Shown here in pieces: positions 1-64,000 of a DNA stretch of 64,000 nt. The notes beneath the pieces are model-generated. The model made no database searches and was not told the DNA's origin. It saw only the letters and a list, made by a program, of their open reading frames with translations. Positions within the stretch are counted from its first letter, which is position 1; each line of letters opens with the position of its first letter. This DNA is from Sipunculus nudus (taxonomy: Eukaryota; Annelida; Sipuncula; Golfingiida; Sipunculidae). Location of the stretch: positions 22,730,058 through 22,794,057 of the forward strand of contig CM049310.1 in assembly GCA_026874595.1 (NCBI GenBank), read 5' to 3'. Position numbers and translations under genes: made by a program.

Positions 1-960
1 AACTAGAAATTTCTGGCTCTGGAGATGCCATAGTATCCCCAGACAAATAAAGCATTCCCCCTTCTAAAATAGGCACCTTTCTTCTGAAGTATATATTGAC
101 ACCTGACATGGCCAAGGTTACAAATGTCCACTGACATCTTGGTGAAGAGTGTTATGTCAAAATTGAAGGAAACAGATGGAATACTTTAAAATTATGGGCT
201 TGACCAAAATCCTTTTTCCACAGATTTGAGGCATTGACCTTTGACCTTGTGACCCCACAACTGATAAGAATCTTTGCGCCTTGGCAGGTGAACCATATTT
301 GCAAGAGAGAAGGCCTTGGATGAAAGGTTTTGCTTAAAATGCATCCACAATCTTTTAAAGATGTGGGTCCTGTGACCTTAACCTTTGACCTCATGCCCAA
401 ATATCAATAGGGTTCTTTATGGGCCATATGAAAGTCAAGTTCAAAACCCATATTTCAATCCAAGCTTGAGTTATCACGACAAAATGACTTTTTGGACAGA
501 TGGCTCCTGTGACCTTCACCTTTGATCCTGTAACCCCACAACTGATATGGATCATCCACTACTGGCAGGTGAGCTATATGTTCAAGATGGGAGACCTGGG
601 TTGAAAAATTTGGCTTAAATTGCATCCATAATATTTTTAAAGATGTGCATTCTGTGACCTTGACCTTTGACCTCATAACCCTATAGGGTTCTTACTTTAG
701 TTGTGGGCCATACATAAGTCAAGTTTGAAATCTATATGGCTATCAAAACTGGAGATATCATAAAAGGTGTGTGATTTTCACCAAATATGGAAATATTCAA
801 GGTCAAGAACACTCTCATGATAAATGTCATGACCCAATTTATAACCTGACCTCATCCAATATCCCATCTCTCTACATGTTCATAATATGAAAGAAATCTA
901 TCCATTAGGACTGTCAAGTGGCAATGATGGAGGTATTTAAAGGCACGAAAACAAGAAAAG
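1..960. repeat. Dispersed/tandem repeat rich in GACCTTTGACCT
   Basis: Units of roughly 180-330 bp recur with the motif GTGACCTTGACCTTTGACCT followed by phrases such as GGGCCATA...AAGTCAAGTT (near 360-440 and 650-730; a related unit near 500-560). No coding sequence is convincing. The short ORFs on the minus strand here are translations of the repeat. It lies beyond the last visible ZGPAT exon, so it is either ZGPAT intron or 3' flank. Confidence 0.6.
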
Positions 961-1109
961 GATAATATGTGGCGCAACCATTTTTGGCACATCACAAGGC
1001 TATCAAAGATCCACCTTGATTTTTGGAACCAATCCATGCAAGCTGTCTTGAGATATTTAAGTATTTGTGTGATTTTCAGAAAAAAATGGACCTATTCAAG
1101 GTCATGGTC

Positions 1110-1528
1110 CGGCTTCTGTGGCTCAGGGGTAGAGTGCAGGAATCAAAGCCGGGAGATCATGGGTTCGAATCTCAGCAAAGGCGGTGAGGTTTTTCACAGT
1201 CGGCCCCCACCCAGGGTGAGCGCTCTGCAGGCTTAATGGGGAGGCTGTGCCCTACAGCCGTGTATTACTCACCAGTGCGTCTTTGGGGGGTTCCTGGGTG
1301 TTATGACCCAATAATGGGGATGATTACACATCCAGGACCCGCAGATGTGGTAGACACTGGGTGACACTAGGATATAAAAATGATAGGAAGCGAGTGCTAC
1401 CGCCCTGTCAAGTAGTCCCAAACCGAAATGGAAACTCTGCAGATGTACATACTTAGTTAAGACTTAGTTAAGTCAGCATTAAAAAATGGAAGCGGTTACC
1501 TCCACCAAAAAAAATTATTAAAAAAAAA
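1110..1528 (+). mobile_element. tRNA-derived SINE with target-site duplication
   Basis: The 5' head looks like a tRNA gene. An A-box-like TGGCTCAGGGGTAGAG starts near 1119 and a B-box GGTTCGAATCT lies at 1162-1172. About 350 bp of non-tRNA body follows, then an A-rich tail (about 1506-1530). The element is bracketed by a direct repeat AAGGTCATGGTC at 1098-1109 and 1529-1540, which is the expected target-site duplication of LINE-mediated insertion. The duplication still matches perfectly, so the insertion is fairly young. It lies left of the last visible ZGPAT exon. Confidence 0.85.
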
Positions 1529-1951
1529 AAGGTCATGGTCACTCAGTGAATGTCACAAAAAGATATCAAATACAACATTTAGTTTTGATATGGAATTGCT
1601 TTCTCTGGCCAAAGACATCAAACAAGGTTGTACTATCTATTACAATCTACATTAAATTTGTCTGAACTGGATATTAGAATATCTCATCTCTCCTCGACAA
1701 CCAAAGGATCCATCTGTTGACTCTTCTGAAAAGGTCATAATATTCAAGTTTTGATATATTTTATAGTGTAACACTGCACACACTCATAATCAGGGATATT
1801 GACTATATTTAAGACTATATTTTGTCAATATTCCTATTGATAAATACAAACGATGATTACTGAATAAAGGTAATAAAACATGTTAGTAGATCTCAATTAG
1901 AGGATGCAAGATTTTGCCATTTTATATCTCGATCAAAATAATTTTTATATA

Positions 1952-2292
1952 AGGCCAAAAAAAATAAAAGGTATGGTTTTCAGGCACTGCCTGCATCAAT
2001 TTTAAACCCACGCATCAAATTTTTTATATTGATTTTCAAAAGAAACTTACCAATTTTGAGCTCCAGCTGCTCGGACATTTCTTTAAGAGGATAAAATAAC
2101 ACAATTTTGTGCAATTTCCTTTGTTTGAAGTGCTTTTACTTGTTTAGCCTAAAAATTCTGTTATCATCATGCTTTTCCCTTATCATATGACATTTTGATT
2201 GAAACATATAAAAAAGGTTAAAAAAATCACCTGCCCTCACTGATTTCTGAAAAAAAAGTGCCTGAGAGAACCAAACCTTACTTTTTTGGCCT
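1952..2292. mobile_element. MITE with GGCC-ended inverted terminal repeats, copy 1
   Basis: The ends are inverted copies of each other: AGGCCAAAAAAAATAAAAGG then TATGG...CAGGCAC on the left, and GTGCCTGAGAGAACC...ACTTTTTTGGCCT on the right. A second copy in the opposite internal orientation lies at 22250-22596. No coding capacity is seen, so this is a non-autonomous DNA element. A splice-site-like stretch inside it (near 2045-2095) is present in both copies and should not be taken for a ZGPAT exon. Confidence 0.7.
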
Positions 2293-2742
2293 AATATGCA
2301 CCCTTTTTATTTAAATACTCATGCTTCTGGTTGGTCTCTTTGGGAATAAAGTTTCATTTATTGTAAAGCAGGTTTCAAATACATCTTTTACACACTAAGC
2401 AGTTTTACAACATCTGGGAGTAATGTGGATAAAATAAAACAGTTTTGTGCATTAACATGGGCAAACAGGTGTCTGCCATGTGATGTGCAGTCCTTAAACA
2501 AAGCAAAATGAAGGCTTAAATGTTACAATATGCAGTAGTAGTACTTGCATATTAATGATTAGATAAGATTTTCTTACTTAGACCAAAATGGTATTTAACC
2601 ACCTCCTCCATGGTTTAATACAATTTGTTTTCTTAATAACTGATTAAAAACTTAATTGACCCATGGCTGCACAAGGTATATTGAAACCATTTTCAAAACA
2701 ATTTGCATTATACCATGAGAAAGGGGCATTGAAAAAATTTAC

Positions 2743-5373
2743 CTTTCTTGCCATGCAGCTTTTTGTTGATGAAGTCAAACACAGATTTAGGGGTCTCTTT
2801 TTTATAACTGAACTCTTGTTTCTGCTCTTGTTTCTTCTTGCGTTTATCTGTCTTTTTCATGACATCATACAGGTCTTGATCTCCCGCCAATTCTTTCAGC
2901 TCCATTATCTTGTCAAGTGACTTCCCTGAAACATGAATGACCAATTTGTTCAATATTATTAAGCTGAATGGGGAACTGTCTCATCACTAAAGTTTTAGCT
3001 GATGTAAATTTTGATAACATGCAATAATCAAAAATGTTTTACTTTAGTATTGACCAGTACTACCTAATTTTTTAAAAATAACTCATCACTGGAAACCAGT
3101 CCTCCTAATGTCTCCATCTAAATGCAGACTGTGGGCACACACATTTATTTAAAATGCAGACCTCAGCTCAGCCTTTTTATTATTTTTAGTACCATCACCA
3201 GGTGGCAGCACTCACCTTGGGGTAGCAGCTGGATTGGAACAGGTTCTGCACGACCTTTGCTTTCTTTTCCAAGACCTTGACCCATGATATAACCCATCTT
3301 GGCCATCAGTCGGGAACCGATACCCTTAAACAAAGGGATAAGCAGGTCAATCAACATGTACATACTATCATTCACTGTTAAATTAAATTTAATAAAAATA
3401 AAAAAATAAAAATCAGATAATATTTAGGAAAGCTATCGCATGGAAACAAAAACCTGACAGACAGACAGACAAACCCAAATCAATGTCCCCTGCATCCGCC
3501 TAGCGGGGGACAAAAATTGTATGACTTTTTATCTCATTATATGTTTCACTGACAAAGGTAGCATGCAACCAAGGAACAAGCTTACCACAGCAGAAACTGA
3601 CCAGGTCAAGTCATTTTAAAGTTATACAGAATTGTCATTTGCATGGTACATACATGTGGATCTTGCAATAAACTTGATTAAAACTGCCATTGAACCATGC
3701 CCTGAGGTAATTTACAAAATCAGGCAAATAAGCATATAAATGCATAACACTTATTACATGGTCATAATGCTACTTTATCACTATATATATGCAATGGACA
3801 AGCATTTTGCAAGAAAAGCCAAAATTTCAGCTATTGAAAATCAGTATATTGAATCTACAAACAGAAAATGGCAGAAGAAAAAATCTTGAAATCAATGGTT
3901 TGCACTCCGGTAGACCTAATTTAGGCCACTCACAAACATTTTTTTACCAAAATATGGATGCAGAAATAAAATTATCAACCCCTAAAAGCCTGACTCCCTA
4001 TGTGAGGACGCTTAGTGAAGAGCAACAGGAGCAGTCCAATCATCAATGTATACCTGAGGACACTGGCTTAGATTTAACAGCTCCCCTAGGAATTGAGATC
4101 GGCCTAATGAATTTAACAGGTATATGAGTAGGAAAAACAAGGAAACAATGTGTAATGCTAAATGACAAAGGACAAATATTACTTTTTTACACTTTTGTTT
4201 ACCTTTGTATGTGTTTCCCACTGGCCTAGTTTATCTGTTGTCTGATTGGGTCGCCATAGATACACAGGTAGCTGGTCTTCCTCATCCTCTGACTCTGAGC
4301 GGGACACAGCCTCTGTCCTCTCCTCGTGTTCTGAATCACTTTCACTCTCAGTATCTCCATCTTCAAGACATTCAACAATTAACATTGATGATAAATGAAT
4401 ACTAAATATAAAATATTTCTGCTGTACAATGGGCTCAACTTGGATGTATGAAAGGTAACTTCTTACATAATTGTAATTGCTATGATTAACATGAGTATAG
4501 TTTATTTCATTTATACATAATAATAATAATAATAATAACTAGAATACGGGTAGTCGACAAGCGACTACGTGTATCTGCCTAAATCAGAGTGGGACGGGTG
4601 AAGTGAGGCATGGATTTAGTGCCTGTAGGTGGCGCCACCCAACACAAAATCGAGAAAGCTATCCAAGATGTATATACATGCAAACTTTTAGGCAGATAAG
4701 TCAAACCACTGCTGAGATATGAGTGATTTTATCCCACAGCAGACAAACAGAGGGATGCTGTGCAAAATTGTTTGAAGGTGGCACCACCAGTTTCGCGTAT
4801 GATAAAGAGCTATGTGAGATCTATACACATGCAAATTTTCAGTAGGGTATGTCAAACCAGTCCTGAGATATAAGCATGGATGTCTGCAGCCTGAACATGA
4901 ATATAGGTGGCGCCATTAAAATCAAGAAAGCTATCCAGGATGTATACGCATGTCAGGTGGATAAGTCCAACCACTGCAGTGATAGGAGTGACTTTATCCC
5001 AAAGCAGATGAACAGATGGACGTGTGCAAAAATGGTTGCAGGTGGCGCCACCTATGTGTCACCTTTATGTATGTTATAAAGCTATCCAAGGGCTACATTT
5101 GTGCAAAATTTTTAGCCTGATTGGTCAAACGAGTCCAAAGATATGTGGGTTTATGTGTCAAAACAGAAGCACAGATGAACACACTGAAACAGGAAAGGTC
5201 AGAGGTCAACGCAAAATATTTTGGCATCAGTTAACATGTGACCCGATAATTGTGTAAAGTTTCGGAAAAATATGTCCAGTGGTCTCAGGGTTCTATTGTG
5301 GAAACGAACGCAGTGGTGGCAGAACCTGGTGAAAAACATAGTATCTGCAAAACTTTGTTTTTGCGGATACAGT

Positions 5374-5411
<38 letters not shown>

Positions 5412-8400
5412 GTGACCCATGGGTCATGGTGCTCAGCCGACTGACATGTTTACAATATGTCCTTGCACAGGCAACTAAATGAGATAAGTAGGTGGCATCA
5501 TCGTTCATGCATCTTAGCTTGAACCAAATTTGATGACAATCCAACCAGCCTTTCCTTATTAATCTGGAAATTTGTATGTATTTTGCATTATTTCCTGGTT
5601 GCACAACCCAAAACTCTGAGAATATAGGTCACAGTGACCCAATTCCAGGTTTCTGCAGAGAATTTTTGAGGAACTCTCAGGATGGCAAGTTAGAAGATTC
5701 TGGGTACGATGGTTAAGATTTGTGCCTTACTTTGGTATCAAATTTTCGATTATACTGGGGGATGCTTATAAGCCCCATAGCTAAGAGAATAGGGGTAACA
5801 GAGACCTAATTTCAGGTTTCCAAGGAGATGTTTCATAGACCTCCCTGGATGCCAAGTTAGAAGTTTTTGGGTCTAATGGTTATGATTTGTGCCCTGTTAA
5901 TGGATGAGTGAATCTTTAAAAGTCTCAAAAATAAAGGAAAAAAATTGCTTAAAATTCTAACAAGGCCTACAGGCCTAATGCGAACCTGTGCAATGAGATT
6001 ACACCAAGTATAATGCTTCAATGCTGGACCATTACTTTTCAAGAACATGTGTAACATGTATATGAACAATGCAAGTACTAAACACTTAGAACAAGAAACA
6101 ATTAAACAAACATCACTGCTGCAATTCTGGCATGGGTGCACACAACACAAAAACTAGAATATGGGTAGTCAACAAGGAACTGTGTATCCGCCAAAATCAG
6201 AGTGGAATGGGTGAAGTGAGGCATGGATTGAGTGGCAAGGGGAAATAGAGTGAGGTGTGTTGCACAATAGCCTGGATGTCTGCAGCCGAAATGTGTAAGT
6301 AGGTTGCGCCACCTACCACAAAATCAAGAAAGCTGTCCAAGTTGTATACATATGCAAAATTTTAGGCAGATAAGTCAAACCTCTACTGAGATATGAGTGA
6401 TTTTAGCCCATGGCAGACAAACAAAAGGACTTGTGCAAAAAAAATGGCAGGTGGCGCCACCAATTTGGTGTATGATTACGAGCTATGTGAGATCAATACA
6501 CATGCAAAATTTCAGGGGGATATTTCAAACCAGTCCTTATATATATGCCTGAATGTCTGCAGCGTATACATAAATATAGGTGGCGCCACCTGCCACAAAA
6601 TCGAGAAAGCTATCAAAGATGTATAAACATGCAAAAAAACCTGTGCAAAAATGATTGCAGGTGGCGCTACCAGTTTTGCGTATGATAAAGAGCTATGTGA
6701 GATCTATAAACATGCAAAATTTTGGCCCAACTGGTCAACGGTTCCCGAGATATGAGCTTGGATGTCTGCAGCTTAAATGTGAATGTAGGTGGCGCCACCT
6801 GTCATAAAATCAAGGAAGCTGTCCAGGATTTATACACATGCAAAATTTCAGGTGGATGAGTCCAACCAATGCAGAGATATGAGTGTTTTCATGCCAAGGC
6901 AGATGAACAGACAGACGCTGTGCAAAAATGGTTGCAGGTGGCGCCACCATTTTTAGTGTATGTTATAAAGCTTTCCAAGGGCTACTTTTGTGCAAAATCT
7001 TTAGCCTTATCAGTCAAACGGTTCCCGAGATATGTGGGTTTATGTGTGGAAACAAACGCACAAATGGACGATGGGCAGACAAGAAAGGTCAGAGGACAAC
7101 CAAAAATGAGGGCGCAGCAGTTCACATGTGACTGATCATAATTCTGAATTTTAAAAAATCTGCCCAGTGGTTATGGAGGAGTTCTCCGGAAACCTATGCG
7201 GTGATGGTGGCAGCGTCTGGGTCCGACTGAAAACATAGTATCTGCAAAACTCTGTTTTGGCGGATACAATGATTGTAGCTGGCACCACCAGTCTTATATA
7301 CAACGAAGAGATATATACATATGCCCAATGTCAGACTGATATGTCAAACCCCTCCTGTAAAATAAAAGCAGGGACATACACTGTGCAAAAATTATTGTGG
7401 GTGGCGCCACCAGTCTGGTAAACTATAAAGCTATCCGATATGTATAAATATGCCCAATTTTAGGTTGATGTATCAAATTCCTCTGTAGAAATAAGCAGGC
7501 GCATACACTGCAAAAGTCAATGTAGGTGGCACCACCTGTCTTGTAAATGACGCATAGACAGGTCAAAATATCAGTCCAATACATCAAACTTCCCCAGAGT
7601 TTGATGCACTGGGCTGACAAGGCTAAGGTGAGTAAAGCAGTTGCCCCCAAGTGACCTGTGACAAATTGCTGCCTCAAGCTACTGCACTGAGTGAACTCTT
7701 GACCTGCACCTGGCTAAACTGAGTGAACTTATGACCTGTACCTGGCTGCACTGAGTGAACTCTTGATTTGTTGCATAATCTGACACAGTTAGCAGTCTGC
7801 CAAAGTTATAAATAGATTCAGGCTGAACTTTGGTGCCAAATATGATGCAGTGAGCAGTCTGCCAAAACTATAAATAGAATGTAGCTACTGCACTGAGTGA
7901 ACTCTTGACCTATACCTGGCTGCACTTCTTCCAATCCTGGCACTGTGCCAAAACTATTTATAGAGCTGACATCATCTTGAATAATGGCCAACATCAAGGC
8001 CCTGGCAATCTGCAAATGGTATACCAAGTGCTGCCATCTGTACACAAAAGTGGTCCCTACTTGAAATAACTTTGAAATTTATTTTCCCAATACAAAATGC
8101 TTTTCAGCTGACTTTTTTTATAAAAAAAAAGAATTCAGGAATATATGTAAAATTATTATGGATGCATACTGAATGCAAAATTAAAATACAGATATATCTC
8201 ATTGATGGCAAATTCTTGAATTAAGTTGAGTAGGGATACCAATAATTTATAATCCACTAGTTGTCTTTATATAGCCACAGAGAGCTGAATATCCATAACA
8301 TTGCCTGGTATGATGAATAACTTAAATCATAAATCTAAATTTTTTAAAAGCTTTTAAAAAAACTTTCTTGTCAATATTAACCAAAGATAACCTGAAATCT

Positions 8401-11400
8401 AAATGTCTAGTGGCATGATGTAATAGATGCTGATAAACTGGTGCCAGGCTAGATGTAACAGCATCACACAGCTAACATATATGGTAAAATGACTCAATTC
8501 AATCTCCATAATTCAGCCAAAAATCATTCATGTGGAACCATTAATGACAATTATTATAAGCATTATTGTAGGGATTATTCTTGTAAAATATTTAACAAAC
8601 TGGCTTCAGTGGCATCAGTCAAAAAACATTTCCCAGGTTTATAACTCATATAGGAAGATAAAGCAAACTGACTAAGTTCAGCTTCCTGTAACTCAGCCAA
8701 AAAGCACTGAACCAAAACCATTTGAACAAACTTGAATTATCAACATCTAAGGATAATTAATGTGCGAGGTTTAAGAATTTGGCCCAGTGGTTTTTGAGAA
8801 GAAGATCTTTGTAGCCACTTAGCTAAAATGGGCTGTTATGGCATATGACTAAATTCAGCTTCCCATAACTTAGCCAAAAGTCACTGAAAAGAGACCATTT
8901 GAACAAACTTCAGAAAGCACAACCCTAGGATCATTTCTGTGCAATATTAAACATTGTGGCCATATGGTTTTAGAGAAGAAGTTTTTTGTAGCCCTCAGTG
9001 TGATACAGGCACTGATGACCCCGTACTAAAAAGGCCGATGCAGGTGGCGCCACCAATACCTCAATTTCAGATATGACCTATGTGACCAACATTGGCATAA
9101 AATTTGGTGATGATAGCTCCAGCCGTTTCTGAGGTTTAAATTTTGATATGCTTTTTTGCACAGTTAACAAAGTTCAGCCTCCTGTAACTCGGCCAAAAAT
9201 CTCCGAACTGGAACCATTCGAACAAACTTGAGAAAGATTGTTCCAGGGATCATTTCTGTGAAATATTGGACAATTTGGTTGGACAGTTTCGAAGAAGAAG
9301 ATTTTTAAAGCTTTTTTAGCTTTTTCCCTATAAAATCTAAGAAAATGCAGTTAGAAAAAAAATAAACAAAATCTGATATAGTTTTTTGAATGAATGATTA
9401 TTTGCAAATAATTTGGTGATGCTAGCTCCTGCCATTTTTGAGATAGCTATGGTTACGTACAGACGAAGCACGACGTACGACGCACTACGCACGACACACG
9501 ACGCACGACGACGCACCATCGCATAAGCTCACAGGTTGGCTAAAAAATCCAGGTGGCACCACCTGTCTGTAAGAACTGATGAAACACTTGATGATGAATA
9601 TGCATGCAAAGAATCATGGCAATCAATGCACTAGTTGTTTAGATACTTGAGCTTTTGTATCAAATTTTCCATTATTCTAGGGGTACTTCAGAGCCCCATA
9701 GCTTGAAGAATATGGGTAACAGAGATCTAATTCTAGGTTTCCAAGGAGATTTTTCATGGACCACTCTGGATGTCAAGTTAGAAGATTCCAGGTCCAGTGG
9801 TTACAATTTGTGCCCTATTAACGTACACACAGAGGGACAGATGGACAGACTGACAGCTAGACAGACCGACGGACAAAGAGTGATTGCTATAGCTCAGATG
9901 ACTTTCAGTCAGCTGAGCTAATAATACATAGTATTATTCTCTGATAGACAGCTCACAGCTCAATTCACACACACACATTTTCATAGAAACCTACTCTTTT
10001 TGCCTCTTTCTAAGCCCACTTTCTTTCTCACCTCCTTCATGTTTATCCATTGTAACTGACTTCACAAAACAAATGATACTAAAAGCTTGTCAAAAGAGAT
10101 ACAGTTTTAAATTGGTGTTAAAAGATGTAAGAGTCAGATATTTTCTAAGAGTAGAAGGGAGCAAATTCAAGACGTTTGGGGCTAAGAAAAGGAAGAAACA
10201 CTCAATCACTATCATATTACACTTAGGTAGTTTAAGGAGATTTCTGCCAGCTGAATGCAACATATGCAAAGGCCAATAGGTTATCAATTGTTCAGACAAG
10301 TATGATGGAAGTGAGCCATCCAAATGGGGATAAACAAAAACAGCAATTTTGTATTGTCTGCAGTACTTGACAAGAAGCCAATGGAGCTGACTGAGCAGCA
10401 GTGTGATATGGTCAGTCTTACGCTTCTTAAGAATGAGTGTTATTCTGAACCATCTGCAGCCATGAGACTTGCTCTGCAGGTAACCCAGCAAGAACTGAAA
10501 TACCGTAATCCAGGCAAGATATTACTGTGGCACAATAAGCTGACAGCACACATTAACAGAAAGGAAATGCTAGATGGAAGCTATATGGTGGAGCTCAAGA
10601 AAGGCTGCACAACATATGTCACTAATATTGTCATGCATTGAAAGATTCTGATCAATCTTAGTACTGAGATACATTACAAAGGGCTTCTCTGACAGTAACT
10701 TGGTTAAGAAGGATTATCTTTTCCCTCAGACTCTTTGTCGACATTGCCTCTGTCTTCTGTGACACAATGTCAGTGATCATCAGCATTGCTTCTGTGGGCT
10801 CTGTGTTGTCACATACGTGGTATTCCTCCACAGTCACTATCGTCAGTGCTAGAGAGCACCTTGATTAATTTCTAAACCTTGGTGTCCACATCTGCCTCGT
10901 CTGGTGTGTTTTATGCGAGTTCATCAGAAATATCCCTGTACACTGTCCGCAGTTTGCAATGGCTGTTTGTTTCACTTCCTTCGATGCTTCCCTTATAAAG
11001 TAGATGGCATCTTTCACATTATTGCCTTTTGCATCTAAATCCCTCCAATGTCCAAACATGTCACATTGTTTGATTCCTCAAACAGGTTTAAAAAACTAAA
11101 CCTAACCCTACATAGTCCCCAAATTGAGAGGTGTTTCCCAACTAAATGATGCAAAATGACTGAATAAGTGGGTCCAGCGTACGGTTAGAACTCAGAACAA
11201 TAAATGCATCTCTCGATTTCATGCGTACTTGATCCATGTGTGATGTTAATGGACCCATAGTTTAACATCAATGGAAAGTAAACAGGGTGAAATGTGGAGT
11301 CAGAAAATATGCTGACATGCTTATTTGTGTCATGGAATGTCATGTTGGAATCAAAATCCAAGGCTGTCAGTTTGTCAAGGCTAATTTCTGTGGGTTCTGT

Positions 11401-14400
11401 TTATTTGTTACATACACCATTGGATTGCAATTTTTTTCGGATTCTTAAGGGTCAGAATGTCAAGTCACAACTGTAATTTCATATAATTTAAGTTTAAACT
11501 TGAACTGCCCCAAACAACACTATATGAGAGACTAGGTTTTAAATATAAAAACACTTAATGGCTTGAACATTGCCTTTTAATTACACCATTCAATAAGCTT
11601 CAACATGATGACAAATATGGATGAATAGTCTCAAACATATTATAACTGAAGAAATCTACACCAATTTTGTGTACTGACCTAACAATGTGATATCCTCATA
11701 GTCCACAATGTGTAATGACCTAACAATGTGATATCCTCAGTCCATACTGTACTACGGCCTTTTAAAGTACATCCCTGTACCCAAGAGCCCAGTGAGTGAG
11801 TGAGTGACTGTACTGACCTAACAATATGATATCCTCATAGTCCACAGTCTCTGCCTCATTATAGTTGTCAAACATGACTTTGAGAGATTCTTCATTTTCA
11901 TTAATCTCAACCACCACAGCAGGATACCATAAACCATCATCATAGCGAGCACGGACACGACTTTCTAATTTTATCTCACTGAAAGACAATATCATAACAC
12001 ATTAACAAAGATGACTATGTAAACATACTGCATGAAAACAAACAGATATGCAATGACATATTAGGATATACATTAAAAGATGATCCATATAAAGTGAAAT
12101 CTTGTTTCATCTAAAAAGGTTATTAAAATTTATAAGCTGTACTCAATTTAATTGAATCTTGTTAACTAAATATATTTGGGATATTTTTCAAAACAGCCTC
12201 CATTTGCAAAAAAAAATGTAATAATCAATTTGCAGGTCAGTCAGATGATATGCTGGGAAAACAAATAACCAATCTGTCAATCGTTTATCAAGTTTAGTAA
12301 ACTGGGGCATGCCATGAAAGCTTCCTATGATCAAGCAATAATGAATGCTGCACAAATCCTAGAGGTGCAGGTTGGAGAAAGGAACCTGTAAGATATTTAT
12401 CATTCTGCAATGTTAAAAATAAAAACCACATTCAATCACTGTAATCAATCACCATGTTCAATTTTTTAACTGTATGCACCTGGCTCTTCTGCTAGCCTTA
12501 GCAGGTTGCGGTGAGCAAGATGTTTTAATGGAAAGTGGTGCATACTCAGCCTAGCTGTCCCCTGAACTTTATTGCTCTATCCTATTGTTGGGGGGTGGGG
12601 GCTTGATCGGCTATTGTACTCCGCTCCCTCACTTATCTTGACACCTCATTAAGGCCCCACCAGGCGAACTGCCTAGTCTGATGTGGTCAGCCCTTGTGAG
12701 AGCAAACCCTTGGTCGATCTGACATACTGGCTGTGACTTTAAAAATTATTAGAACCAACTGAAATCAATTTCCATATTCTGCACATTCAAAAATAAAACA
12801 AGAGCAACCCCAAATGGTGCATAGTATGCCTGTTGCACATTTTGCAACCTCTGACCTCATTTAATATGCCTGAATTTGCTGAGAATGTAATTCAGGTGAG
12901 AAACTGTATCAGTTAATATTGATCATAAGTTATATGAAAATCATCAAGTTATGTTTAGTTTTGTGAAAATCCTCCAAAGCCCTGGTAAGTTGCAGCGGCG
13001 ACACTCAAAGTTAACGAACAGAAAGTCAGTATACCATAATGAGTCCTGTCATAGACAAGCATATTTAAGCACATTCATGATCACATTGGCATGTTTGAAT
13101 GCTCACACACCAGTAGCCATACTGTACGAGATGCAAGCCAGAGAATGCAATAGGAATGGAGAAACTTACATTCACGAGATACTTTCTAAAATCAATTAAA
13201 AATGGTTAATGATAAGGTTATTAGAAAATATTTTTTCAAATTAATATTATTTTTCTTAAAGGCAATGTCATTTAGGTGTGATTGCTGTTTGAAATAAGCA
13301 GGAATCTTGTAGAAAAAACAGGAAGAGGATGCTGTAACTCACAGGTCAGTGAAAACAGGGGGACATGTCCATTGTGTCCTTTAATATCTTTTGTCAACAA
13401 ATCTTCAGATTCATATTGTTAGTGAAAAATTGACACTGACATTTTGTATAGTTTGACAAGTTTTTCACATATTATGTCAAAACAGTTTATACTGTGTGCT
13501 TCCTATAGATCTTAGCACCTACTGTCAGTCCATGTGTAAAAGCTAGGACATTTATTTTCCCTTATATTTAAACAGTATTGATTTGCTTCAGTATTTATGA
13601 TTTGATCTTATCATTGGATGGTTGATTTTTTTTTTAATTTCACAGTGGTGTTAATATTATAATTCAAATAAAAATAAATAATATACTGCATAAAATATTT
13701 TTTTTTATCAATTTTAATAGTGTCATGAAACAGAAAGAAGCTTTTCTTCACCATCTATTAATTATAAGATTCTCAAGGTCCATAACAGCATATATCTCAT
13801 CCATGGTCAGATTTTCATTGAAATTAGCAGAAAAATCAACAATATCATCCTCAATGCTTGCCTTGGCATGATTGCTAAGCTGAAGTATGATGTCAAGATT
13901 TCCCTGAAGTGGTCTCAAGGTTGTCAACCAGATAAGAGGAGCAATATCTAGCTTCTGTCACCATCAAATGCTACTGCTTATCAAGCACCTGCAGTGCCCA
14001 GCACCAGCAGCCGAGCAGTTGGGTTTCTCACCTGGGTGCGAGAGACTCTTATCAGATTTCACAAGTAACGTCAGACCGCAATATACCAGGCAGTATACAC
14101 TCCTTAATTCCATTAAAAATTCTTGCTGTGACTGAAAAATTCATCATTAACACAGGACACTCACCTGAGGTCTGGTTCAACATATTCTTGTAGGTCCTCA
14201 ACTGACACTTGATGGCCATGAGAAAATCTGAAATACAAACATAGCAGTAATCATTTTATAAAAACAGTATTAAATCCTCTCCTCTAATACGTGTCACAAA
14301 TGCTGCATGTTATTTAACCATTATGGGAAAGTCTGAATTCAATTTACTCCCCTTATTTTACTTGGTGTATTGTCTGGCTGTTCAATAATATACTGCAACA

Positions 14401-17400
14401 TACAATATAATATTTAATTCTATATAATTAATTTCACACATTAATTAATAATATATGTTAATTGATAAAAGACCAGGATGAACAGAAAGACATAATTAGA
14501 GCCCAGAATGTTTGCCCCACATAAGTGACTGGCTTGGACAATCCTAGGCTGACTTTCGTAGCCAGCTGAATTTTGTGGATCAACTTTACATGGTAAAAAG
14601 TCAACTGGCTTTAGATGGTTTGAAAGAACTCACTCATTTTGGTGATGTTATGATGTATCCATTTTAAATCAAGAGAACATAGGAAGTTGTTGTGATGAAT
14701 TACCTGGCATTATAACCACAATTTGGTAAAAACAGATAGTGGTCCTTTTCAAAGATTAAATATGAAGCAAAGTGACCTCTGGTGGAGATTGGGGTTACCA
14801 TACCTGCAGGTTTCTTCTGTAAAGCGACATTTGCCCTCCAGAAAGAATGAGCATGGCTTCATGGCAGGAGTGGATGGATGGCAAAATAATACCCGAACCT
14901 GCCAGAGAGAGGAGAGTGATCAAATCATCTGAATATCAGTAAAAGCTGACAAAAGCCCTCAGCCAAGCAACAGTGTGCATGGGTGGTAGCAGTAACAAGT
15001 ATGGAACATCTGTTCTCACATGGAAGTATATCTGTTCATGTCTCTAGTTCAGGCCTCATAACTGAAGTGATATAGATCTGTGTGATGGTACAATCTCTGT
15101 AAAAGATAACCTGTGAAACAAGATGTCCTTAGCAACACTAGAGGACACATATGACCCAGCTTTGAATTTGACTGAAATTTTGTTGTTACACATGTTCTGA
15201 AGAAATGCTGAATTCTTTTTAAGATATTACACTCACAAGGAAAAAAATGAAAAAAGCAATAAAAATTCGTAAAATACAGATAATGTAGGTGTTGCAAACA
15301 AACTGGTGCTTCATTTACACATCAAGGCCATTAAAGACACATGTTTAATATTGATGCACCTCAAGGTTCTTGAGTCATAAACTCTGTTTTTTTCTATAAA
15401 TAGATCTGTGAGTTTGAAAATGGGTTCATGGTGACCCATCTTTAAATTTGACCATAATTTTGTTAATATACATCTGCCCTAAAGAATTGAAGTACCTATA
15501 TGTTATTCTTTTTTAGATATCCCACTCCAAAAGTACAAGTTATGAATGGATGATGGACAGACAAAATACAGAACAACAATAGTCCATCAGCCAATATTAC
15601 CTGAGGGCTAAAAAGTATTGAGCTATACCACTGTCCTTCAGCATAGAAATCAAATTGCTATTTATATACATTTAAGATCCTGGTTTTCCCTACATATATA
15701 GTTTGGAAAAATCCAGATGCTTGAGTATGCCATATAATACTTTATAACCCTACGTGCCTATGATTATCTGTGTGATTAATCTTCTATCCTTTCCCCTAAA
15801 TCCATTGGAGAGAGGAATACATTACCTGAGGAGTTGAATCTGCTGTCAGTGGTTCCACACTAAAGATCAAGGCATTCTGATAATGCAGTCCACCCCACTC
15901 CTGGGAAAATGGAGCACGGCACTTGGTTCCTATAATATCACTGAGGTCAGGGAGGTCACCACCACCAGAGGGAGCTTCGGGTCCCGTGGTTGCTTCTTCT
16001 TCACTATTATTACCTGGCAAATCTTGGCTGCTTTCATCATTTTCTTTGGGCTGTTTGTCTTCTGCTATGGCAGCCTGGAATTATAGGACTGATATAATCT
16101 CTTATTACTAAATATAAACAATAATAAGGACAATAAAGAGGTCTCTGGCAAACAGAACCCATTATATATTCAGTAAATTTTCTGTCATAGACCGGCCTAC
16201 TTTATGCTAGACAGGTATTAACAAACTGCATTACATCCTGGCACCCAGCATGTGCTTGAAACTGCCCAAACAAACAGGCCTTTAAATACTGACAATCTTA
16301 TTGAGAGGCAACAAAATCCCTCTATGTTACTTTGTGATCAGCAAACTGAGTAGGAACAAACCAGTAACTTGTACTACTTGTATCACAGAGTTACCTGAAA
16401 AGCTGCAAACTCAGCATCAAGATCTGGAGCCTCCCCGCTGTGCTGTGCAGACCCTGGAGTTTCATGAGATGCTGGTACTGATGCTAAGGAGGATGAAGAA
16501 GCATCAGAGGTGTTCTCCAGCATCGAGAACAGCTGGCTCTTCTTCAGAGACAATAAACTGTCTGTAAAAAGGAGGACTTTGTTTTGTTGATTTAAAACAT
16601 TAATATTTACATTCATGTAAATGCCATCTCATGTTTATTTTACCTGAAATCACAGTTTGTCAATTTTTTTTCTGGCTGAATATGAACCGTTCTGAAATTA
16701 CAACAAGAAGCTGACCACAAAGAATTTAGTTTCCAGGTGTGATGCCTCAATCTGCATGATTAGTAGTAGGACCATGAGTTTGCATTTTTATTGTCAAGTG
16801 ATTTTTATGTATACAAACAAGTGTTAAATCAAAGGTTAAAGTAAAGGTTTAGTACATTTACTGTGATAGCTGAGACTACAAGCATTACCCACCTTCAGTT
16901 AAAGTGATGAGTTCCTCCAGGTCTGACCGTAGTTTGACCAGGTCTTCGTTGGATTCCATCCCTGCTGCACTCAATGCCCCATCTACCTGGCTAAGCTGTA
17001 ACAAATTAATATTTATATGAATAAAATATCTGACGTATCACCAAGATTACAGTTAACTTGTAATACTAATTAATGGAAAACATTGTGACATGCTGCAGTT
17101 AAGTACCAGTAACCATTGATCCTGGATGTATCACTAAGATTATATGTAAACTTGTAATAACCATTGATATCTGAGGTATCAGCAAGTTTCTGAAGGATAT
17201 GCAGTAGAAATGTAGCATCTTGGAAGCAAGGCATGAAAAGTGGTGGGATTGCTCCTGGAGGTGTAGGCGTTGTAGTCTTGTAGTCACCTCAAAATTGTTT
17301 AAATAGATAGGGTTGACATGCATGACACTAGTATGTTTTAAGTACTGTATGTATTATGCTCTGAACACAGTGTGTGACATTCCGTGACCTTTCAGTCCAT

Positions 17401-20400
17401 GTACTGTGAAATAGGATTCTACTGGTTTGGCCACTAGGAGGCTTATCGAGAAACATCCAGAAAGCCAAAAATGACCTGGAACTGAATATGATTAAACAAG
17501 GAACCCATGGGTCACTGTGCTCAGCTGAAGTTGACCTTGAAGGTTAAATTATAAAATAATATCAAATGGAGATAAAGTGTAAGAGGAAGAGGTAATAAAG
17601 GCCATGGTTGGTTTATATGATTGGTTCGTCTCGATGAGCAAAAAATTGTTGCAAATAATATTTTGTGACCTGACCATGTGTTTCCTTATGTTGAAACTGA
17701 AGCATGTGAGCAGTTTGTGAACCAATGATCTGTACTATTACCATGATCATTAGTTGGCTTTTTGATTAACTTTTGACAGTTCAGTAATTTACACAATTGT
17801 TCAATTGAATATATTTATTTAAATATGTATTTTTTTTAGTTTGTAAAATGTATACAGGTGAAATATAACTAATGATGGTGGGGGGGGGGGGCTTTGAGCA
17901 TGTCAGGCATTACATTCGAACGAGGCTCTCACCCACGTGCATGGTCAGTAAAAGAGAAAACACGTTTCTCACATTAAGAAGTGGAGAGTTTTACCCAAGA
18001 GGATTAATGACAAAACCTAATTTAGGGTCCCAATTTCAGGAACAGGGGGTGGCGGGGGTGAGGTGGAGTGGTGGTGGGGGTTTAGGGCCTCAAAGTGTGT
18101 CTGATACGATGAAAAATAAGGTTGTGGTGGCTGAAAATGGGATATGGATCCTCTGCATGAAGTCCTGTAGGGTCCGCTTCTGCTACTTACAGGTATGCAT
18201 ATTTCTGTTTCTTTCTTCAGGAACAGTTTCCTTGCAACGTACATTTAATAAATCTTTCATGTGTTCCTCACATCAACCTTATCTTTATACTTTAAATGAT
18301 AGAATCCAGTCAAATATCATCAAAAACCTGAATGCCCCCGCATCTTATTCCGGTTCGCATTGTAAACATCATCAATGACCATGTCTTCAAGGTAAACATA
18401 CCAGGGTATAAATTTCTTGTCACGAGCACAGGGCAACAAAATAAAGGTAAAAACTATTTATACATGTCTTACTGCGACAGTTTTCCCACTGATATCCTAT
18501 ATTTTCGTTAACTGTTAGAATAAAAAATGAGCAAAAATTCCACATCTCATTTAATATATTTACCCAACCCCAGTATTAAGCCTGGTATACCGGATTTATC
18601 AGCTAGTATAATATGAATGCAAAAAGTCCTAATAATTACTCTGTGTGTAGTTGTAATAACTGTCATGTGAAAATCTCCAAGAAGTTATATTTTGGAGCAA
18701 TCTATCTTTGGAGTGTGAGTTGTGATGTCATACAGGACAATGATGTCACTCCACATGTATGTGCCAGTTCCCTGGAAGGTATCAGTAAATCAACATTCAG
18801 CATAGCTGGGGACCATTGTTCATTGTGTTTATAGTCAAGGGCAGCAATACCTTGAAGTCCAGGGGCATTTTCCATTATTTCAATAAAAAAAAGTTCTAAT
18901 TAATAACATAGGTTGAATAAACATTCCTGGGCACCAACTTGGAACACTGTCTTCAGCACAGAGTTTGCTTTGAGGAGTCCCCATATCAGTTGCTTTTTTC
19001 AATTTAAAGATTATGTAAGGTGGAGATAATCTGAGTTATCTAATTTTTACCAAAGTATATCATCTGTAGATGTCATTTGCATTTGGGACTTTGTGACTTG
19101 GCAGTAGAACTTGTTTCCTGTCATTTTAGTTTATAGTATACCCTGGTGTCATCCAGGCCCAATGTCTCACACCTGTTGATCAGTCTTGCCACCACAGAGA
19201 TGGCTGGAGCTCGCTGGCCAAGCAACCATACATATAGACCACAGGCTAAGAGAGACACCAGGCCCGGAACACTGCCTGCATCAAGTCTAATGTGTTCACA
19301 CCCTTTGTTTCATTTGCTTTGATTGACAGCTATTATGTCAAGTAACACATGTTCACAAGACTAGATCTGTGACAGCTGGGTGTTGGAATTCTCTTTCTGA
19401 GCATGTGGCCCATACACACAGGATATTAGGCCAGTTAGCTGTCAATCAAATCAAATGTAACAACACTGGCTCTGGACACTCCTCGCTGGGCTGGTATGCG
19501 CTTTTTGAAATGCATACATGGCTACGATAAAATAGTTTCAATGTCATATGAAGTCGATGGAACAGGAATAATGAGGGAGCAAAATTTGACCTATCTTAAT
19601 AAAGCTAGGGGCATAATCAGGAACAATATTATGCCTATTCTTTCACACAAAATAACTTTCAGTTTCACTTTATATGGAAGTTTCCCAGCAAAACTATCCC
19701 TGCACACAGTCAGAGTCCCGCGCATATTGCTGTTTAACACATTGGTATGGCTCTGCTTCATGGTGTTGGTAAACACAGTCCATGTGTGTCTGTTTACATA
19801 ATAGCCACGTGACCGGAGGTACGTCCCATTGTTAGACGCAATATGCGATGTTTCAGCCAGCAGGAACATGTATTACATGTTTGGACCAAGTCAGTCAGGG
19901 CATCTCCAGACTGACAGGTATGTGGATTGGGCGAAGCATGTGCTGTGTTTTAAATAATGTTGACACCTAGCTGTGATCGTGCCTGGTCCACTCATTTTTT
20001 AACACTCATTTACAGGAGTAAGCAAATGGGCAGTTGTTAAGAATCCAGTCTTCATGTCCCCTTATGCAAAACCTGTGTCGCATCAATTTTTGTTTCCTGA
20101 CAAAGGCCGATACATCGTTTCTTCCTGAGAAATTCCTGTATTTCATTTTGCACATAACTGGAATTTATTATATTAGAGTAGGAGGTATCCGGGGAACCTC
20201 AAAAATACTAAATGGTTCCCCATTTTCACGATAGATGGCCCCTCAATCGCAGCTATAAATGAACAAAAATCACCCCTGCTTGTACCTAAACTTCACTGTT
20301 CAGTTGGTAGCATGTAAGGCTCTTAGTCTAGAGATTGTAGGTTCGAATCCAGATTCAGGCAACTTCTGATATTCAGAGGTAGTTCATGTTAGGATAGGTG

Positions 20401-21855
20401 TAATAAGTGTAGGGACATCTACAGGGAAACATAGGAAGTCAAACCAAGAAATGAGAAGAGACAGTTTTCTTTATATTCAGTCCCAGAATGCAGACCATAT
20501 TCTTCACTCACAACAGTCTTAGGGCAATATTTGGCAGGTAAAAATATAATTTTAAGGCAGGCCTTATTTCCTGTGACTCCCCGGGAATTGAAATAAGGAA
20601 TGCTTATTTCCACTCCCCCTGGGGGAGTGGTAATAAGGGATGCTTATTTCCACTCCCCCTCATAATAATGGCTGGTGCAGTGTATAAGTATTCTGGGAAG
20701 AATAAGAAGTTTTTCTTGTTAAAAGAATTTTTTCTAATGTGCATTATAGTTTATTCATACTCTATAAAATTAAGTCATTATAGGTTCATCTATACAGCCT
20801 ATATAGTTTTACATTTGTCGTTTCAGTTTTTACACTGTAATGCATTTCAAAGTCAAATTGTTACTGTATTATACATAAATTTAAAACATATATATGATCT
20901 GCTAGAATAAAACTTGCTATTTAATTACCAGGTACAGTCAAATTTCTGGCCAGATTTTTAAAGACAAATAAAATGATATTTTTCTGCAAATAGTTAAATT
21001 TTGTCAATACGTTTGTTTCATACTTTTAAAGGTTTATATATTAGGCATGGGAACAAGCTTGCAGTAGCTTAAATAGGGTGGGAAATGTTTTGATAACACT
21101 TGTTCCCTGGCTTTGTCCTTATCAGTTGATGGTTAGCACCTCATCAGTAGGGCCAGTCTAGAGTATGTGTCTCCATATGCCCAGACTAAGTGTTGTCATG
21201 TCTTTGCTTAGTGCACAGGTAAAGCTTAGACAGTTGCACAGGACCATACACTCTGGTTCACAACTTCATGAATTTATCTGACCACTAGCTGATTTTATCC
21301 AAAACAATTTCAATGGCTGGACTGTGATGTCAGAATAAGTGAACTTTGTCTGAAAGAAAAACTAAAACTACAAAGAAACATAGGATCCAAACATATTAGA
21401 GTAATGTTGTCACTAGTATTGAATATTACAGGTAGGACAAATGACCAACTTCTATTACATCCCACAGGGCTGATGAAAGTGAATTTCTTAATTTGCAAAT
21501 ATTTAACTTTTCTATTATATATAGGGTGTGGAAATAAGTATTCTTTATTTAAATTTCCAGGGGGAGTGGAAATAAGCATCCCTTATTTCCACTCCCTGGG
21601 GGAGTGGAAATAAGCACTTCCTAATTTTAAGGGGAAGAAACTATTTTCTGTATTAATTCAACATACTTTATAGGTGATTGGGCCCCTTTAATTATTAGGA
21701 CTAGGAGTAGGCCGGCCAACCATACTCTACTACTAACTGTCTCAGATATACAATGCAAAAATGAATAAACAGAAAGGTCCATAAAGATTTAATTAATGCA
21801 TAAAAACCTGGGCTTTATACGTAGCCAATGATGCTTGCAGGCTTTCTTCGTCCAT
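2743..21855 (-). CDS. ZGPAT: ZGPAT: CCCH zinc finger and G-patch protein (C-terminus off window)
   Basis: Ten coding exons on the minus strand, in transcript order: 21808-21855, 16893-16995, 16395-16561, 15826-16074, 14804-14898, 14165-14227, 11818-11978, 4203-4360, 3216-3324, 2743-2925. All junctions have GT/AG ends and keep phase, giving 445 residues plus one base. The protein starts MDEESLQASLATYKAQ. A coiled-coil-like N-terminus and the segment GTKCRAPFSQEWGGLHY precede a CCCH finger (C205, C213, C220, H224). A Tudor-like domain (about 242-295), an acidic Ser/Glu stretch (296-348) and a G-patch (GIGSRLMAKMGYIMGQGLGK, from 349) follow, then a lysine-rich tail ending in VFDFINKKLHGKK. This domain order is that of ZGPAT, a nuclear transcriptional repressor and spliceosome-associated G-patch protein. 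Human ZGPAT is about 530 aa, so roughly the last 90 residues (C-terminal coiled coil) lie left of the window. The acceptor of the acidic exon has a weak pyrimidine tract. Confidence 0.93.
4539..5372 (-). mobile_element. Helitron-like element, copy A (short array)
   Basis: Read on the minus strand, it ends with hairpin arms GTAGTCG/CGACTAC (5 nt loop) followed 11 nt later by CTAG and then host T. The other end begins YTGTATCCGC after host A, with a second hairpin based on GTATCCGC/GCGGATAC. The interior is a degraded array of about 130-150 bp units marked by GGTGGCGCCACC or variants (near 4630, 4776, 4909, 5042). It sits between (TAA)n microsatellites (4517-4538 and about 5375-5411), consistent with insertion into such a tract. 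Confidence 0.7.
5590..5910. repeat. Dispersed repeat related to 9640-9920 and 39380-39450
   Basis: Two tandem versions share the phrases GGTTTCCAAGGAGAT, AAGTTAGAAG and TTTGTGCCCT with 9640-9920, and the last phrase with 39380-39450. No coding sequence is seen. It is an old interspersed family of unknown class. Confidence 0.5.
5974..8050 (-). repeat. Interspersed repeat starting with AGGCCTACAGGCCT (copy split by Helitron)
   Basis: Starts with ACAAGGCCTACAGGCCTAAT at 5974-6000 and runs to 6153. It is interrupted by the Helitron-like element (6154-7269) and resumes at 7270 through modules that include GTGAACTCTTGACCT (7690-7930). The same family lies in inverse orientation at 47300-48310 and 48712-49432. 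Shorter pieces are at 22690-22840 and 54205-54450. No coding sequence is seen. Confidence 0.65.
6154..7269 (-). mobile_element. Helitron-like element, copy B, with identifiable empty site
   Basis: Same termini as copies A and C: CTAG at 6154-6157 (minus-strand 3' end, next host base T) and ...GCGGATACAA ending at 7269, after which host sequence resumes with TGATTGTAG. The host repeat is unoccupied at 54391-54410, where CACAAAAA runs straight into TGATTGTAG. The inserted segment is therefore exactly 6154-7269 and no target site is duplicated. This A-to-T insertion, plus the CTAG end and subterminal hairpin, is the Helitron signature. The interior is a tandem array with GGTGGCGCCACC-type palindromes (for example near 6453, 6581, 6787, 6937). 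Confidence 0.8.
8610..9545 (-). repeat. Dispersed repeat with CpG-rich ACGACGC minisatellite
   Basis: Modules containing AACTCGGCCAAAAATC, GAACAAACTTGAGAAAG and CATTTCTGTG occur twice or more here and again, inverted, at 46683-47185. The right end carries a CpG-rich run of CACGACG/CGCACGAC units (9469-9518). The matching part of the other copy reads GGCGTCGTCCGGCATCC (about 46711). No coding sequence is seen. It lies inside a ZGPAT intron. Confidence 0.6.
9640..9925. repeat. Dispersed repeat ending in CAGACAGACGGAC-type run
   Basis: Related to 5590-5910. It contains GGTTTCCAAGGAGAT and TTTGTGCCCTATTAACG, then a run of GACAGA/GACGGA units (9835-9880). The short plus-strand ORF through it is a by-product of the repeat. 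Confidence 0.5.
10090..10491 (-). pseudogene. LINE reverse-transcriptase C-terminal relic
   Basis: An open reading stretch of 133 codons resembles the region after the RT domain of CR1/Jockey-type non-LTR retrotransposons. Recognisable pieces are DHITLLLSQLHWLLVK, the DGSLPSYLSEQL segment, LLKLPKCN and LNLLPSTLRK, followed by SFNTNLKLYLF. The rest of the ORF is not recognisable around it, so it is a truncated dead copy inside the ZGPAT intron between 4360 and 11818. No virus is involved. Confidence 0.7.
10700..11059 (-). pseudogene. Possible Tigger/pogo-like transposase C-terminal relic
   Basis: The minus-strand segment 10865-11059 reads DAIYFIREASKEVKQTAIAN then CGQCTGIF. This resembles the end of the DDE domain of pogo/Tigger (Jerky-type) transposases, where an alpha helix is followed by TIxNCFxxAGF. 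The key NCF/AGF residues are altered, and downstream codons (10700-10860) contain stops. The call rests on one short motif and could be wrong. Confidence 0.45.
11671..11760 (-). repeat. Two extra copies of the ZGPAT Tudor exon 3' end with splice donor
   Basis: The last about 28 bases of the Tudor exon (ending 11818) plus the first bases of its intron are repeated at about 11671-11708 and 11715-11747. Each copy keeps TTGTTAG|GT on the minus strand, that is, the exon end and donor. The first copy retains GTGGACTATGAGGATATC; the second lacks a few bases. Confidence 0.75.
11979..13740. other. ZGPAT intron without recognisable gene
   Basis: AT-rich intron. The block 12480-12740 is more GC-rich and contains a GGGGGGTGGGGG run (12590-12601) but no A/B box and no long ORF. 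The remainder is AT-rich with homopolymer runs. Nothing else is supportable. Confidence 0.5.
13748..13954 (-). other. Unidentified exon-like ORF, 68 codons plus stop
   Basis: Directly after a plausible acceptor (GGTGACAG|AAGCTAG), a frame stays open for 68 codons to TGA at 13748-13750. The composition is protein-like rather than repeat-like: LDIAPLIWLTTLRPLQ, then a helix-like segment, then SIEDDIVDFSANFNENLTMD and EIYAVMDLENLI. It cannot join the preceding ZGPAT exon (14165-14227), because both candidate acceptors put a TAG in frame. It may be the terminal exon of another, possibly dead, gene or element nested in the ZGPAT intron. The family is not recognised. Confidence 0.4.
19311..19457. 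mobile_element. Small MITE with 22 bp inverted ends
   Basis: CATTTGCTTTGATTGACAGC at 19311-19330 is matched in inverse at 19438-19457 (GCTGTCAATCAAATCAAATG). A diverged relative lies at about 41938-42055 and shares GACTGACAGC and the TTCTTTNTGAGC...GTGGCC...CAGGAT core. Non-coding, non-autonomous. Confidence 0.6.
20295..20357 (+). repeat. tRNA-like fragment (SINE head or pseudo-tRNA)
   Basis: CAGTTGGTAGCATGTAAGGC supplies an A-box-like block and GGTTCGAATCC (20340-20350) a perfect B box, about 35 bp apart. A 7 bp acceptor stem cannot be closed and the anticodon arm is weak, so it is not called as a functional tRNA gene. Confidence 0.5.
20546..21637. mobile_element. Inverted-repeat element with AAATAAGCATCCCTTATTT hairpin ends
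   Basis: Both ends consist of about 100 bp built from GGGGGAGTGGAAATAAGC and its complement, each itself able to fold, in inverse orientation to one another (20546-20666 and 21530-21637). The 860 bp between is AT-rich with no credible ORF. It looks like a foldback-type non-autonomous DNA element. Target-site duplication not resolved. Confidence 0.6.
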
Positions 21856-22110
21856 GACTCTATTGCTTGTGATTTTGAAGTGTTCCCTAAGTAGGTCTAC
21901 TCCATTATCGCCCAACCGGGGGAATCCCTCTATGGAATTCCAACATTTGCATTGGCTCAACAAGCTTTGCCCACTGACGTCACCTAAAAAGACCCGGGTC
22001 GAGAGTAAAGTTCACGCAAGACGGTGCCCCGGAGGTATCCCCGGAAGGGCACGAATATGACATTTGGGGGACTCGGGACGAACATCTTTAGATTGTTGCA
22101 TGCTCGTGAA
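21856..22110 (-). promoter_or_regulatory. ZGPAT promoter / 5' UTR region
   Basis: Immediately upstream (higher coordinates) of the ZGPAT ATG at 21853-21855, base composition rises in GC. A full CRE, TGACGTCA, lies at 21975-21982. ATTGG (a CCAAT box on the minus strand) lies at 21951-21955. The positions, about 100-130 bp before the ATG, suit a TATA-less housekeeping promoter. The start site is not determined. Confidence 0.5.
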
Positions 22111-22249
22111 TATTCCTTTTTCTCCCTTATGAAAGACAATCAGTTTTTAAACAGAGACGAATAAGAATCTGAAAGAATTCAAAACAAAAAATAGGCCGCG
22201 CCCATATGTATTAATAGTAAAAAATAAAATGTAGGAAAAATCATTAATT

Positions 22250-22596
22250 AGGTCAAAATAAAAAAAAGGTATGGTTCTCAGGCCCTTTTTTTCAGAAATC
22301 AATGCGGGCGGGCGCTTTTTTTATTTTAAATTTTTTGGTATGTTTCGATAAAAATGTCAAATGATAGGCCTAAGGGAAAAGCATGAAAATAACAGTTTTA
22401 TATTGCTAAATAAGTAAAAGCACTACAAAACAAAGGAAATTGTATGGTTTTATCTTCTTGGAAGAAATGTCGGAGCGACAGCAGCTCAAAATTGGAAAGT
22501 TTTTATTGAAAATCTAAATAAAAATTTTTGATGCGGGAGTTTAAAATTAATTCGGGCCGTGCCTGCATGAGAACCATACCTTTATTTTTTTGGCCT
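22250..22596. mobile_element. MITE with GGCC-ended inverted terminal repeats, copy 2
   Basis: The second member of the family at 1952-2292, with the interior in the opposite orientation. The ends read GGTCAAAATAAAAAAAAGGT...and...AGAACCATACC then TTTATTTTTTTGGCC. The left terminal GGCC is mutated to GGTC. Confidence 0.65.
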
Positions 22597-22689
22597 TATA
22601 TCATATTCAATACATAATTCTTTTTCCACACAAAAAAAAAAACCGTCTGCGTAAATGCTTGTACTCGGTTTAAAAATGTTTAGTACTTG

Positions 22690-22845
22690 CATTGTACATG
22701 TACTTGAAAAGTAATCAAGCACTATTCAAACATATTGGTCAAGCAAGTTATCATGCATGGAACCTGCATGGTATCATGGTATGCATTATACCTGATATAT
22801 ATCCCATTGCCCAGGTTCACATTAGGCCTGTAGGCCTTGTTGCAA
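22690..22845 (+). repeat. Fragment of the AGGCCTGTAGGCCT interspersed family
   Basis: Shares AGTACTTGCATTGTACATG, AAAAGTAAT and the terminal CATTAGGCCTGTAGGCCTTG with the copies ending at 48310 and 49432. It is diverged inside. Confidence 0.6.
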
Positions 22846-22943
22846 TTAAATGTCATATCCCTTTCGGCATTTAATTTTAGCGTAGCTGTTGGTTTCCTAA
22901 TTTTTAAATACTGGTGGTTGAAAATCATATTCAAAATGCAGTA

Positions 22944-23950
22944 CACTCAAAAAACAGATTGGTTAAATATATATAACCAATTTAATTTGTTATGCTAGTT
23001 TTGGTAGTTTTAACCAAGATATTGATTATCTTAACCAATGCATTGTTAAAGTACTAACCAAACCAGTTGGTTGTTTTGACCAATTTTTATTGGTTAACAG
23101 AATAAAAATACTGTATGTAGGTTTAACCAATATATTGGTCAATTGATAACCAAAATATTGGTTAGTTTAGCACACATATATGACCAATTTGGTTGTTTGA
23201 GATAATATTGGTTGATTTAACCAACATATTGGTAATTTGCACCAACTTGTAACCAAACTTATTGGTCATTTTGACCAATAAAAAATTGGTCGACCGTTTG
23301 GTTGCATATATTTAAGCAGTTTTCTTGATAGAGTTAAACATTGGTTAATTTTATCAACATATTGGTTATTATACCAACTGATTGGTCAAGCACTGACTAA
23401 ACCGATTGGTCAGTTTTAACATCAGACACAAAAGTGCTCCAAATAGGATTCGAAAGATGCAAGCTTCTCTAGTTGAGGGGTAAACGTCTGACTTGTATGC
23501 GAGCGGTCACAGGTTCGAGTCCAATACTGGGCGGAATTTGTGTTTCTTCTTGAAATCCACACCAGAGCAACCCGAAACTAAAGAAGACGCCCAATCAATC
23601 TGAAGAATAAAATGTGTCTACTAGTCTGACCAATTTGAATTGGTTCATGTGACCCATTTATTATTTGATTTAACCAATTTGTTTTGGTTCATCTCAACCC
23701 AAGTACATTGGTTGAGAATAACCAAATTATTTTGGTCAAACTGACCAATTTTGTTGGTTTAAATGATCAGCTGTGTTGGTTGCTCTGACCAATATATAGG
23801 TTGATTTGACCAATACCTGTTGTTTGATTACGACCAAAATAAATTGGTTGTTTTAAACAATAAATTGTTTGGACATATTTTGACCAATTAAATTGGTCGG
23901 AATCAACCAATTTTTTTGTTGATTCAACGTACCAATCTGTTTTTTGAGTG
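22944..23950. mobile_element. TA-flanked element of TTGGTT/AACCAA palindromes with tRNA-like core
   Basis: Perfect 20 bp inverted ends, CACTCAAAAAACAGATTGGT, are flanked by TA on both sides (22942-22943 and 23951-23952), consistent with a TA target-site duplication. The interior holds dozens of degenerate TTGGTT...AACCAA/ACCAAT palindromes spaced about 20-30 bp. In the middle is a tRNA-like block (23460-23534) followed by a conserved GGGCGGAATTTGTGTTTC tail. A decayed relative lies at 24738-25345. There is no ORF, so it is a non-autonomous DNA element of a class I do not recognise. Confidence 0.75.
23460..23534 (+). repeat. tRNA-like sequence inside the palindromic element
   Basis: TTCTCTAGTTGAGGGGTAAA resembles an A box/D arm, CTGACTTGTATGCGAG an anticodon arm with TGT (Thr-like), and GGTTCGAGTCC (23512-23522) is a B box. 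The T stem pairs poorly, so a functional tRNA is unlikely. The same block recurs in the second copy at 25030-25107. Confidence 0.55.
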
Positions 23951-24299
23951 TAACTTAATATTAATAAACATTAACGTAAATTTCAGTAATATCATTATAG
24001 TATGTGCATATCAACATGAAGTTTTCTACACGCTCCTTTACGGAATTACATGCATAAAACGGGTTGATCATTAAATATATTGAAATTTGTTTACATATAT
24101 ATAAATATGATAACTCAGAGGGGCTTCAGATTTAATAAACATATATTAAAAGTATTAACATATATAATCAAACATCACCACAGCGGATCAGGCCATCAGC
24201 TCCAAATGTTTAATATTTGTATATTTACGTACATGTATGGTAAAAAACCACCATGTCTGTGTACGGTTCATCAATATAAAATCAACTCTTGATCAATAT

Positions 24300-24311
24300 A
24301 TATTATGTATG

Positions 24312-24353
<42 letters not shown>
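24300..24353. repeat. (TA)n microsatellite
   Basis: Near-perfect alternating TA, about 20 units, between the two palindromic elements. Confidence 0.95.
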
Positions 24354-24354
<1 letters not shown>

Positions 24355-24737
24355 TCATAGTTCTTTATCAATAATCGGCCTCATATAAAACATATGCAGG
24401 TAATGTTCTCTAAAATACGGTCAAAGAGTGCATACATTTATTTTGTGTACAGATGTTTATTTTTTCATTTTCATATATTTTATAGCCAATTTGGTGAGAA
24501 TAAAATACGATGAATGTGGGATTCATGCAAATCTACATATAGCTTTTCATGCTGTTTCACGTAAGATATTGTATAGCAGGATGGCAGCTGAGTTTTGGTA
24601 AAATAAGAAAAGCATGGCATTTTCAAGAGGAAGAGATTATACTGAAATGTTTCATATATAACATATTATAATTCGAAATAAAAAATGCACCTTTCTTCAA
24701 AAAGGTGGGGCAATTACATGACATCTTTGTGGCAATA

Positions 24738-25345
24738 AACTTTAAAAACAGATTCGTCAAATATTTAACAAATATGGTTGGTTGGGATGACATTGGTAGA
24801 TTTTACTTACACATTATTTTTTCAACCAACTCTTAGGCCATGCACTTACCAAAACGATTAGTCATTTTGATCAATTTTTATGGGTCGACCGTTTGGTTAC
24901 ATATATTTAACCAATTTAATTGGTTGAGTTAAAAATTGGTTGATTTTACCAACACATTGGTTATTTTTACCAATTGATTGGTCAAGTACTGACCAAACAT
25001 ATTGGTCAATTTCACATCAGACACAAAGGTTCTCCTGATCTGTCGCAAGTGAATCTTCTGACTTGTATGCAAGCGGTCACATCAGGTTCAATTCCACGAT
25101 CGGGCGGAATTTGTGTTTCCCCCTTGAAACCCGCACCAAAGCAACCCGAATCTGAAGAACGGCTTGAACCAAAGCTTCCACCCAATCCGGAGAATAAAAC
25201 AACTAAAACAGAGAGTGCAAGTAGCAGTGCACACTAGAACGTGTCCACTCGTCTTACCAACTGGAATTGACCAATTTCTTTGCTGTTTTAACCAATTTTT
25301 TTTATTAAATAGATCAACCAAACAAACCAATACTATAGTTGGTTA
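24738..25345. mobile_element. Second, decayed copy of the TTGGTT palindromic element
   Basis: Contains the same mixture of TTGGTT, AACCAA and ACCAATT units. The tRNA-like block (25030-25107, B box altered to GGTTCAATTCC) and the downstream CACCAAAGCAACCCGAA segment also match the copy at 22944-23950. The terminal repeats are no longer recognisable, except for a possible AAAAACAGATT at 24742. Confidence 0.6.
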
Positions 25346-26431
25346 GTATGTAACCATGCAATCTGGATTATTGTTTATAAATGCACATGTATACTGGATC
25401 TAAACAAGTCCGGGAGAGACGGATCAACAGTTCAAAGGTCTGCATGGTCGGTATGCTTCAGATATATATATATATATTTATATACACTCGTTTAATTGTC
25501 GATGCCGTTATATAAAATTGGATCTTAACCTTATAAAGTTCATATGTCTGTTGAGAGATTTTTTAATGGGTAGGATGCTGGCCTTAGGCAAACACCTCCT
25601 CTCTACTCTGGGATCGTGCATATGGCGCTTTGCAGTAATCATGCAGTTATTAATTTTATTGAAACTAATTCCTATAGGCTCAACTGAAAAAAAAATTAGT
25701 TTTCCATATACATGTATAAAAAATGTATTATGTAATAAAGCAATGCATGCCATTGCTCTAATTAACTGATACCCAACGAGATCACGTTTATCAAGTGTCT
25801 TTCAATTGTTGTTGCTGACCTGCATGGTGTGATTATACGGATAATTTTAATTACTTGATTTTAATGTTTATTTATTTCTCAGGGGGGTTTTGATATATCA
25901 TCCCGAAACTGTGCATCTGGTTGCCCACTGACAATTATTATTTTCTGTTGGATAATTTAATTACTTTTACTTTTCCTGCATGGTCATAAAATGTTTATAA
26001 CATTATAGGAAATTAACCATTGTGGCAGTAGATTGATTTTCCGTCAGTGGAGCATGATACAGACCTGCAGTATATACAACCGACGTCCGATTCAGATTGG
26101 GCTGAGTATATTGGTCCTCTTAGAGCTGTAAGCCACGGGTATTTTATAACCAGCAGATAACCCATGTTTGCGCAGTTATATGTGAAATTTTGCAGTTGTA
26201 ATTCTGTATTTGTGCAGTTTTAAAATTTAAAGCACAATTTAAAATATTCCCATGAGTAAATAACTGAACCACCAATCACTCATGTCAAGACAATACACCG
26301 TATAATTGACCTATCCACCACAGCCAAAATGCTCCACCCTTTTAAATTATTATTATAATAAGCCCCAAAAACGCTCCTACGCAGAAGGTCTTCCATGCCC
26401 ATGTTAGCGAGAGCTGCTTACAACATAATAA

Positions 26432-26479
26432 TGACGTCACAAAGGTCGATGACGCATGACGTCGTATTGACTGACGTCA
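26432..26479. promoter_or_regulatory. Cluster of CRE/ATF sites
   Basis: Two perfect TGACGTCA palindromes (26432-26439, 26472-26479) flank TGACGCA (26450-26456) and TGACGTCG (26457-26464): four sites in 48 bp. It lies 0.9 kb upstream of the sulfotransferase ATG, so a cAMP/ATF-responsive promoter or enhancer is plausible but not shown. Confidence 0.5.
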
Positions 26480-27394
26480 TCAACTGGTATCGCCTAACCA
26501 TTGTTTACTTTATCGCAGTCTTGCAATATTTTAGATTATTTGTCTCATACGAATTACGTGCTAGTTAAGACATTATTATTCACTCGGCAGTCGGAATGGA
26601 TCGTGCAACCTATAGCCTATAACTTTATATACTGTCTCCTTTGTATAAAAAAAATACCCCGGAAAACATGCCAACATGGATACTAGTAGTATTTACATAC
26701 TACACGAGTTTTGTTTAACAAGGCTCTGTCAAATTATGCAATTTTTTTGTCAGATGATTGACGCTTTACAATGTTTAAGGTCACCTGATTAATTGCTCGT
26801 AAGTTCGATGCTTATGATTATTCATTGAGTGAATATGCGATTAAGGTCACATAGAGTTCATGGATAGGTCAATCGGCTCTGGTGTGAGTCTGCAAACATT
26901 CTTTTACATTTCTCTAATATTTTAACATGTTGTCATACTTCCATTCACAGTCCATTCATAATATACATATTTTATAAAAAGTTAAATATACATATTTGAT
27001 ATCAACTGCTAATGGTTCAAACTCCATCTCTGATGACCCGGGCCTCAATTTGGAGAGTCCAAAAATTTTTCTTCAAAATGTATCCTGCTGTAGTTTGTAT
27101 CAAAGAAAGTCCATAGGGGGAGTTACCATGCGAAGCTGTAAATATACCCTTCATGAATATACCGAAGTAGCCATGCAAAACGTCAAGCAATTACTTGAAT
27201 AAGGCAGATTAGGTCAAGTGTGACCGATAGTGCGCATTGGGCATCGTACGTCAGTTTCTCATACCAAGACTAGAGCTTACCCCTGTGATCTCATGTAGGT
27301 CTCAACCGTAATAGGCCTATGAGACAAAATACTGGATTTACAGAAGAGAGGTTCCTTAAGAAAACCAGATGAGGCGAATAGTTTAATTTCATTC

Positions 27395-30300
27395 ATGAGG
27401 ATGAAACCTATGGTCAGCATTACATTCGCTGTTGTTTCAGTGGTTTCAATGCTGCTTTTTGTGCAGCTTTATACACAGCCATACGGTAGGTTTTCTCAGT
27501 ACTCCTTAACAATTTATTAGAATCCCACTGTTAAAAATATAATTAAATATGATGAGCACCTAACCTATAGATGAAATAATATATCACATCAAGATTTTAA
27601 AGTACACGTTATATGTCTTGAAATATATTCATGGAAATTCACAAATAAAATTGATTACTTCATGCCTTTTCTGCGAGACCTATATACTTAAAACAGCCGT
27701 GAATACTCAATTGAGCATTTATATTGGACTGGTAGGCTAACTTGAGGCGTGACACAAGTCATACGGAAACATGCACTGCAACAGCCGTCCATCCTATTTT
27801 TATCGGTATCGTTGTTAAACCGGGCGTAATCTTAACATAAGGAATTAACACAAAAGAATAAATGTGAACTCACAAACAAAAATTTAAGTCCTATCTCTAT
27901 GGTAACCAGTCACAATACCCTGAGAGCTGTATAAGTTCGTCCACTAACCTGTGAGAGACATGCTTGCATGTATGCGGTAAGAAAATTTAACAAACATGAA
28001 AGAGGGTTTGCCAAGTTAAAACGGATGTTTTTCTCGCACATTTTGTGTTGTTAGAAAGTACACAAATATAGCTATCGTATTTTTAAATATAAATTTATAT
28101 TTTTTTTAATGTATAGTTTATATATATTTTTTCTAAAATAAATTGACCTGTAAGGCATGAGGCGTTGTAAAAAAGATGACATATTTGCATCCCCATCAAG
28201 CGTTACATGGCGATTCTCGACATTACAAAGTACGCCTCTCTAGCAGGTTGATATAGACTCTTATAGTGGGCCAGCCAACCCTTTAAAAGTCCTCAAGAAT
28301 TATTTTTTAACGGCATCACGTGTTCATATCAGGCATCCATGTGGGATCTGACCAGTATAAAGAGGTAAAAAATTATTGGGTAGATACCATCGCGAAATTT
28401 GAATTTGAAGGTCTTTTTGAAGGTCATCAAAGTCACGAGGAAAAGAATTTTGTCTTTTTTTCCTTGTTTGGTGTAATATAGGCCACTTTTCATTTAATAT
28501 ATCCATAATATCTAATTGTTTCGTTGATTGTAAATTAAAAATCAGTATTGCAAAGTATTACACTTGTAATGAATAAAAAATGTAGATAATTTACTACATA
28601 AGACTGGGATTTCACTGAATTTGTTACCCTGTGTTTGCACTGTACATAATCTGATCGCCCTGTATGTGGGGTTGTGTTTGTCTCTCACTCTTCTCTGAGA
28701 TGTCTGAATGCACAAACTTAAAACTTAGTCATTTTATCACGCATGGGCCACATAAGAACCCTATTATTTGCTATACGACTGTTGCCACCAGGGGGCGCTG
28801 GCGACTAGTACACAGCTACATTTTGTTTTGCTGTAGATATGTGTGTGTTAACATGTATTGACAATCTGAGAGCAGTTTCTTAAACAATATAAGTTGTTAA
28901 CTCCTTCCATTGCAGTGATATAAACGTTTTTAGTCTTTTCCTATTGCCACAAATCAGATCAGGTCTCAAGTGGACGCATTCAACAAATCATTCTATTTAT
29001 GACAGTGCTAACTGGTGTATATTCATTTTTATGCAGTCTTTTTTCAACCAAATTCATTTATTTTCAGAGCCAGATAGAGAATATTAAAAACACTTGAGTG
29101 TACATGCTACTATGATGACTGTATTGTAAAGAAAAGATTAATAAAATATCAAGACAATTTGTATCAATCATAATATTTCAATGACTGATAAATCGATTGC
29201 ATGCATGAATGAAAGTCCCAGGTGTTTGCAACCATTTTAGTCATATGCAAGTATGATGACAGTTATAGTGACATTAAATAGTAATAATTATATGGTATTT
29301 TGAGTGTTTAGGTATAGAGCTATAGTTTTATTGGATAGTAGTTAATTCTAATAACAGACAGGTTTTGTGAAATACCATTCACTTTTTAACTTTATTATTA
29401 GTCGGCTTGTATGCTGTTTTAAGATTTAGTGTTTATTGGAGTCAAACAACCCTGATATAAGCTGTTAAAATCTTGATATACAATCCTTGGTGCCCTCATT
29501 TGAAGCTTCCATGACAGATCTAGGGGTGTTATAAAGATTTATAACTTTGACATAAATTTTTGTAATAGTGTATTATTTTATGTTATTCTAATTCAATTCT
29601 TCTCTGTAGCTCTTCAAATACCTGTAGATTTAAATTTAGGTTAGGCTAAATTTGGGCCATGTCAGTTGAAAGAAGTTTTTTTTCTCGATAATTTACATGT
29701 ACGTATATAATGACACTAATTATTATCACTTTATGATCACTATATGAAAGGCCAGGATCTGTCAGCTGCTTTAATCAATCATTGTGAAAGCAATATTGAT
29801 GTGCCATAATTAGGAAGTAAAAATGAGTACAAAAATCGTCAGCTATACAGACATATATAGGAGGAGATAGACATCGGCACTTGTGTCCTTTATGTCCCCA
29901 TTGTACATGGTGAGAGTTTGGCATAGTGTGACAGAGCGTATACTTCAGGCTAGGATTAGTACTAAATTAATAAAATTAATACTGTGCCGTCTCAACTAGT
30001 CACCAACAGAAGCTATACAGTTATTTACAGTATACACATGCTACATCCCACCCTAAGTTTCAGTGTTTTTTTTTTTTTTGTTTTTTTTTTTTTGTTTTTT
30101 TTTTGCAACCAAATGATGTAACTTTGATGTTCAGCTGGAATGTGTGACCTATTGTTCAACATTATTTTGCAACATTCATCTTGGATATGTAACTTTAATG
30201 TACACCTGAATGTGTACTTTGATGTTTTAAAGGATAATGGTATATTAAGTGTCCAACCTTAAAGTTCAACAAAATTAATGCTTTGTTACCATTCCAATTT

Positions 30301-33300
30301 TGGCCTTGATAATAGTACTGAGAAAGTTACTTGGACTCCGATAAGTTTTAATTACCATAAAAGTGTTATATTTAATAAAAAGGCACTCTTAAAAGTATTA
30401 TACAGCTCTATAGATACCAACACGACTATCCTAGTAAAATGGATTAAATACTATTAGGCTGAAGAACATTTAACAGTGTACTTCCTTGGGAGCACATTAC
30501 CGCTGTATGTATCTAAATTAAAGTCATTATCAAAAGCTACCCCGAGTAATTTTACAGATTTATCATAAATTATTTCAATGTGTTGGTTGTCGAACTGAAT
30601 AATGACATTATATCCACCCATTACAAAAGATTGAAATTTACTACAGGTACAGCTCTAAAACCATTTTACAGTGTTAGAAGATTCTTACATAAAGTATATT
30701 TTTTTAACACATGCAGTTTCATGTGTATGATAATTAAGATCAAAACGCCCTGACACGAGTCCTACTGACACAAATTCCTTTAGAAAAGTTTAATCAGTAA
30801 ATAACGGTGTAATACATAACAGACAAGGAGGTAAGGGGATCCCCTGTACCCCACGCTAAATTTATAGGACGACCTTTTAACTTTCCTATATATATATATA
30901 TATAAAGTGTCTTTAAGACATTGGGATATTAAGAAAATAAAGACAAGATGCTAAAATAAACATCAGTAACTGTTTCTAATAACCATTCAAGGATTATAGA
31001 TCCTTTATACCTATTAAAAGTAATTTAAACACCTTTTTTTCAGATAGTTGATAGGAAAATTAACGCTCTAATCTTAAAAGAGCGTCAATTGAAATTGTGT
31101 ACATGTAACCATCAAAAGGTGATCACAGAGCCTGCTTTTACCATATATATAGTGGAGATATTGGCAAAACAGGACAGTTTATTTTTCAAATTATTCTAAC
31201 GTCCAATGACAGTTTAGGGAACCCTGTTCTAGGTGCTGGCACGGAGGCATATATTGTGTCTCCCTTATATACGTAAAGCATAAACTGGTCCATTAGATAT
31301 CAGTTACAATATTCATGTGGGTGCCTGCAGAGCATGTGTTTGCGATAAATGTCACTGAATGATCCTACGTGAACTAAAATAATGGTCCAATAAAAGATTT
31401 ATATTTTATCACTAATATATTAAGATAGAATTCGTCTTTTTGGCAGCTATTTTTAGAGCCATTTTGAATTTTTCAGTATGCTTTTTAACATTTAATATAA
31501 AACGTCCATGCACCCAGGATCTTCTGCAGAAGCGGGTTGTATCAATAGTCCTCCGGAGTTGGACCCCTTCTAAATCCTGGATCCGCCCCTGTTCTGATAA
31601 CTATAACTTGCTCCAAAAACCACATTATTATAAGCATATATCGATTATGCATGGACCTATAATCATGCATTTTACATAATGAAACCATTTTTTTATTCTG
31701 TTATCATTTGAAGTGTGTTATAGACACTTTGCGGGACACAACAAAATGCCCCTTTACTCCGCTTCTATGTCTTTATTCAGAGTATTGTAAACATTACTGT
31801 GTGAACAAAACCACACAAAGCTTTACTTTTCATACATTTAAGTGTATGAACATTATTATTACGTGGCTTGTGAACGTTGTACTGGACACAAAAATATCTC
31901 TAAAGCCTAAGGCTACCAAATATACTTTTTTTTATGGAGAAACACTTTAGGGCCTACCCCTTCAGGTTCAATTTTCTTCAGTTTGACCTTAAAAATAACC
32001 TGAAAAGTTAAAATGTTGGACGGCATCAACCTGCACATTTTCAATCACTGTTTGTTGGTTGATCTGGCATGGATACCTGATATAAACAAGTAATGTCAAC
32101 AAAATTGAAAAAAAAAACATTTGCTGGCCCATTTTTCAGTTTGACCTTGAAAATGACCTTAAAGGGACCCAATCACCTTAAAGCATGTTGTGTTAACATG
32201 ACAAATAGCTTCGTCCCTTTAAAATAAATATGTACCTGCCAAAATATTGCCCTGAAACCGTTTGTTTTCTCCTGTTAACAAATGTTAAAAACAATAGACC
32301 GGGCGCGATAAAAGGTGTCAACATAAACACAGCGCGTGGGGCAGTGTGGATCACCTAGCCAAAACACGTGTCAATCAGGAGATGTCCGGTCTGACTTGGC
32401 CCAAACAAAGTTATACTTTATTCTGCTGGCTGAAACACAGCGTGTGGCTCCTCTTAATCGGACCTCCGGTCAGGCGGCCTTGTTATGGTAAACAGACTGT
32501 GTTTACCAACACGCAGAGGATAACATGGTGTTAAACAGTCGTATGCGAGGAAATGAGACCGTGTGCTGGAATGGTTTTGCTTGGAAACATTTTTATAAAG
32601 CAAAATTGAACTGATAATGTGAAAGAATATCCATAATTTAGCTCCTGATTATGTCCCTTTAAAATTCTAAATTTCAGGTGGCATCCACCCACACTTTTTT
32701 CTTCACTCTATGGCTGATTGATCTAACATGGATGGCTGATATTAACAAGCAATGCCCTAAAAAGTGAAAATCAACTTTGGCTGGCCTACTGTTATTCCGG
32801 AGCGGCAATATTCCACTAAACTCGGAATCGATATCATAACAAAAACAAAGTCTATAGTTCTTATCATTAATATATTTCATTTTCAATATATAAAAATTAT
32901 ATCTCAGAATGTCAGGGGGGATGATTACATTGACCATCCCCTATGCTAAAAATTTGAGAGGGGGGGGGGTGGTATATAACATCATCCCCTGTATTGTCGC
33001 CCCTGAACATGCAGGTTTCAAAGCAAATATATATACTCTCAATGGCTATTCATGGTACGTCACGGTGATAGATAACGAGGGCACCTCTGTGGGGTCAATG
33101 GTGGGTCACTCCAATTGGGATGAATCATGACGATCCTTAGGGTGTTAAGATAAATTTGAACAGTTTAGGATTTTTGTATCACCGTATAATTCTACCTTTA
33201 CAGCACCGCAGTTTTCCGGGATACCGTAAATGTGTGATCACGTTACCGATGCCAACAATTAATTAGCAGATTTTACTGCTCACATATATATGAAAATTTA

Positions 33301-36300
33301 AGGAAAAACTAGAATACGGGTAGTCGACAAGCGACTACTTGTATCCGCCTAAATCAGAGTGGAACGGGTGAAGTGTTGCATATTAGCATTGGATGTCTGC
33401 AGCCAAATTGTGTATGTAGGTTGCGCTACCTACCAAAAAATCCAGAAAGCCGTCCAAGTTGTATACATATGCAAAATTTAAGGCAGATAAGTCAAACCAC
33501 TACATGTATATGAGTGATTTTTGCCCTTGGCAGACAAACAGATGGATGCTGTGCAAAAAAGGGCTGCAGGTGGCGCCACCAGTTTAGCGTATGATAAAGA
33601 GCTATGTGAGAACTATACACATGCAAATTTTGCCCCAATTGGTCAAACGGTTCCCAAGATATGAGCTTGGATATCTGCTGCATAATCTAGAATGCAGGTG
33701 GCGCCACCTGTCATAAAATCAAGAGAGCTGTCGGGGATGTATAAACTTGCAAAATTTTAGGCAGATATGTCAAACCACTGCCGAGATATGAGTGATTTTA
33801 TCCCATGGCAGACAAACAGACAGGAGCTGTGCAAACATGGCTGCAGGTGGCGCCACCAGTTTTGCGTATGATAAAGAGCTATGTGATATGTATACACATG
33901 CAAAATTTTGGCTCAATCGGTCAAACAGTTCCCTAGATATGAGCTTGGATGTCTGCAGCGTAAACTTGATTGTAGGTGGCGCCACCTGTCATAAAATCAG
34001 AAAAGCTATCCAGGATGTATAAGCATGCCGAATTTCAGGTGAATTAGTCAAACCACTGCAGAGATATGAGTGATTTTAACCCAAGGCAGACGAACAGATG
34101 GACACTGTGAAAACATGGTTGAGGGTGGCGCCACCATTTTTTGTGTATGTTATAAAGCTCTCCAAGGGCTACATTTGTGCAAAAAAATTTTCCTGATCGG
34201 TCAAACGGTTCCTGAGATATGAGCTTGGATGTCTGCAGCGTAAACGTGAATGTAGGTGGCGCCACCTGTCATAAAATCAGAAAAGCTATCCAGGATGTAT
34301 ACGCATGCCAAATTTCAGGTGAATTAGTCAAGTCACTGCAGAGATATGAGTGATTTTAACCCAAGGCAGATAAACAGATGGACACTGTGCAAACATGGTT
34401 GCAGGTAGCGCCACCATTTTTGGTGTATGTTATAAAGCTCTCCAAGGGTTACATTTGTGCAAAAGAATTTTCCTGATCGGTCGAACGGTTCCAGAGATCT
34501 GAGCTTGGATGTCTGCAGCGTAAACGTGAATGTAGGTGGCGCCACCTGTCATAAAATCAGAAAAGCTATCCAGGATGTATACGCATGCCAAATTTCAGGT
34601 GAATTAGTCAAGTCACTGCAGAGATATGAGTGATTTTAACCCAAGGCAGACGAACAGATGGACACTGTGCAAACATGGTTGCAGGTGGCGCCACCATTTA
34701 TGGTGTATGTTATAAAGCTCTTCAAGGGCTACATTTGTGCAAAAGAATTTTCCTGATCGGTCAAACGGTTCCAGAGATATGAGCTTGGATGTCTGCAGCG
34801 TAAACGTGAATGTAGGTGGCGCCACCTGTCATAAAATCAGAAAAGCTATCCAGGATGTTTACGCATGCCCAATTTCAGGTGCATTAGTCAAGTCACTGCA
34901 GAGATATGAGTGATTTTAACCCAAGGCAGACGAACAGATGGACACTGTGCAAACATCGTTGCAGGTGGCGCCACCATTTTTGGTGTATGTTATAAAGCTC
35001 TCCGAGGGCTACATTTGTGCAAAAAAATTTTCCTGATCGGTCAAACGGTTCCCGAGATATGTGGGTTTATGTGTGGAAACAGACGCACAAACGGACGCAG
35101 AGCGCAGAGGAAAGGTCAGAGGTCAAAACAAAATCGGGGCGCAGCAGTTCACATGTGACCCGAACATAATCCCGGGTTTCGGAAAATTCCGCCCAGCGGT
35201 TACGGAGGAGTTCTCCGGACACCTACGCGGCGGCGGCGGCAGCGGCGGCGGCGGCGACAGCTGAAAACATAGTATCCGCAAAACTCTGTTTTGGCGGATA
35301 CAATTATGATACGACCCATTTTCATTTTTGAAAATAGCTTTAATACGCTGGCAAAAGAAAAGATACTGTAATTGCATTATAATTTAAAAGAAAACAAAAG
35401 CGACAATCATTACTGGTGCATGCCTTAATTGGTGAAAGTAACTTTGGTTGCTGAAAGGGAGAAGTAATTAAGAACTACTTCATATAAATGCGAAAACACA
35501 GGATGCCATTATTACTATATGAACAAAACCCTGGATACATAACATTCAAAAAGCTAAAGGACTCCGAGTCCACGCCTATGAGTTTAAAGCTTGAAATTAA
35601 TATACCTCCAAACACGTAGAGGATTTAGGTAAACTTTTTGAAGTCATTTTTCAGGCAGGGTTTATTTATACAAGTTCAGATTATGATACCAAAATATTAT
35701 CTATTAGAGAACTTTTTATATCATTATGACATAATTTAGCTTTGCTTTACTGGACGAGTGATACCAACAAGTGAACATTCTGATCTGAACCCATGGACTA
35801 CATGCATTAAGATTAGTTGTGAGAGCAGAGCACTTCATTACAAGTATATGTTTAAACTTGTTTCCCTAGCAAAGCGTGTGGATCATGTCGATGCTGAATT
35901 TTCCGTCCTCCCTGCCAAAGACAAGGCCAACAGAAGTAAAATGGTATTTAATATTTCTTGTTTCAATTTTAATTATTTACATAATAATAGCAATTGTCGT
36001 GTTAAGCTTTTTATCAAGGTAACTAGTAAACGTCGGTATAGTCACTAGTGTCTCAAAGCATTTTAGAACTGAATTCATAAAAGAAAAATCGAGTTAATTT
36101 TCCTTTATAACAGACAGTGACTATGCTTTGAGCAAACATTTGACCATTTAACAAAATATATATATGTTGTAATTTTGTGTTGACTTGAAACCTTGATATG
36201 CAAATGTCATGATAATTAGAGCAATTCTGTTACTGCATGCATTACACGAGGTCACTGCGTGTGTCTCATAATGTGTACAGACAGAGACGCTGAGAAATAT

Positions 36301-37422
36301 AGAAATTCCATCATTAAAGATGCTGTGACTATCGAGATAAATATTGTTTGCATCGAATCATGTATGTACGTTTTTCCAACCGATAGGCAATTTTATTTCT
36401 GTATTTTGTTATCAAAATCGCATGGAAATTCATTCCAGGTGCTGTTGGACATACAACGCCTAAGGAAGGAAAGGATACAAAAAGCGTGTTACCATCACCT
36501 TAACGAGTATAACTATGGGAGGATACCAGGAAAACCCTGGTATGCAAGACTTTCAGTGGTGCCAGAACTGAAACTCGTCTATTGTGATGTGCACAAGGTT
36601 GGGTCAACGTATTGGAGAAATCTGGAAGAGCGCTATAAAGTCGTTCAACTTGACAGCTTTGATCATTCGCAGAGAGAGAAAATAATGAAAAATTTTACAA
36701 AGGTCATGTTTGTTCGGCACCCGTTTCAGCGCCTTATTTCAGCTTATAACGACCGCATAGTCTCAATGATACCAAATTTCGTGAAAATATATGGTCATAA
36801 ATTAAGCAAGTTTTACCCAGAAGGAAAACGGAATGCGTGTTTCGCTGATGTAGACTTTGAAACATTTAGCAAGTTCCTCATTGCAATGGCTGGACACAGG
36901 AAGTATAATTGTCACTGGGTTCCCTATCACACCAGATGTCGCCCCTGTCATGTCAAATATGACGTCATCGGAACACTGGAAACTTTCAAAGAAGATATGA
37001 CACTGGTTGACAGCCTCGTCATATTTCCGGAAACAGATAGAGAAACCAGAAAAGACTTAAAAGTGTCATCTAACTGTCGACCTCTGTCACCAAAACTTAC
37101 CAAGTATGCAGCGAATTGTAATAACATTACTAACATACTGCGAGGAAAAATGGAAGGCTTACAAGGAAAAGGCTATTTGGTTCCCAATCAATCGGTCCCA
37201 CTGACGATAAAAAATAAACCGCAGTGGGCCGACCTTTGTCAGAAATACATCGTTGAACCAATGGAAACACAACGTGGTAAACTTCTTGTGAGAGAACGCA
37301 AAAGGAATTTTACAAAAAATGTTTATACATCACTTCCTAATGAACTGTTTCAGAAGCTGATACAAATCTACGGACTGGATTTCAAAATGTTCGGTTACGA
37401 CCCTGAGGCCATACTTAGGTAG
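27395..37422 (+). CDS. Carbohydrate sulfotransferase (Sulfotransfer_2 family), type II membrane protein
   Basis: Three coding exons: 27395-27485, 35870-35943, 36439-37422. Phases fit (1, then 0) with GT/AG ends, giving 382 aa. A short cytoplasmic tail and a signal anchor (about residues 7-24) target it to the Golgi, followed by a brief stem. The catalytic domain has the 5'-phosphosulfate loop CDVHKVGSTYWRNL (104-117; K108). The 3'-phosphate site is FVRHPFQRLISAY (146-158; R148, S156), and HWVPYHTRCRPC and the late YGLDFKMFGYDP follow. This is the CHST8-14/HNK-1 sulfotransferase fold, which moves sulfate from PAPS to a sugar of a glycan or glycosaminoglycan. The acceptor sugar cannot be told. 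The family usually has A/CT or ACT where this protein has GST in the first loop. AATAAA lies at 37484-37489. Exon 1 was recognised only from its anchor sequence and matching phase, so it is less certain than exon 3. Confidence 0.87.
28785..28799 (+). promoter_or_regulatory. CTCF-type insulator motif
   Basis: CCACCAGGGGGCGCT fits the vertebrate CTCF core consensus CCASYAGRKGGCRS at every position. It sits 1.3 kb inside intron 1 of the sulfotransferase gene in AT-rich DNA. CTCF and its zinc-finger specificity are conserved across bilaterians. Binding in this organism is an inference. Confidence 0.45.
32163..32658. mobile_element. 496 bp MITE flanked by TTAA
   Basis: Inverted ends AGGGACCCAATCACC and (right end read inversely) AGGGACATAATCAGG are flanked on both sides by TTAA (32159-32162, 32659-32662). 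A TTAA duplication is typical of piggyBac-type elements. The terminal AGGGAC is not a classic piggyBac CCC start, so the superfamily is left open. The interior is GC-richer than the intron around it, with no credible ORF. Confidence 0.65.
33309..35303 (-). mobile_element. Helitron-like element, copy C (longest, ordered tandem array)
   Basis: Shares both ends with copies A and B: CTAG at 33309-33312 with the GTAGTCG/CGACTAC hairpin, and GTATCCGC...GCGGATACAA ending at 35303; host A and T flank it as before. Between the ends, GGTGGCGCCACC (one unit GGTAGCGCCACC) recurs at 33569, 33697, 33846, 33975, 34124, 34255, 34404, 34535, 34684, 34815 and 34964. The spacing alternates 128-131 and 149 bp, a 280 bp higher-order unit. 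A short GC-rich CGGCGG run (35228-35256) precedes the last hairpin. No transposase or helicase is encoded, so it is non-autonomous. Confidence 0.78.
35304..35869. other. Sulfotransferase intron 1, right part
   Basis: AT-rich sequence between the Helitron-like element and exon 2. A plus-strand reading frame opens at 35758 and runs through exon 2, but the intron acceptor TTTCCCTAG at 35861-35869 shows where coding begins. Nothing else is seen. Confidence 0.6.
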
Positions 37423-37719
37423 CTTGGACCGTTTAATACAAATATAGGGTCAGTTCTTTTCATTAATATAAAGCACCAATAGTAATAAAAATGAAACCAG
37501 AAAGGTCCGTGAGATTATTAAACATGTCAATAGATCCAACTTCATGATATTGAGACGTGAATATAATCAACTGATAATGAAGTCTTGCTCCCCTTACCCT
37601 TCATACATTATTCGTTAAAAAATGTATCGCTGCATATGAACATATTCGATCATATATCCACTCGGTGAAATTTTACCAGTTTTCTACACACACAGACATA
37701 CCCTCACACTCACACATAT

Positions 37720-37996
37720 ATAATGTACTGTACTATATATAGTTAGTTTGATTTCATAGTAATGTACTACAGTACTGTTTCGTGATTTCAGCTAACCAGC
37801 GCCGGCTCACTCTTCAGGTACAAAACGAAATAATCATATGTGAACTCAAGGAACAGTATACTGTCGTCAACAAAATAACCATATGATCATTTCAGTTTGT
37901 ATCTGAAGAGTGAGCCGGCTGGTTAGCTGAACTCACGAAACAGTAGAGTAGTACTACAATACTATGAAATCAAACTAACTGTATATAGTACATTAT
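37720..37996. mobile_element. Foldback element with about 100 bp arms
   Basis: The left arm (37720-37822) and right arm (37895-37996) are inverted copies, for example TTAGTTTGATTTCATAGTA versus TACTATGAAATCAAACTAA, and AGCCGGCTGGTTAGCTGA versus its diverged complement. The arms enclose a loop of about 70 bp. A related half-arm lies at 40424-40500 (CTTGATTTCATAGTATATG). Located just 3' of the sulfotransferase gene; non-coding. Confidence 0.7.
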
Positions 37997-39678
37997 TACT
38001 GCTCCCCTACATGGTAATGCACTTTCTCTATGATGTATTGAATTTATACATGTATTACATTGATTATATATATATATACACACACACAAACATGCACATT
38101 ACCCACATTTTTTTTTTGCTACCTCCAGTCCTGAGTTTCATGCACTGCGCCAGATATGTTACTCCTTCGGCGATCTTTAGGCGACACTTAAGTCAGCTAC
38201 AGGTCTGTTACGCAAAAAAAAATCTTATTTGATTGTTTTTCTTTTTCCGTTACAGCTCCTCAGGTGGAGAGTAAACCCTCAAAAGATATGTCAGATCTGA
38301 TCAAAGTGGTTCAGACCACGATATTCGGCGTTCAGCGTGAGGACATGCATCAACCCCTATACATATTACGCAAAATACAGTTGTGTTGACTCAGTTGATA
38401 TATAAATTGTAACATAATGTTCTGTATGTATGAAGTATTGGCACCTACTCTCAAGAAAAACAGATAATTGTAATCTAGCTCCACCGGCTCTTGTTAACAG
38501 CCTTGCAAGGTATGCTGGGAATTAAGGCTTAGGAGGGTCTCTTCATGGGCGACGTCATGATGATCTATCAGGGAACCACCATCTATCAGGTATTATTTGG
38601 TAATTTGCATAGATCCCCCTTCTAATATGCACCAGTCTTGTTTAATTACCCATGACCGGGAAGCATACCGAGTTTAAGGACAATTCATGGATCAACGTAA
38701 TAACTATGAGAAAATGACTAAATTGGTGTCAATTTGCAGTCTCACAGATATAAGTAAAATTTTGAAGAAAATGCAAAAAAAAGAGAGAGAAGATAAATTT
38801 ATAAAGACAGCACAACCAGTCTTGTTCAGCTTAGAATACTCTCCATGATCAATAAGCATATAATCTACACCTAAGAAAGTAACACAAATTTTGTAACTTA
38901 GTAATATAAAAATATCCAAGTAAAATGCGTACATCCTGGGTATATATATACAGATAGATATGAAGCAGATACAAATGCTGTAAATTTTTAATTAAAAAGA
39001 AATCTTTTTCACGGGGAATTCGAAGTCACTAGTCTCTTTTCAACAATAAACTGGCAATAAACATGTTCAATAAATATGCACAGCAATTTATGCTATTGTT
39101 TGTAGAGAGAGTGGGGCTTTGTGTGAAAGTTTGACTTTAAATTGACCATATCTAAATTGATAACATCTAAGTAACATTACTGTAGAACTGTTGTCAGATT
39201 ATATACAGTGTATGTCCAAACTTTACATGTTGATCGTCTTAAAGCTGTAAATGGGGAAAATTAAAACATAATAATTTCAAGAACTATAGCTGGATGCTCA
39301 AAAATGTATAAAAGTATTTTTTATGGCTCGCAGGATATAGGTCACTTTGCTTTAAATAAATCATCAAGGATATTTTCTCCGAGGAGATTAAAGTCTGAAG
39401 TCTTTTAGGTTCAAAGGTTACTATTTGTGCCCTGTTAGTCGAGTTGCCATGCAGTAGGGGTATCTATGAATAATCTATTTGACAAAGTTTTGTGATGGAT
39501 TTATGAGGGTAGGGGTCCATGGATACTTTTTGATTTGGGTTGTCCTCATGACGACCTTGGACAACTTTTGGTAATATGCAAACTGATTAGGGTCGCCTTG
39601 ATAAAAATTCTGTTTTCTTCCATATCTCAAGAACTAACAATGATAATTGGTCAAATATTGTGCCCAGAACTAGGTTTG

Positions 39679-39683
<5 letters not shown>

Positions 39684-39737
<54 letters not shown>
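39684..39737. repeat. (TA)n microsatellite
   Basis: About 27 uninterrupted TA units in intergenic DNA. The ORF reading Tyr-Ile repeatedly across it is not a gene. Confidence 0.95.
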
Positions 39738-39739
<2 letters not shown>

Positions 39740-40190
39740 TAATAATGCTGTGCCATATGGGAGAACCTTATTCATGAGAGCAGTGTTAAAGACAAAAAGC
39801 TAAGAAAGGGACCCAAGAACGAGACCATATATGTTAACCTAACTATAGCATCTTCTCCTTTGTACCACAATTAACATTCACACAAAATATCAGCAAATCC
39901 TAAAAAAACTGTTTTTTTTTTACGACCAGACCAACAGACAGACAGGCAGTGAAGACAAAGTTAAAATTTAACAGAGACCAAATCAATGAATGGTGGGTGC
40001 TTTATAAATCACATTTTCTTTCTGCTCTCAAAGTTGCAACCATGACGGTGAACTTGACCATTTCGCTTTTAGACTGTGACCAGTGGGACCTGGACAGTCA
40101 AGGGGTAAAATGCTCGCTTCTCTCTCATTGCGACCCGGATTTGATCGGGATGGCTATATGAGTGTTGGTTTTATTATTATATTATTATAA

Positions 40191-40283
40191 GAGGAAACCA
40201 GCGACCTTGGACGGGCCACATATAATAATAATTATATATTATTATTATATTTGGTCCGTCCAAGGCCGCTGCATGGTTTCCTC
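40191..40283. repeat. Hairpin-forming inverted repeat with AT-rich loop
   Basis: GAGGAAACCAGCGACCTTGG at 40191-40210 pairs with CCAAGG...TGGTTTCCTC ending at 40283. The loop is made of TAATAATAAT units. Such a 93 bp cruciform-prone unit resembles a tiny MITE; no target-site duplication was resolved. Confidence 0.6.
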
Positions 40284-40371
40284 TGGATTCTCCGGTTACT
40301 CCACGAAAGTCTCCACCCTAGTCAAGGGAATTACTTCCGGTTAGTAATATTAAATATTTGTAAAATCAATT

Positions 40372-40373
<2 letters not shown>

Positions 40374-40418
<45 letters not shown>
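40374..40418. repeat. (CA)n(TA)n microsatellite
   Basis: About 17 CA units followed by about 5 TA units. Confidence 0.9.
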
Positions 40419-40419
<1 letters not shown>

Positions 40420-40999
40420 GCTTGATTTCATAGTATATGTACTACGTACGAGAAGATAAATAAGTCAGCTTGTCAGCTGTGCTTACTCATCAGGCCTGTA
40501 CAAACAGAAATGATCATATTTAAAATAATATCTCAGGGGCTTATAGACTATAAACTAGCAAATATTGGTCTTGAGACAAGACCCGTCTAACGACCTTCAT
40601 CACAGGCACTAATAGGTTAATTCTTAGGTCTGAAATCGTCATTATAATGATGGTGAAGAAAACATGCACCTACTGTGGTGGTGGACCGGACCACCCCCCT
40701 CCTCCGCACTTCTAATTTTCAGCATCTTTTCCATGAGGTATTTCAAACTTAATTTTAAATAGTAAAATTTACTAAACATGCAAAGTTTTAGAAAAAAACA
40801 GTCAAACATTTTCTTCAGAGCTGTAATTGAGATTTATGAAATCTCACCCTTAAAAATAACATAAGATTTATGATGGGATTATTCAGAATTATAGGAATTA
40901 TCGCTTTTTCTACCCCCCCCCCCCCCCTTACAAAAAAAAAGAATAATTTAAGTTCACATGTGAGCATAGGGTCCTTGGGTCCTTGTTTATTTTTTAATC

Positions 41000-41117
41000 G
41001 ATCGTCACTAGCGGCAGATGGCGCTAGCGAACGGTATGAGCTCCTGGGTATCAGAGACGACGGGCGCGATCAGCATAGGAGAGCTCCGGAGAGAAATACT
41101 CGGCGAGTCGAACCTAT
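41000..41117 (+). promoter_or_regulatory. Likely promoter and non-coding first exon of the ZDHHC24-like gene
   Basis: A GC-rich island in AT-rich DNA contains GCGGCAGATGGCGCTAGC (41009-41026, YY1/CTCF-like). It ends in a donor-like CCTAT|GTAAGG at 41117/41118. The next good acceptor is TTCTTTTTCAG at 42640-42650, five bases before the DHHC ATG, so a 1.5 kb 5'-UTR intron is inferred. An ATG at 41036 in this exon would read out of frame with the DHHC protein. Poly-C (40913-40927) and poly-G (41526-41541) runs flank it. Confidence 0.45.
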
Positions 41118-42654
41118 GTAAGGTTCTTTGGGAATTTTGGCCGCTTTGTAAACAGTAACATTGTTTATGTACATTTTATGCCACTTTGTGTCAGATACAC
41201 ATATCGGTAACCTTTAGATCAATTACTGAATCAGTTGTCATTCTGGTCACGACAGGTACAGCCTACAGGTATAACCAGACCGGGTGTCTTCTCTTTGCAG
41301 TCACTCTCGAATCTCGTGACTTTTAATAATATAGAGTTATTGATAGAGTACATATAGAATAACCCACGCACTTTTCTGAAATTTTGAAGCTATTCTAGAC
41401 AGAAAGTGATTCTTTTCGTCTTAATCTCCTTGCCACTTGCCTATTGCCAATTCAGAGTCTGCAGACTGCACCACAGTCCACAGTTACCAGAAATCACAGT
41501 CATTCGAATCCCTATCTTAGGGAATGGGGGGGGGGGGGGGGAAGAAACAGAACATATTACTCCTCTGTAGTCAAACATGCTATCTCTTTACAAAGTTACT
41601 ACATGAAGCACATCTATATATTCATTTAGTGCACAGTATGTCCATTTCTTTAAAACGTAACCACAATTGACACAAATAGGGATTTAAGTGACTGCATAAA
41701 TTGTACAATTTCTCATCGCTTCTTTCCCCCTCCCCCCCCCCCCAAAAAAAAACACCACAGTCACCAGTGTTTTGGGTACCTTACTCTTTATAAATAATAG
41801 GTCATTACACTTCACACTTTGTTCCCGCTTTATCAACTTATAATGACATGAAGACTTTCATTGTAGCTGTGTAACTGTTGCCAGGAAGACACATAACAGC
41901 CAGCGCCCAAACGAGTACTCAGAGCCAATATTATTACATTTCATTTTGACTGACAGCTGACTGGCTACCTGCATGCACAGGGCCCTGTGCCAATGGGGTG
42001 TCAGGATTTTTCTTTGTGAGCCTGTGGCCTATGTAAGCAGGATCAAAATGGAAGTGTAATGATCTATTATTTGATAAGACTAAAAGAGTATAGGCACCTG
42101 GGACAAATCAACACAAAACACTCCCAAGATTAAAGCAGAAAAGTTACATAACCAACTCAATAAATAATCATTTGTTGAATATATATAATTATATGCAATT
42201 TTGTATCATAATTATACAAAATAAAAGTTAAACAAGCTCTTTCATGTTCAGTCAGTTTACAGGTGGACATGGCAGCCATTATGCCAGCTATGGTGGCATA
42301 AGTCGCCATCAGGCTCAGCACTAGAAAAGCTGTGTGGTCCAAAATGGACAAAATACTCTTTTGTTTACTTTCATTTCACCAAGTATAGCCAAAATGCTGC
42401 TTTGGCATTTATATTAAATTGATGATAATGTATCGATAGATACCAGTTTTTGGCTTCAAATCTGAATTTAAAGGAATGTTTCATGACCTGTATCCAAAAC
42501 ACTTGTGCCAGTTTTACAGTCTGCGACTATTAGTAATTAGTATTACATATTAGTATGAAGTATGGGAGGTATGATCATAGGGTTAAGATATTTTCAATTT
42601 TACAAAAGTAAAATTACAGCAAATTTGATGTTAATTCTATTCTTTTTCAGATCC

Positions 42655-43506
42655 ATGGCAGGGACCAAGAGCTTGCGATCTTATCTGCCTCAGACGTCAG
42701 TTGACTGGACTGCGTTTGTATTTATGGTGGTCATGGTCCACGTTATCTGTCTTTTTGAGCTTCTAGTGGTTTTAAATGAATCTCACCACAATTACAACCT
42801 GGAATACATCGGACATGTGTGCCTAGGTGTCTACTTGTACATAAATGTAATCACAAACATGGTGTTGGTGATCACAACGGATGCCACCAGTGGAAGTGTT
42901 ATTCTGCCCAGTGTCCTTAAACCAGGCTGGCGGTTCTGCAGTGTCTGCGAGGCTAATGCTCCACCGAGATCATTCCACTGTAGCTTTTGTAAGACATGCA
43001 TACTGAGACGTGATCATCATTGTGTATTTACTGGAAACTGTATTGGACATACAAATCAAAGATACTACATAGGACTAATTAGCTTCTTGTGCCTTGGGGC
43101 GTTGTACTGTGACTACCTTCACATAGAATACACCTGGGAAATTGTGGGTGGGCTGAACTTTCGTTCATTATTCACCTTGGTTTTACCATTGTTTGCCTAT
43201 GCCTTGGGATACGCTGGTGCATTCACATTCTCAGTTGCCTTTATATCATCTTTAAGTCTCATTGGTTTCCTTCTGCTGGCTGTTCTGACGTCATATCACA
43301 TAATTAACATTTTAAACGGCCAAACTGTATTTGAAAGAGCTCGTGGAATCAAAGATTACAATTATGGCTGGAAAGAAAATCTGAGACAGGTTTTTGGAGA
43401 CAGATGGATTCTCTCCTGGCTTTTACCATGGCTTTCACTCCCACTACCCAGCAACGGTATTGATTTCATGTCAAAATACAGTCAGGAAAATGTAAAGGAC
43501 ATGTGA
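42655..43506 (+). CDS. DHHC palmitoyltransferase, ZDHHC24-like
   Basis: A single coding exon of 283 aa. It transfers palmitate from CoA to cysteines of membrane-associated proteins. Two N-terminal membrane segments (about 19-40, 54-73) precede the cysteine-rich domain FCSVCEANAPPRSFHCSFCK and the catalytic D120-H121-H122-C123, followed by NCIGHTNQRYY. Further membrane segments follow (about 138-155, 165-185, 190-220). The TTxE-like element is GQTVFERARG, and the tail SLPLPSNGIDF matches the end of human ZDHHC24 (SPLPGDGITF type) closely. The start was set at the ATG five bases after a strong acceptor; the open frame that continues upstream to 42562 is intron. AATAAA candidates are at 43670-43675 and 45002-45007. 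Length matches ZDHHC24 (about 284 aa). Confidence 0.9.
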   Translation: MAGTKSLRSYLPQTSVDWTAFVFMVVMVHVICLFELLVVLNESHHNYNLEYIGHVCLGVYLYINVITNMVLVITTDATSGSVILPSVLKPGWRFCSVCEANAPPRSFHCSFCKTCILRRDHHCVFTGNCIGHTNQRYYIGLISFLCLGALYCDYLHIEYTWEIVGGLNFRSLFTLVLPLFAYALGYAGAFTFSVAFISSLSLIGFLLLAVLTSYHIINILNGQTVFERARGIKDYNYGWKENLRQVFGDRWILSWLLPWLSLPLPSNGIDFMSKYSQENVKDM

Positions 43507-46250
43507 TGAAACCATTTGGAAGAATTGGCAGAATAGGTCAGAGAATGGTCTTATTTTACCGTGTTTTTCTTGGTTATGTTGGTAGGACTGTTGTATTAGC
43601 CTAAAGTAGTGTTTCCCAGACTTTCAGTATGAGGAATGCAGATTTTATGGAGATTCTTGAATTTTGAAAAATAAATGAATATTTATCTGTTTGAAGCATC
43701 TTGACACTGATGCTGCAGCTGACAAAAATTTATTAGGGAAAAACTGATAAAAATACTGATCCTCATCTAAGAAAATGAAGTAGGATGTGTAATGTTAAAA
43801 AAATAAGGTATTATGTCTACAGTGTAGGTTAATTATAACCAAGTTTAGATATATGATATTTCACAGTGAACTCAGAAATGGAATTGGAGCCTATAATTCT
43901 AATTATTAATATATATTAGTATCAGTATATAAAAATTATTCTCTGAATATCAGGGGGTATGATTACATTGACCACCCCCCCTTGTACCCATATTCCACAT
44001 ACAGCAAGTCTGGCAAGTGCCACTTAGGTTCATAGGTACAGCCCCCTGTGATCCAGGATTATATAATGTGATAGATGTAGTTTTTTTTAGAGCCAGATCA
44101 AGAATTACTGATCAGATGTCTTTGATCATACTTGTATAATGACAGTGAACCATCCGTCCAGTCATCATGTGATATAATATTGTGTCTGCCCTAACTACCC
44201 CCTAATTCAAAACAGGTGATTAAGATTCTACATGTTTCATCTGAAAAACATGGTTGCTGAAAAAAAATAAGTTTTGCTGCACATTTCCAGTTTAGTCCTC
44301 TTGAAAAAAATCAAAAGTTTGTGACCAGATTGATGTTCATGCAGGTGTTGATGTAAAATAAAAGGTTACTTCTCTTTACTCTTTATATGATGACCTCCCC
44401 AGCTTTACTCTCCACATCACACAGCCCATGTTTTTGTCAGAGCTGTGGCCATTTAAATAATTAATCATCTGGTCATAATTATTTTTATTCAGACCAAGGA
44501 CGCACATCAACTGAATTTAACCACTGATAAACAGGATGACACTGATGAACAATGGATAATTTAAAAGATCAACCTGAGGTTATAGCATTACAAAAGTTGT
44601 GGGTCCACTATGGTTGATAAAACAGAAGAATAAGGTACATAGTGTCTATAGGATATTTTGAGCTAATTTTTGTATGGGTAACAGGCTAAATGAGAAAAAC
44701 TTAATGGTGACCTATGGATCCACATCTTGTAAGCTATACCATTGTAAAGATAACCAATATTGGCTATGTATTACATAAAGCACTGACTTGGTTGTGTGCT
44801 TTCGAGTCCTCATTGTTTTGATATTTAATGACAGACATGTCTGGATATTATTTCATCATCAAATAATCTGCAGTGATACAAGTATTTTAATGATCTTTTC
44901 AATGATCTTTTTTATCAAGGAAGTTTAAGTGCATGAGGAATTTAAGGAATAGCTTCTGTAGGCTGGTTAAGTACTTTTCATTAACATGTGTATTAATTGT
45001 AAATAAATTCTGTGTTTATATTTAAAGAATTTCTTTCCTGTTTGATTTAAGTGTTGCACAGTTCATGTTTGTCCATAACATGATCTGTATCATAGGATGC
45101 CAATAGATAAGGCATTCAGAGTGGTGTAAAGATGAATCAGGAACCTAGGGATAATATTCTAAAGCGGCATTTATATATGAATTGTGAAAGCTAGGCCTAC
45201 ATATGGTTATGTGTATATAATCCAGATCAAATGAATGTCCATGATGCTTGCCAACTTCACTGTAAAGTCATTGAATAAACAACCAGTGGATATTCTTGTT
45301 CATTATCAGATAATGTAAGATATTATCATATTTTTAGTTTATGGCTAGCATAAAAGATCTGTTATAATTTAAAAGATCAATCTTTTTGCTCTTGCTATTT
45401 GAAGCTATGGGCATACAAAACATACACAAGTATAAAGGACTATTTATCAGTGTAAATGGAAAAACTTTAAAAATTTGGAAAACTTGTTTTGCATAAATAA
45501 CAAAATTTAATCCCTTGATTGTGATCAAAATGCTGTTTCAAAGTATCTGATTATAAGCTTACTGTATGAGCATTCTTTTATAAATTGGCAGTAATGGAGT
45601 TGGGAGACCTCAGAACATGATTTAGGGATACAAGCTAAAACTGTCAGAGAAATGTGTTCATATATGGAACACCTGAAGTAGTGTTGTATTAATTTGTTGC
45701 TTTTTTTTGTATCATGGTTTAATTTATTTAGTTTGAAGAAAGTGTTCCTCACTTTAAATTGTTGAGCATATTTCTTTAATGCATTTAGCTGTGTAACAAT
45801 AAAACATAGTTAACTGCAAGTCATAGGTGAGGGTATGTAAGGTTTTAGGCAGTTAAAGGCAGTTTTAGGCAGGTTATAACCTATTTTAGGCAGTTAAAGG
45901 CAGGTTTTAGGCTCTGCCCTGCCGAAAACAGGTTTTGGGCAGCCTAAAACCCAACCCTGAAAGTCAACTATCCAGAGTATACCTGTATACCATTATATTT
46001 TATGCAATTTATTGTTTATGTTGACACTTTTGAGTATATATCAATACTCAAGTACTTGTGTACTTTGTACATGTATATATTTTTTTTCTTACTGTGCCCC
46101 CTTATGCACACTCTTTCATTTAAAGCATACCTTCAGGCTCTTCTGCTTCACAGAAAATTATACAATCACAAAGTCCCAGAAAGTCCTATTTGTATACAAA
46201 GGTTCTGACAAAAATAAAATGCTCACAATCTTGATTATAACATTTGATAA
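43507..46250. other. Intergenic and 3' UTR sequence downstream of the DHHC gene
   Basis: The early part is probably 3' UTR. A dispersed repeat shared with 32880-33010 lies at about 43935-43995 (CAGGGGG...ATGATTACATTGACCA). A short minisatellite lies at 45836-45955. No other gene is seen. Confidence 0.55.
45836..45955 (+). repeat. Minisatellite of TTTTAGGCAGTTAAAGGCAG units
   Basis: About five imperfect units of GGCAGTTTTAGGCAG/GTTAAAGGCAG, the last inverted in part (GGCAGCCTAAAACCC). Confidence 0.8.
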
Positions 46251-46682
46251 GTGTCACATTGGCGTTACTGCACATATGTATTACCAGATATTAAGCTTAT
46301 ATTGCATACGTATGGATTTGGTCATGCATGGTTAGAACAGGGAGTTAGTGATGAAAAGTTGTTCGTTGATATGTTTTTACAAAAAGTCAAAGACATAAAA
46401 AAGCAAGAGATGTTAACTGAAATAAAGGAAAAATCCAAACTCAGTATTTATAGCGAGATTAAATCAGGCATTGAACCAGAACGATACTTAAATAATATCC
46501 CATACATCTATAGATAGGTAAATTCTGACTAAGTAGCCATGAATAGGAGACTGAGGTAGGCAGGAGAAGTAATATTCCAGTTAATATGAGACTGTAAATT
46601 TTGTGAGAATGATAAGGTTGAAGGTGAGGCCCATATTCTTTTCAAGTGTACCAGATATAAAGATTTAAGGAACAGTTTTTAG
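46251..46682 (+). pseudogene. Non-LTR retrotransposon C-terminal relic, part 1
   Basis: The reading frame includes YGFGHAWLEQGVSDEKLFVD, then a KVKDIKKQEM segment. After stops and shifts come IPVNMRL and CENDKVEGEAHILFKCTRYK (46575-46660), the cysteine/histidine tail (zf-RVT-like) common at the end of LINE ORF2 proteins in invertebrates. Stops (for example TAA and TGA near 46595-46605) show it is dead. It is interrupted at about 46683 by another repeat and seems to continue at 47190-47290. Confidence 0.65.
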
Positions 46683-47185
46683 CGAACCTGTGAGCTTATG
46701 TGATGGTGTGGCGTCGTCCGGCATCCGTCCGTCGTCTGAACGTTAACCCATACTATCTTGAAAACGGCAAGAGTTAGCATCACCAAATTTTATGCAAAAA
46801 TTAGTCATTTAAAAAACTCTATCGGATTTTGCTTATTTTTTGGCTAACTGCATGTTCTTAGATTTTATAGGGAAAAAGCTAAAAAAGCTTTAAAAATCTT
46901 CTGCTCTGAAATTGTTCAGCCAAATTGTCCAATATTTCACAGAAATGATCCCTGGAACAATCTTTCTCAAGTTTGTTCGAATGGTTTAAGTTCAGTGATT
47001 TTTGGCCGAGTTACAGGAAGTTGAACTTAGTCATCTGTCCAAAAAAGCATACTAAAATTACAATCTCAGAAATAGCTGGAGCTATCATCACCAAATTATA
47101 TGCCAGTGTTGTTTACATGAGACATATCTGAAAATTAGGTATTTGTGGCGCCATCTTTTTTTGTACGGGGGTCATTGGTCGTCTT
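46683..47185 (+). repeat. Dispersed repeat inserted in the LINE relic
   Basis: The inverse of the family at 9000-9545. It starts GCGAACCTGTGAGCTTATG and ends near GTACGGGGGTCATTGG, with the middle phrases CACAGAAATGATCCCTGG and GAGTTACAGGAAGTTGAAC shared. LINE-like coding (FDKKFMNINNKKILAKV) resumes after it. Confidence 0.6.
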
Positions 47186-47329
47186 TTATTATTCTAGATA
47201 TTTTGATAAAAAGTTTATGAATATTAATAATAAAAAAATTTTAGCCAAAGTCTTTCAGTATGTGTTAACAGATATACCAACAGGCCAAGACTGAATCCGT
47301 ATCTTTAAATAGGTTGAGAAACTGCCAAC

Positions 47330-47589
47330 TCTTTCAGATTTGGCAACAGATCAAGAGTTCATTCAGTGCAGCCAGATATAGGTCAAGAGTTCATTCAGTG
47401 CAGCCAAGCACAAGGCATGTGATCACCTTATGGGTGACATGTGAACACCTCATGGGCACCATGTGATCACTTCATGGGTGTCAAGCCCCTCAAGGCAGGG
47501 CCCCTGCATGGGTTTATGCAGTTTATGCAATGGTGTGGCTACTATTTCAGATTTGGCAATAGGCTAGAGGTCAGTCTGGATCTATTTAT
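47330..47589 (+). repeat. CTTTGGCAGACTGCC / GTTCACTCAGTGCAGCC modules
   Basis: Start of the interspersed family that runs into the duplicated segment. Units contain CAACAGGTCAAGAGTTCAYT and CAGTGCAGCCAG. The inverse is at 7640-7930. Confidence 0.6.
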
Positions 47590-48711
47590 AGCTTTGGTAG
47601 ACTGCCAACTGTATCAGATTAGGCAACAGGTCAAGAGTTCACTCAGTGCAGCCAGGTATGGTCAGGAGTTTACTCAGTGCAGTAGCTGCATTCTATTTAT
47701 AGCTTTGGCAGACTGCCTACTGTGTCAGATTATGCAACAGGTCAAGAGTTCACTCAGTGCAGCCAGGTACAGGTCAAAAGTTCACTCAGTCTAGCCAGGT
47801 GCAGGTCATGAGTTCACTCAGTGCAGTAGCCTGAGCAAGCAATTTATCACTGTTCACTCGGGGCAACAGCCTTTCTCACCTAAGCCTGTTCAGCCCCATG
47901 CATCAGACTCAAGGTAAGTTTGATGCATTGGCCTAATATTTTGACCTGTCTGTGTCTTTGATGGCTTTCTCGCTCACAAGATAGGTGTCGCCACCTACAA
48001 TGACTTTTGCACAGTGTGTGTCCCTGCGTTTTTCTCAGGAGGGATTTGATATATCAGTCTGAAATTGGGCATATGTCTACATCTCTGATAGCTTCGTTGT
48101 ATACAAGACTGGTGGTGCCAGCTACAACTTTTTAGTGTTGTGTGCACCCATGCCAGAATTTCAGTAGTGATGTTTGTTTGTTTCTTATTCAAAATGTTTA
48201 GTACTTGCATTGTTCATATACATGAAAAGTAATGGTCCACCATTGAAGCATTATACCTGGTGTTTTTCCCCAATGCACAGGTTCGCATTAGGCCTGTAGG
48301 CCTTGTTTGCATTTATACAGAATTTTCCACAAAATTTGTATGGGCTTGTCCAGATTTTTGGAATACAAAATCACAGGTTACAAACTGATTTAGGTAAATA
48401 TTTATTTCAAATAAATAAAAGAGTAAGACAGGAAAAATTTCACAAAATTTTATTTCATATAGTAGTACTTTAAATTAATATATTTATTGAACATTGTGAT
48501 TTATGTATAACTGAAAATTGTAAATATATACATTTGCGTTTATCATTGCTATTGTGTTCTTTTCTAGCACATGCATGTTACATCTTTTAACACAAATTAA
48601 CACTTAGTGATAGAAAGTGATGGCATACCTGTGTATATTTATGTTACTAGTGTTATTTGTACTTTGGGCCATGAGGTTTTTCTACAATAAATCTTTGATG
48701 TTGTTATTACC
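47590..48711. repeat. 1122 bp tandem duplication, copy 1
   Basis: Identical to 48712-49833 apart from about three substitutions seen by eye (near 47849, 47924 and 47988). Both copies start at AGCTTTGGTAGACTGCC and end TTGTTATTACC, and the four-base AGCT occurs at the start, junction and end. The unit includes interspersed-repeat modules, the AGGCCTGTAGGCCT terminus (48289-48302) and about 400 bp of unique AT-rich sequence. Confidence 0.95.
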
Positions 48712-49833
48712 AGCTTTGGTAGACTGCCAACTGTATCAGATTAGGCAACAGGTCAAGAGTTCACTCAGTGCAGCCAGGTATGGTCAGGAGTTTACTCAGT
48801 GCAGTAGCTGCATTCTATTTATAGCTTTGGCAGACTGCCTACTGTGTCAGATTATGCAACAGGTCAAGAGTTCACTCAGTGCAGCCAGGTACAGGTCAAA
48901 AGTTCACTCAGTCTAGCCAGGTGCAGGTCATGAGTTCACTCAGTGCAGTAGCCTGAGCAAGCAATTTATCACAGTTCACTCGGGGCAACAGCCTTTCTCA
49001 CCTAAGCCTGTTCAGCCCCATGCATCAGACTCAAGGTAAGTTTGATGTATTGGCCTAATATTTTGACCTGTCTGTGTCTTTGATGGCTTTCTCGCTCACA
49101 AGATAGGTGTCCCCACCTACAATGACTTTTGCACAGTGTGTGTCCCTGCGTTTTTCTCAGGAGGGATTTGATATATCAGTCTGAAATTGGGCATATGTCT
49201 ACATCTCTGATAGCTTCGTTGTATACAAGACTGGTGGTGCCAGCTACAACTTTTTAGTGTTGTGTGCACCCATGCCAGAATTTCAGTAGTGATGTTTGTT
49301 TGTTTCTTATTCAAAATGTTTAGTACTTGCATTGTTCATATACATGAAAAGTAATGGTCCACCATTGAAGCATTATACCTGGTGTTTTTCCCCAATGCAC
49401 AGGTTCGCATTAGGCCTGTAGGCCTTGTTTGCATTTATACAGAATTTTCCACAAAATTTGTATGGGCTTGTCCAGATTTTTGGAATACAAAATCACAGGT
49501 TACAAACTGATTTAGGTAAATATTTATTTCAAATAAATAAAAGAGTAAGACAGGAAAAATTTCACAAAATTTTATTTCATATAGTAGTACTTTAAATTAA
49601 TATATTTATTGAACATTGTGATTTATGTATAACTGAAAATTGTAAATATATACATTTGCGTTTATCATTGCTATTGTGTTCTTTTCTAGCACATGCATGT
49701 TACATCTTTTAACACAAATTAACACTTAGTGATAGAAAGTGATGGCATACCTGTGTATATTTATGTTACTAGTGTTATTTGTACTTTGGGCCATGAGGTT
49801 TTTCTACAATAAATCTTTGATGTTGTTATTACC
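48712..49833. repeat. 1122 bp tandem duplication, copy 2
   Basis: Direct neighbour of copy 1 with no spacer. It ends about 180 bp before the likely NFKBIL1 poly(A) signal (AATAAA on the minus strand, 50014-50019). Confidence 0.95.
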
Positions 49834-50515
49834 AGCTGCTTCAGTAGTAATAAATCAGCAGCTACTTTCTGCCAGAGCAGTTTCTCATTAGTGGCAATGT
49901 TTTGATGGAGTAAGTCAGTTTTGCACATGTATTGTAACACTTGCCATTTGTGACTTAAGGCAGTATGAAATCAAAATGATAATAAACACATACTTTACAC
50001 ATTTCCTTGTCTATTTATTCTTGAGCTTTTGCCTGTTTGATTTGCACGCTTCTAACAATGTGGAAATCTCCTTGTTAAGATTTCAGTCCATGTTACACAG
50101 CTTGCATGAATACAAATCACTTGAACCCTAGTCTTTCATCAGAAATTCAAAATTTAACAATTAATTCTCTAACTTGACTCTTAACCACGAAAAGATAAAT
50201 CATGTCACTAATGATTTACAGACCTTTACTGGATATACCAGTTGAAAAAACAATCACAACTCATATGTATGATCATGGGAAATTCCATGAAGTGTTGTTT
50301 TGCTGTTACCCAGGCAAGGGAATATAGAAATGTTACATCAATGTGACTCCCTAAATGAACACCATGCTACACAAAACATCAGGTGAAAGTTTGAATTCAA
50401 TTTTCAAAACAAAATTTTAATTACAATTGGAAAAGCTATTGAAAGTTCACACAATATTTGGTGGTAGAAGGAATTCATGGTGATCTTTCACCTATAGATG
50501 TTACACATCAAATAT

Positions 50516-53500
50516 TCATTTTTTATACTTCTCACATATTTTGTTAATCATCTGAGAGATCTCCTTAACTCTCTCCATAACGCTCTCTCTACTATCATCG
50601 GACAGCAGACTACCATATTTCTGTACGAACTTATCCGGGTGCCAGCACACCCTCTGTTCCTTCAGAACTCGAGAAACTTCAGGATAATCATCTTGATTTA
50701 AATCACAAAGAAGTAACTCCTCTAGCTGCTCACAGCTCTGAGACCTGTCAACCGGCCATGGGATGTCATCGAATGCAAGGGAAGCATGGGCACTTCTCCT
50801 AGCCAGCTCTCTTAACCTTTGTTCGTACTGTTGTTTCAGTGACCGCAGCAAAAGGTTTCTAGTTATCTCGGCACGACGCAGGTACTCCTGGTGTTCCTGT
50901 TCCAACTTCTTATGGAAAGCTGCTCTCTCTTCATCTGTTTGTAATGAACCAGATTCCTCTGATTTCGTTTTTTTCTTGTTTCCAGGCTCATGTTTTACCT
51001 TATTTTTAAGGTTATATTCTTGACGAATACGATCTGCCCAGTCATCTATGTCTTCCGGTTCTGGGTTTCCATAGAAATCTGAACAAAATGAAAGAAATTG
51101 TAAAATAACATTTTTATACTATACTCACCAGTAAAACTGTGTATCACCACTGACTGTCTATAATTTCAAAAGATCATTCAAAGCTAAAATCGGAAGTAAA
51201 TCTGAAACCCAAATCATATTAATTATTCACATGGATTATATAATGAACTTAATAAAAATCCTTCTTCAAACATCACACAATATATTTACTATATGCCCCT
51301 CTGGTAAAAATGGTATACAATATGATAATAAACACCCAAAGACAGAAAGTAGTAACCTTCAGGTAAAATGTACAAACACTGTAAAACACTCCTACCTCAT
51401 CCCAGTGCCCTTTGTAGTAAATTAAATTACACACACAAGACTGTTCTGCAGATATTGTAAAGATGTCTATGGACACAGACAGATTTGAATTTCGATTTTC
51501 CATAGGGTTAACAACAAATTTTATGGGATTTTAATTTGTTTGTGCCAAAGGGCATAACACCCCACAAGAAATGTTTTGATATGAGACAGTTTGTGCAAGA
51601 ACTTCTCCAGAATATAATTATCAGCGCTGAAATGTATCAACATGCAGAGACATCTGGTGGCATGCTTTACACCTAAGTCTGAGTTTTCATGAGCTGCAGT
51701 GGTAACTGACCATCTTCATATTTTCCTCCCATGCTGGCGTACTCATCCTCCATCCCCTGTTGCAGGCGTTCCTCCCAGGCATCACCTGATGAGCTGCTAC
51801 AGCTGTCACCCTCTTCATCCTACAGGGAATATATATAAAGAGAGAGAGAAAGTGAATGAGGAGAGAGAGAGAGAAGAGAGAGTTTTTGGAAGTTATTATT
51901 TTAGCAAAAACCGAAGGCAGAGTGTTACTGCATGGAATTTACATAGATACATATTGGAGAGAGAGAGAGTTGTGCAACTTAGTAGAAATTTTGACCTTGG
52001 CATCTCTAACAGTCTGGTTTCTGTCTCTGTGATCCAGGCATTATTATTTTTTTATTTTATTGGTATTATTTAACATTTTTAATGGCAATCATAAGTAAAA
52101 ACTGACTATCAAGTCTAAATTAATTTTTAAAATTCCATATGACCTGCAGTACATTCTTTAACAGAATAGTTCCTTTTCAGGAAAACTTTAAATATTCTGA
52201 AAAAAGTACCACTAGGAATGTCAAATAAAAGCAAAATTAGATACACATTGTATATGTGTATTTGTTCCTACCTGATACTGCTCCTTAAGCATAGAGATAT
52301 CTCTCAGCTTTTCTATGAGATCCTTCACAGATATTCCACTATTATCACACACATTTATTCCAGATGGGTCAGCCCTCAACATGGGTTCAATCAAGTCACT
52401 CAATACTGCAAACAGCAATAAAGACAGGTTTGAGTATAAACATGTACTTAAAATTACAAATGGAAAAAGACAAAAGGCTGGAAGAGAATTCCAGACATAC
52501 AGATGTACATAAATAATGATGATAATAATTTGTTGGACAGGAGTGACATAATAATCACAAATCAGTAGTCCTGGTATGTGGAGTCTTTCTATACTCTTGA
52601 CAATAATTTCCTTAAGTCCTATTGGTTTGGTTGGATTTCAAGAATGGCCAATGTTTTCTAAATAAAGGTCTGACAACCATTGAAATTAAAAGCCATCCCA
52701 TTAGTTTGAGGTCAACTGAATCCAGCACATTACAAGACATTCTATTGTAAACAAGACATGTTGAGCAAAGAGGGATCAAAGTTTTCAAAGTATCAAGGGG
52801 GCACTATTGTTTGATTATTGCAAAGAACCAGTAATAAGTAAGCAGCTGAATTACATGTGACGCTGCTTAGAACCCCCCCCCCACCTTAGAATGTCCCTAC
52901 AATTCACATACCAATTTTATCAAGATGCTTATCAATGGCCGCTTGCAGACCCCTTATATAATTAGAATGTCCCAACAATTACATACCAAATTTATCTAGA
53001 TGCTTATCAATGGCTGCTTGCAGACCCCTCAGAATGTCCCAACAATTCACTTACCAAATTTATCAAGATGTTTATCAATAGCCACTTGCAGACCCCTTAG
53101 AATGTCCCAACAATTCAGATACCAAATTTATCAAGATTTTTAACAATAGCTGCTTGCAGACCCCTTAGAATGTCCCATCAATTCACATACCAAATTTATC
53201 AAGATGTTTATCAATAGCTGCTTGCAGACACAGGTGTGCTGGCGACCTTCCTTTTTCATCCTGAGAGAACACCTCACATCCATTCTTCATCAGAAATCTG
53301 GACACAAAAAAATTCAAGAGTGTGAATTTTCCTTGTGAAATATCATCAAACTAAATTGATTTGGTTAAATTGATTATGGATGAATCTTTACAAAACACCA
53401 TGTTAGCCTGTCAGTCAGAATAAACAGAATTATCTGAACTACTAGTAATATAAAGTAAGCTCCACTTCTCTTAGAAAAGTTAATTTTATTTTATTAAATA

Positions 53501-55608
53501 ATACATTATAATCGTAAATGCACACTTTAAATATAATCATACTTGCTATTTTTGCTGACACAGGTTAATGTATCCTTGTGATGTAAATACAGTGTATTTC
53601 AATTCTGTAAATGAAATACAAATTTTAAAAGAAATATATTTCACCTATTTAATTTTCTCCACTCATGAATCTCAGATATATTTTTTAACACTTTGATTAA
53701 AGGGCTTGTCATATCTAATGTATAATCATTAAAATCAAATGAACTTTTAATGAAATTCTGCTACACAGAGCCCATACATTAACCACTGAATACATGTTAC
53801 TGTATAATCCTGAACTCACATCATGATATGCTGGTGACCATGGTGACAAGCTCTGTGCATCAACGTCTGGCCCTTCCTCAGCCTGGCATCAAGAGGAACT
53901 CCGTACTTCCTGACGTAATACTTGAGACGATGAAGGTCTCCATCTTCTACGTGCTTCAGCAGCTTACTCACCACCTTCTTCTTCATCCTATGAATAAAAT
54001 ATGAAATCATCAATGAAGAATTTCAATATTCAACAATATCTCCTTGATCTTCAAGGCATTTTCAAATCTTGAAATTTTATGGATATTTGGAGATGACACT
54101 TCTTTTTTTCCCATTTTTTTTCAAGCTCGATCATATTTATTGTGGAGTATTGGCAAGTGTTTGCAAAAAGCAGAAAAATTTACTGTTTTAACTCGGAAAT
54201 ATTTTAAAACAAGGCCTACAGGCCTAATGCAAAGCTGTGCAATTGGATATACACCGGGTATAATGCTTCAAAGCTGGACCATTACTTTTCAAGTACATGT
54301 GTAACATGTACATGAACAATGAAAGTACTAAACATTTTGAACAAGAACCAATAACACAAACATCACTGCTAAAATACTGGCATGGGTGCCACAACACAAA
54401 AATGATTGTAGGTGGTGCCATCAGTCCTGTATACAACAAAGATTTTCTCCCATGCCTTTAGCATGTTGCGAGTAATATACGCTAGAGGGTAGGCCTTTAC
54501 ACTATCCTAGATACTGGTTATTTTTTAATGGCTAAAGTTTGCTGACAGTATTGATCAAACAACAATAGAAAAAATAGTAAGATATAATTCCCCTGTATGT
54601 ACATATATGTGCTTTCAAATTTATACATTGTACAACTGTTGTACTTTTCATCTTAAGCTTATATGAAACCTACCTCAGGAAATCAGGAAAATTTCTTGTT
54701 CCTTCAAATACAATCCTAGTCTCCGTCATACACACAATATTTGATTTTATACATTTTTTGTCTGGTACAGGATTTAGTTTTTATGTTCTCAAAATTCCTT
54801 GAAGTGATTATACATGGATACATATCTTTTGTCAAGGTTGAGTTGACAAGACACATCACCTTAAGTATATGAAGTCCTTACATGAAGAATAGGGTGTGAA
54901 TACACCTCATTTTTAGTTAATGAATAAGCTTTCATGGTAAATACAAAATTATTTGGCAGTTTCAACAAGTCTGGACCCCTAGTGCATGCTTTCAGCTAAC
55001 TGCATATTATTATGTGGCATATGTATCCATTCAATGGATACCCAGCCGCATATGAAGCTTCCAGTAAACTGGAAAACGCAAATCCTGTAAAATTAACAGT
55101 TGTGTGTATGACAAGGAGACTTGTGCATTCAGGGTCAGAAATAGTCAATGTATTTGACTGACCAAGAAATTTTGCTAAAATCCTTGCTTTAAAACCAAAA
55201 CTGTACTCACTTTGGATGTTTAGCTTCCCTGAGCCTAATCAGTTGTTCCTGAAGTCAGAACTAGCATGACCAGTGCCAGAAGCACTTCCACCTTTAAAGT
55301 TTCCAGTAATCTTCTGACATGTTTCATAAGAGGAATCCTATCAGCATAGTTGGTGGCAAGTTACATGACATGTGCAAGTACACATTTTCCATTCTTACCA
55401 TTTAAGTGTTATTTAAAAGTGAATATGGGTTTAAGAATAAATTGTTTTTTTTTTTAATCAAATTTATTACTTTTCAAATTAACCTTTGTCCCTTTCAAAG
55501 ACCAGTAAATTTCATAAATTGTATTTTCTTGGCATACATATCACAAAGAGCTGTCATTCTGTGAATGCACATTCCAATGTAACTGCACAGTTTCTTTGAA
55601 TGTTAGAA

Positions 55609-55654
<46 letters not shown>

Positions 55655-56416
55655 ACATTAACTATTTCTTCCTTGCTGGAAGTTTCCGGAAGTTTCCTTG
55701 GAAGAAGCTGCCTCTCAGAAGAAATTGTCAACCCTGTTTCCTTTGCATTTGAATTGATGATTATAACTTAATATAAGGACATGCCAGGCCAAGTCCCGTC
55801 TGACTTATCCTGATGGTCACTTTGTCACCATTTCCCTTTGGTGACGAATCAACAGTGGTGACGGAACGATCGGTTCCCAACACCAGGTGGTGTGTATGAT
55901 GCTTTTGACATTTTATGTAGGAAAACCCAGGGAAATCCCCACCAAACATGTTTGTCCACCCCACTTCAGATGGAGCCCTTACTGAATTGACTCTTTAAGG
56001 GACAGAACAATATGTCAATATTGACGTGGTATGTTATGTTTCCATATGATCTAAATATATGTTTGTTTTCTTACAGCTGACAATTTATTAGCCGATATCT
56101 CATAGTTTTATTGTCCACTGGAATGTCTTCAGTTTTCAAACACCTCTTACTAGGGCTCCCCGCGGAAGGGCTAGAGAGCACGAGAGCTAGCTAGGCCTAG
56201 CCATCGGCAGAACTTGCGGATTCAATACAGTACTCGCGCCATCATATTTGCATGATCATTTATCATTTGTGTTATCAGGTTAATTGTTCTAACTAAATAA
56301 TTTATTGTTAAACAGTACAAAGTATAAAGTGACAAAGAAAAAATATATAAATTTACCTTAAACAGATGAAGACGGGCCACAATATAACATATAATTGAAG
56401 CAGTGATTTCGTTCAT
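50516..56416 (-). CDS. NFKBIL1: NFKBIL1: NF-kappa-B inhibitor-like protein 1
   Basis: Seven coding exons in transcript order: 56357-56416, 55211-55248, 53820-53987, 53191-53297, 52272-52405, 51711-51819, 50516-51078. All keep phase, giving 392 aa (human about 381). Ankyrin-type repeats (about 40-125) include GQTLMHRACHHGHQHIM and DEKGRSPAHLC. The middle block WEERLQQGMEDEYASMGGKY and IDDWADRIRQEY parallel the human WRQKLQ...W and FSAWSDRL segments. A charged coiled coil follows, then the C-terminal signature KEQRVCWHPDKF (345-356) and the final helix. NFKBIL1 is a nuclear protein linked to restraint of NF-kB/IRF signalling and to alternative splicing. The two smallest exons (MNEITAS..., EQLIRLREAKHP) are supported only by phase and splice sites. 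Exon 4 is followed by tandem copies of its own 3' end. Poly(A) signal likely at 50014-50019. Confidence 0.9.
51836..51885. repeat. (GA)n-rich microsatellite
   Basis: Interrupted GA repeats within an NFKBIL1 intron, just upstream of the exon starting 51819. Confidence 0.85.
52888..53230 (-). repeat. Tandem array of NFKBIL1 exon 4 3' end plus splice donor
   Basis: Five units of about 67-76 bp start at AGAATGTCCC on the plus strand (about 52888, 52964, 53032, 53099, 53167). The last contains the real exon end (53191). On the minus strand every unit encodes a version of QAAIDKHLDKF followed by a donor-like GTATGTGAATT (GTAAGTGAATT in one, GTATCTGAATT in another) and TGTTGGGACATTCT. Confidence 0.9.
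54205..54450 (-). repeat. Copy of the AGGCCTACAGGCCT family; unoccupied Helitron site
   Basis: Starts AACAAGGCCTACAGGCCTAA and carries AATGCTTCAAAGCTGGACC and TGGCATGGGTGC. At 54397-54403 it reads CAAAAAT, the intact version of the site where the Helitron-like element sits at 6154-7269. Located in the NFKBIL1 intron between exons 2 and 3. Confidence 0.7.
55612..55644. repeat. (AT)n microsatellite
   Basis: About 16 AT units in the first NFKBIL1 intron. Confidence 0.9.
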
Positions 56417-56694
56417 TCCACGTTCTGCTGACAGCAAGAAACTTGGATAGCCGGATATGGGGAACCACTATACTAGATTGGTCATTTACTGCATTTTAAG
56501 CTGTCAAGTATTTTGAGGCAGGGAACCAAGCTAAAAGTTTGTTATGAAGAAGGGAGTTGTGCCGGTAAATTGACCAATCAGCGCTGGCCACATACAGACA
56601 ACGTGGGTAAACCCTGAGTGTTGTTGCTGTCAAGTTACAGTTTGCCCGCATGTACTAGAACAGTTAGTCCGGTACAGACAGACGGTGACACAAG
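56417..56694. promoter_or_regulatory. Bidirectional promoter between NFKBIL1 and PDIA6
   Basis: 278 bp separate the two divergent ATGs. The PDIA6 side carries CCAAT at 56574-56578 within an ERSE (separate entry) and ACGTGG at 56601-56606, the core of XBP1/ATF6-type sites. No TATA box is evident. Start sites are unknown. Confidence 0.7.
56574..56592 (+). promoter_or_regulatory. ER stress response element (ERSE)
   Basis: CCAAT, exactly nine bases (56579-56587), then CCACA (56588-56592). The consensus is CCAAT-N9-CCACG, bound by NF-Y and ATF6/XBP1, so only the final base differs. It lies about 100 bp before the PDIA6 ATG, the usual place in ER chaperone genes. Confidence 0.7.
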
Positions 56695-57832
56695 ATGAAG
56701 ATCTTATCAGGTAAGCAAGGACATTGTAGTTTTAACGACCAAGCTTATCCATAAGGGCGTACTGTATTCCCAACTCCCTGATTGGGAAATCCCCCCACCT
56801 GCTGAATTAGTGTTATTACTTGGGGGTTCTTGACTGACAGGAGTATGGAGCCCGGGTCCCCTGCCCTGGTGTGTAATTCACTACTAATTGACTAATTCTC
56901 AGCCTTACCCCAAGGCAAGCTTAACTTGATTTAAATCTGTCAATCACAAAAGCAGCCTTTACAAAACCCTGAGGCTGCTGCAGTGCTGACTACTATGGAT
57001 CATTATTAGCCTGGAGTAGAATGGACCAGGGATAACCATTTCTCCTAATTCTTATTATTTCAAAGTCTGGAGCCATCAAATTAAGGCATCATGTTAATTG
57101 TAATGTAATGCAGTAGAACCACAAATTTCCTAACACTGATTTTCCGAAAATTACTTTTTCCAAAATTTTAAATAGGGGAAACTGGTGTTTATTTTTATTA
57201 AATATTTTTTTAAGCATATAATTATAAATGTTTTATAGGAATTTATTGCTTATGACAAATCACCAGGGCCTACACTCAAGCATCTAAGCCCAGTGATGGC
57301 TCTAATTAATTAATTCTAGGCTGATGTTGTCCCTTGGGCAAAGATGTAAAAACTATAGCTAGCCAGCAGCGCTCAGCTTCCCTATAACACGAGAAAACAG
57401 CTGAGCAGTTTATCCAAGAGCTATGCATTTTTGACTTATCAAAGATATCTGGTTTGTACTCGAGCAGGAAAAGGCTGCATTTTGATAAACCCGAGAGAGA
57501 ATGCAAGCGTGATAAAAATCACTTCTGTGATAATCTCATTGGAGCTTTTCTATATGCCCTCTAAAGGCTAATAGTGAGTAGGAATGCGAGCTCACTTTTC
57601 TGAATTGCTCTGGATAGCAATTCAGAGGCCTGTGGCATGGCCTTTGCGTCAGAATTCCTTAAAATGATGCCACAAAGGAAGAGCATCCCTGTGTTTACAA
57701 CTCTTGCCTAAAGCAGAGGCCACATGCCGAAGATACAGATGATGTTCTTTGATGGTGATGTGGAGAGGTTGATAAAATTTATAAATGACAGGCACTTTAA
57801 TATTGTGTATACAATGCCACCTCTCACTCGCG

Positions 57833-57864
<32 letters not shown>

Positions 57865-60800
57865 AACATTGAAATGATTAGCAGTGTGTGAGTGGAAATG
57901 GAAACTATGACAGTGGAAATACTGGACTCAAAGGGAAAGTAACTTTCCATATCCTGAGCAACATATTCCTAATTTTCATGTAAAATATACAGAAACTAAC
58001 ATGACTTTAATTCTAGAATACTAACTTTGTGAATTTCTCCAAAATTCCCCAAATGAAACCTTGACCTGCTTTTCAAGGTCACAGAGCTTGTAATAGAATA
58101 AAACTTAGAAGCTTATTTTCAGGAAGCATTGGATGGATTGTTATGAGTCATGGTACATACCTCTCCATTTTAAATTTATAACTGAGACATGTACAGATAT
58201 ACATCCATGTGAGAACAGATATTTAGTACTTTTCACTGTTACCACCTCTTAACACTGTTCTTTTGGCTGAGGGCTTTTGTCAGCTTCTGCTGATATTCTA
58301 GTTTTAAATGAAATCATATTGATGTTTTATCTTCCTCTTGGATTAGCTTATTTTATTGTATAAAAAACTAAGCAGGGGTTATTCTAGGTATTATAACTAT
58401 GGGCCTTTTCTTACTGATGGGAGAATTTTTTAACATAGTTTAATAGGTAAGGGGCACTTTTTGTTGTGGAAAGGGGAATTTTGTACAAATAGCAAATATA
58501 TTGCAAGGGGGAAGGGGCAGAAATTCGGCCCTAAAAAGGGCCTAGAATAATTCCTGCTAAGAGAAATATTTTAAGATGTTTATTTTCTAACATGCAATAA
58601 ATAAAGCAACACAGTTATGTGGAACACACTGTGTTTGTGGCTGCAATCATTGATATTTGATGGGCAAGTAAAAATTCATTTGTGGCAAGTTAAAGCTAGG
58701 TGTTACTTACCAATCAGGCAAGTACTTTAAATGTTAAAGCCAAACCCTGAACTGGAGGACAATTTCAAGGGGTCTGTACTTGTTTACAAGTAAAAAAGGT
58801 TAATTTTATTGATTTAAATTAATGAATTAGATAAAAAAAAGTAAGAAAGGTCCAGATCTGATTATTTATCAATTTGATAAAATACATTTCTCTTGTATAC
58901 TTGTACAGGATTTAATGCCGTACAACACTTACTATACAAGTCCTTATTTAAAAATAAATAAAAGTGCTTTTTTTCAGGTGGTACTTAAATATTCATATTT
59001 TATATTCAAACATTTGGTTGACAAACTGACAAGTACAGGTATTTTAGGTACTCGGCCAATCATGAAAATCAGAAAATGTTTCACTGGAGTACAGATCTAT
59101 ACAAAGCACTTGAATTTAGCCGAGGCCTGATAAGCTGAGACTAATGGATCACAATCCATCTAGTTTCTGATTCAAACTGACATAGATTAATACATATTTC
59201 AAATAAGTTTTACAGTTCTGTGTCTACTGTGTTGGCTGTAATATGGCAAATCGCCTTTCTGCGTGGGTTTTAATATTTCTTTCCATTTAAAAACCTCCGC
59301 TTGTGTTCTGCTGAAGACTCTGTAATGTGTGATATTTTGTCTTGTGACTTGCATTTTGGAGACAAAATTTAGGACTTAAATTTTACAGATAAGTTCAGAA
59401 TCATAGACCTTACGGGGGTACATCATTTTGGTCTCTTTGGCTAGTGGTTAAAACCAGGCAAAATGAAATCATAATAATAATAATAATTATTTATTCTTAT
59501 ATAATGTGCAAATATCCAGAATATACAAGACTCTGCTCAAGATGCATAACAATACAATATATAAATAGCAATCACTTATTAAAAGTAAATGACAATAATT
59601 AATATATATCTAAAACATACCGTATTTGTTCGTGTACAGGACGACAAATTTTATCCTAAAAATATTTGGCAAAGAAGGGGGACCGTCTTATACACGGGTA
59701 CAAGTTTTTCAGCGTACTCAGGGCCGCCAAGGATAATTTATGGCAATCAGCATTATTACATTGGTCGAACTGGACGGCGTGAATATTGGTGATCATGTCC
59801 ATATGATGGTAATGTACACTCAGTAAAGTACATTATAGTGCTTTGTTTTTGTTTAAATTTATCGTTTATACATCAGATTTACATGCGCACATAGTTAAAT
59901 AATTGATAAGAAAAGGTTTGCCCTTGCTGCATTGACACAAGAATTTTAACGGAATCAATATTTGAAAGCCCTTCCGCCACTGTAGAGCCAGTGACGGAAT
60001 CGCGGAACTGACAGCCCAAAACAAAATTCCCAATCCTGAAAATATATAAGTTTTAAAATATATTTTGCCAAAAATATCTTGGCAATTCACTTTAAACAGG
60101 ATCGCAGTGATATAATTGTCGATGCCGCTATCAGCTTGAGGGGCTTATCCGTGTACTCAAGATCCGAGAGTACAGCGCTCGAGCAAGGGATGCTGGGAAC
60201 TTGCTAATGCCATCCAGTAGCACGTAATATGCATATTAATACAAGGATAATGTTTTCATATGGTGCCATATTTACCGCGTAAAATGTTCACGAGTCCAGT
60301 GAATGCGGACGCTGTCAGTTGTAAATCCAGTATTGAGAAAATAAAATTTTCATAATAATAAATACTAAAACATAGCATATTATCTACCATTTACATAAAA
60401 TATTATCATATGTTTGCCTGAAAAATAGTGTCTTCAGTGCATGTTTAAATATATAGAATCTGATTTCTTTATATAGTCTGGCAAATTGCTCCAGAGCACT
60501 TAAGCCCAATAACTGAATGCTCTTACCCCATATGTAGATAATTTACTACTAGGTTCACAAAGACGGAATATATGGGTGACCAGTACAAGTATTTCAGGTA
60601 CTTGGCCAGTACTTCATACATGGCTCTGTAATTTGTCCTCCCAAATGTGGCATCATACATTATCAGGTGGTTATATGTGCATCATTGAATCTGTCGGGAG
60701 AGTATGGTTTGTATGACCAAAACCAGTAATCATACTGCCGTTCAGCTGCCCAGGTAGAAGTGATGTGGTCTTTCATTAAGTAATAATAGTTATACAAGGG

Positions 60801-63253
60801 GCAGACAGACAGTACTGTATTAACAATTTCACAGAAATACACTTTAGAATTTTTTTAGTGTCTTCTGTTATGCTTCTCAAAAGTTCCCTGTGGCACATGT
60901 ACAGTTAAGTCAGTAATAGGTAGAGAAATAATGATTAAATATTACTTTTCAGTTATCATTACAATTGACAATTATATGATATATTTGAGTAACTGATATG
61001 CATTACTGACAGTTGACTAATATTTATTAATTTTCATATACCTATGTCTGATAGTAACCTAAATGCACTTTTATGCCCTAGATTTGGCCCCCTGTTACAT
61101 ATCTTGACTACAGTTCATCAAGGGTCATGACAGAAGACCTTGTTACACTGTGTCAGCATATTTTAAAGACAAAATACATACTTGTAGGCAGTGAAACCAT
61201 ACACAACATTTTGTTCAGCATCACTAGACTTGAAACCCTGTTGTACTTGCATGTGTACAGCTACCTGCTTTTGTGGAATGCCATATCAAAGATATTAAAG
61301 CACTGTGAATTCTTTATAGAAATTTCATAAAAGTGCATCTGGAAAAAATACATAAAGAGTAAGAAAGATGAGATCACCTATGATGTAATGTAATGAAAAC
61401 ATTTATTTTGTCTAAATGACTTGTAGTACATGCGTGGATTTTGTTTTGAATACAATAAAAACTTAAGCAGTTTCAGGCTTATTTATAAGATACTGCAGCT
61501 CCAGTACCCATCAAAACACTATCCATGCTCTGCTTTTGATTCCAACACAAGGACAACTTGATAATATGTAATCTGCTGCATGAATAATTACTTAGAAATT
61601 GAAATACTTGAGATACCTTAATCATATTGTGTATTATGACAGTCTCCACTAAGCATCAGATGTGTGCTTATTAGGTTTATGCAACCTTGCGTACCAGCAA
61701 CTAAGTGTCAAGAGGTGAAATGTGTTTTCTTTTGTACATTTATAACTGCAGCCACTAAGCTGTGAACCCTGTATCTTATATGATTTGATGATACCTGTCA
61801 CTTCAACAGTTTGTCTTCTGTCATCCTCAGGTTCATTATGTTGCCTGTACATGGCAGCAGTAACTCTGGCCATGTACAGCCCTTCAGATGATGTGATTGA
61901 GCTGACTGCCTCCAACTTCAACAATTTGGTTATCAACTCAGACGAGGTGTGGATAGTGGAATTTTATGCCCCATGGTGAGCTTTATAAGAATGATTGATT
62001 GTTACTTACCCAGGAGTCAATTTTGTACAATTGATAAAACTATATATAGTCCGTTCCAGCACCCCTGTCCACCTGTTTTATCACAATTATTATTTTTATC
62101 GATTCAAAGAAAGGCAAAACTTTTTTATCCTTAGGGCAGAAAGAGAAAAATGCCTAATTAACTATCATGGAAATGATAGCCAACCTTATGGCATTTTCCT
62201 GTAAACAATTTAAAACCAATTTATGAGTTTAAAGAATTAAAGAATGGCCACTTTTAAGGGACGCCATGAACCGCTGATATATATCTGAAACCTGCCAACC
62301 AGGCCGTAAAGTAAATAATATTCATATCATGAGCAGGTAGGGTACCAAAAATTATGCATTTGCTTCTTTATGCCACTGGTACAAATTTTGTTTGGCAAGT
62401 TTGTCTTATGTAAAGATAATCACGAAGAATCAGGTGGACAATGATAGTGAACCAGACTATAGTGTGTCTAGTCAAAAGATCACTTTTGATAATTAATTCA
62501 TACTTAATACTCATAGTACTTAATACTCATTAACGTTTAAATATACATTGTATTGCACTTTATTTCATGATCCAGAAACCTCACTCTCATAAGAGCCCAG
62601 AGAGAATGGCGTCCTACATGCTAAACAAATATTTGAAAAGTATTTTCATTTTTCAAGGCCTTTTAATGTCCCTGATTTGAGCACATGGAGCAAATTTCTT
62701 TGAAAACACCCTTTCATACTACAATGACTTGCTAGACACACCAAGGGGGACAAGGCATGCTTTACCCTGTCTTAAAGATCTTGTTCTAAACTAGACTTGT
62801 GCATGAAAATGGTGAATTAGAAAGAAAAATTAAGAAGGATCTGATTGCAAGGGGATTAAAATGGAGACCTTGCAAGAAGCCTTTGAATAACAACATTGTC
62901 CTTTGAAAATCATGAATTTTATTTGAAAAGGACCTTCAACATGATATAAAAGAAAATAGTGGAAACCACTTGAGAAGTAATGTGTTTATATGAAGTAAAT
63001 GTGTAATAATTTCTCAGTGAACATCCTTGTGTTGGACCATGTCACTGTTAAAATGTATTTTCCATAAAATGTTAAAAGATAGTTATAATAATTCAAAGGC
63101 TTTTGTTTACAAAATTGCTCTGTGGGCAGTCCAGTATAATTGAATTTTAGCATTTTGTAATATATTTGATATTATATTATATTATATTTATGCAGGTGTG
63201 GACACTGTCAGAGTTTAGCTCCAGAATACAAAAAAGCAGCAACAGGTCTTAAG
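56695..63253 (+). CDS. PDIA6: PDIA6 (P5) protein disulfide isomerase, first three exons
   Basis: Coding exons 56695-56710, 61831-61975 and 63196-63253 keep frame and give the first 73 residues; the rest is right of the window. [20 protein letters not shown] forms a signal peptide (about 1-21). The mature start [20 protein letters not shown] matches the human P5 start ([16 protein letters not shown]). The first thioredoxin domain shows [20 protein letters not shown] with the CGHC redox site at C55-C58, the same positions as in human PDIA6. It forms and rearranges disulfides in secretory proteins in the ER lumen. Exon 1 contributes only five whole codons and is set by the MKILS start, the GTAAGC donor and the phase. 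An ERSE in the promoter supports induction by the unfolded protein response. Confidence 0.93.
56711..61830. other. PDIA6 intron 1 (5.1 kb)
   Basis: Contains (CT)n at 57831-57854, (AAT)n near 59470-59488 and a terminal-repeat-like block beginning ACCGTATTTGTTCGTGTACA at 59620 with CGTCTTATACACGGG (59682-59696), suggestive of a degraded DNA transposon end. A GC-richer block lies at 60100-60320. No gene is supported. Confidence 0.6.
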
Positions 63254-64000
63254 GTAAAGTTTATATTGTTACTCTTCATGTTTCATATTGATTTTCATCT
63301 GAAGAAAATAAGCCCATTTCTGCACTTGTATTTTGTGCCCTTTCGTGACCCCCTGAAACTTATTTTCCATTTGTATAATTATTAATTAATAAAATTGCAT
63401 CATATTAGGCTGTGCCATATTGAGACCAGTACCCATTTCTGTTATATAAGTTAAACTTACAATGGGTGCTTCAACAGTTTGACTGCCCATTTACCACCAG
63501 TCTGTACATGTGCTTTATGAAAGGGCCTAAAATAATCTGATTTTGTCTAGCTGGTGTTCCATACCTGTGCATCTATGCTTCGTTATAAACTTTCACTTTA
63601 TATGTGGGTGATATCACTCATTTAAATGCCTGATTTGCATTCTATACATGTTTATTCATTACACATCTGTTACATTTAAAAAAAAAGAGTAAACATATGT
63701 TACATAGTGATAGTAACGACCTATAAAAGTCTCACTCTACATAGGGTATATATGCCATATTGTGTCATAAACAAATTTTTACTAAACCCATCTGTCACTT
63801 TGAATTTCAAATAATCTGTCACCATATATTAATTTTTATTATATATGGTAAAAAAGATTTTCATATTTAAAACATATAGGTGAAATATCACAGTATTAAC
63901 TACTGATGTGTATGAAGCCTTTGCTAAAACATTGTTTCACATGTTTTGTGAGACCATTTCATATACAAATTGACCAATGCAAGCACGTAAACACTCAGGC
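61976..64000. other. PDIA6 introns 2 and 3
   Basis: Intron 2 runs 61976-63195 and intron 3 from 63254 to beyond the window edge. Both are AT-rich with no other feature recognised. Confidence 0.7.

Follow-up and report, generated by a model that had tools for sequence, protein, structure and literature searches.

The window analysed here, that is, the whole 64-kb stretch C5:22730058-22794057, examined within a searched genome of 1.43 Gb, contains two open frames corresponding to ordinary animal-type genes, both on the plus strand, one at 36220-37422 matching Sulfotransfer_2 (3.9e-33) and one at 42559-43506 matching DHHC palmitoyltransferase (8.1e-31), as well as a 68-bp tandem repeat at 52884-53229 (four copies, 90% match). 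An element for which the name Hel2N is used here lies on the minus strand at 6154-7269 (1116 bp), with its 5' end at 7269 and its 3' end, CTAG, at 6154; it was delimited from empty sites, termini and copies elsewhere in the genome. It interrupts a longer repeat, HostR, which occupies about 5958-9547 on the minus strand, an extent common to other loci, with its 5' end near 9547 and a 3' palindrome near 5959-5990. Two further copies of Hel2N are present in the window, also on the minus strand: one of 834 bp, counting its 5' CT, located at 4539-5372 in an (AAT)n tract, and one of 1995 bp at 33309-35303 that includes six 280-bp units.

Direct reading of the filled site gives CACAACACAAAAA[CTAG...GATACAA]TGATTGTAG at 6154-7269, and its empty counterpart, CACAACACAAAAATGATTGTAG, is found near 54391, where the two flanks meet directly at 54402|54403. 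The latter site belongs to a piece of HostR without the element (54208-54440, minus strand), and a BLAST comparison within the window rendered 90% identity between the left flank of 6154 and 54208-54402. Two more such pieces lie on the plus strand at 47960-48326 and 49082-49448, the second being a duplicate of the first 1122 bp away, with slightly altered junctions at 48129 and 49251, respectively. A search for the empty junction gave 2058 candidates, among which 40 places were scored; in the 14 empty HostR copies fetched from these, the junction reads A5 followed by TG in 12 cases, with A6 in one and A4 in one. A previous reading of this DNA from its sequence only (hereafter, the sequence-only reading) had claimed exact ends for the element on the basis of the empty site in the window, and this is borne out at 54402|54403 as well as by the same junction in 12 of the 14 further copies. 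It had also placed the insertion between A and T with no target duplication. The position stands, and the insertion at 6154-7269 is exact and without evident duplication, but the exact position of the break is ambiguous by two bases because the element starts with TT and the flank after CTAG starts with TT too, and therefore a 2-bp TT duplication still fits the empty sites.

Read along the minus strand, the element starts with TTGTATCCGCCAAAACAGAGTTTTGCAGATAC and finishes with an inverted-repeat copy (TTTTGGCGGATACA), a hairpin region and then CCATATTCTAG. The 5' end (7238-7269) comprises the initial TT and a hairpin that contains the 5' copy of an asymmetric inverted repeat (TGTATCCGCCAAAA), whose 3' copy, at 6183-6196, matches in 14 of 14 bases. 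In the 6154 copy the two halves of this 14-bp repeat stand at unequal distances from the termini, 1 nt at the 5' side and 29 nt at the 3' side, and in the 33309 copy the repeat extends to 15 bp with one mismatch, while in the 4539 copy it stays below the threshold of the measure used for the other two. Since random pairs of window segments can score as high as 16, exceeding the 14 of the 6154 copy (nine of 2000 pairs reached 12 or more), weight rests on the conservation of the inverted repeat across copies and not on a single score. The 5' hairpin folds in the three window copies; a hairpin at that end, and TT or CT as its first bases, had been noted previously. The 3' end (6154-6182) consists of a hairpin region and an 11-nt tail ending in CTAG. 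The 7-bp stem attributed to this region is intact in the 4539 and 33309 copies but broken in 6154 itself, and what had been described as 11 nt followed by CTAG needs correction, the distance from stem to end being 11 nt with CTAG included. Each of the 13 pairs of the 5' hairpin was kept in 27 to 34 of 34 distinct entries, one pair being changed on both sides (C-G in 22, T-A in 3), and the seven pairs of the 3' stem in 25 to 40 of 40, unevenly so (outermost pair 26/40, innermost 25/40); in both cases the entries were picked by their likeness to the hairpin, which favours conservation of the pairs. The central part (6267-7034, minus strand) is made of satellite-like repeats with GGTGGCGCCACC motifs, in alternating units of about 149 and 130 bp that are clearest in 33309-35303, and no Rep-helicase was found between the ends of 6154-7269.

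Both junctions were read in 11 separable insertions, namely the HostR site, a site in a second HINE-like host (HINE3), the 4539 and 33309 copies, L051, L061, L063, a copy located 5' of a helicase gene on C17, and L107, L108 and L110, the last three having been selected for a TT 3' flank and being uninformative on the 3' side. L064 is a duplicate of L063, and L109, L111, L040 and L042, with no 5' end shown, were left out. An A precedes the 5' dinucleotide in ten of these 11 insertions, the HINE3 site having T, and the dinucleotide itself is TT in nine, CT in 4539, GT in L107 and TC in none. In the whole genome, the exact 3' end GACTACCC[AG]TATTCTAG was followed by TT[ACG] at 3658 places, by T[ACG] at 126 and by [ACG] at 117, so that T comes directly after CTAG in 3784 of the 3901 ends counted, a count that omits the TTT flank, in which both composites described below fall. 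The exact 5' end TTGTATCCGCCAAAAC was preceded by A in 5232 of 6033 counted ends, by T in 616, and by C or G in 185; these counts leave aside CA and TTT contexts, those of the composites, and admit A, G or T one base further out for the A-count and A, C or G for the T-count. Patterns read backwards, used as controls, gave 0 matches, and once 1. Among 100 listed places with an A-preceded 5' end, the base before that A was nearly always A or T. The flank counts at both ends show therefore that the A|T rule holds for the family, with a target preference of WA|TT over thousands of copies. Thus, the rule that the sequence-only reading had drawn from the three window copies is real (A|T in each) and extends genome-wide, the ends are conserved far beyond those three copies, and the idea of a distinct non-autonomous family is supported, as is the lack of a Rep-helicase between the ends.

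The TT that lies outside GTATCC...CTAG on both sides in most copies could suggest a cut-and-paste element with those bounds and a 2-bp TT target duplication, with which the empty sites agree equally well. Nonetheless, an inverted repeat placed asymmetrically, 1 and 29 nt from the ends, is unlike the terminal inverted repeats of such elements, and the 4539 and L107 copies show CT and GT, respectively, at the 5' side against TT at the 3' side, even if mutation could explain two cases. We regard this possibility as very improbable.

Canonical Helitrons (Helitron1) start with TC, end with CTRR preceded by a hairpin 10-12 nt inside, insert between A and T, and have no 5' hairpin. Hel2N resembles them in its CTAG end, which fits CTRR, in the 7-bp hairpin that ends 11 nt from the 3' end in the 4539 and 33309 copies, and in its A|T insertion without duplication (with which the TT duplication remains compatible). 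It could then be a canonical non-autonomous family in which the 5' hairpin and the inverted repeat are incidental, but TC starts none of the 11 separable insertions, and the copies have conserved both their inverted repeat and their 5' hairpin, which makes that assignment unlikely, if less so than a cut-and-paste origin. The asymmetric inverted repeat, together with the hairpin at the 5' end, leads us to consider with good confidence that the insertion at 6154-7269 is a rolling-circle transposon, non-autonomous and structurally of the Helitron2/Helentron (HINE) type. Among the features that define this type, the inverted repeat, close to the 5' end and at 20-60 nt from the 3' one, is present in 6154 and 33309 and not reached in 4539, and the 5' hairpin involves that repeat. 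The hairpin that lies immediately beyond the 3' copy of the repeat forms in 4539 and 33309, that of 6154 being broken. The T|T target of Helentrons and HINEs is replaced in this family by a preference for A|TT. Besides the below-threshold repeat of 4539, the Helitron1-like CTAG and A|T, the scores attained by random segment pairs, the uneven conservation of the 3' stem, the uncorrelated inner and outer divergences of the composites (see below), and the lack of an autonomous partner in the five loci partly read, count against the HINE placement. Hel2N appears to be best placed with Helitron2/HINE by structure, membership according to a partner protein being a separate matter. As to the Helitron hallmarks previously invoked, the superfamily, the minus strand, the exact ends and A|T are retained, but the termini are those of Helitron2/Helentron-HINE and not those of a canonical Helitron.

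HINE/DINE-1 elements have been described as non-autonomous Helentrons with T-rich, T|T targets (Thomas et al. 2014, PMC4067079). As portrayed there, they share with Hel2N subterminal inverted repeats, a 5' inverted repeat nested in the subTIR, a 3' palindrome, central tandem repeats and the absence of target duplication; at least two T are reported at each side, their sharing-out between element and target being unclear, and the T on both sides of Hel2N are similarly ambiguous in ownership. The CTAG 3' end and the A|TT target set Hel2N apart from those T|T elements (PMC4067079). The inverted repeat, 5' hairpin and 3' stem also resemble those of Helitron2 (Bao and Jurka 2013, PMC3627910), although the Chlamydomonas examples given insert between TTTT and T/C, and Hel2N at A|TT. 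Cg_HINE of the Pacific oyster (PMC7492417) is likewise non-autonomous, with satellite-like arrays between terminal modules and a microsatellite near one end, and is reported to insert in other repeats and to prefer T|T; compared by description, HostR and HINE3 fit its plan especially well, while the terminal sequences of Hel2N differ from it as far as the descriptions show. FoHeli1/2 of Fusarium (PMC5148889) have asymmetric inverted repeats, double hairpins, an A/T-containing site and a comparable doubt over the first T, but are described as autonomous, fungal, and inserted at TNAT followed by T or A. The kind of element found here is an ordinary one, already known, and the observation of the family is sound; what is mildly unusual is that Helentron-like ends are combined with CTAG and an A|T target, as in Helitrons.

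What had been called a host repeat itself resembles a mobile element. The subTIRs of HostR measure 11 bp (one mismatch in the window copy), its 3' palindrome AGGCCTGTAGGCCT precedes TTGTT, and there are an ACGACGC microsatellite at 9463-9516 and 177-bp tandem repeats at 8669-8993, which is the plan of a HINE. Its 122-125 bp repeats (7270-7547) and the 149+130 bp repeats of the element (6267-7034) both contain the GGTGGCGCCACC motif and are ca. 77% identical, as though host and element each harboured a related satellite. The region 47737-49452 is the product of a local tandem duplication involving part of HostR: it comprises two near-identical stretches, 1122 bp apart, in each of which the 3' end of HostR is accompanied by a 32-bp tandem repeat.

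The 5' module of the element is joined to the identical HostR base in 20 of the 30 best loci and at most four bases away in four more, the HostR flank being different or missing in the remaining six. A second set of 30 loci comprised 14 in HostR, ten in HINE3 and six with other flanks, two of which were duplicates. Identical junctions in many copies might be produced by repeated site-specific insertion at the same HostR and HINE3 positions, and the inner and outer divergences are indeed uncorrelated (Mantel r -0.01, p 0.52, 22 composites), a result that speaks neither for nor against joint spread. The flanks of the filled copies, on the other hand, argue against such targeting. A diagnostic column of the HostR left flank reads C in 25 of 25 distinct filled copies and in none of 17 empty copies, which have A and which, having been found with the 54391 copy as the query, lean towards its relatives. 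Two further columns behave similarly, one with A in 24/25 filled against 0/17 empty copies and the other with A in 22/22 readable filled against 0/16 readable empty copies (eleven rows repeating a place and one non-HostR row were dropped from this comparison). These shared bases show that the composite of HostR plus element has been multiplied, and repeated targeting of one HostR site is rejected by them. In HINE3, a 12-bp loss is common to the six filled copies in which the right flank was read, and it is absent from 14 of 15 empty sites fetched from 40 listed, the fifteenth having another deletion. Repeated site-specific insertion is accordingly the least probable of the explanations considered, hardly to be credited.

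In 14 of the 15 empty HINE3 copies, the T is preceded by six to eight A (A6 to A8), and the filled site reads A5[element]A3, so the insertion took place inside the A run, that is, at T|T on the element's strand. This is the target reported for Helentrons, and further T|T cases may perhaps be found among the 616 T-preceded ends. Given the common 12-bp loss and the HostR diagnostic bases, each composite seems to go back to one insertion that was then copied along with the host. The closest copies of 6154 are not independent insertions, and those at the HostR site trace to one event; they have spread mostly as a passenger inside another mobile element. The 6154 copy thus goes back to one insertion into HostR, and the composite would have multiplied most likely via the rolling-circle mobility of HostR itself. 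More tentatively, it is possible that Hel2N is structurally intermediate between the two types, with the inverted repeats and double hairpins of Helitron2/Helentron but the CTAG end and A|T target of Helitron1, and that its thousands of copies include those carried as cargo of two HINE-like hosts, so that different rolling-circle systems would spread one satellite-bearing element.

At least 143 matches to Helitron_like_N exist in the genome (150 of 195 candidates were scored). Five Rep-helicase loci were partly read, on C11 and C4 (close relatives of each other), C17 and C13 (likewise), and C7. An autonomous Rep/helicase element with the same ends, the search for which had been proposed in the sequence-only reading, was not found in the parts read, where Hel2N ends occur only as the separate copy 5' of the C17 gene. 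The C11 frame, of 2235 codons, ends in an Exo_endo_phos domain (2.4e-14), which indicates that Helentrons are present in this genome. On the same strand, HINE3-type 3' ends follow the C17 frame at ca. 1.0 kb and the C7 frame at ca. 0.9 kb. Because only about 35 bp are shared, with no matching HINE3 5' end at these two loci, and because the window by itself already has two such 3' ends, these frames are a lead only, for a driver of HINE3 and not of Hel2N, chance being about 1% by rough estimate. The two ends in the window lie at 5411-5428 and 17517 (minus strand), the first abutting the (AAT)n tract that houses the 4539 copy.

As for the mobilization of Hel2N, a Rep-helicase supplied in trans might nick at the 5' hairpin, and one strand would be peeled off through the satellite-like array until the process is halted at CTAG by the hairpin and the inverted-repeat copy of the 3' end, the released strand being then joined into the target. 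Thanks to the empty sites, the ends of this abundant rolling-circle family are cleanly defined. They also illustrate a general pitfall, since a flank that recurs in many copies can reflect a single nested insertion that the host element has multiplied. The mixed termini could help in asking which terminal feature accompanies the choice of A|T or T|T targets in Helitron-like elements, and also how nested HINEs disperse satellite arrays. Joined ends of the element, with CTAG next to TTGTATCC, would support a circular intermediate if present. At L031 (about 900-1180) and L032 (about 500-800), and also at L006 and L021, the 3' CTAG directly abuts TTAGCTCAGCTGACTTTCAGTC, the 5' end of HINE3, without the 3' part of HostR; these junctions are due either to chance proximity or to the formation of a head-to-tail rolling-circle chimera.
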